Shown here one piece after another: positions 1 to 64,000 of a stretch of DNA of 64,000 bases. The notes under the pieces are model-generated. The model saw nothing but the letters and a program-made list of their open reading frames with translations. It had not been told where the DNA came from and made no database searches. Position 1 is the first letter of the stretch. Every line of letters begins with the position of its first letter. Origin of the DNA: Microvirga aerilata (lineage in GTDB: Bacteria > Pseudomonadota > Alphaproteobacteria > Rhizobiales > Beijerinckiaceae); assembly GCF_016743775.1 (NCBI RefSeq), contig NZ_JAEQMY010000006.1, forward strand, positions 62,001-126,000. The letters run 5' to 3'. A program made the position numbers and the translations under genes.

Positions 1-244
1 CATCCTGCTCCGCGTCTGGGAGCGCGGAGCAGGCGCCACCCGCGCCTGTGGCTCTGCCGCCTGCGCCACCGTCGTGGCCGCAGCGCGCAAGGGGCTCACC
101 GGCCGCAGGGCCGTGGTGTCGCTGCCGGGCGGCGATCTCGTCATCGAGTGGCGCGAGAGCGACGGCCACGTGCTCATGACCGGCCCGACCGAGCTGGAGC
201 ACGAGGGAACCCTCTCGCCCGCCCTGTTTGCCGGAGCGGCCTGA
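1..244 (+). CDS. dapF: Diaminopimelate epimerase, C-terminal part
   Basis: This is the last 80 or so codons of a gene that starts outside the window. The frame reads [22 protein letters not shown], in which the second Cys-Gly-Ser/Thr motif holds a catalytic cysteine of the DapF family. The enzyme interconverts LL- and meso-diaminopimelate in the cytoplasm for lysine and peptidoglycan synthesis. The stop codon overlaps the mtaB start as TGATG, so the two genes are translationally coupled. A dapF-mtaB-ftsY order is common in Rhizobiales (established knowledge), which supports the call. Confidence 0.93.
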
Positions 245-1497
245 TGGCGGTCGAGGTCGTCACCTTCGGCTGCCGGCTCAACATCTACGAGTCGGAGACC
301 ATCCAGCGCCATGCGGAGGAGGCGGGCCTCGGCGATCTTGTCGTCGTGAACACCTGCGCCGTGACCGCGGAGGCATCGCGCCAGGCGCGCCAGTCCATCC
401 GCCGGATCGCGCGCGAAAAGCCCGATGCCCGCATCGTCGTGACGGGCTGCGCCGCGCAGGTGGAGCCTGAAACCTTCGCGGCGATGCCCGAGGTGTCGCA
501 GGTTATCGGCAACCACGAGAAGATGAAGGCCAACACCTGGGCCGGCCTGCGCGATTTCGGCGTGGGTCAAGCTGAGAAGGTTCTCGTCAACGACATCATG
601 GCGGTCAAGGAAACCGCCATGCATCTCATCGACGGCCTGCGCGGGCACACCCGCGCCTTCGTGCAGGTGCAGAACGGCTGCGACCACCGCTGCACCTTCT
701 GCATAATTCCCTACGGCCGCGGCAATTCCCGCTCCGTGCCCATGGGCGAGGTGGTGAGCCAGGTCCGCACCCTTGTGGAGCACGGCTCGCGCGAGGTGGT
801 GCTCACCGGGGTCGACATCACGAGCTACGGCGTCGATCTGCCCGGCGAGCCGAAGCTCGGCACCCTGGTGAAGAGCCTGTTGCGCCACGTGCCGGAACTG
901 GAACGCTTACGCATCTCCTCCATCGACTCGGTGGAGGCCGATGACGATCTGCTCGACATGATCGCCACCGAGAGCCGTCTGATGCCGCATCTGCATCTCT
1001 CCCTGCAGGCCGGCGACGACATGGTGCTCAAGCGCATGAAGCGCCGGCACCTGCGTGGCGACGCCATCGCGTTCTGCGAGCAGGTCAAACGCTTGCGCCC
1101 CGACATGGTGTTCGGGGCCGACATCATCGCGGGCTTTCCGACCGAGACCGAGGACATGTTCTCGCGCTCCCTCGACATCGTCGAGGAATGCGGGCTGACG
1201 CATCTTCACGTCTTTCCCTTCTCGCCCCGCCCCGGCACCCCTGCCGCGAAGATGCCCCAAGTGGCTCGCGACGTGGTGAAGGACAGGGCGCGCAGGCTTC
1301 GCGAGCGGGGCGAGGCCGCCCTGTTGCGGCACTTGACCGAACAGGTCGGCACCCGCCGCAACGTGCTGATCGAAGCAAACCAGCTCGGCCGTACGGAGGG
1401 GTTTACCCTGGTGCGTTTCGCATCGCCTGTGAAGCGGGGCGAGATCCAGACTGTCACCATCGCGGGTCATGACGGCAAGGGATTGCTGGCCGCGTAA
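244..1497 (+). CDS. mtaB: tRNA t6A37 methylthiotransferase MtaB
   Basis: This radical-SAM enzyme adds a methylthio group to N6-threonylcarbamoyladenosine 37 of tRNAs. The 417-residue protein has the three N-terminal UPF0004 cysteines (C10 in FGCRLN, C38 in NTCAVT, C69 in TGCA) for one 4Fe-4S cluster. The radical-SAM triad C146-x3-C150-x2-C153 (CDHRCTFC) binds the second. The last 60 residues fit a TRAM RNA-binding domain. I chose the ATG at 244, which overlaps the dapF stop, over an upstream in-frame GTG at 148 that lies wholly inside dapF. The FGCRLN motif fits MtaB better than MiaB or RimO. Confidence 0.93.
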   Translation: MAVEVVTFGCRLNIYESETIQRHAEEAGLGDLVVVNTCAVTAEASRQARQSIRRIAREKPDARIVVTGCAAQVEPETFAAMPEVSQVIGNHEKMKANTWAGLRDFGVGQAEKVLVNDIMAVKETAMHLIDGLRGHTRAFVQVQNGCDHRCTFCIIPYGRGNSRSVPMGEVVSQVRTLVEHGSREVVLTGVDITSYGVDLPGEPKLGTLVKSLLRHVPELERLRISSIDSVEADDDLLDMIATESRLMPHLHLSLQAGDDMVLKRMKRRHLRGDAIAFCEQVKRLRPDMVFGADIIAGFPTETEDMFSRSLDIVEECGLTHLHVFPFSPRPGTPAAKMPQVARDVVKDRARRLRERGEAALLRHLTEQVGTRRNVLIEANQLGRTEGFTLVRFASPVKRGEIQTVTIAGHDGKGLLAA

Positions 1498-1537
1498 CCA
1501 CGTAGCGGAGCGTGGAGGCGTTTTCAGAATTAAGCAC

Positions 1538-1634
1538 TGTCATCCCGGCGAAGGCCGGGATTCATAACCGTGAGCCAAGCGGAGTTAAGCACCGTCAGCG
1601 GCTATGGCTTCCCGCCTGCGCGGGAACGACGGCG
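1538..1634. repeat. Intergenic palindromic repeat element, copy 1
   Basis: The element begins GTCATCCCGGCGAAGGCCGG, itself a hairpin, and ends with a second hairpin (CCCGCCTGCGCGGG) before GAACGAC. The two arms are inverted with respect to each other, and both contain the 'CCATA/TATGG' tract found in other copies. It fills the gap between the convergent mtaB and RluA-type genes. Its translation would contain PAKAGIH, a known artefact of such repeats, so it is not coding. Confidence 0.75.
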
Positions 1635-1643
1635 CTGCGGGTC

Positions 1644-2357
1644 TCACGTCTTATCCTGTCCCTGATCGACTGCATCGTCCGAGATGCCCCCGCACGCCTT
1701 CACCCGCTCCCGCATATGCTCCGGCACCGGCGCCTCGACGGTGATCGGCGGCTTTTTCGGATAAAGCGGCACCGTGACGCCGCGGGCATGGAGATGCAGG
1801 CCCGGACCGTGGAAGCGCGGCGCCGTGCCGTAGATGGGATCGCCCAGGATCGGGAAGCCGGATGCCGCGCAATGCACCCGCAGCTGGTGCGTGCGGCCGG
1901 TGACGGGGCGCAGTTCGAGGAGGGTGAGACCTTCCGCTCGCCCCAGCACCCGCCACTGGGTCAGCGAGGGCTGGCCCTTCGGGTCCACCTTCATCCACCA
2001 GCCGCGATCGGGCGATTTCGGCGCAAGGGGCAAATCGATCTCCCCCTCATCGGCGTCCGGTCCGCCTTCCACGACGGCCCAGTAGACCTTGTCGATCTCG
2101 GCCTTCTTGAACATCTCGTTGAGGCGCGCAATCGCCTTCGGGTGGCGGCCGAGGATGAGGCAGCCGGAGGTGTCCTTGTCAAGGCGGTGCGCGGCCTCCG
2201 GGCGGCGGGGCAGGCCGAAGCGCAGGGCGTCGAGATGGTGAAACAAGGTCTCGCCGCCCTTGGGGCCGGGATGCACGGGCAGGCCGGCAGGCTTGTCGAT
2301 CACGAGCATCAGGGCATCGCGATACAGCAGACGGGACACTATCTCTTCCGCATTCAT
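1644..2357 (-). CDS. RluA-family RNA pseudouridine synthase
   Basis: The 237-residue cytoplasmic enzyme isomerises uridine to pseudouridine in rRNA or tRNA. The family signature HRLDKDTSG is present, with D60 as the catalytic aspartate, and KVYWAVVEG follows. There is no N-terminal S4 domain, so it belongs with the short RluA/TruC-like members and its exact target uridine cannot be told. The ATG at 2357 is preferred over an upstream TTG at 2402. A 7-bp inverted repeat (TGCCTCG/CGAGGCA) lies immediately upstream of the start, between this gene and divergent ftsY. Confidence 0.85.
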   Translation of the reverse strand: MNAEEIVSRLLYRDALMLVIDKPAGLPVHPGPKGGETLFHHLDALRFGLPRRPEAAHRLDKDTSGCLILGRHPKAIARLNEMFKKAEIDKVYWAVVEGGPDADEGEIDLPLAPKSPDRGWWMKVDPKGQPSLTQWRVLGRAEGLTLLELRPVTGRTHQLRVHCAASGFPILGDPIYGTAPRFHGPGLHLHARGVTVPLYPKKPPITVEAPVPEHMRERVKACGGISDDAVDQGQDKT

Positions 2358-2423
2358 GCTGCCTCGGCTATCGAGGCAGGAACGTGAAAGCAAGCACAAC
2401 AATCAAAAGGCAAAGCGAAACCC

Positions 2424-3767
2424 ATGGCTGAGACCAAGCCTGACAAGCCCGGATTCCTGTCCCGTCTGTTCGGGCGCAAGGCTGACCCAGCCCCTCAACC
2501 CGATCAGGCGGTGCCGCAGGCCGGCAGCCATCCGGTGGCCGGCGGCCATCCTGAGACGATGCCGTCCCCGCCGACCACTGGCGCGGACGATCTCACGGCC
2601 GCACCCTCGACCGTCACGACCGCCTCCCCCGACACAGCCGAAGAGAACAAGACCCCGGCACAGCTCGCAGGCGCCGATCTTCAACCGGTGGAAGGCCTGG
2701 ACCCCGAGGGCACCAACCCGCAGGAGCCGCTGCCGCGCATCGTCACCGAGACAGGCCCGGAGCTGCGCCCCGATATGGCGGCCGAAGCAGTGCCAGCCCC
2801 TGAGCCGCCTCCCGCCGCGGTCCCGCTCTCCCCCCAACCGGAGCCGGCTCGGGGCTGGTGGCAGCGCCTGACGGAGGGCATGCGCCGCACCTCTTCGTCC
2901 CTGTCGGACAGCGTCACCGGCCTCTTCACCAAGCGCCGGCTCGACGATGCCACGTTGGAAGAGCTGGAGGATGCCCTGGTCCAGGCGGATCTCGGCGTGC
3001 CCACGGCCATGCGGATCACGGAAGCGATCTCGGCCGGCCGCTACAACAAGGAGATCTCGCCCCAGGAGGTAAAGGCCATTCTGGCCGGCGAGGTGGAGAA
3101 GACGCTCCAGCCCGTCGCTCAGCCTCTCACCATCGACCGTGCGAAAAAACCATACGTGATCCTCATGGTCGGCGTGAACGGGGCGGGCAAGACCACCACC
3201 ATCGGCAAGCTCTCGCAGAAGTTTCGCCAGCAGGGTCTGACGGTGATGCTGGCGGCCGGCGACACCTTCCGGGCAGCGGCCATCGAGCAGCTCAAGGTCT
3301 GGGGCGAACGGGTTGGCGCGCCGGTGCTGTCCCGCGAGCAGGGAGCCGATGCGGCAGGCCTCGCCTATGACGCGCTCCAGGAGGCCAAAGCCAACGGCAC
3401 CGACGTGCTTCTCATCGACACGGCGGGCCGCCTGCAGAACAAGGCGGGCCTCATGGCCGAGCTCGAAAAGATCGTGCGCGTGGTGAAGAAGTTCGATCCC
3501 TCCGCGCCGCATGCCACCCTCCTCGTGCTCGACGCGACGGTGGGGCAGAACGCCATGAGTCAGGTCGAGCTGTTCCAGAAGGCCGCCGGCGTCACGGGCC
3601 TCGTGATGACCAAGCTCGACGGCACGGCGCGAGGGGGAATCCTGGTGGCGCTGGCCGCGAAGTTCGGTGTGCCGGTCCATTTCATCGGCGTCGGCGAAGG
3701 GGTGGAAGACCTGGAGCCCTTCACCGCCCGGGATTTCGCCAGAGCCATTGCCGGGCTGGAGGGATGA
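2424..3767 (+). CDS. ftsY: Signal recognition particle receptor FtsY
   Basis: FtsY is the membrane-associated SRP GTPase that docks ribosome-SRP complexes at SecYEG for co-translational membrane insertion. The 447-residue protein has a long Pro/Ala/Glu-rich acidic A domain (residues 1 to about 140), then the N domain. In the G domain I see the P-loop GVNGAGKTTT near residue 250, DTAGR near 332 and TKLDG near 396. The extended A domain is usual in alphaproteobacteria. It is divergent from the pseudouridine synthase and followed by tandem repeats, then yciB. Confidence 0.96.
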   Translation: MAETKPDKPGFLSRLFGRKADPAPQPDQAVPQAGSHPVAGGHPETMPSPPTTGADDLTAAPSTVTTASPDTAEENKTPAQLAGADLQPVEGLDPEGTNPQEPLPRIVTETGPELRPDMAAEAVPAPEPPPAAVPLSPQPEPARGWWQRLTEGMRRTSSSLSDSVTGLFTKRRLDDATLEELEDALVQADLGVPTAMRITEAISAGRYNKEISPQEVKAILAGEVEKTLQPVAQPLTIDRAKKPYVILMVGVNGAGKTTTIGKLSQKFRQQGLTVMLAAGDTFRAAAIEQLKVWGERVGAPVLSREQGADAAGLAYDALQEAKANGTDVLLIDTAGRLQNKAGLMAELEKIVRVVKKFDPSAPHATLLVLDATVGQNAMSQVELFQKAAGVTGLVMTKLDGTARGGILVALAAKFGVPVHFIGVGEGVEDLEPFTARDFARAIAGLEG

Positions 3768-3775
3768 TAACATCC

Positions 3776-4003
3776 TCTGTCATTCCCGAACGAACGCGTA
3801 GTGGAGGGAAGGGAACCCATGTTCAGGCATGGCGCTATGGATCCCCTTCCCTCGCCCGCGGCTCGCCGGGGATGACACCGTAGTGCTAACCCCAGTGTCA
3901 TTCCCGGCCGGAGATGGCGAAAGCCATCGCAGGGGAAGGGAATCCACAACCAGGTGCAACGCCATGGATCCCCTTCCCGCACTTCGTGCGCCGGGGATGA
4001 CAC
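3776..4003. repeat. Two tandem intergenic repeat elements (copies 2a, 2b)
   Basis: Two elements of about 105 bp follow each other (3776-3880 and 3894-4003). Each starts GTGTCATTCCC or similar and ends GGGGATGACACC, which are inverted repeats of one another. Each carries an internal CCATGGATCCCCTTCCC-type tract. They fill almost all of the 274-bp gap between ftsY and yciB. Confidence 0.75.
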
Positions 4004-4041
4004 CGGTGTCCCTTTGTGTGCAAATCCATTAGAAGAAGCTC

Positions 4042-4638
4042 ATGACCGACGAAAAGCGCCTCCCTCCCCTCCTCAAGCTCGCCCTCGAACTGGGGCCGCT
4101 CGCCCTGTTCTTCATCGGCAACGCCTATGGGGACCGGTTCGGCTTTGCGGAAGATCAGCGCATCTTTGCCGCCACGGGCCTGTTCATCGTGGCAACCATC
4201 ATCGCGCTCGGCATCAGCTACGGGCTCACCCGCAAGCTGCCGATCATGCCGGTGGTGTCGGGCATCGTGGTGGTGGTGTTCGGGGGGCTGACCCTGTTCC
4301 TGCAGGACGAGACCTTCATCAAGCTCAAGCCCACCATCGTGAACACCCTGTTCGGCCTCGTGCTGCTGGGCGGACTTTATTTCCGCAAGCCCCTGCTGCA
4401 GATCGTGCTCGACAGCGTATTCGAGCTGACCGAAGAAGGCTGGCGCAAGCTCACCCTGCGCTGGGCCCTGTTCTTCTTCGCGCTGGCGGCGATCAACGAG
4501 ATCGTTTGGCGCACGCAGACCACGGATTTCTGGGTCAGCTTCAAGGTCTTCGGCATCATGCCGCTCACCATCGCCTTCGCGCTCGCGCAGACGCCGCTGC
4601 TGCTCAAGCACGAGATCAAGAAGGCGGAAGAGGTTTAG
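4042..4638 (+). CDS. yciB: Inner-membrane septation protein YciB/IspZ family
   Basis: The 198-residue polytopic protein has about five or six hydrophobic helices. It contains family-typical stretches such as [13 protein letters not shown]-like [15 protein letters not shown] and [21 protein letters not shown]. YciB (also called IspZ) is an inner-membrane protein linked to the cell envelope and septation in enterobacteria; its biochemical role is not settled. A position just downstream of ftsY is usual in Rhizobiales. The start ATG has a weak AGAAGAAG Shine-Dalgarno. Confidence 0.88.
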
Positions 4639-4652
4639 GCACACCCTCTCGA

Positions 4653-4804
4653 CTGTCATTCCGGGGGCGGCTCTTTGAGCCGCCCCCGGAATCCATAAAC
4701 ACGACACTGCTCGAACAGGGCACCTCGCAAGCCGCTGCGTTCTATCCTGCACTATCAGCGGTTATGGATTCCGGGCTCTCGCTACGCTCGCCCCGGAATG
4801 ACAG
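4653..4804. repeat. Intergenic palindromic repeat element, copy 3 (type B)
   Basis: It begins GTCATTCCGGGGGCGGCT with an immediate hairpin partner AGCCGCCCCCGGAATCCATA. It ends with TTATGGATTCCGGGCTC and CCCCGGAATGACAG. The outer ends are inverted repeats and the middle is unrelated sequence. It lies between the convergent yciB and cyclase genes. Confidence 0.75.
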
Positions 4805-4817
4805 CGAAGCGAAACCC

Positions 4818-6200
4818 TCACCCCACCGGCTTCATCAGCACCATCTTCCGCGTGACCCCCGGCAGGGGATCGCACTCTACCTCGGTCCAGAGATCCTCCT
4901 CGCCAGCCGCCACCACTGTCTCCTGCGAGGCCAGGAGCTCGCAGCCGGCACCCTTGGTCGCCTGCTCGATACGAGAGGCGATGTTGACGGTCTCGCCCAC
5001 CACGGTGAATTCGAGCCGGCTCTCGTCGCCCACGACGCCGCAGAACACGTCGCCCGTATGGATGCCGATGCCTAAGCGCACCGGCGGGTTGAAGCCGCGC
5101 TTGGCGTTCCAGCGCTCGATGAGCGTCAGGAGGGTCCGGCCGCAGGCGAGGGCCCGCTTGGCGTCACCGTCCTGCGCGCCCGGCACGCCGAACAGAATCA
5201 GCGCCCCGTCCCCGGTGAACTTGTCGATGACGCCACCGTGCCGGGAGGCTGCCCGCAAAACGCGCCGGCGGAAGGACGTGATGAACACGGCAAGCTGCGC
5301 CGGCTCCATGGTTTCCCCGAAATACGTGGAGGCGCGAATGTCCACGAAGAGCACCGTCACCGGAATGCGCCGTCCCTGGCGCAAGGACGCGAAGGCCTGG
5401 TCGGTGAGGATGGGCGCGAGCTCGCGCGGCAGGTAGCGGGTGAGATTGACCCGCAAGGTGGTCTCCCGCACCGCCCGCTCCAGCATCAGCCGCCCCTGGC
5501 GCGCCACCAGGATCAGGATCAGGGCGGCAGCAAAGACCATGACGATGCGGACCATGTTGGCCTGCGGGGAGAACAAGCCCACGATCCGGGCCAGATCCTC
5601 TTCCCGTTCCGCCGGGGTCAGCATGCCGCCCGCAAAAGCAATCAGGGTCAGGCCGATCACATAGACAGCCGCCACATAGGCCTGGAGCCGGGGCTGATAA
5701 TGGATGGCGGCCGCCGCCATGGTGATCGGCACCACCCATGCCACCGGAAAAGCCGCGAAAAGGCTGCCGGGTATCCCTAAACCCCAGTGGCTGTAGCCGA
5801 GATTGCCCAGGACCAGGAGGGCATCGAGGGCCGCGGTGATGACGGGCAGCTTTTCAATGGCGATCCGTTTCGAGGCAAGCCAGGCCCCAACCCATCCCAG
5901 CGCACCGAACAGGACCAGGGTCAGCTCCGCGGCCGAGATCTGCTTGAGCGCCATGGGATTGTCGAGTTCGACGCCTGCCGTGGCAACCAGAACCGCCAGC
6001 AGCAGGAGCCCTGCGGTGACGATGCGCGCGACCCCTGCGCGCTGCAGGGCGCCGGTATCGGCCTCGCGGATCAGCCGATGCGTGGCATCGCTCAAGGCAG
6101 GCGTCGTCCGCAGCTTGCTGAGCATGTCCAAGGCGGGGCGGATGCGGGGTCGCGGGGTCACAGGTTTCTTTTTGCTCCCGGGCAGGTTGATTTTAGGCAC
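4818..6200 (-). CDS. Membrane-anchored class III adenylate/guanylate cyclase
   Basis: The C-terminal 190 residues are a class III nucleotide cyclase catalytic domain. It shows the two metal-binding aspartates in LFVDIRAST and GDGALILFG, the substrate lysine in DKFTGDG, and the transition-state region [14 protein letters not shown]. The N-terminal half has about five or six membrane helices ([38 protein letters not shown]), so cyclic nucleotide is probably made at the inner face of the membrane. No HAMP or receiver domain is visible. The start is uncertain: a GTG at 6200 has GAGG at a good distance, while a TTG at 6215 and an ATG at 6125 are alternatives. A single-domain cNMP-binding protein is encoded at 32.5 kb, with no proof of a link. 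Confidence 0.85.
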
Positions 6201-6295
6201 TGACAGGTGCCTCAACGCCCATTACCGATCAGTTACGCAACCATGACCTGCCGGTAAGATTCAGGCAGGATCCTGCTACCAGGAATATATGGCTC

Positions 6296-6784
6296 ATGAG
6301 CGAGACCTCACAAGCGATCACCCTTTATGTGGATGCGGATGCCTGCCCGGTGAAGCCCGAAATCTACCGGGTCGCCGAGCGCCACCGGGTCAAGGTCTTC
6401 GTGGTGTCCAATTCCTTCCTGCAGGTGCCGCAGGATCCGCTGATCGAGCGGGTGGTGGTCAGCTCAGGGTTCGACGCGGCGGATGACTGGATCGCCGAGC
6501 GGGCAAGCCGCGGCGCCATCGTCGTCACCGCCGACATTCCGCTGGCGAGCCGCTGCGTGAAGGCGGGCGCCGACGTGATCGGCCCCACGGGCAAGCCTTT
6601 CTCGGAAGCCTCCATCGGCATGGCGCTCGCCACCCGCAACCTGATGGAGGACCTGCGCGCCATGGGTGACGTGACGGGCGGGCCGAAGCCGTTTTCGGCC
6701 AAGGACCGGTCGGCCTTTCTGTCGGCGCTCGATGTGGCGATCAACCGGCTCAAGCGCGCGGGGTTTGGCGCAACCGCTCCTTGA
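6296..6784 (+). CDS. UPF0178 (DUF188, YaiI/YqxD) family protein
   Basis: The 162-residue protein has the family pattern [21 protein letters not shown] at the N terminus, then [24 protein letters not shown]. The conserved aspartates suggest a PIN-like, NYN-type nuclease fold, but no activity has been established for the family as far as I know. Its 3' end overlaps the 3' end of convergent ccmG by 35 bp. Confidence 0.88.
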
Positions 6785-7328
6785 ACGCGGCAAAATTCTC
6801 CGGCGTCAGGGGCCCGATATGCTTGTGGCGGATGGTGCCGTCGGGGCCGACGATAAAGGTTTCGGGCACGCCGTAGACGCCCCAGTCGATGGACGCGCGG
6901 CCGTTCGGATCGACGCCGACGGCCGCATAGGGGTTGCCCAGGGCGCCGAGGAAGCGGCGGGCGTTGTCCGGGTTGTCCCGCTGGTTGATGCCGACCACGC
7001 GCACGGACGGGTCCCTGGCGAGCTCCACCAGCAGCGGATGCTCGTGGCGGCAAGGCGCGCACCAGGAGGCCCAGACGTTCACGACCGTGACGCGGCCCTT
7101 CAGGTCCTCGTTGGAGAAGCCGGGCACCGGCCTGCCCTCGGCGAGAAGCCCTTCCAGCGGCGCCAGGCTGAAGGCGGGAACAGGCTTGTTGATGAGGACG
7201 GACGGCACCTCGGCCGGATTTTTCCCTGAGATCAGCTGCACGCCGAACAGCGCCACCAGTCCGACGAAGACGAGGGCCGGCAGCAGGAAGATCAGGCGCG
7301 AGCGGGAGGGAGCGGTCGCCTCAGCCAC
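6750..7328 (-). CDS. ccmG: Cytochrome c maturation thioredoxin CcmG/DsbE
   Basis: CcmG is a membrane-tethered periplasmic thioredoxin that keeps apocytochrome c thiols reduced for heme ligation. The 192-residue product has an N-terminal membrane anchor ([19 protein letters not shown]). The thioredoxin domain carries [13 protein letters not shown] as the active-site CxxC, followed by [12 protein letters not shown] with the cis-proline. I chose the GTG at 7328 because it overlaps the end of ccmD, as expected for a coupled operon. A longer in-frame extension to 7370 would lie inside ccmD. Confidence 0.92.
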
Positions 7329-7476
7329 GGCGGGACCTCCGGCCGATGCCGCGGGCCTCAAGCTCGGCAAGTGCCCGCACCTGAATCCGATGATCGATGA
7401 AAGCCCGCAGGATCAGCCCAAGCACGACAAGCGCCGTCAGGATGTAGGAAAGAGCGATGAAGAAGGTGTGCGACAT
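7321..7476 (-). CDS. ccmD: Heme exporter accessory protein CcmD
   Basis: This is a 51-residue protein: MSHTFFIALSYILTALVVLG, then a basic tail ending GRRSRRG. One membrane helix near the N terminus followed by charged residues is the CcmD pattern; CcmD helps release holo-CcmE from the CcmABC complex. It starts 3 bases after the ccmC stop and its end overlaps the ccmG start. Position and fold together make the call secure despite the short length. Confidence 0.9.
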   Translation of the reverse strand: MSHTFFIALSYILTALVVLGLILRAFIDHRIQVRALAELEARGIGRRSRRG

Positions 7477-7479
7477 CGT

Positions 7480-8247
7480 TTAAGCCGCCTGGGCATCGAG
7501 GCGCTCGGCCTCCAGGATGGTAAGCGTGCGCACCCGGCGACGCAGGATCTCCGTGCGCATGCCGGCAAGGTGCAGGGTGACGCCCACGAGGGTGAAGGCG
7601 ACGGCCATGATCAGGAGCGGCACGAGCATGGAGGCATGGATCGTCGGCCCGCCGAGGCGGAACACGGAGGCCGGCTGGTGCAGGGTATTCCACCAATCGA
7701 CGGAGAACTTGACGATCGGCACGTTCACGGCCCCCACGAGGGTGAGGATCGACACGGCGCGGGCAGCCCGGTTCGGCTCCTCAATGGCGCGCCACAGGGC
7801 GAGAATGCCGAGATAGACCAGCAGCATCACCAGCATGGAGGTGAGCCGTGCATCCCATTGCCAATAGGTGCCCCACATGGGCTTGCCCCAGAGCGAGCCG
7901 GTGACAAGGCAGATCAGCGTGAAGGCCGCCCCGATGGGAGCGGCCGCCTTCTGCGACACGTCCGCCAGCGGGTGGCGCCAGACGAGGGTGCCGAGCGCCG
8001 AAGCAGCCATGGTCATGTAGAAGAACAGGGACAGCCAGGCCGCGGGCACATGGATGTACATGATCTTGACCGTGTCGCCCTGCTGGTAATCGGCCGGTGC
8101 CACGAACCACACGAGGTAAAGGCCGACGGCCAGCAACAGCGCGCCCAAAGCCCCTACCCACGGCAGGAGCGTGCCGCTGAGGCTCATGAAGCGGGTCGGA
8201 TTGGCAAGCTCTCGGATCATGGGTTCGATGTAGCGGTCTAAGGACAT
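7480..8247 (-). CDS. ccmC: Heme-handling protein CcmC
   Basis: CcmC is the six-helix inner-membrane protein that loads heme onto CcmE in System I cytochrome c biogenesis. The 255-residue product contains the tryptophan-rich WWD-type motif WGTYWQWDARLTS. Conserved histidines flank it: MYIHVPAAW before and TIHASMLVP after. It is the first gene of the ccmC-ccmD-ccmG cluster. Its usual upstream partners ccmA and ccmB are 3.2 kb away on the same strand. Confidence 0.95.
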   Translation of the reverse strand: MSLDRYIEPMIRELANPTRFMSLSGTLLPWVGALGALLLAVGLYLVWFVAPADYQQGDTVKIMYIHVPAAWLSLFFYMTMAASALGTLVWRHPLADVSQKAAAPIGAAFTLICLVTGSLWGKPMWGTYWQWDARLTSMLVMLLVYLGILALWRAIEEPNRAARAVSILTLVGAVNVPIVKFSVDWWNTLHQPASVFRLGGPTIHASMLVPLLIMAVAFTLVGVTLHLAGMRTEILRRRVRTLTILEAERLDAQAA

Positions 8248-8361
8248 GCCTGCAACGTGGAGATCGCCGCAAGCGGAATAACGATTTCGCCAGGATGGAG
8301 GCTTTTAGAGCCTATGAGGAGCGTTGGGCATTCAGGAAATGTGCGTAGGATCTTGGCCGTG

Positions 8362-8450
8362 GTGTCATCGCCGGCGGCCATAGGGCAGGCAAACGGATCC
8401 AATCGCGCGCTCAGCACCATGGATCCCCTTCCCTCGCTGGGGATGACACG
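8362..8450. repeat. Intergenic repeat element, copy 4 (type A, degenerate)
   Basis: It starts GTGTCATCGCCGGCGGCCAT and ends CCATGGATCCCCTTCCC then GGGGATGACAC, matching the ends of the tandem copies at 3.8-4.0 kb. It lies in the 279-bp gap between the divergent ccmC and M23 peptidase genes. I see no convincing promoter in the rest of that gap. Confidence 0.65.
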
Positions 8451-8526
8451 GCGCCCGTGAGTCCAGTGCGCCTTTCATTCGCCATCCCATCCGGCCTATA
8501 GTTTCCGCCCCTGTTGCGGAGCGATC

Positions 8527-9516
8527 ATGCGCCTTGGTGCCCTGAGCCTTCTTGCCCTGACCGTTCCGGTTCTCCCGGCAGCGGCGCAGGACATCAGCCT
8601 ACGCCTGCCGGTTGCCTGCGAGATCGGCCGCACCTGCTTTGTCCAGAAGTACCTGGATCACGATCCCTCTCCGGTGATGCGGGACTATCAATGCGGCGCC
8701 GTGGGGGAGAACGGCCATGACGGGACCGACATCCGGTTGCCGTCGATGGTGGAGCAGCGCGCCGGCGTCGATGTGGTCGCGGCCGCAGACGGAAAGGTCG
8801 CCAACACCCGCGAGGGCGTTCCCGATGCTTTCGTGACCGAGCAGACCCGCGAGAAAATCAGCCAGATCGGGTGCGGCAACGCAGTGGTGATCGATCACGG
8901 CAACGGCTGGCGGACCGCCTATTGCCACATGGCGAAAGGCAGCCTCACGGTGCGCTCGGGGCGGGAGGTGAAGGCGGGCGACAAGATCGGTCAAGTCGGC
9001 CTGTCAGGGCTGACGGAGTTTCCGCACCTGCACTTCACGGTTCTCAAGGACGGCAAGCCGGTGGATCCCTTCGCCTACGGGGCGCCGGAGAAATCCTGCG
9101 GCGGCGGAAAATCCCTGTGGGAGGCATCCCTCCAGCGGCCGCTCGCCTACCAGACGGGAACCGTTCTCAACAAGGGCTTTGCCCCGGGGCCCGTGACGAT
9201 GGAGGCCATCGAGGCAGGCACCGCCGAGCAGGAGACGCTCACGACGAAGTCCCCTGCCCTGGTGGCCTATGTGCGCGCCATCGCTCTCAAAGGCGGCGAC
9301 GTGCAGACGCTCACCCTGTTCGACCCCGACGGCAAGCCGCTGGCCCAGAACAAGGCGCCGCCGCTCGACCGCGACAAGGCGCAATGGATGGCCTTCGCGG
9401 GGGTCAAGCAGCCGTCCGGCGGTTTCCGTCCCGGCCTTTACCGGGCCATCTACCGGGTGGAGCGCGACGGAAAGCCCGCCATCGAGCAGGCCTTCGGCAT
9501 CAGCCTCCAGCCGTGA
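8527..9516 (+). CDS. Secreted M23-family (LytM-like) peptidase
   Basis: The 329-residue protein begins with a clear signal peptide (LGALSLLALTVPVLPAAAQ). The catalytic domain carries the zinc ligands of M23 metallopeptidases: HDGTDIRLP (H and D), AYCHMAKG and HLHFTVL. Such enzymes cut peptide cross-links in peptidoglycan, or act as activators of amidases when degenerate; here the ligands look intact. A C-terminal region of about 120 residues (after the HLHF motif) is of unknown function. It stands alone on the plus strand and overlaps the convergent monooxygenase-like gene by 17 bp. Confidence 0.85.
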   Translation: MRLGALSLLALTVPVLPAAAQDISLRLPVACEIGRTCFVQKYLDHDPSPVMRDYQCGAVGENGHDGTDIRLPSMVEQRAGVDVVAAADGKVANTREGVPDAFVTEQTREKISQIGCGNAVVIDHGNGWRTAYCHMAKGSLTVRSGREVKAGDKIGQVGLSGLTEFPHLHFTVLKDGKPVDPFAYGAPEKSCGGGKSLWEASLQRPLAYQTGTVLNKGFAPGPVTMEAIEAGTAEQETLTTKSPALVAYVRAIALKGGDVQTLTLFDPDGKPLAQNKAPPLDRDKAQWMAFAGVKQPSGGFRPGLYRAIYRVERDGKPAIEQAFGISLQP

Positions 9517-9865
9517 TACCCTCGTGCGCCGCCCGGCTGTCGGCGGGAGCCCCGTCGCGCTCGGTGAGGCCGTAGTCGCGGATCACGCCCGCAACCCGCA
9601 AACGGTAATCGCGAAAGACGCCGGCGCGGCCCGCGCCTTGCGTGGTGCGGTGCGAAGACAGGTTGCGCCAGGCCCGCACCGCCTCCTCGTCGCGCCAGAA
9701 CGATAGGGACAACAGCTTGCCCGGTTCGGTGAGGCTCTGGAAGCGCTCGACCGAGATGAAGCCGTCCATGGCGGTCAGGTCGGAGCGAAGCGCCGCCGCA
9801 AGACCGAGATAATCCCGCTTTCCGCTATCGCCATCGGGCCAGACCTCGAAGATCACCGCGATCAT
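9500..9865 (-). CDS. Antibiotic biosynthesis monooxygenase (ABM)-like protein
   Basis: The 121-residue protein has a dimeric ferredoxin-like (ABM) pattern: MIAVIFEVWP, then GFISVERFQSLTEPGKLLSLSFWRDEEAVRAWRN. This matches small stress-related or aromatic-oxidising monooxygenase-like proteins. It is translated with the upstream NIPSNAP gene through an ATGA overlap, and both diverge from an ArsR regulator, so the three probably form one regulated unit. Its substrate cannot be told. Confidence 0.78.
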   Translation of the reverse strand: MIAVIFEVWPDGDSGKRDYLGLAAALRSDLTAMDGFISVERFQSLTEPGKLLSLSFWRDEEAVRAWRNLSSHRTTQGAGRAGVFRDYRLRVAGVIRDYGLTERDGAPADSRAAHEGITAGG

Positions 9866-10191
9866 GGTTTGATCAACTCCGCATGAGGGGCCGAGGCAAG
9901 CCGGAGGAAAATCCGGTCCTCCCGGCGGATGAACTGCTCGCGCTTGGCGAATTCGTAGTTGGCCCGTCCCATGGGATCGCTCCGCAGGCGTTCGCGATAG
10001 GCCTCATAATCCGCAAGGCTCTTGATGTTGTAAACGCCATAGGCCGTTGTGCTGGACCCTTCATGGGGGGAGAAGTAGCCGATGAGATCCGCGCCGCAGC
10101 GGGGAATGGCCTGGCCCCAGCTGCGGGCATATTCGTCGAAGGCGGAAACCTTGAAGGGATCGATCTCGTAGCGGATGAAGCAGGTGATCAT
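9862..10191 (-). CDS. NIPSNAP-family protein
   Basis: The 109-residue product begins MITCFIRYEIDPFKVSAFDE. It continues YGVYNIKSLADYEAYRERLR, the NIPSNAP/dimeric alpha-beta-barrel pattern. Its biochemical role is unknown. I chose the ATG at 10191, because longer in-frame extension would run through the promoter of the divergent regulator. The stop overlaps the next gene's start as ATGA. Confidence 0.8.
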   Translation of the reverse strand: MITCFIRYEIDPFKVSAFDEYARSWGQAIPRCGADLIGYFSPHEGSSTTAYGVYNIKSLADYEAYRERLRSDPMGRANYEFAKREQFIRREDRIFLRLASAPHAELIKP

Positions 10192-10234
10192 TGGCGGGCA
10201 TCCTGTCTGTTGAACGCCCGCATGTCTTAGCGGA

Positions 10235-10271
10235 TTGAATGACGTGAATGGTTCGGCTACAATCGAACTAT
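10235..10271 (+). promoter_or_regulatory. Promoter with overlapping operator for the ArsR gene; mRNA probably leaderless
   Basis: TTGAAT (10235-10240) and TACAAT (10258-10263) are separated by exactly 17 bp. The predicted start of transcription falls at about 10270, the A of the start codon, and no Shine-Dalgarno is present. An inverted repeat GTTCG(10251-10255)/CGAAC(10264-10268), with matching flanks at 10248-10249 and 10270-10271, straddles the -10 box. This is a candidate autoregulatory operator. All of this is inferred from sequence. Confidence 0.55.
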
Positions 10272-10971
10272 GAAAGAAGGTCCCGTCATTGCTTCTGTCG
10301 CCGCGCTCCTGGGAGACCCGGCACGCGCCAACATCCTCACCGCCCTCATGGATGGGCGGGCGCTCACCGTAAGCGAGCTCGCCGGGGCCGCGGGCGTTAC
10401 CCTCCAGACCACCAGCGGACACCTGGCCAAGCTCGAGGCTGCCAACCTGCTCACGGCCGAGAAGCAGGGGCGCCACCGCTATTTCAGGCTCTCCGGCTCG
10501 GACGTGGCGCAGGTGCTGGAAGTCCTGATGAGCCTAGCCGAGCGCACGGGCGCAACCCGGGTCCGCACAGGCCCGAAGGATGCGGCGCTCAGATCCGCCC
10601 GGGTCTGCTACGACCATCTGGCCGGCGAGCGCGGTGTGGCGCTGCTCGACGGGCTTCGGCAACAGGGGCTTCTCAAGGGCGAGAAGGACATGGCTCTCAC
10701 CGAGAAGGGCCATGCCTTCTTCAGCGGTTTCGAGATCGACCTGGCGGCCCTGGAAAAAAGCCGCCGTCCCGTTTGCCGGGCCTGCCTCGACTGGAGCGAG
10801 CGGCACAATCATCTCGGCGGCGCCCTGGGAGCGGCCATCCTGTCCCGGCTGATCGACAAGGGCTGGGTCCGGCGCGACACCGGACGGGTCCTGACCTTCA
10901 CCTGCGAGGGCGCGGAAGGGTTTGCGTCCACCTTCACCCCGGCACAGGCCAGGGGTTCGCAAGCCGCCTGA
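10270..10971 (+). CDS. ArsR-type winged-helix transcriptional regulator
   Basis: The 233-residue protein has an ArsR winged helix in its first 90 residues (LLGDPARANILTALMDGRAL, TVSELAGAAGVTLQTTSGHLAKLEAANLL). A longer C-terminal domain contains VCRACLDWSERHNHLGG, whose cysteines and histidines could bind a ligand or metal. It is larger than minimal ArsR sensors (about 100 residues) and resembles two-domain members annotated as helix-turn-helix regulators. It is divergent from the NIPSNAP/ABM pair, which it probably controls together with itself. Confidence 0.85.
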   Translation: MKEGPVIASVAALLGDPARANILTALMDGRALTVSELAGAAGVTLQTTSGHLAKLEAANLLTAEKQGRHRYFRLSGSDVAQVLEVLMSLAERTGATRVRTGPKDAALRSARVCYDHLAGERGVALLDGLRQQGLLKGEKDMALTEKGHAFFSGFEIDLAALEKSRRPVCRACLDWSERHNHLGGALGAAILSRLIDKGWVRRDTGRVLTFTCEGAEGFASTFTPAQARGSQAA

Positions 10972-10975
10972 GACC

Positions 10976-11464
10976 CTAGGCGAGCCTGTAGGAGTCGATC
11001 CTCTCGAACCCCAGCGAGCGGTAGAGCCGCAGCGCACCGGACGGGTTATCCGAATCGACCTTCAAATCGAGGAAGGCCGCCCCCCTCGCCTGGAAGGCTC
11101 GAAACGCTTGGCACAGCAGCGCCGAGCCGAGCCCCTGCCGGCGCAGGCCCGGAGCCACGGCGAGATCCTTGACGAAGGCGCTGGTCCAGCACTGCGCCAC
11201 CCCCACGGCCCGCCCCTGCCCGTCGGCCGCGATGAAGCAGAGACCGGGATCGTATTCCGAGTCGTCCCGCAGGCTGGGCCACCAGATCCCGAAGGGCTCC
11301 ACGTACCCGCCGCCCTGCGCATAAGCCGCAACGAGGAGCGCATGAACGGCTTGCGCATGGTGCTCGGGCTCGAACGGGACGAGCCGGATCCCTGCCGGCC
11401 AGAGGGGCTCCGGCAGGGGATCGGCCAAGAAACGTCGCATTCGAAGCACGAGACGCTCCGCCAT
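10976..11464 (-). CDS. GNAT-family N-acetyltransferase
   Basis: The 162-residue protein has the GNAT acetyl-CoA-binding motif LAVAPGLRRQGLGSALL and the C-terminal motif NPSGALRLYRSLGFERID. The substrate is unknown. It begins 5 bp downstream of ccmB on the same strand, so it is probably co-transcribed with ccmAB. It occupies the place where ccmC would normally follow. Confidence 0.85.
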   Translation of the reverse strand: MAERLVLRMRRFLADPLPEPLWPAGIRLVPFEPEHHAQAVHALLVAAYAQGGGYVEPFGIWWPSLRDDSEYDPGLCFIAADGQGRAVGVAQCWTSAFVKDLAVAPGLRRQGLGSALLCQAFRAFQARGAAFLDLKVDSDNPSGALRLYRSLGFERIDSYRLA

Positions 11465-11469
11465 CCCGC

Positions 11470-12138
11470 CTACTCCCCCGAACGCAGGGCTGCCGCAGCC
11501 CCGACGGTGCCGACCACCGCAGCGATCAGCGACAAGGCTGCAAGGATCAGGAACGGGGTCGCGAAGGGCACGGTCCCGCCGACCGCCGCATTGGCCGCCG
11601 AGACCCCGAAAATGAGAGTGGGGATCATGAAGGGCAGCACCAGGATGGCCAGGATCAGCCCGCCGCGCCGCAAGGACGAGGTCAGCGCCGCACCGACCGC
11701 GCCGATGAAGGTGAGCGCGGGCGTTCCCACGAGCAGGGTCGCCACCATGGCGAGCATGGCCTCCGGCGACAGCGCCACGAGAAGGCCGAGGAAGGGGGCG
11801 GCGATCGCAAGCGGCAGGCCGGTGACGAGCCAGTAGGCCACCACCTTGGCCAGCACGACGATCTCCAGGGGCGCGTGCGACATGCGCAGGAGATCGAGCG
11901 ACCCGTCGTCCTGGTCGCCCTGGAAGAGCCGGTCGAGACCGATGAGGGTCGCGAGCAACGCCGCGATCCAGAGGATCGCCGGGCCGATGCGCGAGAGCAG
12001 GTTGAGATCGGGCCCGAGCGCGAAGGGGATGAGGGTCACGATCATCAGGAAGAAGATCAGCCCCATCACGCCCGAGCCGCCGACGCGGGCGGCGAGCTTC
12101 AGGTCCCGGACCAGAAGAGCGTTGAAGGAGCGGATCAT
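11470..12138 (-). CDS. ccmB: Heme ABC exporter permease CcmB
   Basis: The 222-residue protein has six predicted membrane helices and the family signature LDRLFQGDQDDGSLDLL after helix 2. With CcmA and CcmC it forms the ABC complex that releases holo-CcmE. I chose the ATG at 12138, which overlaps the ccmA stop as ATGA. The longer frame up to 12345 lies inside ccmA. Confidence 0.95.
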   Translation of the reverse strand: MIRSFNALLVRDLKLAARVGGSGVMGLIFFLMIVTLIPFALGPDLNLLSRIGPAILWIAALLATLIGLDRLFQGDQDDGSLDLLRMSHAPLEIVVLAKVVAYWLVTGLPLAIAAPFLGLLVALSPEAMLAMVATLLVGTPALTFIGAVGAALTSSLRRGGLILAILVLPFMIPTLIFGVSAANAAVGGTVPFATPFLILAALSLIAAVVGTVGAAAALRSGE

Positions 12139-12803
12139 GCGTCCTCTCCGCCTCTTCCTTCTCCCGCGGGGGCGAGAGGGATTTTGGTGCGCTCGATCCT
12201 GATTTCCTTCGCGTCCTTCAGAAACAGCGGCGAATGGGTGGTGGCCGCGATCATGCCGCCGCTCTCCCGATGGCCTTCGAGAATCAGCCGCAGGGTTTCC
12301 TGGGAGCCGGTGTCGAGGGCGGAGGTCGGCTCGTCGAGGAGCCACAGCGGTCTGTGCGCCACGAGCAACCGGGCCAATGCCACCCGGCGGCGCTGACCGG
12401 CCGACAGATACGCCACCGGCAGACGGGCCGCATGGGCGAGCCCCACCGCCTCCAGGGCCTCATGGGGCTTCAGAGCGGGACTGCCCAGGAAGTCGCGGGC
12501 GAAGGAAAGATTCTCCTCGGCCGTGAGCGCCGCCTTGAGGGCGTCCCGGTGCCCCACATAGTGCAGGCACTCGAGCAGGGGCCGCTCGCCGGCCCCCTCC
12601 AGGAGAATTGTTCCGGTTGCGGGATGAAGCCGCCCGGCCAGAATATCGAGGAGGGAGGATTTCCCGGCCCCGTTCCGGCCGGTGATCACCAGGGCTTCGC
12701 GGGGCTCCAGAACAAACGAGACGCCCTCGAAGATGCGGCGCTCCCCCCGGTCGCAGGCCAAATTGTTAACGCTCAGACGCAAACCAGCGACCCCTGCCCT
12801 CAT
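12135..12803 (-). CDS. ccmA: Heme ABC exporter ATPase CcmA
   Basis: The 222-residue ATPase has Walker A TGRNGAGKSSLL (about 41-52), signature YLSAGQRRRVALARLL, Walker B LWLLDEPTSALD and the H-loop histidine in AATTHS. It powers release of heme-loaded CcmE in cytochrome c maturation. The start is the ATG at 12803. The reading frame stays open for another 978 codons opposite acnA, which is a codon-bias shadow and not a fusion. Confidence 0.95.
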   Translation of the reverse strand: MRAGVAGLRLSVNNLACDRGERRIFEGVSFVLEPREALVITGRNGAGKSSLLDILAGRLHPATGTILLEGAGERPLLECLHYVGHRDALKAALTAEENLSFARDFLGSPALKPHEALEAVGLAHAARLPVAYLSAGQRRRVALARLLVAHRPLWLLDEPTSALDTGSQETLRLILEGHRESGGMIAATTHSPLFLKDAKEIRIERTKIPLAPAGEGRGGEDA

Positions 12804-12808
12804 TGCAC

Positions 12809-12825
12809 CCCAGAATGGTTCTAAA
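12809..12825. promoter_or_regulatory. Possible Irr iron-control (ICE-like) box
   Basis: CCCAGAATGGTTCTAAA matches the TTTAGAA-N3-TTCTAAA pattern I recall for the rhizobial Irr box at 11 of the 14 fixed positions, with the right half perfect. It lies just upstream of ccmA and about 180 bp upstream of acnA, a heme-transfer gene and an Fe-S enzyme gene. Both are plausible iron-responsive targets. The left half is poor, so this is a weak call. Confidence 0.3.
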
Positions 12826-13001
12826 CCGTGTAGCGGGATGGCTCGAAATGATCTATAGCACCCCTGGCTGCGCCGCGCGCCAAGGCGTCCAATCCGCCTC
12901 GCGCGCTCACTCCCTATCCGGGCGCCCCCGGAGCGGCGCGCGCATATCGCGCTTTCGGCCGAACACAATGTTCGTAACCCAAATGCACGCGAGGATTCGC
13001 C

Positions 13002-15707
<2,706 letters not shown>

Positions 15708-15721
15708 GGCACACGCCAAAA

Positions 15722-15795
15722 CGCCCGCTCTTCGCATGAGGAGCGGGCGCTGACAGCGAAGAACAGGGGCGCTCCAGCCGTGGGGCGCCCTTTTT
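15722..15795 (+). terminator. acnA terminator (two hairpins)
   Basis: A first hairpin pairs CGCCCGCTC (15722-15730) with GAGCGGGCG (15741-15749). A second pairs GGGCGCTCC (15767-15775) with GGGGCGCCC (15782-15790), including one G-T pair, and is followed directly by TTTTT. The second is a textbook intrinsic terminator. Confidence 0.88.
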
Positions 15796-15921
15796 GTTGG
15801 CTCGGATAACGGGGGCTCATCGGCGATGTCGCTTTCGGTCCCTTGCGGCGCTTTAGCCCGTCCCTCGAGCGGTCGCTTGTGCTTACAACGCTATTCCTTG
15901 GTAAGCCGGCTCGGGGTTTCG

Positions 15922-15936
15922 TTAAGCCCGCGTTAA
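15922..15936. promoter_or_regulatory. CtrA box TTAA-N7-TTAA upstream of a GNAT gene
   Basis: TTAAGCCCGCGTTAA is an exact full CtrA recognition site, followed by CC as in the favoured TTAACC half-site. It ends 51 bp before the ATG of the GNAT gene. That distance suits activation or repression of its promoter. Confidence 0.55.
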
Positions 15937-15987
15937 CCGTCCTGGGCGGAAGCTTGCTTCATTGTTTCTCTGACCTTCTCAAAAGCT

Positions 15988-16494
15988 ATGAGCGATCTTC
16001 TCGTCAGCATCCGTCACGCCAAGCCCGATGACGCTGCTGCTTTGTCCAAGGTTTTCGATGTGGCTTGGCGCGAGGCTTATCTCGGCATCATTCCGGGCCT
16101 CACCCTTGAGAAGATGTTCTCGCGCCGCAGCGAGCGCTGGTGGCGCTCCACGGTGTCCCGGGGCCGGCCGCTGGTGGTGCTGGATATCGGCCAGGGGGCG
16201 GCGGGCTATGCCTCCTATGGCCGCTGCCGGGATCGCTCCCTGCCGGCGAGGGGCGAGATCGACGAACTCTACCTGCTGCCGGAATACCAGGGTCTCGGCT
16301 TCGGCCGGCGCCTGTTCAAGGCTGTGCGCAACGACCTGCGGCACCGGGAGATGGACCGGTTCGTCGTGTGGGCGCTCGAGGACAACGAACGCGCCTGCGC
16401 GTTCTACGAGGGAATGGGCGGGCAGAAGGTCTCGCGGGTCGAGGAGCGCATTGGGGGCACGCCGCTGGCCAAGGTGGCCTACCTCTTCCGCTGA
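15988..16494 (+). CDS. GNAT-family N-acetyltransferase
   Basis: The 168-residue protein carries the acetyl-CoA motif ELYLLPEYQGLGFGRRLFKAV and the C-terminal NERACAFYEGMGGQKV. The architecture is like that of RimI-type or toxin-modifying acetyltransferases, and the substrate is unknown. It stands alone between the acnA terminator and ppa, with an exact CtrA box upstream. A weak hairpin (GCCGGGGCTTGCTCCGGC) follows at about 16563 with no T-run. Confidence 0.85.
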   Translation: MSDLLVSIRHAKPDDAAALSKVFDVAWREAYLGIIPGLTLEKMFSRRSERWWRSTVSRGRPLVVLDIGQGAAGYASYGRCRDRSLPARGEIDELYLLPEYQGLGFGRRLFKAVRNDLRHREMDRFVVWALEDNERACAFYEGMGGQKVSRVEERIGGTPLAKVAYLFR

Positions 16495-16745
16495 CGGCGC
16501 TTTGCCGCAAGACGGGTCCCCTTTCCGGGAAAACGCCCTAAAAACCTGATTTCGCTTCTTGTTGCCGGGGCTTGCTCCGGCTAGTGAAGCGTCCAGCTTC
16601 AGGGAGCGGCTTTACTGGACCTTTTGGGTCAGGCCGCTCTCAGGGCCAGCTTTTGCCGCATTTTCACCGGTGAACCGGCGTCCCCTCCTGCCGGAGGATG
16701 CCTCACTTGGAAAATGCTCCAAGCCTTGTTCCGGAGACCAGCTCT

Positions 16746-17276
16746 ATGCGCATTGACGCAATCCCGATTGGAAAGAACCCGCCGGACGACGTGAACGTCG
16801 TGATCGAAGTGCCGCTCGGCGGCGAGCCCATCAAGTATGAGATGGACAAGGAGTCGAGCGCTCTGTTCGTCGATCGCTTCCTCTACACCGCCATGCGGTA
16901 TCCCGGGAACTACGGCTTCATCCCGCACACGCTCTCCGGCGACGGCGACCCGTGCGATGTGCTGGTGGCCAACACCCGCGCGATCATCCCCGGCGCCGTC
17001 ATGAGCGTGCGCCCCGTGGGCGTGCTGGTGATGGAGGACAATGCGGGCGAGGACGAGAAGATCATCGCCGTGCCCTCCGCCAACCTGACCCAGCGCTACG
17101 ACCGGGTGCAGAACTACACCGACCTGCCCGAGATCACGATCAAGCAGATCGAGCACTTCTTCGAGCACTACAAGGACCTCGAGCCCGGCAAGTGGGTGAA
17201 GATCATCCGCTGGGGCGACGTCACGGAGGCCCGCCGCCTGATCAACGAGGGCATCGAGCGGGCCAAGAAGAAGTAA
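16746..17276 (+). CDS. ppa: Inorganic pyrophosphatase
   Basis: The 176-residue cytoplasmic family I enzyme hydrolyses pyrophosphate and so drives biosynthetic reactions. It has the family pattern [12 protein letters not shown]-like [17 protein letters not shown], the [11 protein letters not shown] segment and [10 protein letters not shown], with the metal-binding aspartates. The ATG at 16746 has GGAG upstream; an earlier in-frame ATG at 16698 has a Shine-Dalgarno too close to it. A strong terminator follows. Confidence 0.96.
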
Positions 17277-17306
17277 GACAGGCTCGCGCTCTCGTCCCAC
17301 GACAGG

Positions 17307-17332
17307 AGGCCAGGCATTTGCCTGGCCTTTTT
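17307..17332 (+). terminator. ppa terminator
   Basis: AGGCCAGGC (17307-17315) pairs perfectly with GCCTGGCCT (17320-17328) around the loop ATTT, followed by a run of T. It also lies just past the end of the convergent CDF exporter gene. Confidence 0.9.
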
Positions 17333-17349
17333 CATGGAGCCACCTGGGA

Positions 17350-18105
17350 TCACCCGGCCGCAGCGGGGAACCCGTGGCCGGTGCTGCGGTGCTCGGCGAG
17401 CGCTTGGCGCAGGATCTGCACCGCCGAGGACAGGAACAGGCCCGCCATGAGGGCTGCGACGATCAGATCGGGCCAGGCGCTCGCAGTCCACCAGACCGCC
17501 CCTGCCGCAAGCGTCACGACGATGTTGCCGATGGCGTCGTTGCGCGAGCACAGCCAGACCGACCTGACATTGGCGTCGCCGTCCTTGTAGCGCATCAGCA
17601 GGAGCACGCTGGCGACATTGGCCGCGAGGGCCAGAAGCCCGATCCCGCCCATGATCTCCGCCCGCGGCAGTCCCAGGACGAGCACGTGATGAACGGTTGA
17701 GCCCAGCACCCAGGCTCCCATGACCGACAGGCTCAGCCCCTTGAACAGGGCAGCGGTCGCCCGCGTGCGTAAGGAAGCGCCGATCACCGCAAGGCTCAGG
17801 CCGTAGGTGACGGTGTCGCCGAGGAAATCGAGGGCATCGGCTTGCAGGGCCTGCGAGCGGGCCAGGTGCCCGGCCACGATCTCGGTGACGAACATGGCGG
17901 CATTGATGAGGATCACCGTCCACAGCACGCGCTTGTAGCGCGGATCGACTCCATCGAAGACCGGCACGCCTCCATGGCACCCGCAGGCCCCATCGGCAGG
18001 GCCGTGACCTGCCGATGGCATCGCCTCGTGCACCGCATGGTCGTGGCTGTGAGCCTTGTGGGGGCTGCAGCATGCATCGTGCCGGTGTCCGCAGGCTTCG
18101 CTCAT
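17350..18105 (-). CDS. Cation diffusion facilitator (CDF) family metal exporter
   Basis: The 251-residue inner-membrane protein has six predicted helices. A Cys/His-rich N-terminal tail (CGHRHDACCSPHKAHSHDH and on, residues 5-44) probably collects metal. In helix 2 the transport site reads D93-x3-D97 (ALDFLGD). In helix 5 the usual His-x3-Asp is replaced by C186-x3-D190 (CSRND). It lacks the long C-terminal cytoplasmic domain of YiiP. It is divergent from a MerR regulator over a classic long-spacer promoter, so it is probably induced by a thiophilic or divalent metal. The exact metal cannot be told. Confidence 0.85.
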   Translation of the reverse strand: MSEACGHRHDACCSPHKAHSHDHAVHEAMPSAGHGPADGACGCHGGVPVFDGVDPRYKRVLWTVILINAAMFVTEIVAGHLARSQALQADALDFLGDTVTYGLSLAVIGASLRTRATAALFKGLSLSVMGAWVLGSTVHHVLVLGLPRAEIMGGIGLLALAANVASVLLLMRYKDGDANVRSVWLCSRNDAIGNIVVTLAAGAVWWTASAWPDLIVAALMAGLFLSSAVQILRQALAEHRSTGHGFPAAAG

Positions 18106-18134
18106 CGTTTGCTCCTTTTCAGCGTCGGTGCAGA

Positions 18135-18165
18135 ACCGTACAATCTCTAGCGGCTAGAGGTTCAA
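18135..18165 (-). promoter_or_regulatory. MerR-type promoter of the CDF exporter
   Basis: Read on the minus strand, TTGAAC (18165-18160) and TACGGT (18140-18135) are separated by 19 bp. That spacer is longer than normal and is filled by the dyad CTCTAG-CCG-CTAGAG (18145-18159). A 19-bp spacer with a centred palindrome is the hallmark of MerR-family activated promoters. Confidence 0.82.
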
Positions 18166-18172
18166 GAGATAA

Positions 18173-18604
18173 ATGACCGATCTGTCCATTGGAGAACTGT
18201 CGCGCCGGGTTGCGGTGAAGGTGCCGACGATCCGCTATTACGAGCAGATCGGGCTCCTGCCCGTCCCGCCGCGCACGGAAGGGCGGCAGCGGCGCTATGG
18301 GGCGCAGGCCGTGTCCCGCCTCCGCTTCATCCGCCATGCGCGGGATCTAGGCTTCGAGGTGGAGGCGATCCGGGAGCTTCTGAGCCTGAGCGCCATGCCG
18401 GAACAGCCCTGCGAGCCGGCCGACCGGATCGTTCTGCGGCACCTCGAAAGTGTCGAGCGCCGCATCGAGCAGTTGAGCCTCCTGCGCGCCGAGCTGCGGC
18501 ACATGTTGGACGATTGCACCCATGGCCAGGTGCGGGAATGCCGGATCATCCAGGTTCTGGCCGATCACGAGCAATGCCGGCACGAGCACGGCAGAACAGT
18601 CTAG
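18173..18604 (+). CDS. MerR-family metal-responsive regulator
   Basis: The 143-residue protein has the MerR DNA-binding domain (SIGELSRRVAVKVPTIRYYEQIGLL) and a dimerisation helix. Cysteines C80, C115 and C123 are spaced much like the metal ligands of CadR/PbrR/ZntR, with an extra C135 and a His-rich tail. It most probably senses Cd, Pb, Zn or a similar ion and controls the divergent CDF exporter. Its stop overlaps the convergent hydroxylase gene by 3 bp. Confidence 0.88.
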   Translation: MTDLSIGELSRRVAVKVPTIRYYEQIGLLPVPPRTEGRQRRYGAQAVSRLRFIRHARDLGFEVEAIRELLSLSAMPEQPCEPADRIVLRHLESVERRIEQLSLLRAELRHMLDDCTHGQVRECRIIQVLADHEQCRHEHGRTV

Positions 18605-19866
18605 AGCGCCTCGCCCCGGAGCAGGCGCGGTGCCTCCCGGCCTGTCAGTCCCGCCGCCTCGCCGATGAAGAAGCGCTTCAGGCCCGGCATCCGGTCGACG
18701 AGGCCGAGGCCTAAGTCGCGGATCAGGCGCACGGGCAGGATGTCATTGGAGAAGAGCCGGTTCAGGCCGTCCGTCACCACGCCCATGGCGGTGATGTCGG
18801 TGCGGCGCGCGCGCTCGTATTGGTCCAGAACGTCGGCCGCGCCCGGATCCATGCCGAGCCGCATGGCGTCCGTGACGATCTCGGCAAGCGCCGCAGCGTC
18901 ATGCAGGCCGAGATTGAGCCCCTGACCCGCGATCGGGTGGATCACATGGGCCGCATCGCCCAGAAGCGCCAGGCGCTCCCCCACGAAGGAGCGCGCCACG
19001 CCGAACGACAGGGGAAAGGCCTGGGGCTTGGTCTCGAACGAAAGCGCCCCAAGCTGCAATCCGAAGCGGCGCTCCAATTCGACGAGCAGGTCCTCGGGGT
19101 GGGATTCCAGCAAGGCTGGCACGTTCTCGGCCCGTTCGGTCCAGACGATGGAGGAGCGATTCTTAAGGCTGCCATCGGCCTGGAGCTCCGATTTGAGCGG
19201 CAGGATCGCAAAAGGGCCTGAGGGCAGGAAGTGCTCAACGGCCCTGCCCTCGTGATCGCGCTCGTGCCCGATGGTGGCGACGATGCCGGACTGTTTGTAA
19301 GGCCACGAGATCCAGCCGATTCCCGCCTGTTCGCGCAGGCGCGAACGCCCGCCATCGGCGGCCACCAGGAGTGCGGCCGGCAGGGTTTCCCCGCCGGCCA
19401 GGGCGACCTCGGTGCGGGCGCCGTGCACGGTAAAGCCCTTGACGCCTTCAGGCCTCAGTTCGACCTCCGCCTCCCGGCAGGCCTCCAGAAGAGCTGCGGT
19501 CAGGTGGCCTGCCGTCACCATATGGGCGAAAGGCTCTGTTCCGTCCACGTCCCTCTCGAAGGTGAGAAAGGTGGGGCGCACCGGGTCCTGCAGCCGGCTG
19601 TCGGTGATCACCATGTCGAGGATGGGCTGGGCGCGCTCCGCCACTCCGTCCCAGACGGCGAGCGCCGTCAGCATCCGGCGGGCGGCGGCCGCGATGGCAT
19701 AGGAGCGCTTGTCCCCGTGTGGATCGCGTTTCAGGGCCGGGTCGCACATGACCACGTGGATCCCGTCGGAAAGACCTCGTTTGAGGGCGAGCGCCAGGGA
19801 CAGTCCGGCGAGCCCGCCGCCGGCGATGACGATGCGCGGTCGCTCCACACCCGTTGCTGCGCTCAT
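18601..19866 (-). CDS. UbiH/UbiF-family FAD-dependent hydroxylase
   Basis: The 421-residue flavoprotein monooxygenase has the Rossmann motif IVIAGGGLAGLSLALAL near the N terminus. It also has the DG motif LLVAADGGRSRLRE and the second FAD motif RLALLGDAAHVIHPIAGQGLNLGLHDA typical of ubiquinone-ring hydroxylases. It probably hydroxylates the quinone ring in ubiquinone synthesis; which carbon is uncertain. The ATG at 19866 has GGAG upstream and is preferred over 19887. Confidence 0.87.
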   Translation of the reverse strand: MSAATGVERPRIVIAGGGLAGLSLALALKRGLSDGIHVVMCDPALKRDPHGDKRSYAIAAAARRMLTALAVWDGVAERAQPILDMVITDSRLQDPVRPTFLTFERDVDGTEPFAHMVTAGHLTAALLEACREAEVELRPEGVKGFTVHGARTEVALAGGETLPAALLVAADGGRSRLREQAGIGWISWPYKQSGIVATIGHERDHEGRAVEHFLPSGPFAILPLKSELQADGSLKNRSSIVWTERAENVPALLESHPEDLLVELERRFGLQLGALSFETKPQAFPLSFGVARSFVGERLALLGDAAHVIHPIAGQGLNLGLHDAAALAEIVTDAMRLGMDPGAADVLDQYERARRTDITAMGVVTDGLNRLFSNDILPVRLIRDLGLGLVDRMPGLKRFFIGEAAGLTGREAPRLLRGEAL

Positions 19867-19991
19867 CGGTCTTTCTCCATGCCTCAAACGTTATAGGTGG
19901 GTGTCAGCGATCCATTCGCCAGCGTCAAGCTTGACGTTCCTGACCCGCTCGCCGATGGATGGCACGATCTGATCAAAGGATTCCGAGGCCC

Positions 19992-20852
19992 ATGTCCCGC
20001 GCCGTCACCGACCTGCTCTCCATCCTCGACCTCGAACGGCTCGAGGTGAACCTGTTTCGCGGGCAAAGCCCGAAGAGCGGATGGCAGCGGGTGTTCGGCG
20101 GTCAGGTGATCGGGCAAGCGCTGGTGGCCGCCACCCGCACGGTGGACGGGCGCCATCCCCACTCGCTTCATTGCTATTTCATGCTGCCCGGCGATCCCAA
20201 GGTCCCGATCATCTACGAGGTGGACCGCCTTCGCGACGGCCGGAGCTTCACCACCCGGCGCGTGCTGGCGATCCAGCACGGGCAGGCGATCTTCTCCATG
20301 TCGGCCTCGTTCCATCTGGAGGAAGAGGGCTTCTCGCATCAAGCCGAGATGCCGAAGGTGCCTGGCCCCGATGAGCTTCCCAGCGAGGAGGAGGTAAAAG
20401 GCGGCCTGATCCTCAAGATGCCGGAGCCCATGCGCACCTATTACGAGCGCGAGCGCCCGCTGGAGATCCGGCCCGTGGAACTCAATCGCTACATGTCGCG
20501 CGAGCCGGGCGAGCCGCGCTTCCACGTGTGGATCAAGACCACCGGGCGCCTGCCGGACGATCCGGCCATTCATCAATGCGTGCTCGCCTACGCCTCCGAC
20601 ATGACGCTCCTCGACACGTCCCTGATCCCCCATGGCCGGACGGTGTTCGAGCCTGAGATCCAGCCGGCCAGCCTGGACCACGCCATGTGGTTCCACCGGC
20701 CCTTCCGGGCCGACGAGTGGCTGCTCTACGCGCAGGACACGCCGAGCGCCGGCGGTGCCCGCGGCCTGTCCCGCGGCCTCATTTTCAAGCAGGACGGCAC
20801 TCTCGTCGCGTCCGTCGCTCAGGAAGGGCTCATCCGCGAGCGGAGAGCCTGA
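19992..20852 (+). CDS. tesB: Acyl-CoA thioesterase II
   Basis: The 286-residue protein is a double-hotdog TesB. It has VFGGQVIGQALVAATRTVDG and LHCYFMLPGDP in the first hotdog, ASDMTLLDTSL with the catalytic-type aspartate in the second, and SLDHAMWFHRPFRADEWLLY. It hydrolyses medium- to long-chain acyl-CoA. The ATG at 19992 has a GAGG Shine-Dalgarno. A tesB-glnK-amtB-ftsK-lolA-xth order is, from memory, conserved in Rhizobium relatives. Confidence 0.93.
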   Translation: MSRAVTDLLSILDLERLEVNLFRGQSPKSGWQRVFGGQVIGQALVAATRTVDGRHPHSLHCYFMLPGDPKVPIIYEVDRLRDGRSFTTRRVLAIQHGQAIFSMSASFHLEEEGFSHQAEMPKVPGPDELPSEEEVKGGLILKMPEPMRTYYERERPLEIRPVELNRYMSREPGEPRFHVWIKTTGRLPDDPAIHQCVLAYASDMTLLDTSLIPHGRTVFEPEIQPASLDHAMWFHRPFRADEWLLYAQDTPSAGGARGLSRGLIFKQDGTLVASVAQEGLIRERRA

Positions 20853-20901
20853 ACCCTTCTGCTCAATAAGTAGGCATCCAGGCACAATTATAGCCCAGCT
20901 A

Positions 20902-20926
20902 ATGCTGCCTATCAAAGAGGCAGCAT
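20902..20926. repeat. Perfect 9-bp inverted repeat upstream of glnK
   Basis: ATGCTGCCT (20902-20910) and AGGCAGCAT (20918-20926) flank the loop ATCAAAG. It lies 49 bp downstream of the tesB stop and 26 bp upstream of the sigma-54 promoter. It lacks a T-run, so it could be a tesB 3' structure or an activator site. Confidence 0.5.
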
Positions 20927-20951
20927 CCCCGTCCCTATGCGCCGCAAAGCT

Positions 20952-20967
20952 TGGCATGTTTCTTGCG
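20952..20967 (+). promoter_or_regulatory. Sigma-54 promoter of glnK-amtB
   Basis: TGGCATGTTTCTTGCG matches TGGCACG-N4-TTGCA with the invariant GG (20953-20954) and GC (20965-20966) in correct -24/-12 spacing. It lies about 90 bp upstream of glnK, where NtrC/sigma-54 control is expected. I could not identify a convincing NtrC dyad upstream. Confidence 0.8.
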
Positions 20968-21058
20968 TAAAGGCCCCACGACACCCGTCCAGAGGTCGGG
21001 TTCACGTGGAAACCGTCGCCCGATCTTTCGGGCAGACGTCTCAAAGGGGGCCTGACCC

Positions 21059-21397
21059 ATGAAAATCGTGATGGCGGTCATCAAGCCGTTCAAGCTGGAG
21101 GAGGTGCGCGATGCGCTCACCACTCTCGGCGTGCACGGCCTTACCGTGACTGAGGTGAAGGGCTACGGACGGCAGAAGGGTCATACGGAGATCTATCGCG
21201 GCGCCGAATATGCCGTGAGCTTCCTGCCGAAGCTGAAGATCGAAGTGGCGGTCGCCACCGAGCTGGTGCCGCAGGTGATCGACGCGATCACCGCATCGGC
21301 CCGGACGGGCCAGATCGGCGACGGCAAGATCTTCGTCATGTCGCTTGAAAAAGCCGTTCGCATCCGCACGGGCGAAACCGATGCCGACGCCCTCTGA
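21059..21397 (+). CDS. glnK: PII nitrogen regulatory protein GlnK
   Basis: The 112-residue signal protein starts MKIVMAVIKPFKLEEVRDAL and carries the T-loop GRQKGHTEIYRGAEY, with Y51 as the uridylylation site. GlnK binds ATP/ADP and 2-oxoglutarate and blocks the AmtB channel when nitrogen is plentiful. It has a good AAAGGGGG Shine-Dalgarno, and amtB follows 37 bp downstream in the same operon. Confidence 0.97.
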   Translation: MKIVMAVIKPFKLEEVRDALTTLGVHGLTVTEVKGYGRQKGHTEIYRGAEYAVSFLPKLKIEVAVATELVPQVIDAITASARTGQIGDGKIFVMSLEKAVRIRTGETDADAL

Positions 21398-21434
21398 TCC
21401 CAATTTCTTTGCTCATTTCCGGAGTTCACTTCCG

Positions 21435-22784
21435 ATGACGTTTCGTCCTCTTCTTCTGCCGGCGCTTGGCGCGCTGGCGCTGGGCTTAAGCCTCGCCGCC
21501 TTCGATCCCGCCCTCGCGCAGGACGCCGCCGCAGCCCCCACCGTCAACAAGGGCGACACCGGCTGGATGCTCGTCTCGACGATTCTCGTGATCCTCATGA
21601 CGATCCCGGGGCTGGCCCTGTTCTATGGCGGCCTCGTGCGCACCAAGAACATGCTGTCCGTGCTCATGCAGGTTTTCGCGGTGTTCAGCCTCGTGGCCAT
21701 CCTGTGGGTGTTCTACGGCTACTCGGTCGCCTTCACGTCCGGCGGCGAAGGCGCGCTCGGCGCCATCGTCGGCGGCTTCGGAAAAGCGTTTCTCGCCGGC
21801 GTGACCACGGATTCCACCGCCGACACCTTCACCAAGGGCGTCGCCATTCCTGAATTCACCTTCATCGCCTTCCAGCTCACCTTCGCGGCTCTCACGCCGG
21901 CCCTGATCGTCGGCGCCTTCGCCGAGCGCATCAAGTTCTCCGCCGTGATGCTGTTCACGGGCCTGTGGGTGACCTTCGTCTACCTGCCGATCGCCCATAT
22001 GGTGTGGTTCTCGGAAGGCTATCTCTTCGGCCTCGGCGCTCTCGACTTCGCGGGCGGCACCGTAGTGCACATCAACTCGGGCGTCGCCGGTCTCGTGGGC
22101 GCCCTGCTGGTGGGCAAACGCATCGGCTACGGCCGCGACCTGATGGCTCCGCATTCGCTGACGCTGACCTTCGTGGGCGCCTGCCTCCTGTGGGTCGGCT
22201 GGTTCGGCTTCAATGCGGGCTCGAACCTGGAGGCCACGGGCGGCGCCGCGCTCGCGCTCCTCAACACCATTGTGGCCCCCGCCGCGGCCGGTCTCTCCTG
22301 GATGACCGTCGAGGCCATGAGCAAAGGCAAGGCCTCGCTGCTGGGCATCGCCTCGGGCGCGGTCGCCGGACTTGTGGCCATCACCCCGGCGGCCGGCCTT
22401 GCGGGCCCCATGGGCTCCATCGTGCTGGGCCTCGTTGCCGGCGCGGTCTGCTACTTTGCGGTCACCGGCGTGAAGAACGCTCTCGGCTATGACGATGCCC
22501 TCGATGTGTTCGGCATCCACGGCGTGGGCGGCATCCTCGGCGCCATCGGCACCGGCATCGTGGCGGCCCCGTCGCTCGGCGGCTACGGCGTCGGCGAGTA
22601 CAGCATCGGCGGCCAGGTCTGGACCCAGATCATCGCCGTGGCGGTGACGCTGGTGTGGACCGGCATCGGCTCCGTGGCGCTCTTCAAGCTCGTCGATCTG
22701 GTGGTTGGCCTGCGGGTGACCCAGGACGCCGAGCGCGAAGGCCTCGACCTCGCCGACCACGGCGAGCGCGCCTACAGCTACTAA
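21435..22784 (+). CDS. amtB: Ammonium transporter AmtB
   Basis: The 449-residue protein has a signal peptide (LLLPALGALALGLSLAAFDPALA) and 11 membrane helices. The twin pore histidines are in GGTVVHINSGVAGLVGALL and DVFGIHGVGGILGAIG. The C-terminal tail GLDLADHGERAYSY is the GlnK-docking region. The start at 21435 has GGAG upstream; the longer frame from 21345 overlaps glnK and is not credible. It imports ammonium under nitrogen limitation. Confidence 0.97.
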   Translation: MTFRPLLLPALGALALGLSLAAFDPALAQDAAAAPTVNKGDTGWMLVSTILVILMTIPGLALFYGGLVRTKNMLSVLMQVFAVFSLVAILWVFYGYSVAFTSGGEGALGAIVGGFGKAFLAGVTTDSTADTFTKGVAIPEFTFIAFQLTFAALTPALIVGAFAERIKFSAVMLFTGLWVTFVYLPIAHMVWFSEGYLFGLGALDFAGGTVVHINSGVAGLVGALLVGKRIGYGRDLMAPHSLTLTFVGACLLWVGWFGFNAGSNLEATGGAALALLNTIVAPAAAGLSWMTVEAMSKGKASLLGIASGAVAGLVAITPAAGLAGPMGSIVLGLVAGAVCYFAVTGVKNALGYDDALDVFGIHGVGGILGAIGTGIVAAPSLGGYGVGEYSIGGQVWTQIIAVAVTLVWTGIGSVALFKLVDLVVGLRVTQDAEREGLDLADHGERAYSY

Positions 22785-22845
22785 AAGGTTATCCGCATTG
22801 CCCAGCGGGCGATGCGGCAGCGAAGTCTTCCAGAGGCTCGAACGG

Positions 22846-22874
22846 AAAAGCCCCGGTCATACGCCGGGGCTTTT
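22846..22874 (+). terminator. amtB terminator
   Basis: AAAAGCCCCGG (22846-22856) pairs perfectly with CCGGGGCTTTT (22864-22874) around a 7-base loop, ending in a T-run. The A-run on the left would allow it to work in both directions. Confidence 0.9.
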
Positions 22875-22892
22875 CTTGTTCTCAGATACTGA

Positions 22893-23039
22893 CTGTCATT
22901 CCGGGGCGGGCGTTAGCGAGAGCCCGGAATCCATAACCGCTAACGCTACAGGATAGAATAAAGCGGCTTTGGGCGCGCCTACTCGACAGATCTTGTGTTT
23001 ATGGATTCCGGGCTCCGCGACGCGGCTCCGGAATGACAG
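22893..23039. repeat. Intergenic repeat element, copy 5 (type B)
   Basis: Outer ends GTCATTCCGG and CCGGAATGAC are inverted repeats. Inner segments CGGAATCCATAA and TTATGGATTCCGGG match copy 3 at 4.65-4.80 kb. It lies between the amtB terminator and the convergent sco gene. Confidence 0.78.
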
Positions 23040-23050
23040 TGAGGACGATA

Positions 23051-23647
23051 TCACCCGTTCTTCACAAGCTGCCGCAGCTTCCCGCGCCGGGTCTCCTCCG
23101 GCTCCTGGAAGTTGGACGTGCCGTAGAACTCGCCCTTGCTGTCCATCAGGAACAGGGTGGCCGAGTGGTCCATGGTGTAGTCCGAGCCTTCCGTCGGGAC
23201 CTTGCGGTAGTAGATCTTGTAGGCCTTGGCCGCCGCGGCGACCTCCTCTTCCGTTCCGGTGAGACCGACGATGCGCGGATCGAAGGAGGACAGGTAGGTT
23301 TTCATCAGCTCGGGCGTGTCCCGCGTCGGGTCCACGGTTATGAAGGCGGCCTGCAGGTTTTCCGCGTCCTTGCCTAAAGCCGCCATGTCCTGGGTGAGGT
23401 CGTAGAGGGTGGTCGGGCAGACCTCCGGGCAATGGGTGAAGCCGAAGAACACCACGAAGGGCTTACCCTTCAGGTTCTCGTCCGTGAATGGTTTGCCCTC
23501 CTGGCTCGTGAGCCGGAACGGCCCGCCGATCGGCACCTTGCCGGCGCTCTGCTGCGCGTCGGGCAGGATCAGCAGAAGGGTGGTCAGCAGGGTCAGGGCC
23601 GCAATGGCGAAGACCAGGAGCGGTATGAGAAGGCGCTTGAACGTCAT
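23051..23647 (-). CDS. SCO1/SenC-family copper chaperone
   Basis: The 198-residue protein has an N-terminal membrane anchor (LLIPLLVFAIAALTLLTTLLLIL) and a thioredoxin-like domain. The copper ligands are C73 and C77 in THCPEVCPTT and H161 in YTMDHSA. Sco proteins help assemble the CuA centre of cytochrome c oxidase or handle copper redox state in the periplasm. It follows the YcnI-PCuAC gene on the same strand, 15 bp apart, as the last gene of a copper module. Confidence 0.92.
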   Translation of the reverse strand: MTFKRLLIPLLVFAIAALTLLTTLLLILPDAQQSAGKVPIGGPFRLTSQEGKPFTDENLKGKPFVVFFGFTHCPEVCPTTLYDLTQDMAALGKDAENLQAAFITVDPTRDTPELMKTYLSSFDPRIVGLTGTEEEVAAAAKAYKIYYRKVPTEGSDYTMDHSATLFLMDSKGEFYGTSNFQEPEETRRGKLRQLVKNG

Positions 23648-23662
23648 GGCAAATCTCCTGCC

Positions 23663-24598
23663 TTAATGCTTATGCTCGGCCGGCGCCGAGGCGCCGATGC
23701 CGCGCACCGCGTAGTCCACCTCGACGGCTCCGGCCTTCTCGAACTGGAGGGTGCCCTTGACGGTCTGGCCCTCCTTCAGGGGCTCCTTCAGGTCCACGAA
23801 CATGAGATGGAAGCCCCCGGGCTTCAGCTCGACGGTGGTGCCCGGCCTGATCTCGAGCCCGCCTTCCACCGGCTTCATGCGCATGACGTCGCCCTCGAGG
23901 CGCATCTCATGCACCTCGACCTTGCCGGCGAGCGCAAACGACCCGCCGATCAAGCGGTCGGGCGCCGTGCCGGTGTTGGTGATGCGCAGGTAGCCGCCGC
24001 CGACCTTGGCGCCGCCCGGCGTCGCCCTCGACCAGGGCTGCTCCAGGTTGAGCGCGCCCGATTTCTGCGCCGGTGCCGCGTTGGCTGCGGCCACGATCCT
24101 CACGCCCGGTGCAGGCGATTTCAGGCTGTGCGGATCCTCGCCGGCAGCAGGCACCTGGCTCCATTCCTCGACGGCGCCCTCGCATTCCTGCACCACGGGA
24201 AAATACACCGTCGCGCCGTGCTGGTAGGTGTCGGTGAAGCGGGCCTGGAACACGAACTCGTCGTAATGGCCATCGTCGAGAGACCCGGACCACACGATAT
24301 CGGTCACACCTTCCGATACGGCTTCGCCATGAACCTGATAAGCCCTGACATAGGCCCCCTTGGCGGTTTCCAGCTTCCAGCCGGCTTTCGGCATGGGCTT
24401 GACGGCCACGATGCCCTCCGGGATCCGCACCCGGACCTTGAGGGTCGGCTTGCCCTCGCATCCATGCGGGATGCGTAGGGTAGCCTTGTAGGTGGAATCC
24501 GGCGCGGTCTGCCCGTTCTCGAAGGAGACGTGAGCGAAGGCGGGCGACGAGAATGCGATAAAGGCGGCGCCAAGCGCGCCGAGGCGTGACGAAGTCAT
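23663..24598 (-). CDS. YcnI (DUF1775) - PCuAC fusion copper chaperone
   Basis: The 311-residue periplasmic protein has a signal peptide (GALGAAFIAFSSPAFA) with the mature N terminus starting HVSFENG; an N-terminal histidine is a copper ligand in YcnI proteins. Residues 22-150 are the DUF1775 domain, including the tryptophan-containing PKAGWKLE. Residues 180-300 are a PCu(A)C domain with the ligand set H230, M241, H264 and M266. The two are normally separate proteins. Together with Sco they probably deliver Cu(I) for oxidase assembly. Confidence 0.88.
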   Translation of the reverse strand: MTSSRLGALGAAFIAFSSPAFAHVSFENGQTAPDSTYKATLRIPHGCEGKPTLKVRVRIPEGIVAVKPMPKAGWKLETAKGAYVRAYQVHGEAVSEGVTDIVWSGSLDDGHYDEFVFQARFTDTYQHGATVYFPVVQECEGAVEEWSQVPAAGEDPHSLKSPAPGVRIVAAANAAPAQKSGALNLEQPWSRATPGGAKVGGGYLRITNTGTAPDRLIGGSFALAGKVEVHEMRLEGDVMRMKPVEGGLEIRPGTTVELKPGGFHLMFVDLKEPLKEGQTVKGTLQFEKAGAVEVDYAVRGIGASAPAEHKH

Positions 24599-24638
24599 GG
24601 GAGACGTCCTGTGGTTTCGGATGATCGTTGTGGAGCAA

Positions 24639-25016
24639 TCAGCCGAGGCGCGGCGGCGCGCGGGACCCCAGGGGCAGGACGCTGGACGTAACGCGCAGGA
24701 CCGATGAGCCGCCGGGGGTTCCGGCGACAAGGGCTACGGGTTCGAGGCGCTCGAGAGCGGTGGAGCCCGGCGGCTCTGCCGGCCCCGAGCCGTGACAGCC
24801 CGCGAGGCAGCACAGGCCGTCATGGGCTTTGGCGGGTGAAGGGTCGGACGAAGAGGAGCCGTCCTGTATGCAGAGGATTCCCTGCGCGCCTGCGAGCGTT
24901 GCCGCATGAAGCGCGCCGCCGATGGGCAGGAGCAGCATCTGCAGGACGAACGCATAGACCATCGCCGCCACGATGGCGGCGCGCGTCCAACCGGTCCTGG
25001 AGGCCATGCGGGTCAT
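24639..25016 (-). CDS. DUF2946-like small membrane protein of the copper module
   Basis: The 125-residue product has one hydrophobic helix (AAIVAAMVYAFVLQMLLLPIGG). A soluble part with the cluster HDGLCCLAGCHGSG could bind metal. It looks like the DUF2946 proteins found beside copper and heme genes, but similarity is loose. Start codons at 25016 and 25007 are both possible and neither has a good Shine-Dalgarno. It lies 40 bp upstream of the fusion gene on the same strand. Confidence 0.55.
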   Translation of the reverse strand: MTRMASRTGWTRAAIVAAMVYAFVLQMLLLPIGGALHAATLAGAQGILCIQDGSSSSDPSPAKAHDGLCCLAGCHGSGPAEPPGSTALERLEPVALVAGTPGGSSVLRVTSSVLPLGSRAPPRLG

Positions 25017-25121
25017 GGCCGGGACACTGGTCCCTTGAAGGCGGAAGGTCAACCGCGCAAAACGCCTCCCAGGCCCCGGACTGAGAGCCAGGGCCACTTT
25101 TTCCGCACGATGCGTTTAGGG

Positions 25122-25136
25122 TTAAAGGACCCTTAA
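25122..25136. promoter_or_regulatory. CtrA box TTAA-N7-TTAA upstream of ftsK
   Basis: TTAAAGGACCCTTAA is an exact full CtrA site inside a longer dyad GGGTTAA/TTAACCC. It ends 59 bp before the ftsK ATG. FtsK is a division and chromosome-dimer protein, a natural target for the cell-cycle regulator. Confidence 0.62.
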
Positions 25137-25195
25137 CCCGGCAGCGCTAGCATCCTTGGCAACATTGTCCCGTCCACTGTTTTCAGAGTGGTTTG

Positions 25196-27778
25196 ATGCG
25201 TACGGCCCGCCGTTCTTCTTCCGCCTATGATGGCCTTTTCAGCGCCTTCCGCGGTTTCCTCGCCCGGCGGGCGCAGGAGCTGACAGGCCTGTGCCTGATC
25301 GCCCTCGCCGGAGCGGTCGCCGTGGCCCTGTCGACCTGGGCCGTCGACGACCCCAGCCTCAACAACGCCACCGATCTGCCCGTGCGCAATCTTCTCGGTT
25401 GGCCCGGCGCCATCGTGGCCGATCTGCTCATGCAGCTTCTGGGCTTGGGCGCCATTGCGGCCGTTATGCCTTTGGCGCTCTGGGGCTGGCGCCTCATGAA
25501 AACCGGCGAGCTCGGCCGCATGCAGCTGCGCCTCGCGCTGTGGGTCATCGGCTCGGGCGCGGCGACCGCACTGGCGAGCGCCCTGCCGCCCACGCAAAGC
25601 TGGCCCTTGCCCACGGGCCTTGGCGGCGTGGTCGGCGATGCGATCCTGGCCGGCGCCAAGGCGGTGACGGGCCTGTCCAGCGGCTCGGCCAGCGCGGTTC
25701 TGGGCTTCCTGTTCGCCGCCTTGGCCATCCTGAGCCTCAGCGCTGCCTGCGGCCTCGGCGCGGCGGATGAGAGGCACCACGAGGAGCCGGAGGATCCAGA
25801 GGAGGATCAGCCCGTCAGGCGCCGCAAGATCCAGGACTGGGACGAGACGGAGGATGCCGGCCACGACGAGCCGGGCTGGGGCATCGTGTCCCTGGGTGCC
25901 CTGGCCCATGGTGTTATGAGCCTGCGGGCGAGCGCCCGGCGCTGGAGCGAGGGCCGTCGCTCCGCTCCAGACGACGAATTCGAGACCGTGCCCGCTCCGG
26001 CCAAGCGCTCGGCCCGCCAGCCCGGCGCGATGCGGCGCGAGCCTGTTCTCGACGGGGCTCCCGCACGCAGGCCCGCACCGGCTTCCGTGCCGATGCATGA
26101 CGAGGACGACGCGCCCTGGGACGAGGATGACGTTCCCGCTCCGGCGGCACGGCTCGAGCCTGCTCCCACCCGCGTCGCGCCGGTGCCGGCGGCTCCGAAG
26201 CCCGGCAAGCGCATGGCCCGGGAGGCGCAGCCCTCTCTCCTCGACGAGGCGAACTACCAGCTGCCCCAGCTCAACCTGCTCGCCGAGCCGAAGCGGCCCG
26301 CAGCCCCTCTGGTTTCGGCCGAGGCCCTGGAGCAGAACGCCAACCTGCTCGAAGGCACCCTGGAGGATTTCGGGGTCAGGGGCGCCATCACCAAGGTCAA
26401 TCCCGGCCCTGTTGTGACGTTGTACGAGCTTGAGCCGGCGCCAGGGACGAAGTCGTCCCGCGTCATCTCCCTGGCGGACGACATTGCCCGCTCCATGAGC
26501 GCGGTCTCGGCCCGCGTGGCGGTGGTGCAGGGCCGCAACGCCATCGGCATCGAGCTGCCCAACCACAAGCGCGAGACCGTGTTCCTGCGCGAGCTTCTCG
26601 CCTCGCAGGACTTCGAAACCTCCAAGCAGAAGCTGGCGCTCTGCCTCGGCAAGACCATCGGCGGCGAGCCGGTGATCGCGGATCTTGCCCGCATGCCGCA
26701 CCTCCTGGTGGCCGGCACCACCGGCTCCGGCAAGTCGGTGGCGATCAACACCATGATCCTGTCGCTGGTCTACCGGCTCTCGCCCGCCGAGTGCCGCCTG
26801 ATCATGGTGGACCCCAAGATGCTGGAGCTGTCCGTCTACGACGGCATCCCGCATCTCCTCACCCCGGTGGTCACCGACCCCAAGAAGGCCGTGGTGGCGC
26901 TCAAATGGGCGGTGCGGGAAATGGAGGACCGCTACCGCAAGATGTCGAAGCTCGGGGTGCGCAACATCGACGGCTTCAACGCCCGCGTCGTCGAGGCTAA
27001 AGCCCGCGGCGAGACCATCACCCGCACGGTGCAGACAGGGTTCGACCGCGAGACGGGCGAAGCGGTCTACGAGGATGAGGTGATGGATCTCGATCCCTTG
27101 CCCTACATCGTTGTGATCGTGGACGAGATGGCCGACCTGATGATGGTGGCCGGCAAGGAGATCGAGGGCGCCATCCAGCGCCTGGCCCAGATGGCCAGAG
27201 CCGCCGGCATTCACGTGATCCTGGCAACCCAGCGGCCCAGCGTGGACGTGATCACCGGCACCATCAAGGCGAACTTCCCCACCCGCATCTCGTTCCAGGT
27301 CACCTCCAAGATCGACAGCCGCACGATCCTGGGCGAGATGGGCGCCGAGCAGCTCCTGGGCCAAGGCGACATGCTGTACATGGCCGGCGGCGGGCGCATC
27401 ACCCGCGTGCACGGACCCTTCTGCTCCGACGAGGAAGTCGAGAAGGTGGTGGCCCACCTCAAGCGCCAGGGCCGTCCGCAGTATCTGGAGGCCGTGACGG
27501 CCGATGAGGACGACGGCGGCGGTGCAGGCTCGGACACACCGGTCTTCGACCAGGGCGAGTTCGGCGCACCGGGCGGGGATCTGTACGACCAGGCGGTGGC
27601 CGTGGTGCTGCGGGACAAGAAGGCTTCGACGAGCTACATCCAGCGGCGCCTGCAGATCGGCTACAACCGGGCCGCCTCGCTCATGGAGCGCATGGAGAAC
27701 GAAGGCATCGTGGGACCTGCCAACCACGCCGGCAAACGCGAGATTCTGCTTGAAGCGCCCGGCATGGGAGAGGATTAA
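25196..27778 (+). CDS. ftsK: DNA translocase FtsK
   Basis: The 860-residue protein has four N-terminal membrane helices (about residues 30-180) that anchor it at the septum. A Pro/acidic linker follows (about 190-340). The RecA-type motor has Walker [34 protein letters not shown] as Walker B and [19 protein letters not shown]-terminal winged-helix gamma domain reads [22 protein letters not shown]. It pumps DNA at the septum and activates XerCD at dif. The ATG at 25196 is chosen over a TTG one codon earlier. Confidence 0.97.
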
Positions 27779-27878
27779 GGTCTCACGATCGGAACCTTGG
27801 CCGCTGCCCTGCGTCATTGTTGAGCCATGTGCAATGGCCAAGCAGCGTCCACTATAGGTTCCGAAGGAGATTCGTCGG

Positions 27879-28832
27879 ATGCGTCCTGTCCATCTTGCCG
27901 GCCTGATCGCGGCCCTGTCCGCGCTGGCGGGTGCCGTGCCGGCTTCGGCCCAGACGACGCTGCCGATCGAACTCATGCTGCCCTCGGCCAGTCCGGCTGC
28001 GCCTGCGACCGCAGCATCGGCGGCACAGGGCTTCAACCTCTCGGCGGCGCCCCTGCCGACCGCCTCCTTCCGTCGGCCGGCGGCAGCACCTGCCTCCATC
28101 ACTCAACCCACCCGCGTGGACATGACAAGGCCCGTGAATGCGGAGCAGGTTCTGGCCGCAACGGCGCCGCTGCCGCCGTCCCGGCCGGCCTTGGCCGAGG
28201 CGCCGGAGCCGGAACCCATCGCGATTGCGCCCAAGCCCATCGTCACGGCTTCCGCTGAGCCGGTGGCGCTGGTGCAGCCGCTGCCAAACGCCGCCATCGT
28301 CGAGCGGGCCAATGCCTATTTCACCAATCTCAGCACCCTGGTGGCCGATTTCACCCAAGTGGGCGGCGACGGGCGCAGGCAGGGCGGCACCCTTTATCTT
28401 CAGCGGCCGGGCAAGGTGCGGTTCGAATACGATCCCCCCGCCACCCTCCAGGTGATCGCCGACGGCCGCTCGGTGGCCGTACGCGACCGGAAGCTCGCCA
28501 CCCAGGATCTCTACTCGATCTCCCAGACACCGCTGAAGTTCCTGCTGCGCGAGCGGGTCAATCTCGGCCAGGACATCAAGATCACCGGCATCACCCATGA
28601 CGGGGATTCGGTGCGCATCAACCTGGAGGACTCCTCGACGCTCGGCGGAACCTCCCGGATCACCCTGTACTTCGACCCACAGGTGGAAAGCTTGAACCAG
28701 TGGCGCATCGTCGATGCGCAGGGATTCCAGACCGTCGTGGTGCTGGGCAAGATGGAGCGGGGCCGCCGGATCGATCAGGACCTGTTCAAGATCCAGTACG
28801 AGGCCATCATCGGCGCCGGCAACAACCGGTAA
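27879..28832 (+). CDS. lolA: Outer-membrane lipoprotein carrier protein LolA, with long N-terminal extension
   Basis: LolA shuttles lipoproteins across the periplasm. The 317-residue protein has a signal peptide (LAGLIAALSALAGAVPASA) and a LolA domain from about residue 140 (ANAYFTNLSTLVADFTQVG, GTLYLQRPGKVRFEYDPP, SRITLYFDPQVESLNQWRI). Between them lies a Pro/Ala-rich, apparently disordered stretch of about 110 residues, which makes it much longer than the roughly 200-residue E. coli protein. The start has an AAGGAG Shine-Dalgarno. It lies downstream of ftsK, as in related genomes. Confidence 0.9.
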   Translation: MRPVHLAGLIAALSALAGAVPASAQTTLPIELMLPSASPAAPATAASAAQGFNLSAAPLPTASFRRPAAAPASITQPTRVDMTRPVNAEQVLAATAPLPPSRPALAEAPEPEPIAIAPKPIVTASAEPVALVQPLPNAAIVERANAYFTNLSTLVADFTQVGGDGRRQGGTLYLQRPGKVRFEYDPPATLQVIADGRSVAVRDRKLATQDLYSISQTPLKFLLRERVNLGQDIKITGITHDGDSVRINLEDSSTLGGTSRITLYFDPQVESLNQWRIVDAQGFQTVVVLGKMERGRRIDQDLFKIQYEAIIGAGNNR

Positions 28833-28873
28833 GGAAGCTGTGGCCGCTCCCAAGCCGCCAGATGGCGCGATCG

Positions 28874-28974
28874 GTGTCGTTCCCGGCCGCAGAGCAGCGA
28901 AGGGGAAGGGACGCCAGCCACACGCTCAGCGCCATGGATCCCGTTCCCGGCCTGCGGCCGTCCGGCATGACACC
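28874..28974. repeat. Intergenic repeat element, copy 6 (type A)
   Basis: It begins GTGTCGTTCCCGGCCGC and ends CGGCATGACACC, with the internal CCATGGATCCCGTTCCC tract shared with copies 2a and 2b. It fills much of the 205-bp gap between lolA and xth. Confidence 0.68.
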
Positions 28975-29037
28975 TCGCCCTTCCCTCCGGCCCAAAACTG
29001 TCGTAGCCGGTGAACATCGTCCGAAGGGCCACACCCC

Positions 29038-29853
29038 GTGCAACTGACCGTCTCGACATGGAACATCAATTCCGTTCGCCTGCGCATCGACCAGGTGGGC
29101 CGCTTCCTCAGGGAGCGGCGCCCCGACATCCTCTGCCTGCAGGAAACCAAGTGCCCGAACGACAAGCTGCCTCTGAAGGAGCTGCAGGCCTTCGGCTATC
29201 CGTTCGTGGTCCATATGGGCCAGAAGGGCTATAATGGGGTCGCGATCCTGTCCCGCTATCCGTTCTCTGAAACCGGCGTGATGGAGATGTGCGGCCGCCA
29301 GGACGCCCGCCACATCTTCGTGACCTTGAGCCGGGAGGCCAAGGCTGCGGCAGGGCTCACGATCCATAATTTCTACGTACCGGCCGGCGGCGACATCGCC
29401 GATCCCGACCTCAACGAGAAATTCCGCCACAAGCTCGACTTCATGGCCGAGATGCGCGCCTGGGGCAGCCGCGCGAAGCCCACCTCGGGGCCCTCGATTC
29501 TGGTGGGCGACCTCAATGTGGCTCCCCTCGAGCACGACGTGTGGAGCCACAAGCAGCTTCTCGACGTGGTGAGCCACACGCCGGTGGAAACCCAGGCCTT
29601 GGAGGAGCTGCGCCAGGAGGCCGAGTGGATCGACGCCATGCGCCACCTGAGGCCCGAGCCGGAAAAGATCTATTCCTGGTGGAGCTACCGCTCGACCGAC
29701 TGGGCCCAGGCCAACAAGGGCCGCAGGCTCGATCACATCTGGCTGTCGAACACCATGAAGGACAGCTTGCGCTCCATCGACATTACCCGCGAGACCCGCG
29801 GCTGGGAGCGGCCCTCCGACCACGTGCCCGTCACGGCGGTGCTGGAGCTATAG
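29038..29853 (+). CDS. xth: Exodeoxyribonuclease III
   Basis: The 271-residue enzyme is an AP endonuclease and 3'-5' exonuclease for base-excision repair. It has TWNINSVRLR with the metal-binding Asn, LQETKCPND with the metal Glu, VGDLNVAPLEHDV, and the C-terminal DHVPVTAVLEL with the catalytic Asp-His. The start is a GTG at 29038. It lies in the conserved ftsK-lolA-xth row. Confidence 0.95.
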   Translation: MQLTVSTWNINSVRLRIDQVGRFLRERRPDILCLQETKCPNDKLPLKELQAFGYPFVVHMGQKGYNGVAILSRYPFSETGVMEMCGRQDARHIFVTLSREAKAAAGLTIHNFYVPAGGDIADPDLNEKFRHKLDFMAEMRAWGSRAKPTSGPSILVGDLNVAPLEHDVWSHKQLLDVVSHTPVETQALEELRQEAEWIDAMRHLRPEPEKIYSWWSYRSTDWAQANKGRRLDHIWLSNTMKDSLRSIDITRETRGWERPSDHVPVTAVLEL

Positions 29854-29897
29854 GCAGCACTTCCATCCCTCCCTGTCACCTGCGCGGATTTCTCCTC

Positions 29898-30797
29898 ATG
29901 TACGGCATCGGTATCGTCGGGCTCGGCACAATGGGCCGACGGCTTGCAGAAAGCTTCAAGGCGAACCCCGCCTTCAGGATCGTTGCGGCACATGATCCAG
30001 CCGCATCGGAAACGACGATCCCGATGGCCAGCAGCGTCGATGAACTCGTCGGCAATCCATTGGTCCAATGCGTCTATGTGGCGACGCCTCCTCTCACCCA
30101 TGAGGCGATCGTCAGGGTCGTTGCCGGCGCCGGCAAGGCTGTCTTCTGCGAGAAGCCTCTCGCCGCAACGCCGGAGTCGGCCCGAGCCTGCGTCGATGCC
30201 GTTGCCCAGGCCGGCATCCCGGCTGCCGTCAATTTTCCGTTCGCGACGGCACCGGCCGCCCTTCGCCTCAAGGAACTGGTCGAGACCGGAGCGCTCGGCG
30301 ACAACCTCTCGGCCCATCTGACCCTGCGCTTTCGGCAATGGCCCAGAGGGTGGCAGCAGGGCGCGACCACATGGCTTGCAGGGCCCGAGCAAGGCGGCTT
30401 CACGCGGGAGGTGGTCTCCCACTTCATGTTCCTGGCCCAGCGCCTCTTCGGCTCGGGACAGCTGACCGAATGCTCCGTCGAGCGCGGAGAAACGGGAACG
30501 GAAACACGGGTTCATGCCGTGCTGCGGTTCCCAGCGGCGACCCTGACCATCGACGGCGCCGTGGCAGGCACCGAGGAGGAGTTCAACCGCTTCGAGGTCA
30601 AAGGCTCCAAGAGCGCAGCCGTCATGAGCGAATGGTATCGCCTGACCCATGAGAGCGGCGACATCGCACCGGTGCGGGCGGATGCCGGGCAGATCGCGGA
30701 ACTCGCAAAGCTTCTGGAAGGCCGAGCCCACCGGCTCGCCACCTTCGAGGAGGCGGCAGACGTGGTGCGGCTCATCGAAGAAATCCTGGCATCCTGA
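29898..30797 (+). CDS. Gfo/Idh/MocA-family oxidoreductase
   Basis: The 299-residue protein has the NAD(P)-binding motif GIGIVGLGTMGRRLAESF and the family signature VFCEKPLAATPESAR with the EKP lysine. A C-terminal alpha/beta substrate domain follows. Family members oxidise or reduce sugars, inositols or related compounds; no substrate can be named. It begins 44 bp after xth, on the same strand, and is not adjacent to transport or sugar genes. Confidence 0.85.
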   Translation: MYGIGIVGLGTMGRRLAESFKANPAFRIVAAHDPAASETTIPMASSVDELVGNPLVQCVYVATPPLTHEAIVRVVAGAGKAVFCEKPLAATPESARACVDAVAQAGIPAAVNFPFATAPAALRLKELVETGALGDNLSAHLTLRFRQWPRGWQQGATTWLAGPEQGGFTREVVSHFMFLAQRLFGSGQLTECSVERGETGTETRVHAVLRFPAATLTIDGAVAGTEEEFNRFEVKGSKSAAVMSEWYRLTHESGDIAPVRADAGQIAELAKLLEGRAHRLATFEEAADVVRLIEEILAS

Positions 30798-30911
30798 GCG
30801 CCGGCTAACCTTCACTCATCTTTGGTCCTGCGTGAAGAACCGTGCTCCGCTTCGGCGCAAAATGAGCAAAGTGGGTGTTCTACATGCGAAAAACCCTGCT
30901 ATGTTTCCGGC

Positions 30912-32420
30912 ATGACACAAGGGAATGCCGAGGCTTGCAGCCCAGGGGGCGCAGCCCATAACAGCGCGATCGCCGCGGACATCCAGGCGATCGGCCGCAT
31001 CGATGCGGTGTCGTCCATCCTGAACATCCTCGTGGAAAGCACGGGCCTGGGCTTTGCGGCCGTTGCCCGGGTGACGGAGACCTCATGGACCGCCTGCGCA
31101 GTGCTCGACCGGATCGGCTTCGGCCTTCCGGTCGGCGGCGAGCTTGAGGTCGCAACCACCTTCTGCTCGGAGATCCGGGCCTCCGGCACGCCCATCGTGT
31201 TCGACAAGGCCAGCGAGGATGCGGTCTACTGCACCCATCCGACGCCTAAGATGTATGGCTTCGAGAGCTATATCGCGGTTCCGATCATCCTGAGGTCCGG
31301 CGAGGTCTTCGGCACCATCTGCGCTCTCGACCCGAAGCCCGCGAAGCTGTCCGATCCCAAGATCTTGAAGAGCCTGGAGCTGTTTGCCGAGCTGATCGCC
31401 TCCCAGCTGGAACTCGACGAGACGCTTGCGGAGCTCAGGGCCGAGCGTGAATACCTTCACGCCCTGTTCCGGCAGATGCCGAGCATGATGAGCGTGGTGC
31501 GCGGGCCGGACCACGTGCTGGAGATGGCCAACGATACCTACCGCCGGTTCGTGGGCGAGCACAGGGATCTCATCGGCCGTCCGATCCGGGAGGCGCTGCC
31601 GGAGGTCAGGGATCAAGGCCTTCTCGATCTGCGGGATCAGGTTTATCGGACCGGCCAGCCCTATATCGGCCGCGCCCAACGGGTTCTCCTGGCCCGTGAA
31701 CCGGACGGTTCACCGGAGGAGCGCTTCCTGGATTTCATCTACCAGCCCATGAAGGACGCTCAGGGTCGGGTGATCGGGATCTTCAGCGAGGCCATCGACA
31801 TCACGGAGCACAAACGCGCCCTCGATCACCAGGGCCTTCTGATCAACGAGCTGAACCATCGGGTGAAGAACACCCTGGCCACCGTCCAGTCGATCGCGTT
31901 CCAGTCCCTCAAGCATTCCCAGACGGTCGAGCATGCCCATGAGCGGATCGAGAACCGGCTGATAGCGCTCTCGCGCGTTCATGACGTCCTGACCCAGGAA
32001 AGCTGGGACAGCGCCGAACTGCGCACCATCGTGCACCAGGCGATCTCGCCTTTCGAGAGCGTTGACCTGCAGCGCTTCGCCATTTCAGGCCCCGCCATCA
32101 AGCTGCCCCCGCAGCAGGTGCTGCCCTTGTCCATGGCGGTCCACGAGCTCTTGACCAACGCGCTCAAATACGGCGCGCTCTCGGTCCCCTCCGGCTGGAT
32201 CTCGATCTCGTGGGACATCGCCCCTGACGGCAAGACGTTGTCATTGCGGTGGGATGAAAACGGCGGACCGCCCGTCAAAGCGCCATCCAAGCGCGGGTTC
32301 GGCACCCGCCTGATCGAGCGTGGCCTTGCTCAGGAGCTGGGCGGAGCCGTGACGATCGAATTCGATCCGTCCGGGGTGATCTGCGCCATCACCATCCCGC
32401 TGTTCGGCCGGAAATCCTAA
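30912..32420 (+). CDS. GAF-PAS-HWE sensor histidine kinase
   Basis: The 502-residue soluble kinase has a GAF domain (about 30-170) and a PAS domain (about 180-300, ending in the PAC-like FSEAIDITEHKRA). An HWE-type transmitter follows: phospho-acceptor H316 in LNHRVKNTLATVQ, N box VHELLTNALKYGAL and the diagnostic W-x-E (WDE, 447-449). No membrane segment is present, so it senses an internal signal. No response regulator is adjacent on this strand. HWE kinases often feed general stress signalling in alphaproteobacteria, but that is inference here. The ATG at 30912 lacks a clear Shine-Dalgarno. Confidence 0.9.
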   Translation: MTQGNAEACSPGGAAHNSAIAADIQAIGRIDAVSSILNILVESTGLGFAAVARVTETSWTACAVLDRIGFGLPVGGELEVATTFCSEIRASGTPIVFDKASEDAVYCTHPTPKMYGFESYIAVPIILRSGEVFGTICALDPKPAKLSDPKILKSLELFAELIASQLELDETLAELRAEREYLHALFRQMPSMMSVVRGPDHVLEMANDTYRRFVGEHRDLIGRPIREALPEVRDQGLLDLRDQVYRTGQPYIGRAQRVLLAREPDGSPEERFLDFIYQPMKDAQGRVIGIFSEAIDITEHKRALDHQGLLINELNHRVKNTLATVQSIAFQSLKHSQTVEHAHERIENRLIALSRVHDVLTQESWDSAELRTIVHQAISPFESVDLQRFAISGPAIKLPPQQVLPLSMAVHELLTNALKYGALSVPSGWISISWDIAPDGKTLSLRWDENGGPPVKAPSKRGFGTRLIERGLAQELGGAVTIEFDPSGVICAITIPLFGRKS

Positions 32421-32468
32421 GCCCAGGTACGGAACACGCGGCCCGGGATGCCGCCTGCGAAAAACGCT

Positions 32469-32972
32469 TCAGGCGTGGTCGTCCTCATCCGGCGGCACAG
32501 CCGGGGCGCTCTCGCCGTCGATGGCGATGAGCTGCTGGCGCACCCCTTCAAGCCCTTGCGTCAAGCGGGCGAGCTCCTCGGCCATGGCGTCCTGCATGGC
32601 CGCGGCGGCATCGGGGAACTCCTGCAGCACGCGGCGCATGAGGCTCGGGCTCACGCGGATGACCGTGGAAGGCTCGCGGGCGGTGGCGGTGGCGTGTCGT
32701 TCGATGCGGGCGAACAGCGCCGCATGCCCGATCAAGGCTCCCGGTTCTGCGATGAAGGCGGCAGGCGAGCCGTCATCGGCGGCATCGAGCGCGATGGCCC
32801 CGCGGCTGACCACATAGCCTCCATCGGACCGGTCGCCCTTGCGGAACAGGACGTCGCCCTCGCGCAGCATCCGGTTCTCGGACGCGAAGGCGACAAGGCG
32901 CAGCGCATCCCGCTCCAGCAGGCAGAACAGGGGCGCATGGCTTAAAGTGGCGATGTCGTCGTCAAGCGCCAT
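32469..32972 (-). CDS. Single-domain cyclic-nucleotide-binding protein
   Basis: The 167-residue protein is a Crp-like cNMP-binding domain (MLREGDVLFRKGDRSDGGYVVSRGAIAL, FIAEPGALIGHAALF) followed by a helical tail. It has no DNA-binding domain. The canonical cAMP-phosphate arginine motif is not clearly present, so ligand binding is uncertain. It starts 5 bp after the response regulator's stop and is surely co-transcribed with it. It may tune that regulator. Confidence 0.82.
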   Translation of the reverse strand: MALDDDIATLSHAPLFCLLERDALRLVAFASENRMLREGDVLFRKGDRSDGGYVVSRGAIALDAADDGSPAAFIAEPGALIGHAALFARIERHATATAREPSTVIRVSPSLMRRVLQEFPDAAAAMQDAMAEELARLTQGLEGVRQQLIAIDGESAPAVPPDEDDHA

Positions 32973-32977
32973 GGCTT

Positions 32978-33664
32978 TTAAGGGATCAGCTTGTAGCCGC
33001 CGGGCTCGGTGACCAGGATGGAGGCATTGGAGGGATCGGATTCGATCTTCTGGCGCAGGCGGTAGATGTGGGTTTCCAGGGTGTGGGTGGTCACGTTGGA
33101 ATTGTAGCCCCAGACCTCGGTCAGCAGGGTGTCGCGCCCCACCACCGCCTGGCCGGCCCGGTAGAGATAGCGCAGGATCGCCGTCTCCTTCTCGGTGAGC
33201 TTGAGCTTGGAGCCCTTGTCGGTGGTGAGCAGCTTCGAGCCCGGGCGGAAGATGTAGGGGCCGATCTGGAACACCGCATCCTCGCTCGCCTCGTACTGGC
33301 GCAGCTGCGCCCGGATGCGGGCGAGCAGCACGGCGAACTTGAAGGGCTTGACCACGTAGTCGTTGGCGCCTGCCTCCAGGCCCATCACCGTATCGGTCTC
33401 GGAGCCCTGAGCGGTCAGCATGATGATCGGGCTGCGAAAGCCGTTCTGGCGCATGACCTTCACGGCGTCGCGCCCATCCATGTCGGGCAGGCCCACATCC
33501 ATGATGGCCAGATCGATCCGGTCGCCCTTGACCGCGTCGATGGCGGCCGTGGCGGTTTCGGCCGTGGCGATCTGGAACTCGTCATAAAGGCCGAGCTGCT
33601 CCGCAAGGGTGTCGCGCAGGTCCTGATCGTCATCGACGACGAGAAGGCGGCTGGCATTCGACAT
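32978..33664 (-). CDS. OmpR-family response regulator, CenR-like
   Basis: The 228-residue protein has a receiver domain with the acidic pocket LLVVDDDQDLRD, phospho-acceptor Asp in LAIMDVGLPDMDG and the conserved Lys in VVKPFKFAVLLARI. An OmpR winged helix follows (LKLTEKETAILRYLYRAG, NVTTHTLETHIYRLRQKI). The sequence recalls the CenR group of envelope regulators of alphaproteobacteria; that is from memory and not certain. No histidine kinase lies beside it. The start is the ATG at 33664. A hairpin GCGCCGGC/GCCGGCGC sits at 33790-33811 in the 247-bp upstream gap. Confidence 0.87.
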   Translation of the reverse strand: MSNASRLLVVDDDQDLRDTLAEQLGLYDEFQIATAETATAAIDAVKGDRIDLAIMDVGLPDMDGRDAVKVMRQNGFRSPIIMLTAQGSETDTVMGLEAGANDYVVKPFKFAVLLARIRAQLRQYEASEDAVFQIGPYIFRPGSKLLTTDKGSKLKLTEKETAILRYLYRAGQAVVGRDTLLTEVWGYNSNVTTHTLETHIYRLRQKIESDPSNASILVTEPGGYKLIP

Positions 33665-33911
33665 CTTGAACCCTTCAACACGATGGACGGCATTAAGCGT
33701 AGAGCAGCGCTCGAAAAAGCGAAGCCACGCAACCTGCAGCCGGTTCGTCCGCCTTTTTGCGCTGCGCACGATCCCGATCGACAAAATCGGCGCCGGCCTT
33801 TTCGCCGGCGCGAGCCCTGAGCCCAAGCCTTGAACCTTGGATCATGCCCATGCATAAGAGTAGTCATTCCCAGCTTGACAACAAGAGGGACCCTGGTCCC
33901 TTCCACTGCCG

Positions 33912-34445
33912 ATGAAACCTTCTCGCGTCAATGTTATCCGCGTCTATCGCTCTCCGGTCGATCACAGGCGGGGGCGGATCGTCGCCGGAAACCTCGTCAT
34001 TCCCTGCGCCCTCGGCCGCTCCGGCACGAGTCACGCCAAGCGCGAAGGCGATGGGGCCGCGCCGGTCGGGAGGTTCAAGCTGCTGGAGGCCTTCTACCGG
34101 GCCGATCGCGACCCGCGGCCCCGCACGGGCCTGAAGCTTCGCCCGATCCGGCGGACCGACGGCTGGTCGGACGACCCCAGCGACCACCGCTACAACTGCC
34201 TCATCACCCTGCCCTGCTCCACGCGCCATGAGGCCATGTGGCGGGACGACCATCTCTACGACGTGGTGATCGACATCGCCTGGAACCGGGGCCCCATCGT
34301 GAAGGGCCGCGGCAGCGCCTTCTTCCTTCACCTCGGCCGCAAAGGCCTGACCCCGACGGATGGCTGCGTGGTGGTGGAAAAGCCCATGATCCGGCGCCTG
34401 CTGGAGCGGATCGGGCCGCACACGCAGATCGAGATCGTGGGTTGA
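33912..34445 (+). CDS. L,D-transpeptidase (YkuD) family protein without signal peptide
   Basis: The 177-residue protein has the YkuD active-site pattern: H140 in FFLHLGRKG and C152 in TPTDGCVVVEK. The Ser/Thr-His-Gly-Cys consensus is changed to T-D-G-C. Members cross-link peptidoglycan or attach lipoproteins, but this one has no visible signal peptide or LysM domain. Members of this kind are common in Rhizobiales. Its stop overlaps the next gene's ATG (TGATG), so it is coupled to an ATP-grasp enzyme. A 16-bp palindrome (AGGGACCCTGGTCCCT) ends 10 bp before the start. Confidence 0.83.
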   Translation: MKPSRVNVIRVYRSPVDHRRGRIVAGNLVIPCALGRSGTSHAKREGDGAAPVGRFKLLEAFYRADRDPRPRTGLKLRPIRRTDGWSDDPSDHRYNCLITLPCSTRHEAMWRDDHLYDVVIDIAWNRGPIVKGRGSAFFLHLGRKGLTPTDGCVVVEKPMIRRLLERIGPHTQIEIVG

Positions 34446-35299
34446 TGACCATCCTGATCGCTACCTGCTCCGAGTACCCCCATCCCACACCGAGCCTTGA
34501 GGCTTTGCTGAAAGCCTTGAGGGCGCACGGCATGGAAGCGGCCTATCTGCCCTGGAAGACGGCGCCGCTGGATACGTTCGCAGCCGCCGATGCGGTGCTG
34601 CCCCTGTGCTGCTGGGACTACTACGACGATCCGGAGCGTTTCCTCGGCTGGATCGATGCGCTCGGAGCCAGGGGCGCAAAGCTGCTCAACGAGCCCGACC
34701 TCCTGCGCTGGAATTTCCGCAAGACCTATCTGCTGGAACTGGCGGCGGCAGGGCTTGCCGTGCCCAAGACGCTCCACCTTCCGGAGGCAAGCCGCCAGAC
34801 CATCGAGCGGGACATGGGACGGCAGGGCTGGCAGGCTGCGGTTCTCAAGCCGGTATCGAGCCAGAACGGGCATGGCATCCACAAGCTGGAATGGGCTGAT
34901 CGCGCCCGTTGGCCCAGCAGCCTGGAATTGAACGGCGAGTGGCTGCTCCAGGAGTTCCAGGAGGATATCGGCGCTCTCGGGGAGACGACTCTTACCTTCA
35001 TCGACGGCATCTTCTCCCATGCGGTCCGCCGCGTTCTCAAACCCGGAGAATGGCGGGCGAATCCGCAATTCGGCATCACCTATGAGCGCGTGGAGGTGAG
35101 CCGGGACGTGATCGGCACGGCTCAGGCTTACATCGATCATCTGCCGCAGGCACCGCTTTACGCCCGCGTCGACGGGCTCGCGCGGCCCGGTGGGTTCATA
35201 TTGATGGAGCTGGAGCTGATCGATCCGTATCTCTATCTCGAATTCGCTCCCGGCAGCGCCGACGTGATGGCACGGGCTGTGCTTCGAAGACTCGGGTGA
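34445..35299 (+). CDS. ATP-grasp enzyme of unknown substrate
   Basis: The 284-residue protein shows an ATP-grasp arrangement: AAVLKPVSSQNGHGI as the Lys/Gly-rich ATP loop, EWLLQEFQEDI as the hinge, and the metal-binding end ILMELELIDPYLYLEFAPGSADVMA. The C-terminal pattern resembles the group containing DcsG (O-ureido-serine cyclo-ligase) and glutathione-synthetase-like ligases. The function here is not known. It is translationally coupled to the L,D-transpeptidase upstream. That suggests a cell-wall or amino-acid ligation role, which is inference. Confidence 0.75.
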   Translation: MTILIATCSEYPHPTPSLEALLKALRAHGMEAAYLPWKTAPLDTFAAADAVLPLCCWDYYDDPERFLGWIDALGARGAKLLNEPDLLRWNFRKTYLLELAAAGLAVPKTLHLPEASRQTIERDMGRQGWQAAVLKPVSSQNGHGIHKLEWADRARWPSSLELNGEWLLQEFQEDIGALGETTLTFIDGIFSHAVRRVLKPGEWRANPQFGITYERVEVSRDVIGTAQAYIDHLPQAPLYARVDGLARPGGFILMELELIDPYLYLEFAPGSADVMARAVLRRLG

Positions 35300-35334
35300 G
35301 AAGATCGGATCGAGCTCGCGGGCAACGCCCCGCC

Positions 35335-35363
35335 GTCATGGCCGGGATCAACCCGGCCATGAC
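35335..35363. terminator. Perfect 12-bp hairpin between convergent genes
   Basis: GTCATGGCCGGG (35335-35346) pairs perfectly with CCCGGCCATGAC (35352-35363) around ATCAA, followed by ACATTTT. It lies between the ATP-grasp gene and the convergent ABC-F gene. It could terminate the former. Its GTCAT...ATGAC ends also recall the intergenic repeat family. Confidence 0.6.
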
Positions 35364-35386
35364 ACATTTTGCTCGGCAGTCCCGGA

Positions 35387-36901
35387 TTATCCAAGCACAG
35401 TATCGTAGAACGTCCCGGGCTCTTCGATCTCGCGCATCCTGCCCTTGTCGATGAGCAGGAAGCGGGTGCCGATGGTGGTCACGAAGCTTCGGTCGTGGGA
35501 CACCACGATGCAGGTGGCTTCCGCATCGAGGATTTCCGTTTCGAGCTGCTCGCGTCCGGGAATGTCCACGTGGTTGGTGGGCTCGTCCATGAGATAGAAA
35601 TTCGGCTCGGACAGGCGCAGCGCCAGCAGGCCGAGCCGCGCCTTCTGGCCCGGCGACAGTTTGGCGATGGGCAGCGTCTGCCGCTCGATGGAAAAGCCTG
35701 CTTCGGCCAGTACCGCGCGGCTGCGCTGATCGCCGAGGCGGAACCGCGACAGGATGAAATCGTGCGCGGTGCTTCCGCTTGGCAATTGCTGCATGCCCTG
35801 ATCCACATAGCCGAGCGCAAGGCTTGGGCTCACCCGGATGCCGGGCAAGCCATCCGGCTCACGCATCGCCCGGTGCAGCAGGCGCACGAGCTGCGACTTG
35901 CCCGCGCCGTTGCGGCCCAGCACCACGATGCGCTCCCCCTGCGCGACTTCGAGCTTGGGGATGGCAAAGAGCTTTCGCCCGTCCGGCGCCTGCACAGTGA
36001 CGTTCTCCAATGCCACCAGCACCCGCGCATGGGTGCCGCGATTGCCGAGCCGGATCTCGCCGGCCCGCTCCTTGTGCACGGACCGGGCGTTTTGCTCCAA
36101 CGCATCGGCGCGGCGCTTGATCTGCGCGGATTTCACCTGCGCGGCGTCGCTGCCGCCGTTGATGCCGACATTGCGCAGCGTCGAGGCACTCTGGCGCAGG
36201 CGCTTGACCTCGCGCAGGGTCCTGTCGCGCTGCGCGAGGGCTGCCGCGTCATGTTCCTCCAACAGCACGCGGGCGCGCCGATAGGGATGCGCGAACGAGA
36301 TGGACTCCTCAGGCCGCAGGAACAGGGTCTTGTTCGTACAGGCATCGAGAAAATCGCGGTCGTGGCTCGCCACCACGATGGGCGCCGTGTAGGACGCATT
36401 GCTGATCCACGCCTCCAGCCGGAAGAGCTTTTCCAGATCGAGGTGGTTCGTGGGCTCGTCCAGCAGCAGGATGTCGGGCTCGGTGATCCAGGCCCGGGCG
36501 ATGAGCGCCAGGCGCTGCCAGCCGCCGCTGAGCGCGGAGATCGGCAGGACGCGAAGATCGGCTGGGGTCTGGAACTCGTCGAGCACCATGTCCACGCGCC
36601 ATTCCTGGCTCGCACGCTCTTCGGGCGCAAGCGCCTGATGCAGGACACCGTGGAAGGACAGATCGAGCAGGTGCGCCGGCACGTCCTGCTCCACGAGAGC
36701 GATGCGCAGGCCGCGCGAGCGGATGATGTCGCCGTGGGTTGGCTCGGCGAGACCCGCAAGGCATTTCAGAAGGGTCGATTTTCCGGCGCCGTTGGCCGCC
36801 ACGAGGCCGAGGCGGTCACCCTCGCCGATCACGAGGTTCAGGTTTTGGAACAAGGGCGTATGGGCAACGACGCCGACATTGCGAAGGCTGAGGGAAGTCA
36901 T
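35387..36901 (-). CDS. ABC-F family ATPase (ribosome-associated)
   Basis: The 504-residue protein has two ABC domains on one chain and no membrane helices. The first has Walker A LVAANGAGKSTLL, signature ISALSGGWQRLAL and Walker B ILLLDEPTNHLD. The second has VLGRNGAGKSQLV, KLSPGQKARLG and NFYLMDEPTNHVD. The interdomain linker (about 225-310) is rich in Arg, Lys, Ala and Gln, as expected for the P-site tRNA-interaction motif. ABC-F proteins act on the ribosome as translation factors or antibiotic-protection factors. A short ORF and stacked hairpins precede it. A divergent MFS exporter lies upstream. It is shorter than EttA and Uup; the exact subgroup is unresolved. Confidence 0.88.
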   Translation of the reverse strand: MTSLSLRNVGVVAHTPLFQNLNLVIGEGDRLGLVAANGAGKSTLLKCLAGLAEPTHGDIIRSRGLRIALVEQDVPAHLLDLSFHGVLHQALAPEERASQEWRVDMVLDEFQTPADLRVLPISALSGGWQRLALIARAWITEPDILLLDEPTNHLDLEKLFRLEAWISNASYTAPIVVASHDRDFLDACTNKTLFLRPEESISFAHPYRRARVLLEEHDAAALAQRDRTLREVKRLRQSASTLRNVGINGGSDAAQVKSAQIKRRADALEQNARSVHKERAGEIRLGNRGTHARVLVALENVTVQAPDGRKLFAIPKLEVAQGERIVVLGRNGAGKSQLVRLLHRAMREPDGLPGIRVSPSLALGYVDQGMQQLPSGSTAHDFILSRFRLGDQRSRAVLAEAGFSIERQTLPIAKLSPGQKARLGLLALRLSEPNFYLMDEPTNHVDIPGREQLETEILDAEATCIVVSHDRSFVTTIGTRFLLIDKGRMREIEEPGTFYDTVLG

Positions 36902-37054
36902 GGATGGGATCTCTGGTGCAGCGCGCCTGGGCCTGAAGCCATCAAAGCGCGTAAAAGTCTGGAACGTGTCAGACGCGCCGGCTCCTTGCGGAGCCTGGCG
37001 CGGAAAGCCGTTCAGAGCTGACCAGAATGAGATGGAGGCGGTTTTAGGAGACCG
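36902..37054 (-). promoter_or_regulatory. Candidate attenuator leader of the ABC-F gene
   Basis: On the minus-strand RNA, a strong hairpin forms from 37002-36974: two 6-bp blocks, CGCGCC/GGCGCG and GGCTCC/GGAGCC, with one bulge. Next comes a 5-bp hairpin GTCTG/CAGAC (36974-36957) followed by TTTT (36956-36953). A second GGCGCG (36927-36922), just before the gene start, could compete for the CGCGCC arm. Mutually exclusive pairings after a short ORF fit an attenuator. This is inference, not shown. Confidence 0.45.
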
Positions 37055-37141
37055 TCAGATCCGTTCGATGGTCGGCCCTGCAACAAACTGCTGCAGGGCA
37101 TGCCAGGGGCCGAACATGCGCAGATGCATCGCCTCAGTCAT
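37055..37141 (-). CDS. Candidate 28-residue leader peptide upstream of the ABC-F gene
   Basis: The ORF reads MTEAMHLRMFGPWHALQQFV, then AGPTIERI. It has a good Shine-Dalgarno (GGAGGG, 4 bases before the ATG) and host-like codon use. It ends 153 bases before the ABC-F start. Its own coding sequence contains an 8-bp hairpin (GCCCTGCA/TGCAGGGC, 37075-37099). Short ORFs upstream of antibiotic-resistance ABC-F genes often work as drug-stalled leader peptides; assigning that role here is inference. The rest of the 382-bp gap (37142-37283) holds an AT-rich patch at 37230-37252 and presumably the divergent promoters. Confidence 0.5.
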   Translation of the reverse strand: MTEAMHLRMFGPWHALQQFVAGPTIERI

Positions 37142-37283
37142 GCAGCCCTCCCTGGTTCGAACGTGAATCGATCCGGTATGCTTAACCGGGATGAGACGCG
37201 AATGCAACGCGCCTGCGAAGGCTGGCCCCTAGTTTATAAAATGTTATATCTGTGCCTGTGGGTGCGGATCATAGGGGTTGGAG

Positions 37284-38501
37284 ATGTCTGGTGCTGTGGT
37301 TGAGGTTGCAGCGCCGTCGATCTGGCGTCAGCAGCCGTTCTGGAACCTCTTTGTGCCTGCAATCGGCGTCGGTCTCGAGCAGCAGATCGTTTTCATCGCT
37401 TTGCCGCTCCTCGTGTATCAGGCCACCGCATCGACCATCGAAATGAATCTGGTTCGCGGGCTGGGTCTTTTGCCCAATCTTCTTCTCGCGTTCGTCATCG
37501 GTGCCATCGTCGATCAGGCGGACAAGAAAAGTTGGCTCGTCCTCGCTTTGGCCGCACAAGCCGCCTGCCTGTGCGGCCTGGCGCTGGCCTTCCAGCAGGA
37601 CAATGTCCAACCGGCCCTCACCTATCCTCTGATCTTTTTCCTGAGCACCGCCATCTATGCCTACTACAACGCGCAGACCGTGGCCTTGAAGATGGCTCTG
37701 CGACAGGAGGACCTCGGACCGGCAACGGCCGCGCTCTCTTCCATCGGCCAAGCGTTTCAGATGCTGGGACCGGCGCTCGCCGGTCTCCTACTGATGCTCC
37801 CATCGCCTTCGGCGAGCCTCTGGGCCGCGGCCATCGTGGCCCTTCTCGGTTTCGCAGCCGTTCTCCGGCTCAAGCTGCCCCATGCCGTGAAAAATCCGGG
37901 TGAGCGCCTCGGCGTTCGGATCGCCGAGGGATGGGAGGCTTTGCAGGCCAATCGCCCCCTATGGCTGCTGACCCTGGTGGTGATCGTGACCAATTCCGCC
38001 GCAGGCATGTTCAGCATCACCATGCTTCAGAAGCCCCAGGCGGCTGGATTGTCCGGAGCCCAGATCGGCCTCATGTTCTCCGTTGCCGGCGGTATCGGTG
38101 TTACCGGCGCCCTGCTGGCGCCGCGGGTCCGCCAACGGTTCACCATGGGCGGAGCCTGCCTCCTGGGGCTTGGTTTCGTGACCTTGTGCTACGCCGCCGC
38201 CAGCCTCGCGTCGCACCCGGTAACGCTCACCGCCATTCTCGCCTGTGACGCCTTCTTCGGGATGATCTACAACGTGATGACTTGGACGCTGCGCCAGGAG
38301 ACCACGCCCACACCTGTGATCGGGCGCGTAACGGGCATGACGGGCTCTCTCTTCAAGCTCGCCATGCCGTTTGCCATCGTGGCTGCGGGCCTCCTGTCGG
38401 AACAAGCGGGCATGGGGCTGGTATTCCTGGCCAGCGCTGCGCTCAACGGTGCAATGCTGGTCGCGTTCTGGCTCACGCCAGCCTTGCGGAATTTGAAATA
38501 G
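37284..38501 (+). CDS. Major facilitator superfamily transporter
   Basis: The 405-residue protein has about 12 hydrophobic helices in two halves joined near residue 200. The helix 2-3 loop reads FVIGAIVDQADKKSWLVLALAAQ. It resembles MFS exporters of the DHA1/MFS_3 type rather than sugar importers. The ATG has AGGGG upstream. It is divergent from the ABC-F gene, with the leader region between them, so a common drug- or toxin-response role is possible. Its substrate is unknown. Confidence 0.85.
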   Translation: MSGAVVEVAAPSIWRQQPFWNLFVPAIGVGLEQQIVFIALPLLVYQATASTIEMNLVRGLGLLPNLLLAFVIGAIVDQADKKSWLVLALAAQAACLCGLALAFQQDNVQPALTYPLIFFLSTAIYAYYNAQTVALKMALRQEDLGPATAALSSIGQAFQMLGPALAGLLLMLPSPSASLWAAAIVALLGFAAVLRLKLPHAVKNPGERLGVRIAEGWEALQANRPLWLLTLVVIVTNSAAGMFSITMLQKPQAAGLSGAQIGLMFSVAGGIGVTGALLAPRVRQRFTMGGACLLGLGFVTLCYAAASLASHPVTLTAILACDAFFGMIYNVMTWTLRQETTPTPVIGRVTGMTGSLFKLAMPFAIVAAGLLSEQAGMGLVFLASAALNGAMLVAFWLTPALRNLK

Positions 38502-38529
38502 GGCGCATAGTTCAGCCGTGCCCTAAAGA

Positions 38530-38856
38530 TCAGGCAACATCGGGATCAGCGCATCTCCATGGAGAGTCCCCCTCAATCCGCGAGTCTGGGGGATGATGTC
38601 GAGCCGCACGACAGGCCGTGACGGCAGGTTCTCCGATGGGAGGATCGGCCATAGGGTGTTCCTCCTGCAGGTCTTCTCCTAACCACTGCCGGACGTGGTC
38701 GGGATCGAGCCCGATGTCGCGGATGAGATGATCCCCAAGGGACTGGAGTCGCTCCAACTCATCCCGCAGATGCCGCATCTGGGCATGAGCGATCCAGGAT
38801 TGGCGGATATTACGCAGGCGGGAAACGAACACGTCCCGCAGGATGAGATGGACCAT
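38530..38856 (-). CDS. DUF1127 protein with C-terminal extension
   Basis: The first 60 residues match DUF1127: WIAHAQMRHLRDELERLQSL, then GDHLIRDIGLDPDHVRQWL. A further 45 residues with no recognisable fold follow (108 in all, against about 50-70 usually). Small Arg-rich DUF1127 proteins in alphaproteobacteria have been linked to RNA turnover and to phosphate or carbon metabolism. It has a near-perfect Shine-Dalgarno (AGGAGGT) and is divergent from a LysR regulator. Confidence 0.82.
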   Translation of the reverse strand: MVHLILRDVFVSRLRNIRQSWIAHAQMRHLRDELERLQSLGDHLIRDIGLDPDHVRQWLGEDLQEEHPMADPPIGEPAVTACRAARHHPPDSRIEGDSPWRCADPDVA

Positions 38857-38958
38857 GCTTGACCTCCTGTCATGGGAGGTCGCCTATTCTTCTCATATTT
38901 ACAGTGGCTTCAAACGGTATATCCTTCAGGGTGTCTTGAGAAAAAGTCATGTGAGATC

Positions 38959-39894
38959 ATGCCTCGCCTCCCCTCCCTGAATGCCCTGCGAACATTTGAG
39001 GCCGTGGCTCGCCTGGGCGGCATGGAGCGGGCTGCGGGCGAGCTTCATGTAACCCAGAGCGCCGTCAGCCGGCAGATCCGGCTGCTCGAAGAGGAGCTTG
39101 GTATTCTCCTGTTTCGGCGGGTTCACCGCGCTCTCGTGCTTACTCCGAAAGGTCAGGCCCCGGCCTCGACCTTGCGCGCGGCACTCGATCTCATCTCAAG
39201 TGGTGTAGAGCACCTCGCGCAACCGTCTGAGCGGCTGAGGATCCACGTTGCGTCAACCTTTGGCATCCGCTGGCTCGTGCCAAGACTCTCTCGATTCGAG
39301 GCTCGCCATCCGGAATGGCGGATCGAGGTGAATCTCGCCTGGTACAACTTCGAGCCTAAGGATCAGGGGTACGATGTCGGCATCACCTATGGCCGCTCCT
39401 CATGGCCTGATGCGTGTCTCACCCCCATTCTGACCGAACAGCTGACACCGGTCTGCTCTCCAGATTTTTTGGAGAGACACCGGCCTCCGAGGCAAGCCAG
39501 TGACTTCGATACCTTGCAAATCCTCCATTGTCAGTTTCAACCGCCGAACCCAGGTGATTGGCACCGCTGGGCATCAGATTGGAGCGGTGGCTTCTTCGAT
39601 ACTAACCGCGGCGAGGTATTCGCTACGCTCGATCTTTCCCTACGTGCCGCAGAAACAGGACGAGGAATTGCCATGGCCGATCTGGCGATGGTCGAGGACG
39701 ATCTTGCCCTCCGACGTCTCATTCGGCCTTGCCCGGAGGCGATGGTGTCCGGGGATACCTATCACTTCGTTCAACCGGAGCCGGAGCACAACACTCCTAT
39801 CGTGCTGGCTTTCCGCGATTGGCTTCTGGAGGAGGCGCAAGCCTCCACGATTCAGAGCCGAACAGTCCTTTTCGCCTCTCCCGTTCAGGCTTGA
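38959..39894 (+). CDS. LysR-type transcriptional regulator, GcvA-like
   Basis: The 311-residue protein has an N-terminal winged helix (LPSLNALRTFEAVARLGGMERAAGELHVTQSAVSRQIRLLEEEL) and a periplasmic-binding-like effector domain. The opening LPSLNALRTFEA is typical of the GcvA/TrpI-like subgroup. Codons are visibly less GC-rich than in neighbouring genes. It is divergent from the DUF1127 gene over a 102-bp gap, which it probably regulates; I found only a weak CTTCA/TTGAG dyad there. It overlaps convergent yggS by 10 bp. Confidence 0.9.
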   Translation: MPRLPSLNALRTFEAVARLGGMERAAGELHVTQSAVSRQIRLLEEELGILLFRRVHRALVLTPKGQAPASTLRAALDLISSGVEHLAQPSERLRIHVASTFGIRWLVPRLSRFEARHPEWRIEVNLAWYNFEPKDQGYDVGITYGRSSWPDACLTPILTEQLTPVCSPDFLERHRPPRQASDFDTLQILHCQFQPPNPGDWHRWASDWSGGFFDTNRGEVFATLDLSLRAAETGRGIAMADLAMVEDDLALRRLIRPCPEAMVSGDTYHFVQPEPEHNTPIVLAFRDWLLEEAQASTIQSRTVLFASPVQA

Positions 39895-40568
39895 GCCTTC
39901 GCGCGACTCCCAAAGATCGCGCTGCCCACCCGCACATGGGTGGCGCCGAGCTGGATGGCCGCGTCGAAATCGGCGCTCATGCCCATGGAAAGCACCTTGA
40001 GGCCATGCCGCTTGGCGACGGTGTTGAGGAGCGCGAAATGGGGCGACGGTGGGTCCTCGGCCGGGGGGATGCACATGAGGCCTTCGATCGTGAGGCCGTG
40101 CTTGCTGCGGCAGGCCTCGAGGAAAGCGTCGACCTCGGTGGGGATCACCCCACCCTTCTGCGGCTCCTCGCCGGTGTTCACCTGGACCAGCAGGCGCGGC
40201 GTCCTGCCCTGCCGGGCGATCTCCTTGGCGAGCGCCTCCGCTAACGAGGGCCGGTCGAGGGTGTGGATCACGTCGAAGAGCTCCACCGCCTCACGGGCCT
40301 TGTTGGACTGGAGCGGGCCGATCATGTGGAGTTCGACTCCTTCGTAGCGCTCGCGAAGGCTAAGCCACTTGGCCTTGGCCTCCTGCACGTAGTTCTCGCC
40401 GAACACCCGCTGGCCTGCGGCGAGCACAGGCTCGATGGCTTCTGCTGGAAACGTTTTCGACACGGCCACGAGCGTAATGCCTGAGGGATCCCGGTCATAA
40501 TCGGAGGCCGCGCGCGCGATGCTCTCCCGCACCTGCCTCAAGCCTTCGACCGCATCGTTCTCGCTCAT
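39885..40568 (-). CDS. yggS: YggS/PROSC-family pyridoxal phosphate homeostasis protein
   Basis: The 227-residue single-domain TIM-barrel protein binds PLP but has no known catalysis. It carries the PLP lysine K38 in LVAVSKTFPAE, the segments FGENYVQEAKAKW and HMIGPLQSNKA, and MGMSADFDAAIQLGATHVRVGSAIFG at the phosphate end. It helps keep vitamin B6 and amino-acid pools balanced. I chose the ATG at 40568; longer frame runs into a repeat. Divergent from leuS. Confidence 0.93.
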   Translation of the reverse strand: MSENDAVEGLRQVRESIARAASDYDRDPSGITLVAVSKTFPAEAIEPVLAAGQRVFGENYVQEAKAKWLSLRERYEGVELHMIGPLQSNKAREAVELFDVIHTLDRPSLAEALAKEIARQGRTPRLLVQVNTGEEPQKGGVIPTEVDAFLEACRSKHGLTIEGLMCIPPAEDPPSPHFALLNTVAKRHGLKVLSMGMSADFDAAIQLGATHVRVGSAIFGSRAKAQA

Positions 40569-40585
40569 GGTGTCCTCTCTCACTC

Positions 40586-40697
40586 GTGTCATCCCGCCGG
40601 AGATGGCCCTATGCCATCGGAGGGGAAGGGGATCCACGGTCCGGCACACCGCCATGGACCCGCTCCCCGGCCCGTCCGAGCCGCCCGGGATGACACC
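40586..40697. repeat. Intergenic repeat element, copy 7 (type A)
   Basis: Outer ends GTGTCATCCCG and CGGGATGACACC are inverted repeats. The inner CCATGGACCCGCTCCCC tract corresponds to the CCATGGATCCCCTTCCC of other copies. It lies between divergent yggS and leuS. A possible leuS promoter, TTGACC with CTAG-like sequence 17-18 bp downstream, follows at about 40734-40762. Confidence 0.72.
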
Positions 40698-40822
40698 GGG
40701 GCAAATCTTGACCGCCTCCCACACGCGAAACCGTTGACCGCGCGGGAGAGCTGTGTCCTAGTCCGCCGCAACGTGGCGGCGCAAGCCGCTTGAATCTTTC
40801 AAACGACGGATACTTGAGAAAA

Positions 40823-43444
40823 ATGAGGCCCGAGCGCTACAACGCCAAGGAAGCCGAGCTGAAATGGCGGCAGGTCTGGAACGACCGCGACCTGTTCAAG
40901 ACCCATAACGACGACCCGCGTCCGAAATACTACGTGCTCGAGATGTTTCCCTATCCGTCGGGGCGCATCCATATGGGCCACGTGCGCAACTACACCATGG
41001 GCGACGTGGTGGCGCGCTACAAGCGGGCCAAGGGCTTCAACGTGCTCCACCCCATGGGCTGGGACGCCTTCGGCATGCCGGCGGAGAACGCCGCCATGCA
41101 GAACAAGGTCCATCCCAAGGAATGGACCTACGCCAACATCAGATCCATGCGCGGCCAGCTGCAGAGCATGGGATTGGCCATCGATTGGAGCCGCGAGATC
41201 GCCACCTGCGATCCGAGCTATTACCGGCACCAGCAGCGCATGTTCCTGGACTTCCTCGAGGCCGGTCTCGTCGACCGCAAGACCGCCAAGGTGAACTGGG
41301 ACCCGGTGGACCACACGGTGCTCGCCAACGAGCAGGTGATCGACGGGCGCGGCTGGCGCTCCGGCGCCCTGGTCGAGCAGCGCGAGCTGACCCAATGGTT
41401 TTTGAAGATCACGGATTTCGCCGAGGATCTGAACAGCAGGCTCGACACCCTCGACCGCTGGCCCGAAAAGGTGCGCCTGATGCAGCGCAACTGGATCGGC
41501 CGCTCGGAAGGCCTGCTGGTGCGCTTTGCGCTGAAGCCCGAGACCGTGCCGAACGGCGAGACCGAGCTGCAGATCTACACCACGCGGCCCGATACGCTTT
41601 TCGGCGCCAAGTTCATGGCGGTTGCGCCTGACCACCCCCTGGCCAGGGCCGCGGCCGAGAAGAACCCGGAGCTTGCCGCCTTCATCGAGGAGTGCAAGCG
41701 CGTCGGCACGGCCCAGGAAGCCATCGACAAAGCCGAGAAGCTGGGCTTCGACACCGGCGTCAGGGCCGAGCACCCGTTCGATCCGAACTGGACCCTGCCG
41801 GTTTACGTGGCGAACTTCATCTTGATGGAATACGGCACCGGCGCCATCTTCGGCTGCCCGGCGCATGACCAGCGCGACCTGGATTTCGTCAACAAGTACG
41901 GTCTCGGCAACACGCCGGTGGTCTGCCCGCCGGACCAGGACCCAGCCTCCTTCGTGGTCACCGACGTGGCCTATGACGGCGAAGGCCGGATGATCAATTC
42001 CCGCTTCCTGGATGGCATGAGCATTCCGGAAGCGAAGGAAGAGGTTGCCCGCCGCCTGGAAGGCCAGACCCGGGGCAACCAGCCGGTCGCCGAGCGCAAG
42101 GTGAACTTCCGCCTGCGCGACTGGGGCATCTCGCGCCAGCGCTACTGGGGCTGCCCGATCCCGGTCATTCATTGCGAGACTTGCGGCGTCGTGCCGGTGC
42201 CCAAGGACCAGCTGCCCGTGGTGCTGCCGGAGGACGTCTCCTTCGACGTACCAGGCAACCCCCTCGACCGCCACCCCACCTGGAAGCATGTGAGCTGCCC
42301 GAGCTGCGGCGGCAAGGCGCGCCGCGAGACGGACACCATGGACACGTTTGTCGATTCGTCCTGGTACTTCGCCCGCTTCACCGACCCGACCCTGACGGAT
42401 CAGCCCACCGACCGCGCTACGGTCGATGCCTGGCTGCCGGTGGACCAGTATATCGGCGGCATCGAGCACGCGATCCTGCACCTGCTCTATTCGCGCTTCT
42501 TCACCCGCGCCATGAAGGCGACGGGCCATGCCGGAATGGACGAGCCGTTTGCCGGCCTGTTCACGCAGGGCATGGTGGTGCACGAGACCTACAAGGACGG
42601 GAGCGGCGCCTGGGTGCTGCCCTCCGACGTGCGCTTCGAGACCGACGGCAATGTGCGCAAGGCCTTCCATGTGGAGAGCGGCGCGCCGATCGAGATCGGC
42701 TCGATCGAGAAGATGTCGAAGTCGAAGAAGAACACGGTCGATCCGGACGAGATCATCGGTTCTTATGGCGCCGACACCGCCCGCTGGTTCATGCTCTCCG
42801 ACTCGCCGCCTGAGCGCGACGTGATCTGGACCGAAGAAGGCGTGCAGGGCGCCGGCCGCTTCGTGCAGCGGGTGTGGCGCCTCGTCGGCGAGATCGCGGA
42901 TCGCATGGGCGGCGGCGATGGTGCCGCCGCGGACGGCACTATCGGCACCGCCGTGCGCAAGGCCGCGCATAAGGCGCTTGCCGCCGTCGAGGAGGATGTG
43001 GAGCGCCTGCGCTTCAACCGCTGCGTTGCCCATCTCTACGAGCTCGCCAACAGCCTGCAGGATCTGGCGAACCAGGCCAAGATCACCGACGAGCCTGGCA
43101 TGGGCGCGGCCTTTGCCGAGGCCGGGCGCATCTTCGTGCAGCTGCTCGCTCCCATGATGCCGCATCTGGCGGAGGAGTGCTGGGAAGCCCTGGGCCAGTC
43201 GGGCCTCGTGACGGACGCAGCCTGGCCTGCAGTCGATCGCTCGCTCCTGGTCGAGGACACGGTCACCTTGCCGGTCCAGGTCAACGGCAAGAAGCGGGCC
43301 GACGTGACGGTTGCCCGGGACGCCGATCAGGCTACCATCGAGGCAGCCGTGCTCTCGCTTGATGGCGTGCAGAAGGCTATGGAAGGCAAACCGGCCCGCA
43401 AGATCATCGTCGTTCCCCAGAGGATCGTGAATGTCGTCGTTTAA
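40823..43444 (+). CDS. leuS: Leucyl-tRNA synthetase
   Basis: The 873-residue class Ia enzyme charges tRNA-Leu and edits mischarged products. The HIGH motif is HMGH (50-53) within [16 protein letters not shown], the CP1 editing domain contains [12 protein letters not shown], and KMSKS lies at 630-634. I chose the ATG at 40823 because the upstream in-frame TTG at 40790 has no Shine-Dalgarno. The 3' end overlaps lptE by 14 bp, so leuS, lptE and holA form one operon. Confidence 0.97.
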
Positions 43445-43967
43445 CCTCAAGGGCTTCGCCCGCGTCGCTCTCGCGGCAGGCCTCACCCTGAGCCTGTCCG
43501 CCTGCTTCCGCCCTCTCCACGGTCCGACAGCTTCGGGCCGGTCGCTGCAGACGGAGCTCGCCTCCATCGAGGTGCCCGAGAGGAAATGGCCTGGAGCCCT
43601 GGCAAACACGGGTCACTACCTGCGCAGCGAGCTGATCTATGCTCTCAATGGATCGGGCTCCGACACGCCCAAGCGCTATCGGCTGAATCTGGCTCTCAGC
43701 CAGAGCCAGTCGAGCCCGGTTGTCGACTCGCAGATCGGAACGGCAAGCTCCGTAATCGTCGGCGGCACGCTCACCTACACGCTGACCAGCCTTGACGGCA
43801 GCACGGTGATCACCCAGGGCACAGCAACATCCACGACGAGCTATGACCGCTTCCCGCAGCGCTTTGCCAACATCCGGGCAGGCCGGGATGCGGAAATCAG
43901 GCTGGCGAAGACCTTGGCCGAGCAGGTCAGGACCCGGTTGTCGGCGACGCTCGCCACCCGCACCTGA
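43431..43967 (+). CDS. lptE: LPS-assembly lipoprotein LptE
   Basis: The 178-residue protein has a lipoprotein signal peptide ending in the lipobox LSLSAC. It shows features of LptE/Rlp[21 protein letters not shown] near the start and long beta-strand-rich repeats. LptE plugs the LptD barrel in the outer membrane for lipopolysaccharide export. Position between leuS and holA is the usual one. The Shine-Dalgarno AGAGGA lies inside leuS. Confidence 0.9.
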
Positions 43968-43971
43968 GCCG

Positions 43972-44991
43972 ATGGTCGCCGTCAAAGCAGGTGATGTGGA
44001 AGGGGCGCTGCGGCGCCCCGATCCGCGCATCGGCGTGTTCCTGTTCTACGGTCCCGATATGGGCCTCATCAACGAGCGTGCGCGCGCCGTCGCCGAGCGC
44101 TCGGTGGACAATCCGTCCGATCCCTTCCAGCTCATCCGTATCGATGGCGACGACATCGCATCCGACCCGGGCCGCCTTGCGGACGAAGCAGGCACCATGG
44201 GCCTTTTCGGAGGCAAGCGCGCGATCTGGGTGAAGTCGACCTCGCGCAACATTGCACCCGCGGTCGATGCGGTCCTGAAATCGGGCATGCAGGATACGGT
44301 GATCGTGATCGAGGGCGGTGATCTGCAGAAGTCGTCGCCTTTGAGAACCCTGTGCGAGCGCTCGCAAAACGCGCTCGCCCTGCCCTGCTATGCGGACGAG
44401 GCCAAGAACCTCGGCGCAGTCGTCGACGAGACCCTGAAAAGCAATGGCTTTTCCATTTCACGCGATGCCAGGACGGCCCTGATCGCCAGCCTCGGCGGAG
44501 ACCGTCTCGCGACCCGTGGCGAGCTCGCCAAGCTCATGCTCTATGCCCACGGGCAGCAGGAGATCACCTTGGGCGATGTGGACGCCATCATGAGCGACGT
44601 CTCGAGCCTTGCCATGGATGCGGTGGTCGACGCGGCATTTGCAGGCGAGGGCACTGGCTTGGAGACCGGTTCAAGGCGGCTGGCGGCGGAAGGCGTGAAT
44701 GCGGCCGTGCTGCTGGGTGCAGCCCTGCGTCACGCCTTAATGCTGCTGACCGCTCGTCTATCCGTAGAGGAAGGCCGCTCCATTCCGGCCGTCATGGAAA
44801 GCATGCGCAGCCTGCATTTTCGGCGAAAGCCGTTGGTGGAACGCCATCTCCAGCGCTGGACGAGCGGCAGCCTCAAGGATGCAATCGCTCTTCTTCAGGC
44901 AAGCCTTCTCCAGACCCGCCGCCTCTCCCATCTTGACGATACGATCGCGGCCAAAACCCTGCTCGACCTTGCGCGAGCCGCACGGCGATAG
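43972..44991 (+). CDS. holA: DNA polymerase III delta subunit
   Basis: The 339-residue protein is the clamp-loader subunit that opens the beta ring. It has the HolA pattern GVFLFYGPDMGLINERARAV at the N terminus (a degenerate AAA+ fold without a working P-loop). The collar domain includes RRLAAEGVNAAVLLGAALRHALML. The ATG at 43972 follows the lptE stop by 4 bp. Last gene of the leuS operon. Confidence 0.92.
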   Translation: MVAVKAGDVEGALRRPDPRIGVFLFYGPDMGLINERARAVAERSVDNPSDPFQLIRIDGDDIASDPGRLADEAGTMGLFGGKRAIWVKSTSRNIAPAVDAVLKSGMQDTVIVIEGGDLQKSSPLRTLCERSQNALALPCYADEAKNLGAVVDETLKSNGFSISRDARTALIASLGGDRLATRGELAKLMLYAHGQQEITLGDVDAIMSDVSSLAMDAVVDAAFAGEGTGLETGSRRLAAEGVNAAVLLGAALRHALMLLTARLSVEEGRSIPAVMESMRSLHFRRKPLVERHLQRWTSGSLKDAIALLQASLLQTRRLSHLDDTIAAKTLLDLARAARR

Positions 44992-45112
44992 ACCTCGCAG
45001 CGTACCCGCATGCCTTTGGTCATGGTCGGGCTTGTTGCGGCCGCCCCGATCTTCAAGAGCGTTGCGCTTCGGAGAGTGAGATAACGGGCACGGGGCGGCG
45101 TTCTGAGGAAGG

Positions 45113-45219
45113 TATCACTCCCGGCCGAAGCGCCATTGGTGGCGAAGGGGATTCATTCTGCTGAGGGTGAACATGGATCCCTTCCCTCGCTGCGCTCGCC
45201 AGGGATGGACAACGACACC
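45113..45219. repeat. Intergenic repeat element, copy 8 (type A, degenerate)
   Basis: It starts TATCACTCCCGGCCGAAG and ends CAGGGATGGACAACGACACC, with an internal ACATGGATCCCTTCCCTCGC. The ends are recognisable but decayed. It occupies half of the 229-bp gap between the convergent holA and parB genes, in which I see no terminator. Confidence 0.55.
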
Positions 45220-45220
45220 G

Positions 45221-46102
45221 TCACGGATTCAACCGCCGGCACAGCCCGTCGAGCTGCTCCAGGGTCTTGTATTTGATGCGCAGCTCGCCGCCCTCCCCTT
45301 TGTGGTCGATGCTGACGGTGAGCCCGAGCACATCCTGGAGCGCCTTTTCAAGAGCGCGGGTGTCAGGATCCTTCTCCGTCTTCGAGGCCCTCGGCGCTTT
45401 GGCTTCCGCTTGCGACGATTGTGTGTCGCCCTGAGCGATCTCTTCGACCTGGCGGACACTCAGGCCCTCGTCGAGGACCCGCTTGGCCACCTGGACCGGA
45501 TTCTTGACCGAAAGCAGGGCGCGGCCATGGCCGGCCGTGAGCTTGCGCTCCATCAGGAGCTTGCGAACATCGGTGGGCAAATCGGCGAGGCGCAGCATGT
45601 TGGCGATATGGCTGCGGCTCTTGCCGATGATCTTCGAGAGGTTCTCCTGCGTATAGGAGAACTCGGCCATCAGGCGGGAATAGCCTTCCGACTCCTCGAT
45701 GGGATTGAGGTCGGCGCGCTGGACGTTCTCCAGGATGGCATATTCGAGCGAGGTCTTGTCATCGATGCTGACGATAACGACCGGGACCCGGTGCAGACCG
45801 GCCTTCTGGGCCGCGCGCCAGCGACGCTCGCCGGCCACGATCTCGAACTCGTCCGTGCTGTTCGAGATCGGCCGAACCACGATAGGCTGGATGATGCCGC
45901 GATCCTTGATCGACTGCGTCAATTCCTGCAGGTCGGCATCGTCGAATACCTTGCGGGGGTTGCGCGGGTTTGGGCGCAGGAACTCCACCGGCACGGAGCG
46001 TGGCGTGGAGCCCTTGCGCTCAAGGGTGCCGATCTCGTCTCCCACTTCGCCGATCAGCGCGGCCAATCCGCGGCCCAGGCGCGACTTACCTTCTTCTGCC
46101 AT
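45221..46102 (-). CDS. parB: Chromosome partitioning protein ParB
   Basis: The 293-residue CTP-dependent clamp binds parS and spreads. It has the N-terminal ParA-stimulating MAEEGKSRLGRGLAALIGE, the CTPase motif EIVAGERRWRAAQKAGL, and LEYAILENVQRADLNPIEE. The helix-turn-helix reads NLSKIIGKSRSHIANMLRL, and the C-terminal dimer domain contains GEGGELRIKYKTLEQLDGL. The ATG at 46102 is preferred. It lies 18 bp downstream of parA. Confidence 0.97.
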   Translation of the reverse strand: MAEEGKSRLGRGLAALIGEVGDEIGTLERKGSTPRSVPVEFLRPNPRNPRKVFDDADLQELTQSIKDRGIIQPIVVRPISNSTDEFEIVAGERRWRAAQKAGLHRVPVVIVSIDDKTSLEYAILENVQRADLNPIEESEGYSRLMAEFSYTQENLSKIIGKSRSHIANMLRLADLPTDVRKLLMERKLTAGHGRALLSVKNPVQVAKRVLDEGLSVRQVEEIAQGDTQSSQAEAKAPRASKTEKDPDTRALEKALQDVLGLTVSIDHKGEGGELRIKYKTLEQLDGLCRRLNP

Positions 46103-46120
46103 GGTGTCTCTCAAAAGGTT

Positions 46121-46960
46121 TTATGCGGCACGCAGGGCGCGTTCGCGCTGGATAACTTCGGATGCGAGGCGCAGATAGGCTTGGGAGCCGGCGCATTTCA
46201 AATCGTAAAGCAGAACCGGCTTGCCATGGGATGGCGCTTCCGACACCCGGACGTTGCGCGGAATCATGGTCTCGTAAACTTTGCTGCCCATGAACTGGCG
46301 CACATCGGCCACCACCTGGCCCGACAGGTTGTTACGCGGGTCGAACATGGTGAGCACGACCCCGTGGATGGTGAGCTGGGGATTCAGGGCGGAACGCACC
46401 TGCTCGACGGTCTTGAGCAACTGACTGAGACCCTCCAAGGCAAAAAATTCGCACTGCAATGGCACCAACACTGCGTCAGCGGCGGTCAAGGCATTGATGG
46501 TCAAAAGGTTGAGCGAAGGCGGGCAATCGATCAAAATATAGGTAAAGGGTTCGCTTACTTCCGAGGCTGAAAGGCCCCGAATGGCCGACTGCAGGCGATG
46601 CACCCGGTTACGCTCGTTTGCGATCTCCAACTCGACGCCGAGAAGGTCCAGGGTCGAGGGCGCCACCGACAGACCAGGCACGACCGTCTCTGTAATGCTC
46701 TCGGCCAGTGACGCCTCACCACTGAGCACATGATAGGTCGAGATTTGCCGGCTCTTGCGATCGATGCCCAAGCCGGTCGACGCATTGCCTTGCGGATCGA
46801 GGTCGATGATCAGCACCTTCTCGCCGATGGCGGCGAGCGCCGTTCCCAGATTGATGGCCGTCGTCGTCTTGCCGACACCACCCTTCTGGTTGGCGAGCAC
46901 GAGAACGCGCGGCTGGAGTCCCCGCGTCCCTGCTTCGGATCCGTTGCGGTCGGTCATCAT
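46121..46960 (-). CDS. parA: Chromosome partitioning ATPase ParA
   Basis: The 279-residue P-loop ATPase has the deviant Walker A LANQKGGVGKTTTAINLG, DLDPQGNASTGLG as the A' motif and YILIDCPPSLNLLTINAL. It binds DNA non-specifically and pulls ParB-parS complexes, separating new origins. The first ATG overlaps the rsmG stop as ATGATGA; a second ATG one codon later is equally possible. The mnmE-mnmG-rsmG-parA-parB order is the standard origin-proximal cluster. Confidence 0.97.
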   Translation of the reverse strand: MMTDRNGSEAGTRGLQPRVLVLANQKGGVGKTTTAINLGTALAAIGEKVLIIDLDPQGNASTGLGIDRKSRQISTYHVLSGEASLAESITETVVPGLSVAPSTLDLLGVELEIANERNRVHRLQSAIRGLSASEVSEPFTYILIDCPPSLNLLTINALTAADAVLVPLQCEFFALEGLSQLLKTVEQVRSALNPQLTIHGVVLTMFDPRNNLSGQVVADVRQFMGSKVYETMIPRNVRVSEAPSHGKPVLLYDLKCAGSQAYLRLASEVIQRERALRAA

Positions 46961-47583
46961 GAATGGCTCTCGATGGAGGTTATGCGAAGAATCCTGGCCT
47001 GGGAATCGGTCAGAGAGGGCAGGACATCCGTGTCGAATGTCCACCTTTTCCGGGCCTCGGTCAATTCAATCTCGGCGTCACGTCCTTTGGGAAACAGGCC
47101 GATTGTCCCCGCTTTCAACAAAGGCTCGGTCCATTCCAGGAGCATGGTGAGCGAGGCGAGAGCCCGCGCCGAGACCACATCCGCCTTGCCGATAAAGCTT
47201 GGAATGACGGTCTCGAGCCGGGCCTCATGCACTGTGGCACCAGCATCGGTCAGGCGTGAAACATGCCGGAGGAAGGAGCATTTGCGCGAATTGCTCTCGA
47301 CGAGGTGCACCTTGAGCCCCCTCTCCGCCCCCGCGATGGCGAGCACGAGACCGGGAAATCCGGCACCTGAACCGAGATCTACCCAAGTCTGGGCCTCAGG
47401 CGCGAGGCTTAAAAGCTGCAAGGAGTCGACGATGTGTCGCTCCCAGATCTGGTCGAGGGTTGCCGGCCCCACAAGATTCTTGATCGCCTGCCAACGTCGG
47501 AGCTCGCGCTCTAGCAGCTCAAGTCTCTCGATTGTTTCACGTGAAACATTCTGTGCGGGTAGGCTGCCAAGAAACGGCTTCAT
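46957..47583 (-). CDS. rsmG: 16S rRNA (guanine527-N7) methyltransferase
   Basis: The 208-residue SAM-dependent enzyme (formerly GidB) methylates G527 of 16S rRNA. It has the SAM motif WVDLGSGAGFPGLVLAI and LVESNSRKCSFLRHV, and PKGRDAEIELTEA at the end of the fold. The ATG at 47583 overlaps the mnmG stop (TGATG); a GTG one codon earlier is an alternative. The peptide NVSRET near the N terminus is encoded by a parS site. Confidence 0.95.
   Translation of the reverse strand: MKPFLGSLPAQNVSRETIERLELLERELRRWQAIKNLVGPATLDQIWERHIVDSLQLLSLAPEAQTWVDLGSGAGFPGLVLAIAGAERGLKVHLVESNSRKCSFLRHVSRLTDAGATVHEARLETVIPSFIGKADVVSARALASLTMLLEWTEPLLKAGTIGLFPKGRDAEIELTEARKRWTFDTDVLPSLTDSQARILRITSIESHS
47533..47548. 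other. parS: parS site 1, inside rsmG
   Basis: TGTTTCACGTGAAACA is a perfect 16-bp parS palindrome. It lies within the rsmG coding sequence, where it specifies the residues around NVSRET, a placement seen in many bacteria. Confidence 0.95.
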
Positions 47584-49466
47584 CACTGCACCTGGACCGT
47601 AACTCGCGCAGCCTTGCCTGGAGACTTTCGGGCATGAGCCGCCAGCAGAGTGAGAGCGGCAGGCGTAATACCCTCGATCCGCGCCGCCTGTCCGAGGGTC
47701 TTTGGGCGCACCAAATCCAGCTTCGCCTTGATCTCGTTCGACAACCCGGGCAGACCTTGGAAGTCGATGGTATCCTCCAGAACAACGCTCTCGTCGCGGC
47801 GATAGGCGGCGATGTCGGCCTGCTGACGGTCCAGGTAGACCGCATAGGTAGCATCCGTTTCCAGCCGCTCCTTGACCTGTAGGGACGCGGCGGAGAACTC
47901 CGGCCAGAACCGGCAGAGATCATTCCAGCCGATACTCGGATACGACAGAAGCTGGTAACCCGTACGGCGAATACCATCCTGGTTCAGCTCCAGTCCATGA
48001 CGAGCAGCCTCCTGGGGCGTCAGGGAGAGGGTGTGCAGGCGCTGCCTGATCTCATGGATTTCAGCCTGCGAGGCCTTGAAGTGAGCCTCGCGAACCGCTC
48101 CTACGCAGCCGATCTCCAGGCCTTTTCCGGTCAGACGCTCATCGACGTTATCGATACGCAGGCTGAGCCGGTATTCGGAGCGTGAGGTGAACATCCGGTA
48201 GGGCTCGCTCACCCCACGGGTGATCAGGTCATCGATCAGCACGCCGATATAAGACTCCGCCCGGTCGAAAACAATCGCGTCCTGCCCTGCCGCCCGGCGC
48301 GCCGCATTGAGACCGGCCACAAGCCCCTGGGCTCCAGCCTCCTCATAGCCGGTAGTGCCATTGATCTGGCCTGCCAAGAACAGCCCCTGCACGGCCTTCG
48401 TCTCAAGCCCGGCTGTCAGGTTACGCGGGTCGACATAATCGTACTCGATGGCATAGGCCGGCTGCAGCATACGCGCTCGCTCAAGGCCCGGAATATGGGT
48501 GAGAAAGGCGAGCTGAATATCCTCCGGCAGAGAGGTCGAGATGCCATTGGGGTAGACAGTGGTGTCGTCGAGACCTTCCGGCTCCAGGAAAATCTGGTGC
48601 CCGTCCCGGTCGCCGAAGCGCACGACCTTGTCCTCGATGGAGGGGCAATAGCGCGGCCCCTGCCCTTGGATCTCGCCAGAATACATGGCTGAACGGTGCA
48701 GATTATCGCGGATCAGCTCGTGCACCTTGGCCGTGGTACGGGTGACGCCACACTCGATCTGGGGCGTGGTGATGCGGTCTGTCAGAAGCGAGAACGGCAC
48801 CGGCTCATCATCCGCAGCCTGCTTGTCCACCGATGCCCAATCGATGGTGCGCCCATCAAGCCGTGGCGGTGTGCCGGTCTTCAGGCGTCCAAGGATGAAG
48901 CCGAGACGAGCAAACGTCTTCGGTAGACCCAAGGAGGGACGCTCGCCCATGCGGCCAGCCGGGATCTTTTTCTCGCCGATATGGATCAGGCCGGACAGGA
49001 AGGTTCCGGTGGTGATGACCACCGCTCCGCTGGTGAGAACCTGCCCGTCCGCGAGCAGAAGGCCGGCCACGCGGCCATCCCGGACGATCAGGTCATCGGC
49101 CTCGCCTTCAACGATGGTCAGGTTTTCCGTATGCGATAGTTCCGCCTGCATGGCGCGGGCGTAGAGCTTACGGTCGGCCTGGGTCCGCGGGCCACGCACC
49201 GCAGGGCCTTTGCGGCGGTTGAGGAGGCGAAACTGGATGCCGGCCCGGTCGGCCATGCGGCCCATTACACCGTCGAGGGCATCGATCTCACGCACCAGAT
49301 GGCCTTTGCCCAGGCCACCGATAGCCGGATTGCAGGACATGGCGCCAATAGTCGATAGCTTGTGCGTGACGAGGGCCGTGCGCGCACCCAGGCGCGCGGA
49401 AGCGGCAGCGGCTTCCGCCCCCGCATGGCCACCGCCGACAACGATCACGTCAAACAGCTGAGTCAT
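47583..49466 (-). CDS. mnmG: tRNA uridine-5-carboxymethylaminomethyl modification protein MnmG
   Basis: The 627-residue FAD protein (GidA) works with MnmE to modify the wobble uridine of several tRNAs. It starts [23 protein letters not shown] (dinucleotide-binding fold), with [27 protein letters not shown] and [11 protein letters not shown] following. The C-terminal helical domain recognises tRNA and MnmE. Length is normal for the family. Confidence 0.97.
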
Positions 49467-49523
49467 GAATTTCTCCGTGCCAGGGGTCTAGGCCCTCGCG
49501 AGGCAGAGGTCAAAAGGGCAAAA

Positions 49524-49539
49524 TGTTTCACGTGAAACA
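49524..49539. other. parS: parS site 2, between mnmG and mnmE
   Basis: A second perfect TGTTTCACGTGAAACA sits in the 200-bp non-coding gap. Perfect symmetry continues five bases beyond each end, making a 26-bp palindrome (49519-49544). A separate 8-bp hairpin CCTGTGCA/TGCACAGG follows at 49556-49577. Confidence 0.95.
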
Positions 49540-49666
49540 TTTTGACTGAGTCCCGCCTGTGCATCTCCGTGCACAGGTCATACAAAGCCGAATTGGCTTC
49601 CATAACCGAATCCCAATCAGCCCATGGAGGGAGGCGCACGGACGCACCTCAGGGCCCTTCCTGAGT

Positions 49667-50977
49667 TCACTTTCCGATGCAGAAGCTGGAGAACAGACGG
49701 TCGAGCACATCCTCCACATCGACCCTGCCGGTGATCTCACCTATAGCGCGCGCTGCAAGCCGCGCCTCCTCGGCGGCCAGTTCCAGCGGCCCACGGCCAG
49801 CCAGCATCGCATGCGCGCGCTCAAGGGAGCTCTGCGCCCTCTCAAGAGCGCGTCGATGGCGTTCCCGGGTCACGATGGCATCCCCCTGCCCCATGAGCGT
49901 GCCGGCTTCCACCTCCAAACGCCCGATCAGCTCCCGCAGCCCCTCTCCGGACGCGGCCGAGATCATCAGATCGCAATCGCGCCGGTTCTGGTTCAAATCG
50001 GCTTTGGTTCCGATCCGCAAAACGCGGCGGGCCGAGGGCGCCTGCGTCTCTTCGCCCTCCGGCGGAACGAGCCACAGGACGAGGTCGGCATCTTGAGCGC
50101 GGGCGCGGGCGCGGGAGACACCCTCCTGCTCGATCAGGTCACCGCTCTCCCTCAAGCCGGCCGTATCCACGATGATCACAGGCAAGCCGCCAAGATCGCA
50201 ATGAACCTCGATCAGGTCGCGGGTCGTGCCCGCTACCGGCGACACGATGGCCACATCCCGCTGGGCCAAGGCGTTCAAGAGGGTCGATTTGCCCGCATTG
50301 GGGGGTCCTGCCAGCACAACGGTCAGGCCCTCGCGCAACCGCTCGCCGCTGCGATTAGCCAAAGCCTTCCGGATCTCTTCATGGACGCTTGCGATCGCCT
50401 TCAGGATGTCGGCTTCCAGACCCTCCGGCACATCGCCCTCGTCCGAGAAGTCGAGGCTTGCCTCCAGAAGGGCCAAAACCTGGAGAATGCGCTCGCGCCA
50501 TCCCTCGCTTGCATCTCCCAGCCTGCCTCCAAGCTGCAACATGGCCTGACGGCGCTGGGCCTCGGTTTCCGCATCGATGATGTCGGCTAAGCCTTCGACT
50601 TGGCTCAGGTCCATGCGTCCATTGAGGAAGGCGCGGCGGGTGAACTCGCCTGCTTCTGCCGGGCGGCAGTTCTCCAGGGAGCCGAGCACGCGGAGCACGG
50701 CCGCCCGGGTCGCCAGGCCGCCGTGGATGTGGAGTTCCGCCTGATCCTCGCCCGTAAAGCTTTGAGGTCCCGGCATCCAGAGGACGAGAGCCTGATCGAG
50801 GGGGTCCCCCGTTGCCGGCTCCCTTAGTGTGCGCACGACCGCACGGCGCGGGTCGGGCACCTTTCCCGCCATCATCTCCAGGATGGAGCGGCTCTCCGTG
50901 CCGCTGATCCGGATCAGGCACACGGCGGACCGACCTTGACCGGAGGCGATGGCAAAGATGGTGTCGTCCGAACGCAT
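49667..50977 (-). CDS. mnmE: tRNA modification GTPase MnmE
   Basis: The 436-residue GTPase (TrmE) has the N-terminal tetrahydrofolate-binding domain (TIFAIASGQGRSAVCLIRISG). An inserted G domain follows, with P-loop GPPNAGKSTLLNAL at 224-237, AGTTRD and DTAGLRE. The invariant C-terminal Cys is in FCIGK. Partner of MnmG in wobble-uridine modification. The start is the ATG at 50977; the longer frame to 51394 runs opposite the next gene. Confidence 0.96.
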   Translation of the reverse strand: MRSDDTIFAIASGQGRSAVCLIRISGTESRSILEMMAGKVPDPRRAVVRTLREPATGDPLDQALVLWMPGPQSFTGEDQAELHIHGGLATRAAVLRVLGSLENCRPAEAGEFTRRAFLNGRMDLSQVEGLADIIDAETEAQRRQAMLQLGGRLGDASEGWRERILQVLALLEASLDFSDEGDVPEGLEADILKAIASVHEEIRKALANRSGERLREGLTVVLAGPPNAGKSTLLNALAQRDVAIVSPVAGTTRDLIEVHCDLGGLPVIIVDTAGLRESGDLIEQEGVSRARARAQDADLVLWLVPPEGEETQAPSARRVLRIGTKADLNQNRRDCDLMISAASGEGLRELIGRLEVEAGTLMGQGDAIVTRERHRRALERAQSSLERAHAMLAGRGPLELAAEEARLAARAIGEITGRVDVEDVLDRLFSSFCIGK

Positions 50978-51109
50978 GAGCCTGAACCTCTCGGGGCAAA
51001 GGAGATTTAACCTTGATGAAGCGTTGAACCGCATGTGCAGCAAGGATCGTTTCAGATCCGAATCGATCGATCCAGCAGACGCACAGCCCGGAGCCTTGGA
51101 GCAGGACCA

Positions 51110-53116
51110 ATGAATCGTCTCAAGGACGCCAGTTCCCCTTACCTCCTGCAGCACAGGGACAACCCTGTCCATTGGTGGGAATGGGGACCCGAGGCGCTGG
51201 CCGAGGCCCAGCGGCTCGACAAGCCCATCCTGATCTCCATCGGGTATGCGGCCTGCCACTGGTGCCACGTGATGGCACATGAGAGCTTCGAGGACCCTGC
51301 CGTTGCCGAGGTCATGAACGAGCTCTTCGTCAATATCAAGGTGGATCGGGAGGAGCGCCCGGATGTGGACCACGTCTATATGAGCGCCTTGCACCTTCTC
51401 GGCGAGCCCGGTGGATGGCCGTTGACCATGTTCCTGACCCCTGAAGGGGCGCCGTTCTGGGGCGGCACCTATTTCCCGAAGGAGCCGCGGTTCGGCCGGC
51501 CGGGCTTCGCCCAGGTCCTGCGGGAGATCTCACGCCTTTACCGCACCGAGCCGGAGCGGATCCTCAAGAACCGGGACGCCATCAAGCACAACCTGTCCCA
51601 AACCACCTCCGGCGATGGCGGCGGCCTGGATCTGGCGGATCTCGACCGCATGGCGTTGCGGCTGACGGAGCTGTTCGACACTGAGAATGGCGGCCTGGAA
51701 GGAGCGCCGAAATTCCCCAACCCGCCGATCCTCGAATACCTCCTGCGCTATGCAAGGCGCACCAGCAATGCCGAGGCTCGGCAGCGTTTTCTCTTCACCC
51801 TGGAGCGCATGGCGCTGGGCGGCATCCACGATCATCTCGGCGGAGGCTTTGCCCGCTACTCCGTCGACGAGCGCTGGCTCGTGCCGCATTTCGAGAAGAT
51901 GCTCTACGACAATGCCCAGCTCCTGGAGCTTTATGCCCTGGGCTTTGCGGAAACCGGCAGGGCGATCTTTCACGATGCGGCTGACGGGAGCGTCGCCTGG
52001 CTCGAACGGGAAATGACCACAGCCGAGGGCGCCTTCGCGTCCAGCCTCGATGCGGATTCGGAAAGTGAGGAAGGCCGCTTCTATGTGTGGCGCTTGAGCG
52101 AGATCCAGGAGGTTCTGGGCCAGGACGACGCCGGGTTCTTCGCACGTGTCTACGACATCTCTGAGGAGGGGAACTGGGAGGGGACGAACATCCCGAACCG
52201 TCTCCTCACCGGCGAGGCCCCTCCCCCTGTGGAGGAGCGGCTGTCCCGCATGAGAGCCAAGCTCCTGGAGCGCCGCGCCGGGCGGGTACGACCCGGCCTC
52301 GACGACAAGGTTCTGGCGGACTGGAACGGGCTCATGATCTCAGCCCTCGTGCGGGCCTCCACGCTCCTCGACCGGTCGGAGTGGATCCGCGTGGCGCAGC
52401 GAGCTTATAGTTTCATTCGCGAGGCCATGGGCCGCGACGGTCGTCTCGGCCATTCCTGGCGCGGGGGCGCGCTGATCTTTCCAGGCTTCGCCCTCGATCA
52501 TGCAGCCATGATGCGGGCGGCCCTGGCGCTTTACGAGGCAACCTCCGAGCCCTCTTGTCTGCAGGATGCCCGGGCTTGGCGCGATGTTCTGCTCGAGGAG
52601 TTCATGGTGACGGAAACCGGCTGCCTTGCCATGACGGCGAAGGGAGCCGATCCGCTGGTTGTCCGGCCGCAGCCGACCCATGACGAAGCCGTGCCCAATG
52701 CCAACGGCGTCTTCGCCGAGGCGCTCGTGCGGCTGGCGCAGATCACGGAAGCAGAGGAGGACCTCCAGCAGGCCTCCGGTATCTTGAGCAGGCTCGTGGG
52801 CGTCGCCCGGTCGTCGCCGCTGAGCCATACATCGATCCTTAATGCGCTCGATCTCCACCTGCGGGGCCTGAGCATCCTGGTCACGGGAAACAATGCGGAG
52901 ACCTTGTTCGAGGTCGCTCTGAAAACCCCTTATCCCGACCGCAGCGTGCGGCGCTTAATCGAGGGAGAAACTCTGGACGACAACCACCCTGCAAAGGCCC
53001 TCGCCTCCCCGGTGGAAAGCCCGCAGGCGCTCATCTGCGCCGATCAGCGCTGCTCGCTGCCAGTCACGGATGCGGAGGGATTGAAGGCGCGGGTGCGGGA
53101 GATGCTGGCGGGCTGA
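51110..53116 (+). CDS. DUF255 thioredoxin-domain protein (YyaL/SPATA20 family)
   Basis: The 668-residue protein has an N-terminal thioredoxin-like domain with the motif C49-H-W-C52 in [18 protein letters not shown]. An (alpha/alpha)6 glycosidase-like barrel follows, including [39 protein letters not shown]. The family is widespread and its biochemical function is not established. It is divergent from mnmE and not in an operon. The ATG at 51110 has AGGA upstream. Confidence 0.9.
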
Positions 53117-53219
53117 AACGACGAGCATCCGCCATTGTCATCTTTGAACGCAATCACGTAGCATCAACGGACGATTCCGAAGGCTGGGTTTCGAGCCCGG
53201 TCCTGGCACAGGGGACTGC

Positions 53220-54281
53220 ATGACACGTCACGCCTTCATCATCGGGGGAACGGGCCAGATCGGACGCTCCACCGCCGAGAATCTGCTGCGGCACGGCTGG
53301 AAGGTCACGGTTTCACACCGGGGGCACCGGCCGCCCCCGACGGAGCTAATGGAGCAGGGCCTGAAGATTGTCACCCTGGACCGGGACGAATCCGGCAGCC
53401 TCCAGGCCGCCCTGGGTTCGGGCGTCGACGCCCTGATCGACACAGTGGCCTATGACGAAACACACGCCCGGCAGCTTCTCAACATCCAGAGTTCCGTTGG
53501 CGCCCTCCTGGTGATCTCATCGGCCAGCGTCTATCGGGACGATGCGGGACGCACCCTCGACGAGGCCCGGCAGAACGGGTTTCCGGAATTTACCCAGCCG
53601 ATCAAGGAGAGCCAGGCCACGGTCCACCCGGGGCCCGAAACCTACTCGACCCGAAAGGTCGCTCTGGAAAGAGCCCTGCTCGACCGGGCGGCCTGTCCCG
53701 TCACGGTGCTGCGCCCCTGCGCCATTCACGGACCCAGCTCCCAGCACCCGCGGGAATGGTGGTTCGTCAAACGCATGCGCGATGGACGGGAGATGATCCC
53801 CCTGGCTTTCGAGGGGCGCAGCCGGTTTCACACTACCTCGGTCCGCAACATCACCGAACTCACCCGGGTCAGTCTGGAGGTTCCGGGAACCCGGGTGTTG
53901 AACATCGGCGATCCTGATCCCCCCAGCGTTGCCGAGATCGGCCGGTTCATCGCCCGTGCCCTTGATTACCGTGGACGGATCGTCGGCATCAGGAACTCGC
54001 CCTATCCGCCTCCTGTGGGAGCATCGCCCTGGTCCGGTCCGCGCTCGTTCCTGATTGACGGACAAGCAGCCCTGGCGATCGGCTACGAGCCGACAGTAGC
54101 CTATGCAGAGGCTGTCGTGGAGAGCTGCCGCTGGTTATCGGAGGTAGCCGACCGGGCCCCCTGGCCCGAACTCTTTCCGGTTCTCGCAAGTTATCCGCGC
54201 GATCTCTTCGACTACGCGGCCGAGGATGCGTTCTTGGAGAAGCATCCCGATCGGTGGGCGGCTCTGGACCCCTCTCCCTAG
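53220..54281 (+). CDS. NAD-dependent epimerase/dehydratase (extended SDR)
   Basis: The 353-residue protein begins HAFIIGGTGQIGRSTAENLL, an NAD(P)-binding Rossmann motif with GxxGxxG. The SDR active-site tyrosine and lysine are in TYSTRKVALERALL, preceded by the serine stretch LLVISSASVYRDD. The substrate is probably a nucleotide sugar or related compound; it is not beside sugar genes. The start has AGGGGA upstream. It lies 103 bp after the DUF255 gene. Confidence 0.82.
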   Translation: MTRHAFIIGGTGQIGRSTAENLLRHGWKVTVSHRGHRPPPTELMEQGLKIVTLDRDESGSLQAALGSGVDALIDTVAYDETHARQLLNIQSSVGALLVISSASVYRDDAGRTLDEARQNGFPEFTQPIKESQATVHPGPETYSTRKVALERALLDRAACPVTVLRPCAIHGPSSQHPREWWFVKRMRDGREMIPLAFEGRSRFHTTSVRNITELTRVSLEVPGTRVLNIGDPDPPSVAEIGRFIARALDYRGRIVGIRNSPYPPPVGASPWSGPRSFLIDGQAALAIGYEPTVAYAEAVVESCRWLSEVADRAPWPELFPVLASYPRDLFDYAAEDAFLEKHPDRWAALDPSP

Positions 54282-54305
54282 CGGTTGCAGCCTTGCTGCC
54301 GGTGC

Positions 54306-54815
54306 TCAGCAATCGGGCTCCTGTCGCGTTCCCTCCCGCTTCAGGTGCGTGAGAGGCAGGGCTGCGTCGGATTTCACGCGGGAGAGGGCGAAGTTCGAGC
54401 GGATGTCGCCGATCATAGGGAGCGTCAGGAGCTTTTCCGTGAGGAGGCGCTCATAGGCCTTCAGGTTGGACACCACGATCTCGGCGATGAAATCGGCCGA
54501 GCCGGAGACCATGTGGCAGGCCACCACCTCGGGCATGGCCGCAAGAGCCTCCTGAAGGGAGGCTGCATTTTCCCGCGAGTGCTTTTCCACCTTGATGTCC
54601 ACGAACACGGTCAAGCCGAGCCCGACGGATTCCCGGTCGAGCACGGCGCGGTAGGTGCGGATGAAGCCCTCGCGTTCCAGGCGGCGGACCCGGCGCAGGC
54701 AGGGCGACGGCGACAGGCCGACCCGGTCGGCCAGTTCCTGGTTGGTCAGCCGTGCATCCGCCTGCAAGGCGTTCAGAATTCGCAAGTCGATGCCATCAAG
54801 GTTGATATAGGGCAA
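54306..54815 (-). CDS. Lrp/AsnC-family transcriptional regulator
   Basis: The protein has the AsnC-type helix-turn-helix (DLRILNALQADARLTNQELADRVGLSPSPCLRRVRRLEREGFI) and the RAM effector domain (LGLTVFVDIKVEKHSRE, VVACHMVSGSADFIAEIVV). No ATG is available near the N terminus. I place the start at a TTG at 54815, but the frame is open to a TTG at 54872, so the first residues are uncertain. It is divergent from a frameshifted DMT-type permease that it probably regulated. Confidence 0.83.
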   Translation of the reverse strand: MPYINLDGIDLRILNALQADARLTNQELADRVGLSPSPCLRRVRRLEREGFIRTYRAVLDRESVGLGLTVFVDIKVEKHSRENAASLQEALAAMPEVVACHMVSGSADFIAEIVVSNLKAYERLLTEKLLTLPMIGDIRSNFALSRVKSDAALPLTHLKREGTRQEPDC

Positions 54816-54938
54816 GATCTCACCGTAATATCGTTTACGCGCAATCTTCTGCCAAGAAGGCAGCCTTGGCAAGCCGAACTTCGCAAGGACATGCTCCGAC
54901 TTGATAGGGCATGCTCAATGGTCTCGAAGGAGCCCATG

Positions 54939-55884
54939 ATGACCGAGATTGCTTGCACCTCCCCTCCTGCATCCACGCGTCCCGCTATCCTGGGATGGCT
55001 GGCGGCGCTCTCGTCCGTCTCGATCTGGGCTGTCTGGGCAGTGGCGACGCGTCATGCCGTAACCCACGACCTGCCTCCGGCGGCGATCGGTCTGTTCCGT
55101 TTCGGCGTTCCAGCCCTGATCCTCCTCCCCTTCGCCTGGCGCATCGGCCTGTTTCCCATGGGCTTGGGCTTGTTCAAGGGGCTGGCGCTTCTCGGGTCCG
55201 GCGCGCCGTTCTTCCTGATCGTCGCTTCTCGGCATGCAATTTGCTCCGGCGGCCGAGATCGGCCCCCTCCTGCCCGGCACCATGCCGTTCTTCGTTGCCT
55301 TGATCGGCTGGTTCGTGTTCGGCGAGCGGCTCGCGGCCGTGCGGGTTCTCGGCTTTGCTCTGATCCTGGTCGGGATTGCCGGCATCGGCGGGCATGGCGT
55401 GTTCTTCGCCGGCAATGGGGCTTGGCGAGGGCATCTGCTGCTGCTCGCCGGGGCCTTCCTGTGGGGGATCTACACCCATGCCTATCGCCGCAGCGGATTG
55501 ACCGCTTACCAGGGCGCGGCGCTGATCGGCCTCTGGTCCTTCCTGATCCTCCTGCCCTTCGGGGCTCCGCCCCTCGTTCGGGCGCTCGGCGATGGATTGA
55601 CCGGGCCCATGCTCCTACAGGCCCTTCTGCAGGGCTTCGTGGCGGGCGTAGCCGGGATCGTGCTCTACGGGATCGCCATCGACCGTCTGGGGGCCTCAAG
55701 AGCCGCCGCCCTCGCGCCCCTCGGGATCATTCTCGCTGCTTTGCTCGCCATTCCGGTCCTGGGTGAGATCCCAAGTCCCGCAGCCTGGATCGGGATAATA
55801 TTGGCGACCTTGGGCGTTGTGCTCGCAAGCGGCATCGTCGGCCAGCCTTTATCGGGCGCAGCAGCGTCGAAGGGTGGAAGATGA
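54939..55884 (+). pseudogene. EamA/DMT-family permease, frameshifted
   Basis: The N-terminal part (TRPAILGWLAALSSVSIWAVWAVATRHAV to APFFLIVAS) is in one frame. The rest (MQFAPAAEIGPLLPGTMPFFVALIGW to ASGIVGQP) is in the next. Removing one base in TTCTCGG (about 55226-55231) would restore VASGMQFAPAAEIGPLLPG, a continuous ten-helix DMT exporter of about 315 residues. Both halves are otherwise intact, so the lesion is recent or a sequencing error. The ATG at 54939 has GGAG six bases upstream; 54936 is an alternative. Drug/metabolite transporters paired with an Lrp regulator often export amino acids. Confidence 0.85.
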
Positions 55885-55915
55885 TCGTTCAGTCTCACAA
55901 GGCACGGGAGCAGGC

Positions 55916-56014
55916 ATGTTCTTTTTCTTCTCGAACCGGCTGGGCTGCGGAGGCTCGCTCCTGATCTCCGCCGTGCTCACCCTGATCGTGCTGTTCTTCA
56001 TGGGCGTGCTGTGA
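55916..56014 (+). CDS. 32-residue single-helix membrane protein
   Basis: The product reads MFFFFSNRLGCGGSLLISAV, then LTLIVLFFMGVL: a short aromatic start, a Gly/Cys turn and one membrane helix. It has a GGGAG Shine-Dalgarno six bases before the ATG. I recall similar SNRLGC-GS peptides annotated as hypothetical in Rhizobiales, which supports a real gene. Function is unknown. It follows the DMT gene by 31 bp and is convergent with rho. Confidence 0.65.
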   Translation: MFFFFSNRLGCGGSLLISAVLTLIVLFFMGVL

Positions 56015-56109
56015 GGATTGCTCCGCTCACAAACCCATATCTTAAGGAGCCCACGTAGTGGGCGTCCCGAAGGAGGGTCCAGTCTGCACCGGAAACTCCC
56101 AAAACGAAA

Positions 56110-56139
56110 ACCCCACCCTCTCGCTTGAAAGGATGGGGT
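56110..56139 (-). terminator. rho terminator
   Basis: On the minus strand ACCCCATCCT pairs with AGGGTGGGGT (one mismatch) around a 10-base loop, followed by TTTTCGTTTT. It lies 40 bp past the rho stop codon. Confidence 0.8.
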
Positions 56140-56179
56140 CATGTTTCCGCAAGCGGACGGTCCGCCTTAGGTGTTCCAG

Positions 56180-57445
56180 TTAGGTATTCATGGAGTCGAA
56201 GAATTCCTGGTTCGACTTGGTCTGGCGCAGCTTGTCGAGCAGGAACTCGATGGCGTCCACCGTGCCCATCGGATTGAGGATGCGCCGGAGCACATACATC
56301 TTCTTGAGGGTGTCGGACGCCACCAGCAGCTCCTCCTTGCGGGTGCCGGAGCGGGTGATGTCGATGGCCGGGAAGGTGCGCTTGTCGGACACCTTGCGGT
56401 CGAGGATGATTTCCGAGTTGCCGGTGCCCTTGAACTCCTCGAAGATCACCTCGTCCATGCGCGAGCCGGTGTCGATGAGCGCGGTCGCGATAATGGTGAG
56501 CGAGCCGCCCTCCTCGATATTGCGCGCCGCACCGAAGAAGCGCTTCGGGCGCTGCAGGGCGTTGGCGTCCACGCCGCCGGTGAGCACCTTGCCGGATGAC
56601 GGCACCACCGTGTTGTAGGCGCGGCCCAGGCGGGTGATCGAGTCGAGCAGGATGACCACGTCGCGGCCGTGCTCCACCAGGCGCTTGGCCTTCTCGATCA
56701 CCATCTCGGCCACCTGCACGTGGCGGGTCGCCGGCTCGTCGAAGGTGGAGGCCACGACCTCGCCCTTCACGGAGCGTTGCATGTCGGTGACTTCCTCCGG
56801 GCGCTCGTCGATGAGCAGCACGATGAGGTAGCACTCGGGATGGTTGGTGGTGATCGACTGCGCCACGTTCTGCATCAGCACGGTCTTGCCGGTGCGGGGC
56901 GGCGCCACGATGAGGGCGCGCTGGCCCTTGCCGATGGGCGAGACGATGTCGATGATGCGCGGCGAGAAGTCCTTGCGGGTCGGATCGTCGATTTCGAGCT
57001 TGAAGCGCTCATGCGGGAAGAGCGGCGTCAGGTTGTCAAAATGAACCTTGTGCCGGATCTTCTCCGGATCCTCGAAATTGATGGTGTTGACCTTGAGCAG
57101 GGCGAAGTAGCGCTCCCCCTCCTTCGGTCCCCGGATCGGGCCGTCCACCGTGTCGCCGGTGCGCAGGCCGAACTTGCGGATTTGGCTCGGCGACACGTAG
57201 ATGTCGTCGGGTCCGGGCAGGTAGTTGGAATCGGCCGAGCGCAGGAAGCCGAAGCCGTCCTGCAGCACCTCGACGACGCCCGCGCCGATGATCTCCACCT
57301 CGCGGGCCGCCAGCTGCTTGAGGATGGCGAACATGAGCTCCTGCTTGCGCATGGTGCTCGCGTTCTCGACCTCGAGCTCCTCGGCAAAGGCAATGAGTTC
57401 GGTCGGCGTCTTGGATTTCAGGTCTTGAAGCTTGATTTCCCTCAT
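56180..57445 (-). CDS. rho: Transcription termination factor Rho
   Basis: The 421-residue hexameric RNA helicase ends untranslated transcripts. It has the N-terminal helical domain ([30 protein letters not shown]) and the cold-shock-like RNA-binding domain ([27 protein letters not shown]). The ATPase has Walker [29 protein letters not shown] and the Q/R loops. The ATG at 57445 is preferred; longer frame reaches 57535. In related genomes rho lies between hemE and mnmE; here 5.2 kb of other genes separate it from mnmE. Confidence 0.97.
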
Positions 57446-57897
57446 CGGGGAACACTCTCGGGGTAAAGTCGCGGGCAGGTTGGGCTGAACGCGGGAGGAG
57501 ACAGGGGAAACGTTCGACAGGGCCGCCGGGTTCACGAACAGTGACTTGAAGAGCCCTGAGGGCCCGTGCAGCGCAACCTGTCTTTAGGGAAGAGAATTCT
57601 TATTTACCCTCTTTCGCGCCAAGTCTCAAGAGGGTTTGAAAATTTGGCCGGTCACGGCGTCATCCCGGGCGGTGAAGCCGATCCAGAAACGTTGGACGAG
57701 TGGAGCGCGGGCTTCCCTCCCCACGAGGGGGAGGAGAGCTGGCGTCGCGTTCGCGTGGTTGCCGCTTAAGCCAGAGGAAAGCAGGTCTCGGGGCAAGCCC
57801 GAGGCCTGTGGAGAAGAAGAGCCTTCGCGCCATTCCCGTCCAGAGATCCCGGATCAGCTGTCCCGTCCGGGATGACTTCGTGTCGTAGGCAGAAGGA
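57446..57897. repeat. 452-bp gap between hemJ and rho: rho leader and a long repeat element (copy 9)
   Basis: From 57659 to 57876 lies a long repeat element with inverted ends GTCATCCCGGGCGG and CCGTCCGGGATGAC, about twice the length of other copies. The part next to rho (57446-57658) is AT-richer around 57590-57640 and probably holds the rho promoter and leader. I could not define -35/-10 boxes with confidence. No gene is seen in this gap. Confidence 0.6.
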
Positions 57898-58323
57898 TCA
57901 AAACGGCTTCACGATCACCAGGATCACGATGCCGATCATGAGAACCGTCGGAACCTCGTTGATCAGGCGATAGAATTTCGCCGGGCGCACGTTCCCGTCC
58001 GCGGCGAAGACCTTGACGGTCTTCGACAGGAACCCGTGGATGCCCGATAGGATCAGCACGAGCAGCAGTTTGGCATGCAGCCAGCCCCAGGTGTACCAGC
58101 CGCCATCCCACACGAGGTATAGGCCGAGCACCCAGGTGACGATCATGGCCGGGTTGATGATCGCCTTGAGCAGGCGCCGCTCCATGATCTTGAAGGTGTC
58201 GGACTGGATCGAGCCCTTGGGCACCTCGCTGTGGTAGACGAAAAGGCGCGGCAGATAGAGCATGCCGGCCATCCAGGCGATGACGGCGATCACGTGGAAG
58301 GCCTTGAGCCAGAGATACAGCAT
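57898..58323 (-). CDS. hemJ: Protoporphyrinogen IX oxidase HemJ
   Basis: The 141-residue protein has four membrane helices. The conserved histidine is in LWLKAFHVIAVIAWMAGMLYLPRLFVYH, followed by WGWLHAKLLLVLILSGIHG. HemJ oxidises protoporphyrinogen IX to protoporphyrin IX in most alphaproteobacteria lacking HemG or HemY. It follows hemE by 4 bp on the same strand, giving a two-gene heme operon. Confidence 0.95.
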   Translation of the reverse strand: MLYLWLKAFHVIAVIAWMAGMLYLPRLFVYHSEVPKGSIQSDTFKIMERRLLKAIINPAMIVTWVLGLYLVWDGGWYTWGWLHAKLLLVLILSGIHGFLSKTVKVFAADGNVRPAKFYRLINEVPTVLMIGIVILVIVKPF

Positions 58324-58327
58324 CGTT

Positions 58328-59365
58328 TCAAGCCCCCCGGACGCGGGCGAGAAGCTGCGTCACGTGCTCGGTCGGCGTCTCCGGCAGGATGCCGTGCCCG
58401 AGATTGAAAATGTGCGGCCGCCCGCGCACCGCCTCCAGAATGCGGTCCACGCCCTTCTCCAGCGCCTCCCCTCCGGCGATCAGCGCCAGCGGGTCGAGGT
58501 TGCCTTGCGTTGCCACGTGGGCCGGCAGGCCAGGCAGCACGGCGGCGGGATCGAGCGTCCAGTCGAGGGCCAGCCCGTTGCCGATGCCGGCCGAGGCGAA
58601 GCGATGAAGGTGCGAACCGCCTCCGCGCACGAACACGATCACCTTGGCCTGCGGCCGCGCTGCCTTCAGTCCCTCCACCATGCGGCGGATCGGATTGAGC
58701 GACAGCCGGTCGAACAGCGCCGGCGGCAGGGCCGAGCCGAAGCTCTCGAAGATCTGGACGGCTTCCGCGCCCGCATCGATCTGGCGGATGAGGTAGGCGG
58801 TGGAGGCCCGCACCAGCCGGTCGATGAGAGCGTCCATGAAGGCGGGGTCGCGATAGGCGGTCAGCCGGGCCGGAGCCTGGTCCGGTGTGCCCTTGCCGGC
58901 GATCATGTAGCTCGCCACGGTCCAGGGCGCGCCGCAGAAGCCGAGTAGGGTGGTCTCCTTCGGAAGCGATTGCCGCAAGCGGTCGAGGGTCTCGAAGACC
59001 GGCTCCAACCGCTCCATCGGTAGTTCGTCGGCAAGCCGGGAAAAGTCTTTGGTCTCGGTTACCGGATCGAGCTTCGGCCCCTCGTTCTCGACGAAGCGGA
59101 CCTCCTGGCCCAGGGCATGGGGAATGACCAGGATGTCGGAAAACAGGATCGAGGCATCGAAGCCGAAGCGACGGATCGGCTGAAGGGTGACTTCCTCCGC
59201 AAGCCTCGGGTTGTAGCAGAGATCGAGGAAGGAGCCGGCCTGCTTCCGGGTCTCACGGTATTCCGGCAGATAGCGACCGGCCTGACGCATGATCCAGACT
59301 GGCAGGGGCCAGACCGGCTCGCCGTTCAGCACGCGCAAAATCGCTTTGGTGGGACGCTCGCTCAC
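58328..59365 (-). CDS. hemE: Uroporphyrinogen decarboxylase
   Basis: The 345-residue cytoplasmic enzyme decarboxylates uroporphyrinogen III to coproporphyrinogen III. It has the signature PVWIMRQAGRYLPEYRETR near the N terminus, DASILFSDILVIPHALG with the catalytic aspartate, and GFCGAPWTVASYMI. The start is a GTG at 59365 with GAGAGGG upstream. Its upstream region is the presumed replication origin, as in Caulobacter and Rickettsia. Confidence 0.97.
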   Translation of the reverse strand: MSERPTKAILRVLNGEPVWPLPVWIMRQAGRYLPEYRETRKQAGSFLDLCYNPRLAEEVTLQPIRRFGFDASILFSDILVIPHALGQEVRFVENEGPKLDPVTETKDFSRLADELPMERLEPVFETLDRLRQSLPKETTLLGFCGAPWTVASYMIAGKGTPDQAPARLTAYRDPAFMDALIDRLVRASTAYLIRQIDAGAEAVQIFESFGSALPPALFDRLSLNPIRRMVEGLKAARPQAKVIVFVRGGGSHLHRFASAGIGNGLALDWTLDPAAVLPGLPAHVATQGNLDPLALIAGGEALEKGVDRILEAVRGRPHIFNLGHGILPETPTEHVTQLLARVRGA

Positions 59366-59476
59366 AGGCCCTCTCTTATAAATATAATCTTTGAATCTAA
59401 GAATCTGATGTTTCTCTTGGACCGTGAATCACGAAGCCGCAACCTCGTCCACAACCCGTCCACACGGGGCAGGGCC

Positions 59477-59491
59477 TTAACCCTTCATTAA
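59477..59491. promoter_or_regulatory. CtrA box a in oriC
   Basis: TTAACCCTTCATTAA is an exact TTAA-N7-TTAA site, lying in the hemE-proximal half of the gap, where it could also affect the hemE promoter. Confidence 0.7.
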
Positions 59492-59535
59492 GGGCTGGGG
59501 CAGGCCCGCCACAATCCTTTCCGAATTCTTAAATC

Positions 59536-59550
59536 TTAACAGCCCGTTAA
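59536..59550. promoter_or_regulatory. CtrA box b in oriC
   Basis: TTAACAGCCCGTTAA is a second exact site. Two further TTAA half-sites flank it at 59529-59532 and 59557-59560, at non-canonical spacings, in an AT-rich tract. Confidence 0.7.
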
Positions 59551-59855
59551 TGGATGTTAACGATGTCTGAATCGGGTCCGGCCGGGTGATTCGTGCCGGA
59601 TTCTCCCAAATCGGGTACCGGTCGATCCCACATCAGGGAGTCCTGTGCATGGTTTTGGCTGAATCCCACAGGCCCCTGTTCTGGACCTCCCGAACCAGGC
59701 GATCTATCCACACTAATCGACTCCTTGAGCATCGGGCCCGGGAGAAGTTGCCTTCCTGGAATCCATCAGTGCTCTTTGTCTCTTAGAAGAGTGCATCGTG
59801 CGGAACACCGGATCCACTGTTTAGCCCGACGCGTTAGCCCTGGAGGACCCTTGCC

Positions 59856-60686
59856 GTGGGACGCAGCTACTTTCACCTCCACCTCGTCTCCGACTCGACG
59901 GGCGAAACCCTGATCACCGTCGCCCGCGCGGTGGTCGCCCAGTATGAGGGTGTTGCGGCCATCGAGCATGTCTACCCGCTCGTGCGCTCCAACACCCAGC
60001 TGGAACGGGTGATCAGCGAAATCGAAACCGCGCCGGGCATCGTCCTCTACACCCTGGTCGAGCACGACTTGGCAAGCCGCCTCGAGGAGGTGTGCCGCAA
60101 CACGGGCTCGCCTCACCTGTCGGTGCTCGAGCCCGTTCACTCGCTGCTGTCCTCCTATCTCGGAACCCATTCGACCGCCCGGCCCGGCGCGCAGCACATG
60201 CTGAACGCGGAATACTTCAAGCGCATCGATGCCATGAACTTCACCCTGCTCCATGACGACGGTCATCTCCCCCATGACCTGGACGAGGCGGATGTGATCC
60301 TCGTGGGCGTCAGCCGGACCTCCAAGACGCCGACGGGGATTTATCTCGCCAATCGCGGGCTGAAGACCACGAACATTCCCCTCGTGCCCGGCGTGCCGCC
60401 GCCGCAGGTTCTGGAAACGGCCCGAAGAGCCCTGATCGTCGGCCTCGTGGCGACCCCTGAGCGCATCGTCCAGATCCGGCAGAACCGGCTCCTCAGCCTC
60501 AATGCCGACGACGACACCTCTTACGTCGACCGGGAGGCGGTGGCGGAGGAGATCGCGGTTTCGCGGCGGCTCTTTGCCCGCAACGGCTGGCCGGTGATCG
60601 ACGTGACCCGCCGCTCCATCGAGGAAACGGCGGCGGCCATCATCGATCTCTACCGCGACCACCGTCTGCGCTTCATTGCGGAGTAG
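59856..60686 (+). CDS. Pyruvate,water dikinase / PPDK regulatory kinase-phosphorylase (DUF299)
   Basis: The 276-residue bifunctional enzyme phosphorylates its target dikinase with ADP and reverses this by phosphorolysis. It shows [21 protein letters not shown] and the P-loop-like [21 protein letters not shown], then [19 protein letters not shown]. It corresponds to RP001 of Rickettsia and YdiA/PpsR of E. coli. The start is a GTG at 59856 with GGAGG upstream. It is the first gene to the right of the presumed origin. Confidence 0.93.
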
Positions 60687-60690
60687 CATC

Positions 60691-61308
60691 ATGCCGGCGC
60701 TCTGGACCCACCCCGAAAAGCTGCTTCTTGCCTCCACCAGCACGACCCGGCTCATGCTTCTGGTGAGCGCGGGCCTTGCCGTCGAGACCCAGAATTCGGG
60801 CATCGACGAGAGAACCGTGGAAGAAGCGGCGGCCCTCGCGAGTCCCGATCCGGCTTCCCTTGCCGGGCGCCTGGCGGCGGAAAAAGCCCTTGCCGTCAGC
60901 CGCCGCCACCCGGAGCGGGTGGTGCTCGGAGCCGACCAGGTTCTCGCATGCGAGGGGCAGGTCTTTCACAAGCCGGCAGACCGGGATGCGGCGAAGGCGC
61001 AGCTGCAGAAGCTCGCTGGGCGCCGGCATGCTCTGCACTCGGCCGGCGCCCTGGCGATCGGCGGGCAGGTGGTCGAACGCTTCCTGGGCAGCGCGCATCT
61101 CGTCATGCGGCCGCTGACCGAGGAAGCGGTCGATCTTTATCTCGACCTTGCCGGACCCGATGTGCTTCGCAGCGTCGGCGTTTATCAGCTGGAAGGACTT
61201 GGAATCCATCTGTTCGAGACGGTGGAGGGCGATCATTCCACGATTCTCGGGCTTCCCCTCCTCCCGCTCCTGTCGTGCCTGCGCCGTCTCGGCTGCCTTG
61301 CGCTCTAG
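60691..61308 (+). CDS. maf: Maf-family nucleotide pyrophosphatase
   Basis: The 205-residue protein has LLLASTSTTRLMLL (the Maf SxSxxR motif), VVLGADQVLACEGQVFHKP with the catalytic aspartate region, and SVGVYQLEGLGIHLFETVEGDHSTILGLPLLPLL. Maf enzymes hydrolyse modified or canonical nucleoside triphosphates. The ATG at 60691 follows the upstream stop by 4 bp. Position next to the origin is conserved in relatives. Confidence 0.9.
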   Translation: MPALWTHPEKLLLASTSTTRLMLLVSAGLAVETQNSGIDERTVEEAAALASPDPASLAGRLAAEKALAVSRRHPERVVLGADQVLACEGQVFHKPADRDAAKAQLQKLAGRRHALHSAGALAIGGQVVERFLGSAHLVMRPLTEEAVDLYLDLAGPDVLRSVGVYQLEGLGIHLFETVEGDHSTILGLPLLPLLSCLRRLGCLAL

Positions 61309-61456
61309 CGCATCGCGCTTAAAAGGTGGATCCGGCTTTTCCTGACGCGAGCCTTCGGGTCGCGTTCAACGATGCGCTCATCAATGGAAGAGAGCATGGA
61401 CGGATCCCACAAGTGCACCTCACTTTTAGGGTCCGATGCTTCAAGGACTGAATACA

Positions 61457-62305
61457 ATGGCGAAGGCCTTCATCGTCGGCCATCCGGTCAAGCACTCCCG
61501 CTCGCCCCTGATCCATGGCCACTGGCTCGAAGCCCATGGGCTTGAGGGGTCCTATGAGCGCATCGATGTGGCGCCTGTGGATTTCGGGGACTTCCTGAAG
61601 AGCTTTCCCGCCCGGGGCTTTGCCGGCGGCAACGTCACGCTCCCCCACAAGGAGGCGGCCTTCACCCTGGTGCAGCGCCGGACGCAGCGCGCCGAGCGGG
61701 TGGGGGCCGTCAACACGCTCTGGGTCGAGGACGGTGTGCTTTGGGGCGACAACACGGATGTGCTCGGCTTCATGGCCCATCTCGATGCGAGCCTGGGGAC
61801 AGGCTGGGAGCAAGATGTGGACACCGCCCTCGTGCTCGGCGCCGGCGGCGCCGCGCGGGCCGTCGTGGCGGGCCTCCAGGACAGGCCCTTGAAGCGCATC
61901 TTCGTGGCGAACCGCACCCTGTCGAAAGCGGAGGACCTGGTTCGCGATCTCAGGCGCCATAGCCCCGTCGCTCTGGAGACCTCGGCCTGGGAAGCTCTTG
62001 GACGGGTGATCCCCCATGCCCAGCTCATCGTCAACACCACGTCCCTGGGGATGGCGGGCCAGCCTCCCCTCGCCCTCGATCCGTCCCGGGCGCCTCCCCG
62101 CGCCGCCGTCGCGGACATCGTCTACGTTCCGCTGCAGACCCCTCTCCTGGCCGCTGCCGCCGCCCAGGGTTTGAGAACCGTCGACGGATTGGGCATGCTG
62201 CTGCACCAGGCGGTGTCGGGATTCCAGCGCTGGTTCGGGGTGACGCCCGAGGTCACGGCCGACCTGCGGGCGCTGATCGTGGCCGATATCGAGGGCAAGG
62301 CATGA
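61457..62305 (+). CDS. aroE: Shikimate dehydrogenase
   Basis: The 282-residue enzyme reduces 3-dehydroshikimate to shikimate with NADPH. It has the substrate site VGHPVKHSRSPLIHGHWL and GGNVTLPHKEAAFTLV with the catalytic lysine. GDNTDVLGFM follows, then the nucleotide loop VLGAGGAARAVVAGL. I chose the ATG at 61457 (AAGGA upstream) over one at 61436. Its stop overlaps the coaE start as ATGA. Confidence 0.95.
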   Translation: MAKAFIVGHPVKHSRSPLIHGHWLEAHGLEGSYERIDVAPVDFGDFLKSFPARGFAGGNVTLPHKEAAFTLVQRRTQRAERVGAVNTLWVEDGVLWGDNTDVLGFMAHLDASLGTGWEQDVDTALVLGAGGAARAVVAGLQDRPLKRIFVANRTLSKAEDLVRDLRRHSPVALETSAWEALGRVIPHAQLIVNTTSLGMAGQPPLALDPSRAPPRAAVADIVYVPLQTPLLAAAAAQGLRTVDGLGMLLHQAVSGFQRWFGVTPEVTADLRALIVADIEGKA

Positions 62306-62907
62306 CCTTCCTGCTGGGCCTCACGGGCTCCATCGGCATGGGAAAATCGGCTACGGCCGGCATTTTCCGCAAGATGGGCGTTCCCGTGCACGATGCGGAT
62401 GCCGCCGTGCACGGGCTCTACCGGGGCCGCGCCGCGCCGCTGATCGAAAAGGCCTTTCCGGGCACCGTCACGGATGGGGTCGTCGATCGGGCAAAGCTCG
62501 GGGCCGCCGTCCTGAACGATCCGGGCCGGATGAGGGAGCTGGAAGCCATCGTGCATCCGCTGGTGCGGGAGGAGAAACAAAGCTTTCTCGAAAGGGTCTC
62601 CGCCCTTGCGCCCGTCGCCGTGCTCGACATCCCCCTCCTGTTCGAGACCGGTGGCGAGGCGGGCTGCGACGCCACCCTTGTGGTGACCGCACCCGCGGCG
62701 GTGCAGCGCGAGCGGGTTCTGGCGCGGCCCGGCATGACGGAAGAGAAATTTTATGCCATTCTGGCAAAACAGATGCCGGACGAGAACAAGCGCGCCCGTG
62801 CCCATTTTCTCGTCGACACCAGCCGGGGCTTTGCCTCCGCCGAGGCTCAGGTCCGGTCCATCCTGGCCTGTCTCGCCGGCCGGCCGGGGCGACGCGGCCA
62901 GCCGTGA
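62302..62907 (+). CDS. coaE: Dephospho-CoA kinase
   Basis: The 201-residue P-loop kinase makes CoA from dephospho-CoA. It has GLTGSIGMGKSATAGIFRKMG and VPVHDADAAVHGLY. The lid region is ERVLARPGMTEEKFYAILAKQMPDENKRARA, with the conserved Arg/Gln residues. Translationally coupled to aroE and followed 18 bp later by dnaQ. Confidence 0.95.
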   Translation: MTFLLGLTGSIGMGKSATAGIFRKMGVPVHDADAAVHGLYRGRAAPLIEKAFPGTVTDGVVDRAKLGAAVLNDPGRMRELEAIVHPLVREEKQSFLERVSALAPVAVLDIPLLFETGGEAGCDATLVVTAPAAVQRERVLARPGMTEEKFYAILAKQMPDENKRARAHFLVDTSRGFASAEAQVRSILACLAGRPGRRGQP

Positions 62908-62925
62908 TGAAAGAAATCCAAAACC

Positions 62926-63651
62926 ATGTTGCGTGAAATCGTACTCGATACCGAAACCACCGGCACCGACCACGCCAAGGGCGACCGGGTGATCGAAATC
63001 GGCTGCGTCGAGCTCCTCAACCACATTCCAACCGGTAAGAGCTACCACGTTTATATCAACCCGGAATGCCCGGTCTCGCCGGGTGCCTTCGCGGTCCACG
63101 GGCTCTCCGACGCGTTTTTGGCCGACAAGCCGGTGTTTGCAGCAATTGCCGACGAGTTCGTCGATTTTCTCGGCGACGGACGGCTCGTGATCCACAACGC
63201 CGCCTTCGATATCGGCTTCCTCAACGCCGAATTCGCCCGCACCGGGCACAAGCAGTTCAACCTGCCCGATGTGGTCGACACCCTCACCATGGCCCGGCGC
63301 AAGCATCCGGGTGCGGCGAACAACCTCGATGCTCTCTGCTCCCGCTATGGGATCGATAACTCCAGGCGCACCAAGCACGGGGCGCTCCTCGATGCTGAGA
63401 TCCTGGCCGAGGTTTATATCGAGCTGATCGGCGGTCGGCAGGTGGGCTTCGATCTCGCCATGCAGCCTTCCGCGCAGGCGGGCTCGAGCCTGCAGACCAG
63501 GGAGGTCGCAGCCCGGGAGACTCGGCCGCGGACCATGATCTCGCGCTTGACCGACGCCGAGAGGGCAGCCCACGAGGCCTTTATCGGGTCCCTCGGTCCC
63601 AATGCCCTCTGGCGCGAGTATCTCGGCGAGAGCACGCCCGAGGCCTCCTGA
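62926..63651 (+). CDS. dnaQ: DNA polymerase III epsilon subunit (proofreading exonuclease)
   Basis: The 241-residue 3'-5' exonuclease has the DEDDh residues in REIVLDTETTGTD (Exo I), LVIHNAAFDIGFLNAEF (Exo II) and HGALLDAEILAEVY (Exo III). The C-terminal tail binds the alpha subunit. The maf-aroE-coaE-dnaQ-secB row is a standard origin-flanking arrangement of Rhizobiales and Caulobacter. Confidence 0.96.
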   Translation: MLREIVLDTETTGTDHAKGDRVIEIGCVELLNHIPTGKSYHVYINPECPVSPGAFAVHGLSDAFLADKPVFAAIADEFVDFLGDGRLVIHNAAFDIGFLNAEFARTGHKQFNLPDVVDTLTMARRKHPGAANNLDALCSRYGIDNSRRTKHGALLDAEILAEVYIELIGGRQVGFDLAMQPSAQAGSSLQTREVAARETRPRTMISRLTDAERAAHEAFIGSLGPNALWREYLGESTPEAS

Positions 63652-63668
63652 CAGGCGGCAGCGCCGCA

Positions 63669-63707
63669 TAAAAAAAATCGGGCGAAGCGAAGGCCGCCTC
63701 GCCCGAT
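63669..63707 (-). terminator. secB terminator
   Basis: ATCGGGCGA (63677-63685) pairs with TCGCCCGAT (63699-63707). Reading the minus strand, the hairpin is followed by a run of T (A-run at 63669-63677). It lies between the convergent dnaQ and secB genes. Confidence 0.85.
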
Positions 63708-63734
63708 CCGAAATGTTTCGATCCGCCTTAACGC

Positions 63735-64000
63735 TTACGACAGCGTCTGGCCGTCCTGCTGACCCTGCACCTCGGCCGCGCGCTGGCGGTAGAGGGCCAC
63801 GAAGTCGATGGGATCGATGTACAGGGGCGGGAAGCCGCCGTTGCGCACCGCATCGGCCACCATCTGGCGGGCGAAGGGGAACAGCAGGCGCGGGCACTCG
63901 ATCATCACCACCGGATGCAGCTGATCCTGCGGGATGTTCTGGATCCGGAACACGCCCGAATAGGTCAGCTCGAAGGCGAACAGCACGTCCTTGCCGCCGA
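63735..64000 (-). CDS. secB: Protein-export chaperone SecB, C-terminal part
   Basis: The last 87 residues of SecB are present; the 5' part is outside the window. It reads [42 protein letters not shown], then [21 protein letters not shown], the SecB core with its client-binding surface. SecB holds preproteins unfolded and hands them to SecA. Confidence 0.95.

Follow-up and report, generated by a model that had tools for sequence, protein, structure and literature searches.

The window analysed here is a stretch of 64,000 nucleotides (G000:C349:62001-126000) from a 179-kb contig, C349, of a draft genome of 6.83 Mb; judged by the PPSRP gene, the named species closest to it belong to Microvirga (Hyphomicrobiales). 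Within it, an intergenic region of 490 bp and 54% GC (59366-59855) separates two divergent genes: hemE, for uroporphyrinogen decarboxylase, on the minus strand (58328-59365; TIGR01464, 384.9 bits against a cut-off of 302.95), and the PPSRP gene, also termed RP001-type or COG1806, on the plus strand (59856-60686; NF003742, 341.3 bits against a cut-off of 225). These profile scores bear out the initial annotation, which had described a 490-bp non-coding gap flanked as at the Caulobacter and Rickettsia oriC. Further out, translations named by eye are maf-, aroE-, coaE-, dnaQ- and secB-like to the right of the gap and hemJ- and rho-like to the left.

The origins of Caulobacter and Rickettsia share these flanking genes, and the part of the 2007 Wolbachia origin paper drawn on here gives criteria for such origins, CtrA sites being one of several that are not all required (PMC1914354). 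Set against them, the hemE-PPSRP gap presents the following: firstly, it adjoins hemE and COG1806, where the criterion names one and/or the other; secondly, its AT content exceeds that of the genome (46%, as compared to ~35% in the window) and reaches 80% in its most AT-rich 40 bp (59376-59415), in keeping with the AT-rich tracts noted initially; thirdly, its three TCCACA-type boxes make DnaA boxes more frequent here than in the other intergenic stretches of the contig; fourthly, it contains two exact CtrA boxes. The gap is very probably an oriC of the hemE type, a known kind of origin.

A partitioning system, parABS, lies 10-14 kb to the left of the gap. It comprises parB (45221-46114, minus strand; ParB_N, HTH_ParB and ParB_C above Pfam cut-offs), the adjoining parA (46121-47044, minus strand; AAA_31, 198 bits) and two exact parS sites, TGTTTCACGTGAAACA, at 47533-47548 (C349:109533) and 49524-49539 (C349:111524). 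The two parS sites stand 10-12 kb from the gap beside parA/parB and rsmG- and mnmG-like genes, and this region is likely the chromosome centromere.

DnaA-type boxes and GANTC sites in the gap

Only one box in the gap lies within one mismatch of the DnaA consensus TTATCCACA: the near-consensus box that the initial annotation had counted, CTATCCACA on the plus strand at 59704-59712. Eight of its nine positions are invariant among 36 Microvirga gaps (described below), and many relatives have TTATCCACA itself at this place. Towards hemE, two weaker DnaA-like boxes stand in tandem on the plus strand, a pair that had escaped the initial annotation: TCGTCCACA (59445-59453; two mismatches from TTATCCACA, with a conserved GTCCACA core) and, 11 bp from it, CCGTCCACA (59456-59464; three mismatches). 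Our script's own gene calls gave 52 intergenic stretches of 150 bp or more on the contig; of these, the hemE gap alone contained two or more TCCACA words, and no bigger DnaA cluster was seen elsewhere on the 179-kb contig.

The gap also contains ten GANTC (CcrM) sites between 59393 and 59763 (at 59393, 59401, 59426, 59569, 59588, 59599, 59638, 59661, 59719 and 59759), for which no count had been given before. This is the maximum of the 179-kb contig, whose mean is 0.78 per 490 bp; among its intergenic stretches of at least 250 bp, the density of 20.4 per kb is the highest, followed by 7.5.

CtrA boxes in the window and in the genome

Both TTAA-N7-TTAA boxes reported in the initial annotation are exact: box 1 (TTAACCCTTCATTAA, 59477-59491), which starts 12 bp past the GTCCACA pair, and box 2 (TTAACAGCCCGTTAA, 59536-59550). 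Two further TTAA pairs overlap box 2. One, with N3 spacing (59529-59539), is a possible extra half-site, present with invariant columns in 36 of 36 Microvirga gaps; the other, with N6 spacing (59547-59560), is a possible off-spacing half-site, present in 22 of 36.

The window as a whole holds four exact boxes, whereas its shuffled versions average 0.01 and none of 100 reached four. Across the 6.83-Mb genome the exact box occurs 44 times, or ~0.4 per 64 kb, as compared to 12 occurrences of the backwards control pattern. The initial figure of 0.06 boxes per 64 kb by chance was a composition estimate and does not describe this real density, but the accompanying judgement that the pair is striking holds: the two boxes of the gap are the only ones less than 100 bp apart among the 44, and the next closest pair is separated by 885 bp.

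The remaining boxes of the window lie elsewhere. That at 25122-25136 ends ~56 bp before the called start of an ftsK-like gene (25193-27778), a position that suggests CtrA control of ftsK; that at 15922-15936 is flanked by an aconitase-like gene and by a small GNAT-like ORF whose start is at 15988.

Conservation among Microvirga and Methylobacterium relatives

The initial annotation had called for this gap to be aligned across related genera. Searching 61 genomes with the gap DNA gave 39 matches, in all 37 Microvirga genomes and 2 of 24 others; some of these matches are partial, and that in G026 covers a dispersed repeat only. To the best 80 of 538 listed PPSRP matches in named genomes we added 30 loci from the gap-DNA search. 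Four of these 110 loci, in which hemE was not found beside PPSRP in the stretch, were dropped, and collapsing 18 identical sequences among the 106 extracted gaps left 88 distinct ones, of which 36 are from Microvirga; the other 52 include one from a metagenome assembly that bears the title Microvirga.

Exact CtrA boxes were found in 33 of the 36 Microvirga gaps (both boxes in 29 and one in 4, which leaves 3 with neither) and in 47 of the 52 other named gaps, which are mostly from Methylobacterium and Methylorubrum. The Methylorubrum gaps carry a single box. Half-sites are better conserved than the spacers between them. For box 1, column conservation among the 36 Microvirga gaps is 0.97 in the half-sites and 0.75 in the spacer; for box 2, it is 1.00 and 0.97 in the two half-sites and 0.89 in the spacer; the baseline over gap positions 1-362 is 0.83. 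Distances to the DnaA box are nearly fixed as well, at 226-228 bp for box 1 and 168-169 bp for box 2 in Microvirga; among the 47 other named gaps that have a box, 38 place it 202-205 bp away. When 25 representatives were aligned, the one box of Methylobacterium lined up with box 1, and those of Enterovirga, Chelatococcus and some genomes further removed, in other families, lined up with box 2, although alignment at such long range is uncertain.

All 36 Microvirga gaps contain the exact 11-bp TCCACA pair, as compared to only 2 of the 52 other named gaps. Of the ten GANTC sites, six persist in 33-36 of the 36 Microvirga gaps and two more in 25 and 19, while two are private (1 of 36).

Several further observations concern this alignment. 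A near-invariant block at 59400-59430, identical in 36 of 36 gaps at most positions, contains two GANTC sites and lies ~35-65 bp upstream of hemE; it may be a promoter or an origin element. An insert at 59728-59842 is variable, being missing from 22 of the 36 Microvirga gaps, each shorter than 400 bp. Over its right part it resembles a short repeat that is dispersed through many other Microvirga genomes and has a single weak second match within the genome studied here. Lastly, the origins of Microvirga aerophila (L027/L045), M. alba (L029/L044) and M. pudoricolor (L047) have no exact CtrA box and, as far as sequence can tell, are natural cases of box loss inside one genus.

CtrA boxes across the order

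The wider survey searched for PPSRP in 24 genomes, one per other family (21 matched), and in 160 genomes drawn from the order (136 matched). From 138 genomes with a PPSRP match we examined 108, namely the 21 family genomes, 27 taken by score and 60 taken for family spread, this last group being picked before its gaps were read; a weaker second PPSRP match in G058 was left out. Twelve of the 108 loci were dropped since hemE was not found beside PPSRP in the stretch, which left 96 gaps, that of our own genome included.

An exact CtrA box is present in 38 of these 96 gaps, as compared to 1.39 expected under a first-order Markov model, and at least one occurs in 17 of 40 families. The spacing is strict: while N7 pairs of TTAA were found in 38 gaps, every other spacing from N2 to N13 was found in 0-5, and nine control AT words at N7 spacing occurred in 1-6 gaps each. 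Box density is 1.04 per kb in the gaps as compared to one site in 258 kb of flanking DNA, a contrast that flatters the gaps because the flanks are mostly coding. Exact boxes, the only kind scored, are missing from 58 of the 96 gaps, whole sampled families among them (for instance f18, f20, f24, f30 and f31).

The other origin-type words are enriched in the same 96 gaps. TCCACA occurs 196 times against an expectation of 20 and ranks first of 60 anagrams, and GANTC occurs 317 times against 199. Among same-strand TCCACA pairs no more than 40 bp apart, 13 of 19 are spaced by 10 or 11 bp, in 10 families, a spacing that would fit DnaA filaments.

A single origin of the box trait was considered and rejected: on a PPSRP tree of 107 rows box presence needs 21 changes, against a shuffled mean of 35, so it appears inherited and clustered but patchy. 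This was a quick tree of the order loci and 11 named loci, in which 36 of 104 inner branches are starred, and the starred branches alone force only 8 changes.

Probable direct CtrA control, or a role in transcription of the flanking genes

Taken at the level of sequence, these data make it probable that the gap is an oriC at which phosphorylated CtrA directly represses initiation. The origin reading draws on the flanking genes, the conserved DnaA-type array, the CtrA boxes, the GANTC cluster, parABS and the chromosome-wide polarity of a complete Microvirga chromosome (below). That CtrA gates initiation here, as the initial annotation had suggested, gains from the conservation of the half-sites and from the strict N7 spacing across families, and direct CtrA control of the gap is likely.

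The same boxes could instead serve transcription of hemE and/or on the PPSRP side within a gap that is nonetheless oriC. Such an arrangement would suit a region lying between divergent genes; the box at 25122 ends ~56 bp before the called start of the ftsK-like gene, and in the survey a box falls near one gene start in families f28 (position 3), f44 (42-65, two genomes) and f40 (~390-400, three genomes). However, in Microvirga and Methylobacterium it is the distance to the DnaA box that is held, whereas the distance to the gene start varies with inserts, and a lone promoter box would look different from a pair of boxes set between DnaA-type sites. We consider it unlikely that the boxes act on transcription and not on replication; the two roles may coexist.

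Strand composition around the gap

By the initial annotation, a skew minimum elsewhere would speak against the origin, and here the data are off by tens of kilobases. On our contig, going from the gap towards PPSRP, the polarity of GGGNAGGG switches after ~12-15 kb (interval 7-18 kb) and the cumulative G-C minimum is reached after 24 kb. On the complete Microvirga chromosome G029, 40 sampled 20-kb stretches showed GGGNAGGG polarity flipping near 4.25-4.34 and 2.06-2.17 Mb, where the hemE gap maps to 4.354 Mb and the point opposite it to 2.15 Mb. At finer resolution, the switch falls 11-21 kb from the gap towards PPSRP (4.333-4.343 Mb) and the cumulative G-C minimum 40 kb from it in the same direction (4.314 Mb).

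Of the polar 8-mers trained on G029, only GGGCAGGG passed the cut-off; its best change point in 11 genomes lies ~6-25 kb to the PPSRP side in seven, 31-44 kb to that side in two, and at or beside the gap in two. The 2-log-unit interval includes the gap in 7 of the 11 and excludes it in our own genome, G017, G020 and G031, and a pooled fit, in which orthologous genes are reused, prefers +13.7 kb by 15 units. Skew at fourfold sites, corrected for gene strand, gives a weak signal, with the wrong sign in G002. In 9 of 11 genomes its optimum falls to the PPSRP side, and a switch placed at the gap scores within 2 log units of that optimum in 4 of 11. The polarity switch falls at C349:128000-146000 and on the same side in relatives, ~6-44 kb from the gap in 9 of 11 Microvirga genomes.

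Composition agrees with the gap to tens of kilobases only, and it therefore places the origin in the neighbourhood, ~10-40 kb off the gap itself. This offset to the PPSRP side is the weakest point of the oriC reading. It could mean that the functional origin lies 10-40 kb to the PPSRP side and that the hemE gap is a conserved regulatory region nearby, as the switch and the skew minima in most of the 11 genomes would have it. Yet two or more TCCACA words occur in none of the other 51 intergenic stretches (150 bp or longer) of the 179-kb contig, the largest stretch on the PPSRP side (C349:126269-127122) has no TCCACA and one GANTC, and the order-wide survey shows an excess of TCCACA in the hemE gap; moreover, in several alphaproteobacteria skew alone is insufficient to place an origin, according to the portion of the Wolbachia study used here (PMC1914354). 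We regard a displaced origin as improbable, and we retain the gap as oriC: it is the one intergenic stretch of the contig with the origin hallmarks, and in Caulobacter this same gap is where the origin has been mapped, as given in that portion of the study (PMC1914354).

That the boxes reflect chance or shared ancestry without function is very improbable: close relatives are not independent and three Microvirga gaps have no exact box, but spacing is N7 only in 17 families and the half-sites outlast their spacers.

A proposed model for initiation at the gap

The proteins that such control would call on are encoded in the genome. CtrA is encoded on contig C318 (NF045991, 422.9 bits against a cut-off of 350) and matches the Caulobacter CtrA sequence at 83%; a ChpT-family gene lies ~2.4 kb from ctrA on the opposite strand (G000:C318:17034-20505). 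The genome also encodes GcrA, one DnaA and one N6/N4 methylase that, like CcrM, has a RAMA domain.

From the computed sites, their conservation and this gene set we infer binding, repression and methylation timing as follows. DnaA would assemble on an array running from a helically phased pair of GTCCACA words at its hemE end to the YTATCCACA box at its PPSRP end, and phosphorylated CtrA would occupy both TTAA-N7-TTAA boxes between these DnaA-type sites. As box 1 starts so close to the DnaA-like pair, CtrA would exclude DnaA or stop the array from closing, and initiation would become possible only once CtrA had been removed or dephosphorylated. The two boxes, 59 bp apart, might allow CtrA dimers to cooperate. 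With its dense GANTC sites, the origin would pass through fully methylated and hemimethylated states, which would provide a mark of recent replication. At the Caulobacter origin, Cori, GANTC sites provide a methylation-state input, and by analogy the GANTC density of the gap suggests such an input here.

Comparison with known origins

Although the hemE-type oriC is known, the breadth of CtrA boxes in this order appears to be undocumented in the open-access literature, where we found no report of CtrA at a Methylobacterium or Microvirga origin. What makes this breadth notable is that the order's model species reportedly has no such boxes, and box-bearing gaps include those of the free-living genera Methylobacterium and Microvirga. 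Sinorhizobium meliloti belongs to the same order as Microvirga. The initial annotation had cautioned that CtrA cannot be assumed to act at the origin in Rhizobiales, and rightly so: the sections of the S. meliloti study used here report a chromosomal origin without CtrA motif or CtrA binding, where the Microvirga gap has two boxes, and a CtrA that is needed for coupling replication to division (Pini 2015, PMC4433202). Because this published origin is without CtrA, the predicted presence of CtrA at the Microvirga origin would be a difference inside the order (PMC4433202). For Brucella abortus, an older study reported, in the part cited, no binding of CtrA at the origin (PMC2877005).

On balance, we lean towards direct CtrA control of the origin being widespread and old in Hyphomicrobiales, gained and lost many times, with Sinorhizobium a derived exception and not the rule. 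The survey makes it possible to ask whether the coupling of CtrA to the origin is ancestral and what its loss might allow, for example endoreduplication in symbiotic bacteroids.

Outside the order, Hyphomonas neptunium is not a member of Hyphomicrobiales. A CtrA ChIP-seq signal adjoining its chromosomal origin is described in the excerpt consulted, so that binding there is measured while in Microvirga it is predicted (PMC7200025). The Rickettsia prowazekii oriC, of a distant lineage, resembles the Microvirga gap in having the same flanks and CtrA sites reported by Brassinga 2002, and CtrA sites are also predicted at the origins of Wolbachia and its relatives, to follow the portions of the two papers used here (PMC1914354, PMC4468827, the Wolbachia predictions being from the former).

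Among the closest known systems is Cori of Caulobacter crescentus, from whose strict definition the Microvirga gap departs in several respects. Cori has five CtrA sites, whereas the gap has two exact boxes and one N6 variant; no TGATCCACA G-box occurs in the gap within one mismatch, and the IHF consensus WATCA-N5-WTR has no exact match on either strand; the gap has instead the 11-bp GTCCACA pair and one YTATCCACA box. The Cori sites themselves stand beside weak DnaA boxes or overlap them, and their proposed role is to keep DnaA away; weakening all five perturbed the replication programme only mildly in laboratory culture, as told in the sections cited (PMC4468827). What the two loci have in common, going by the same partial sources, is a site between hemE and COG1806/PPSRP with TTAA-N7-TTAA boxes beside weak DnaA sites (PMC1914354, PMC4468827).
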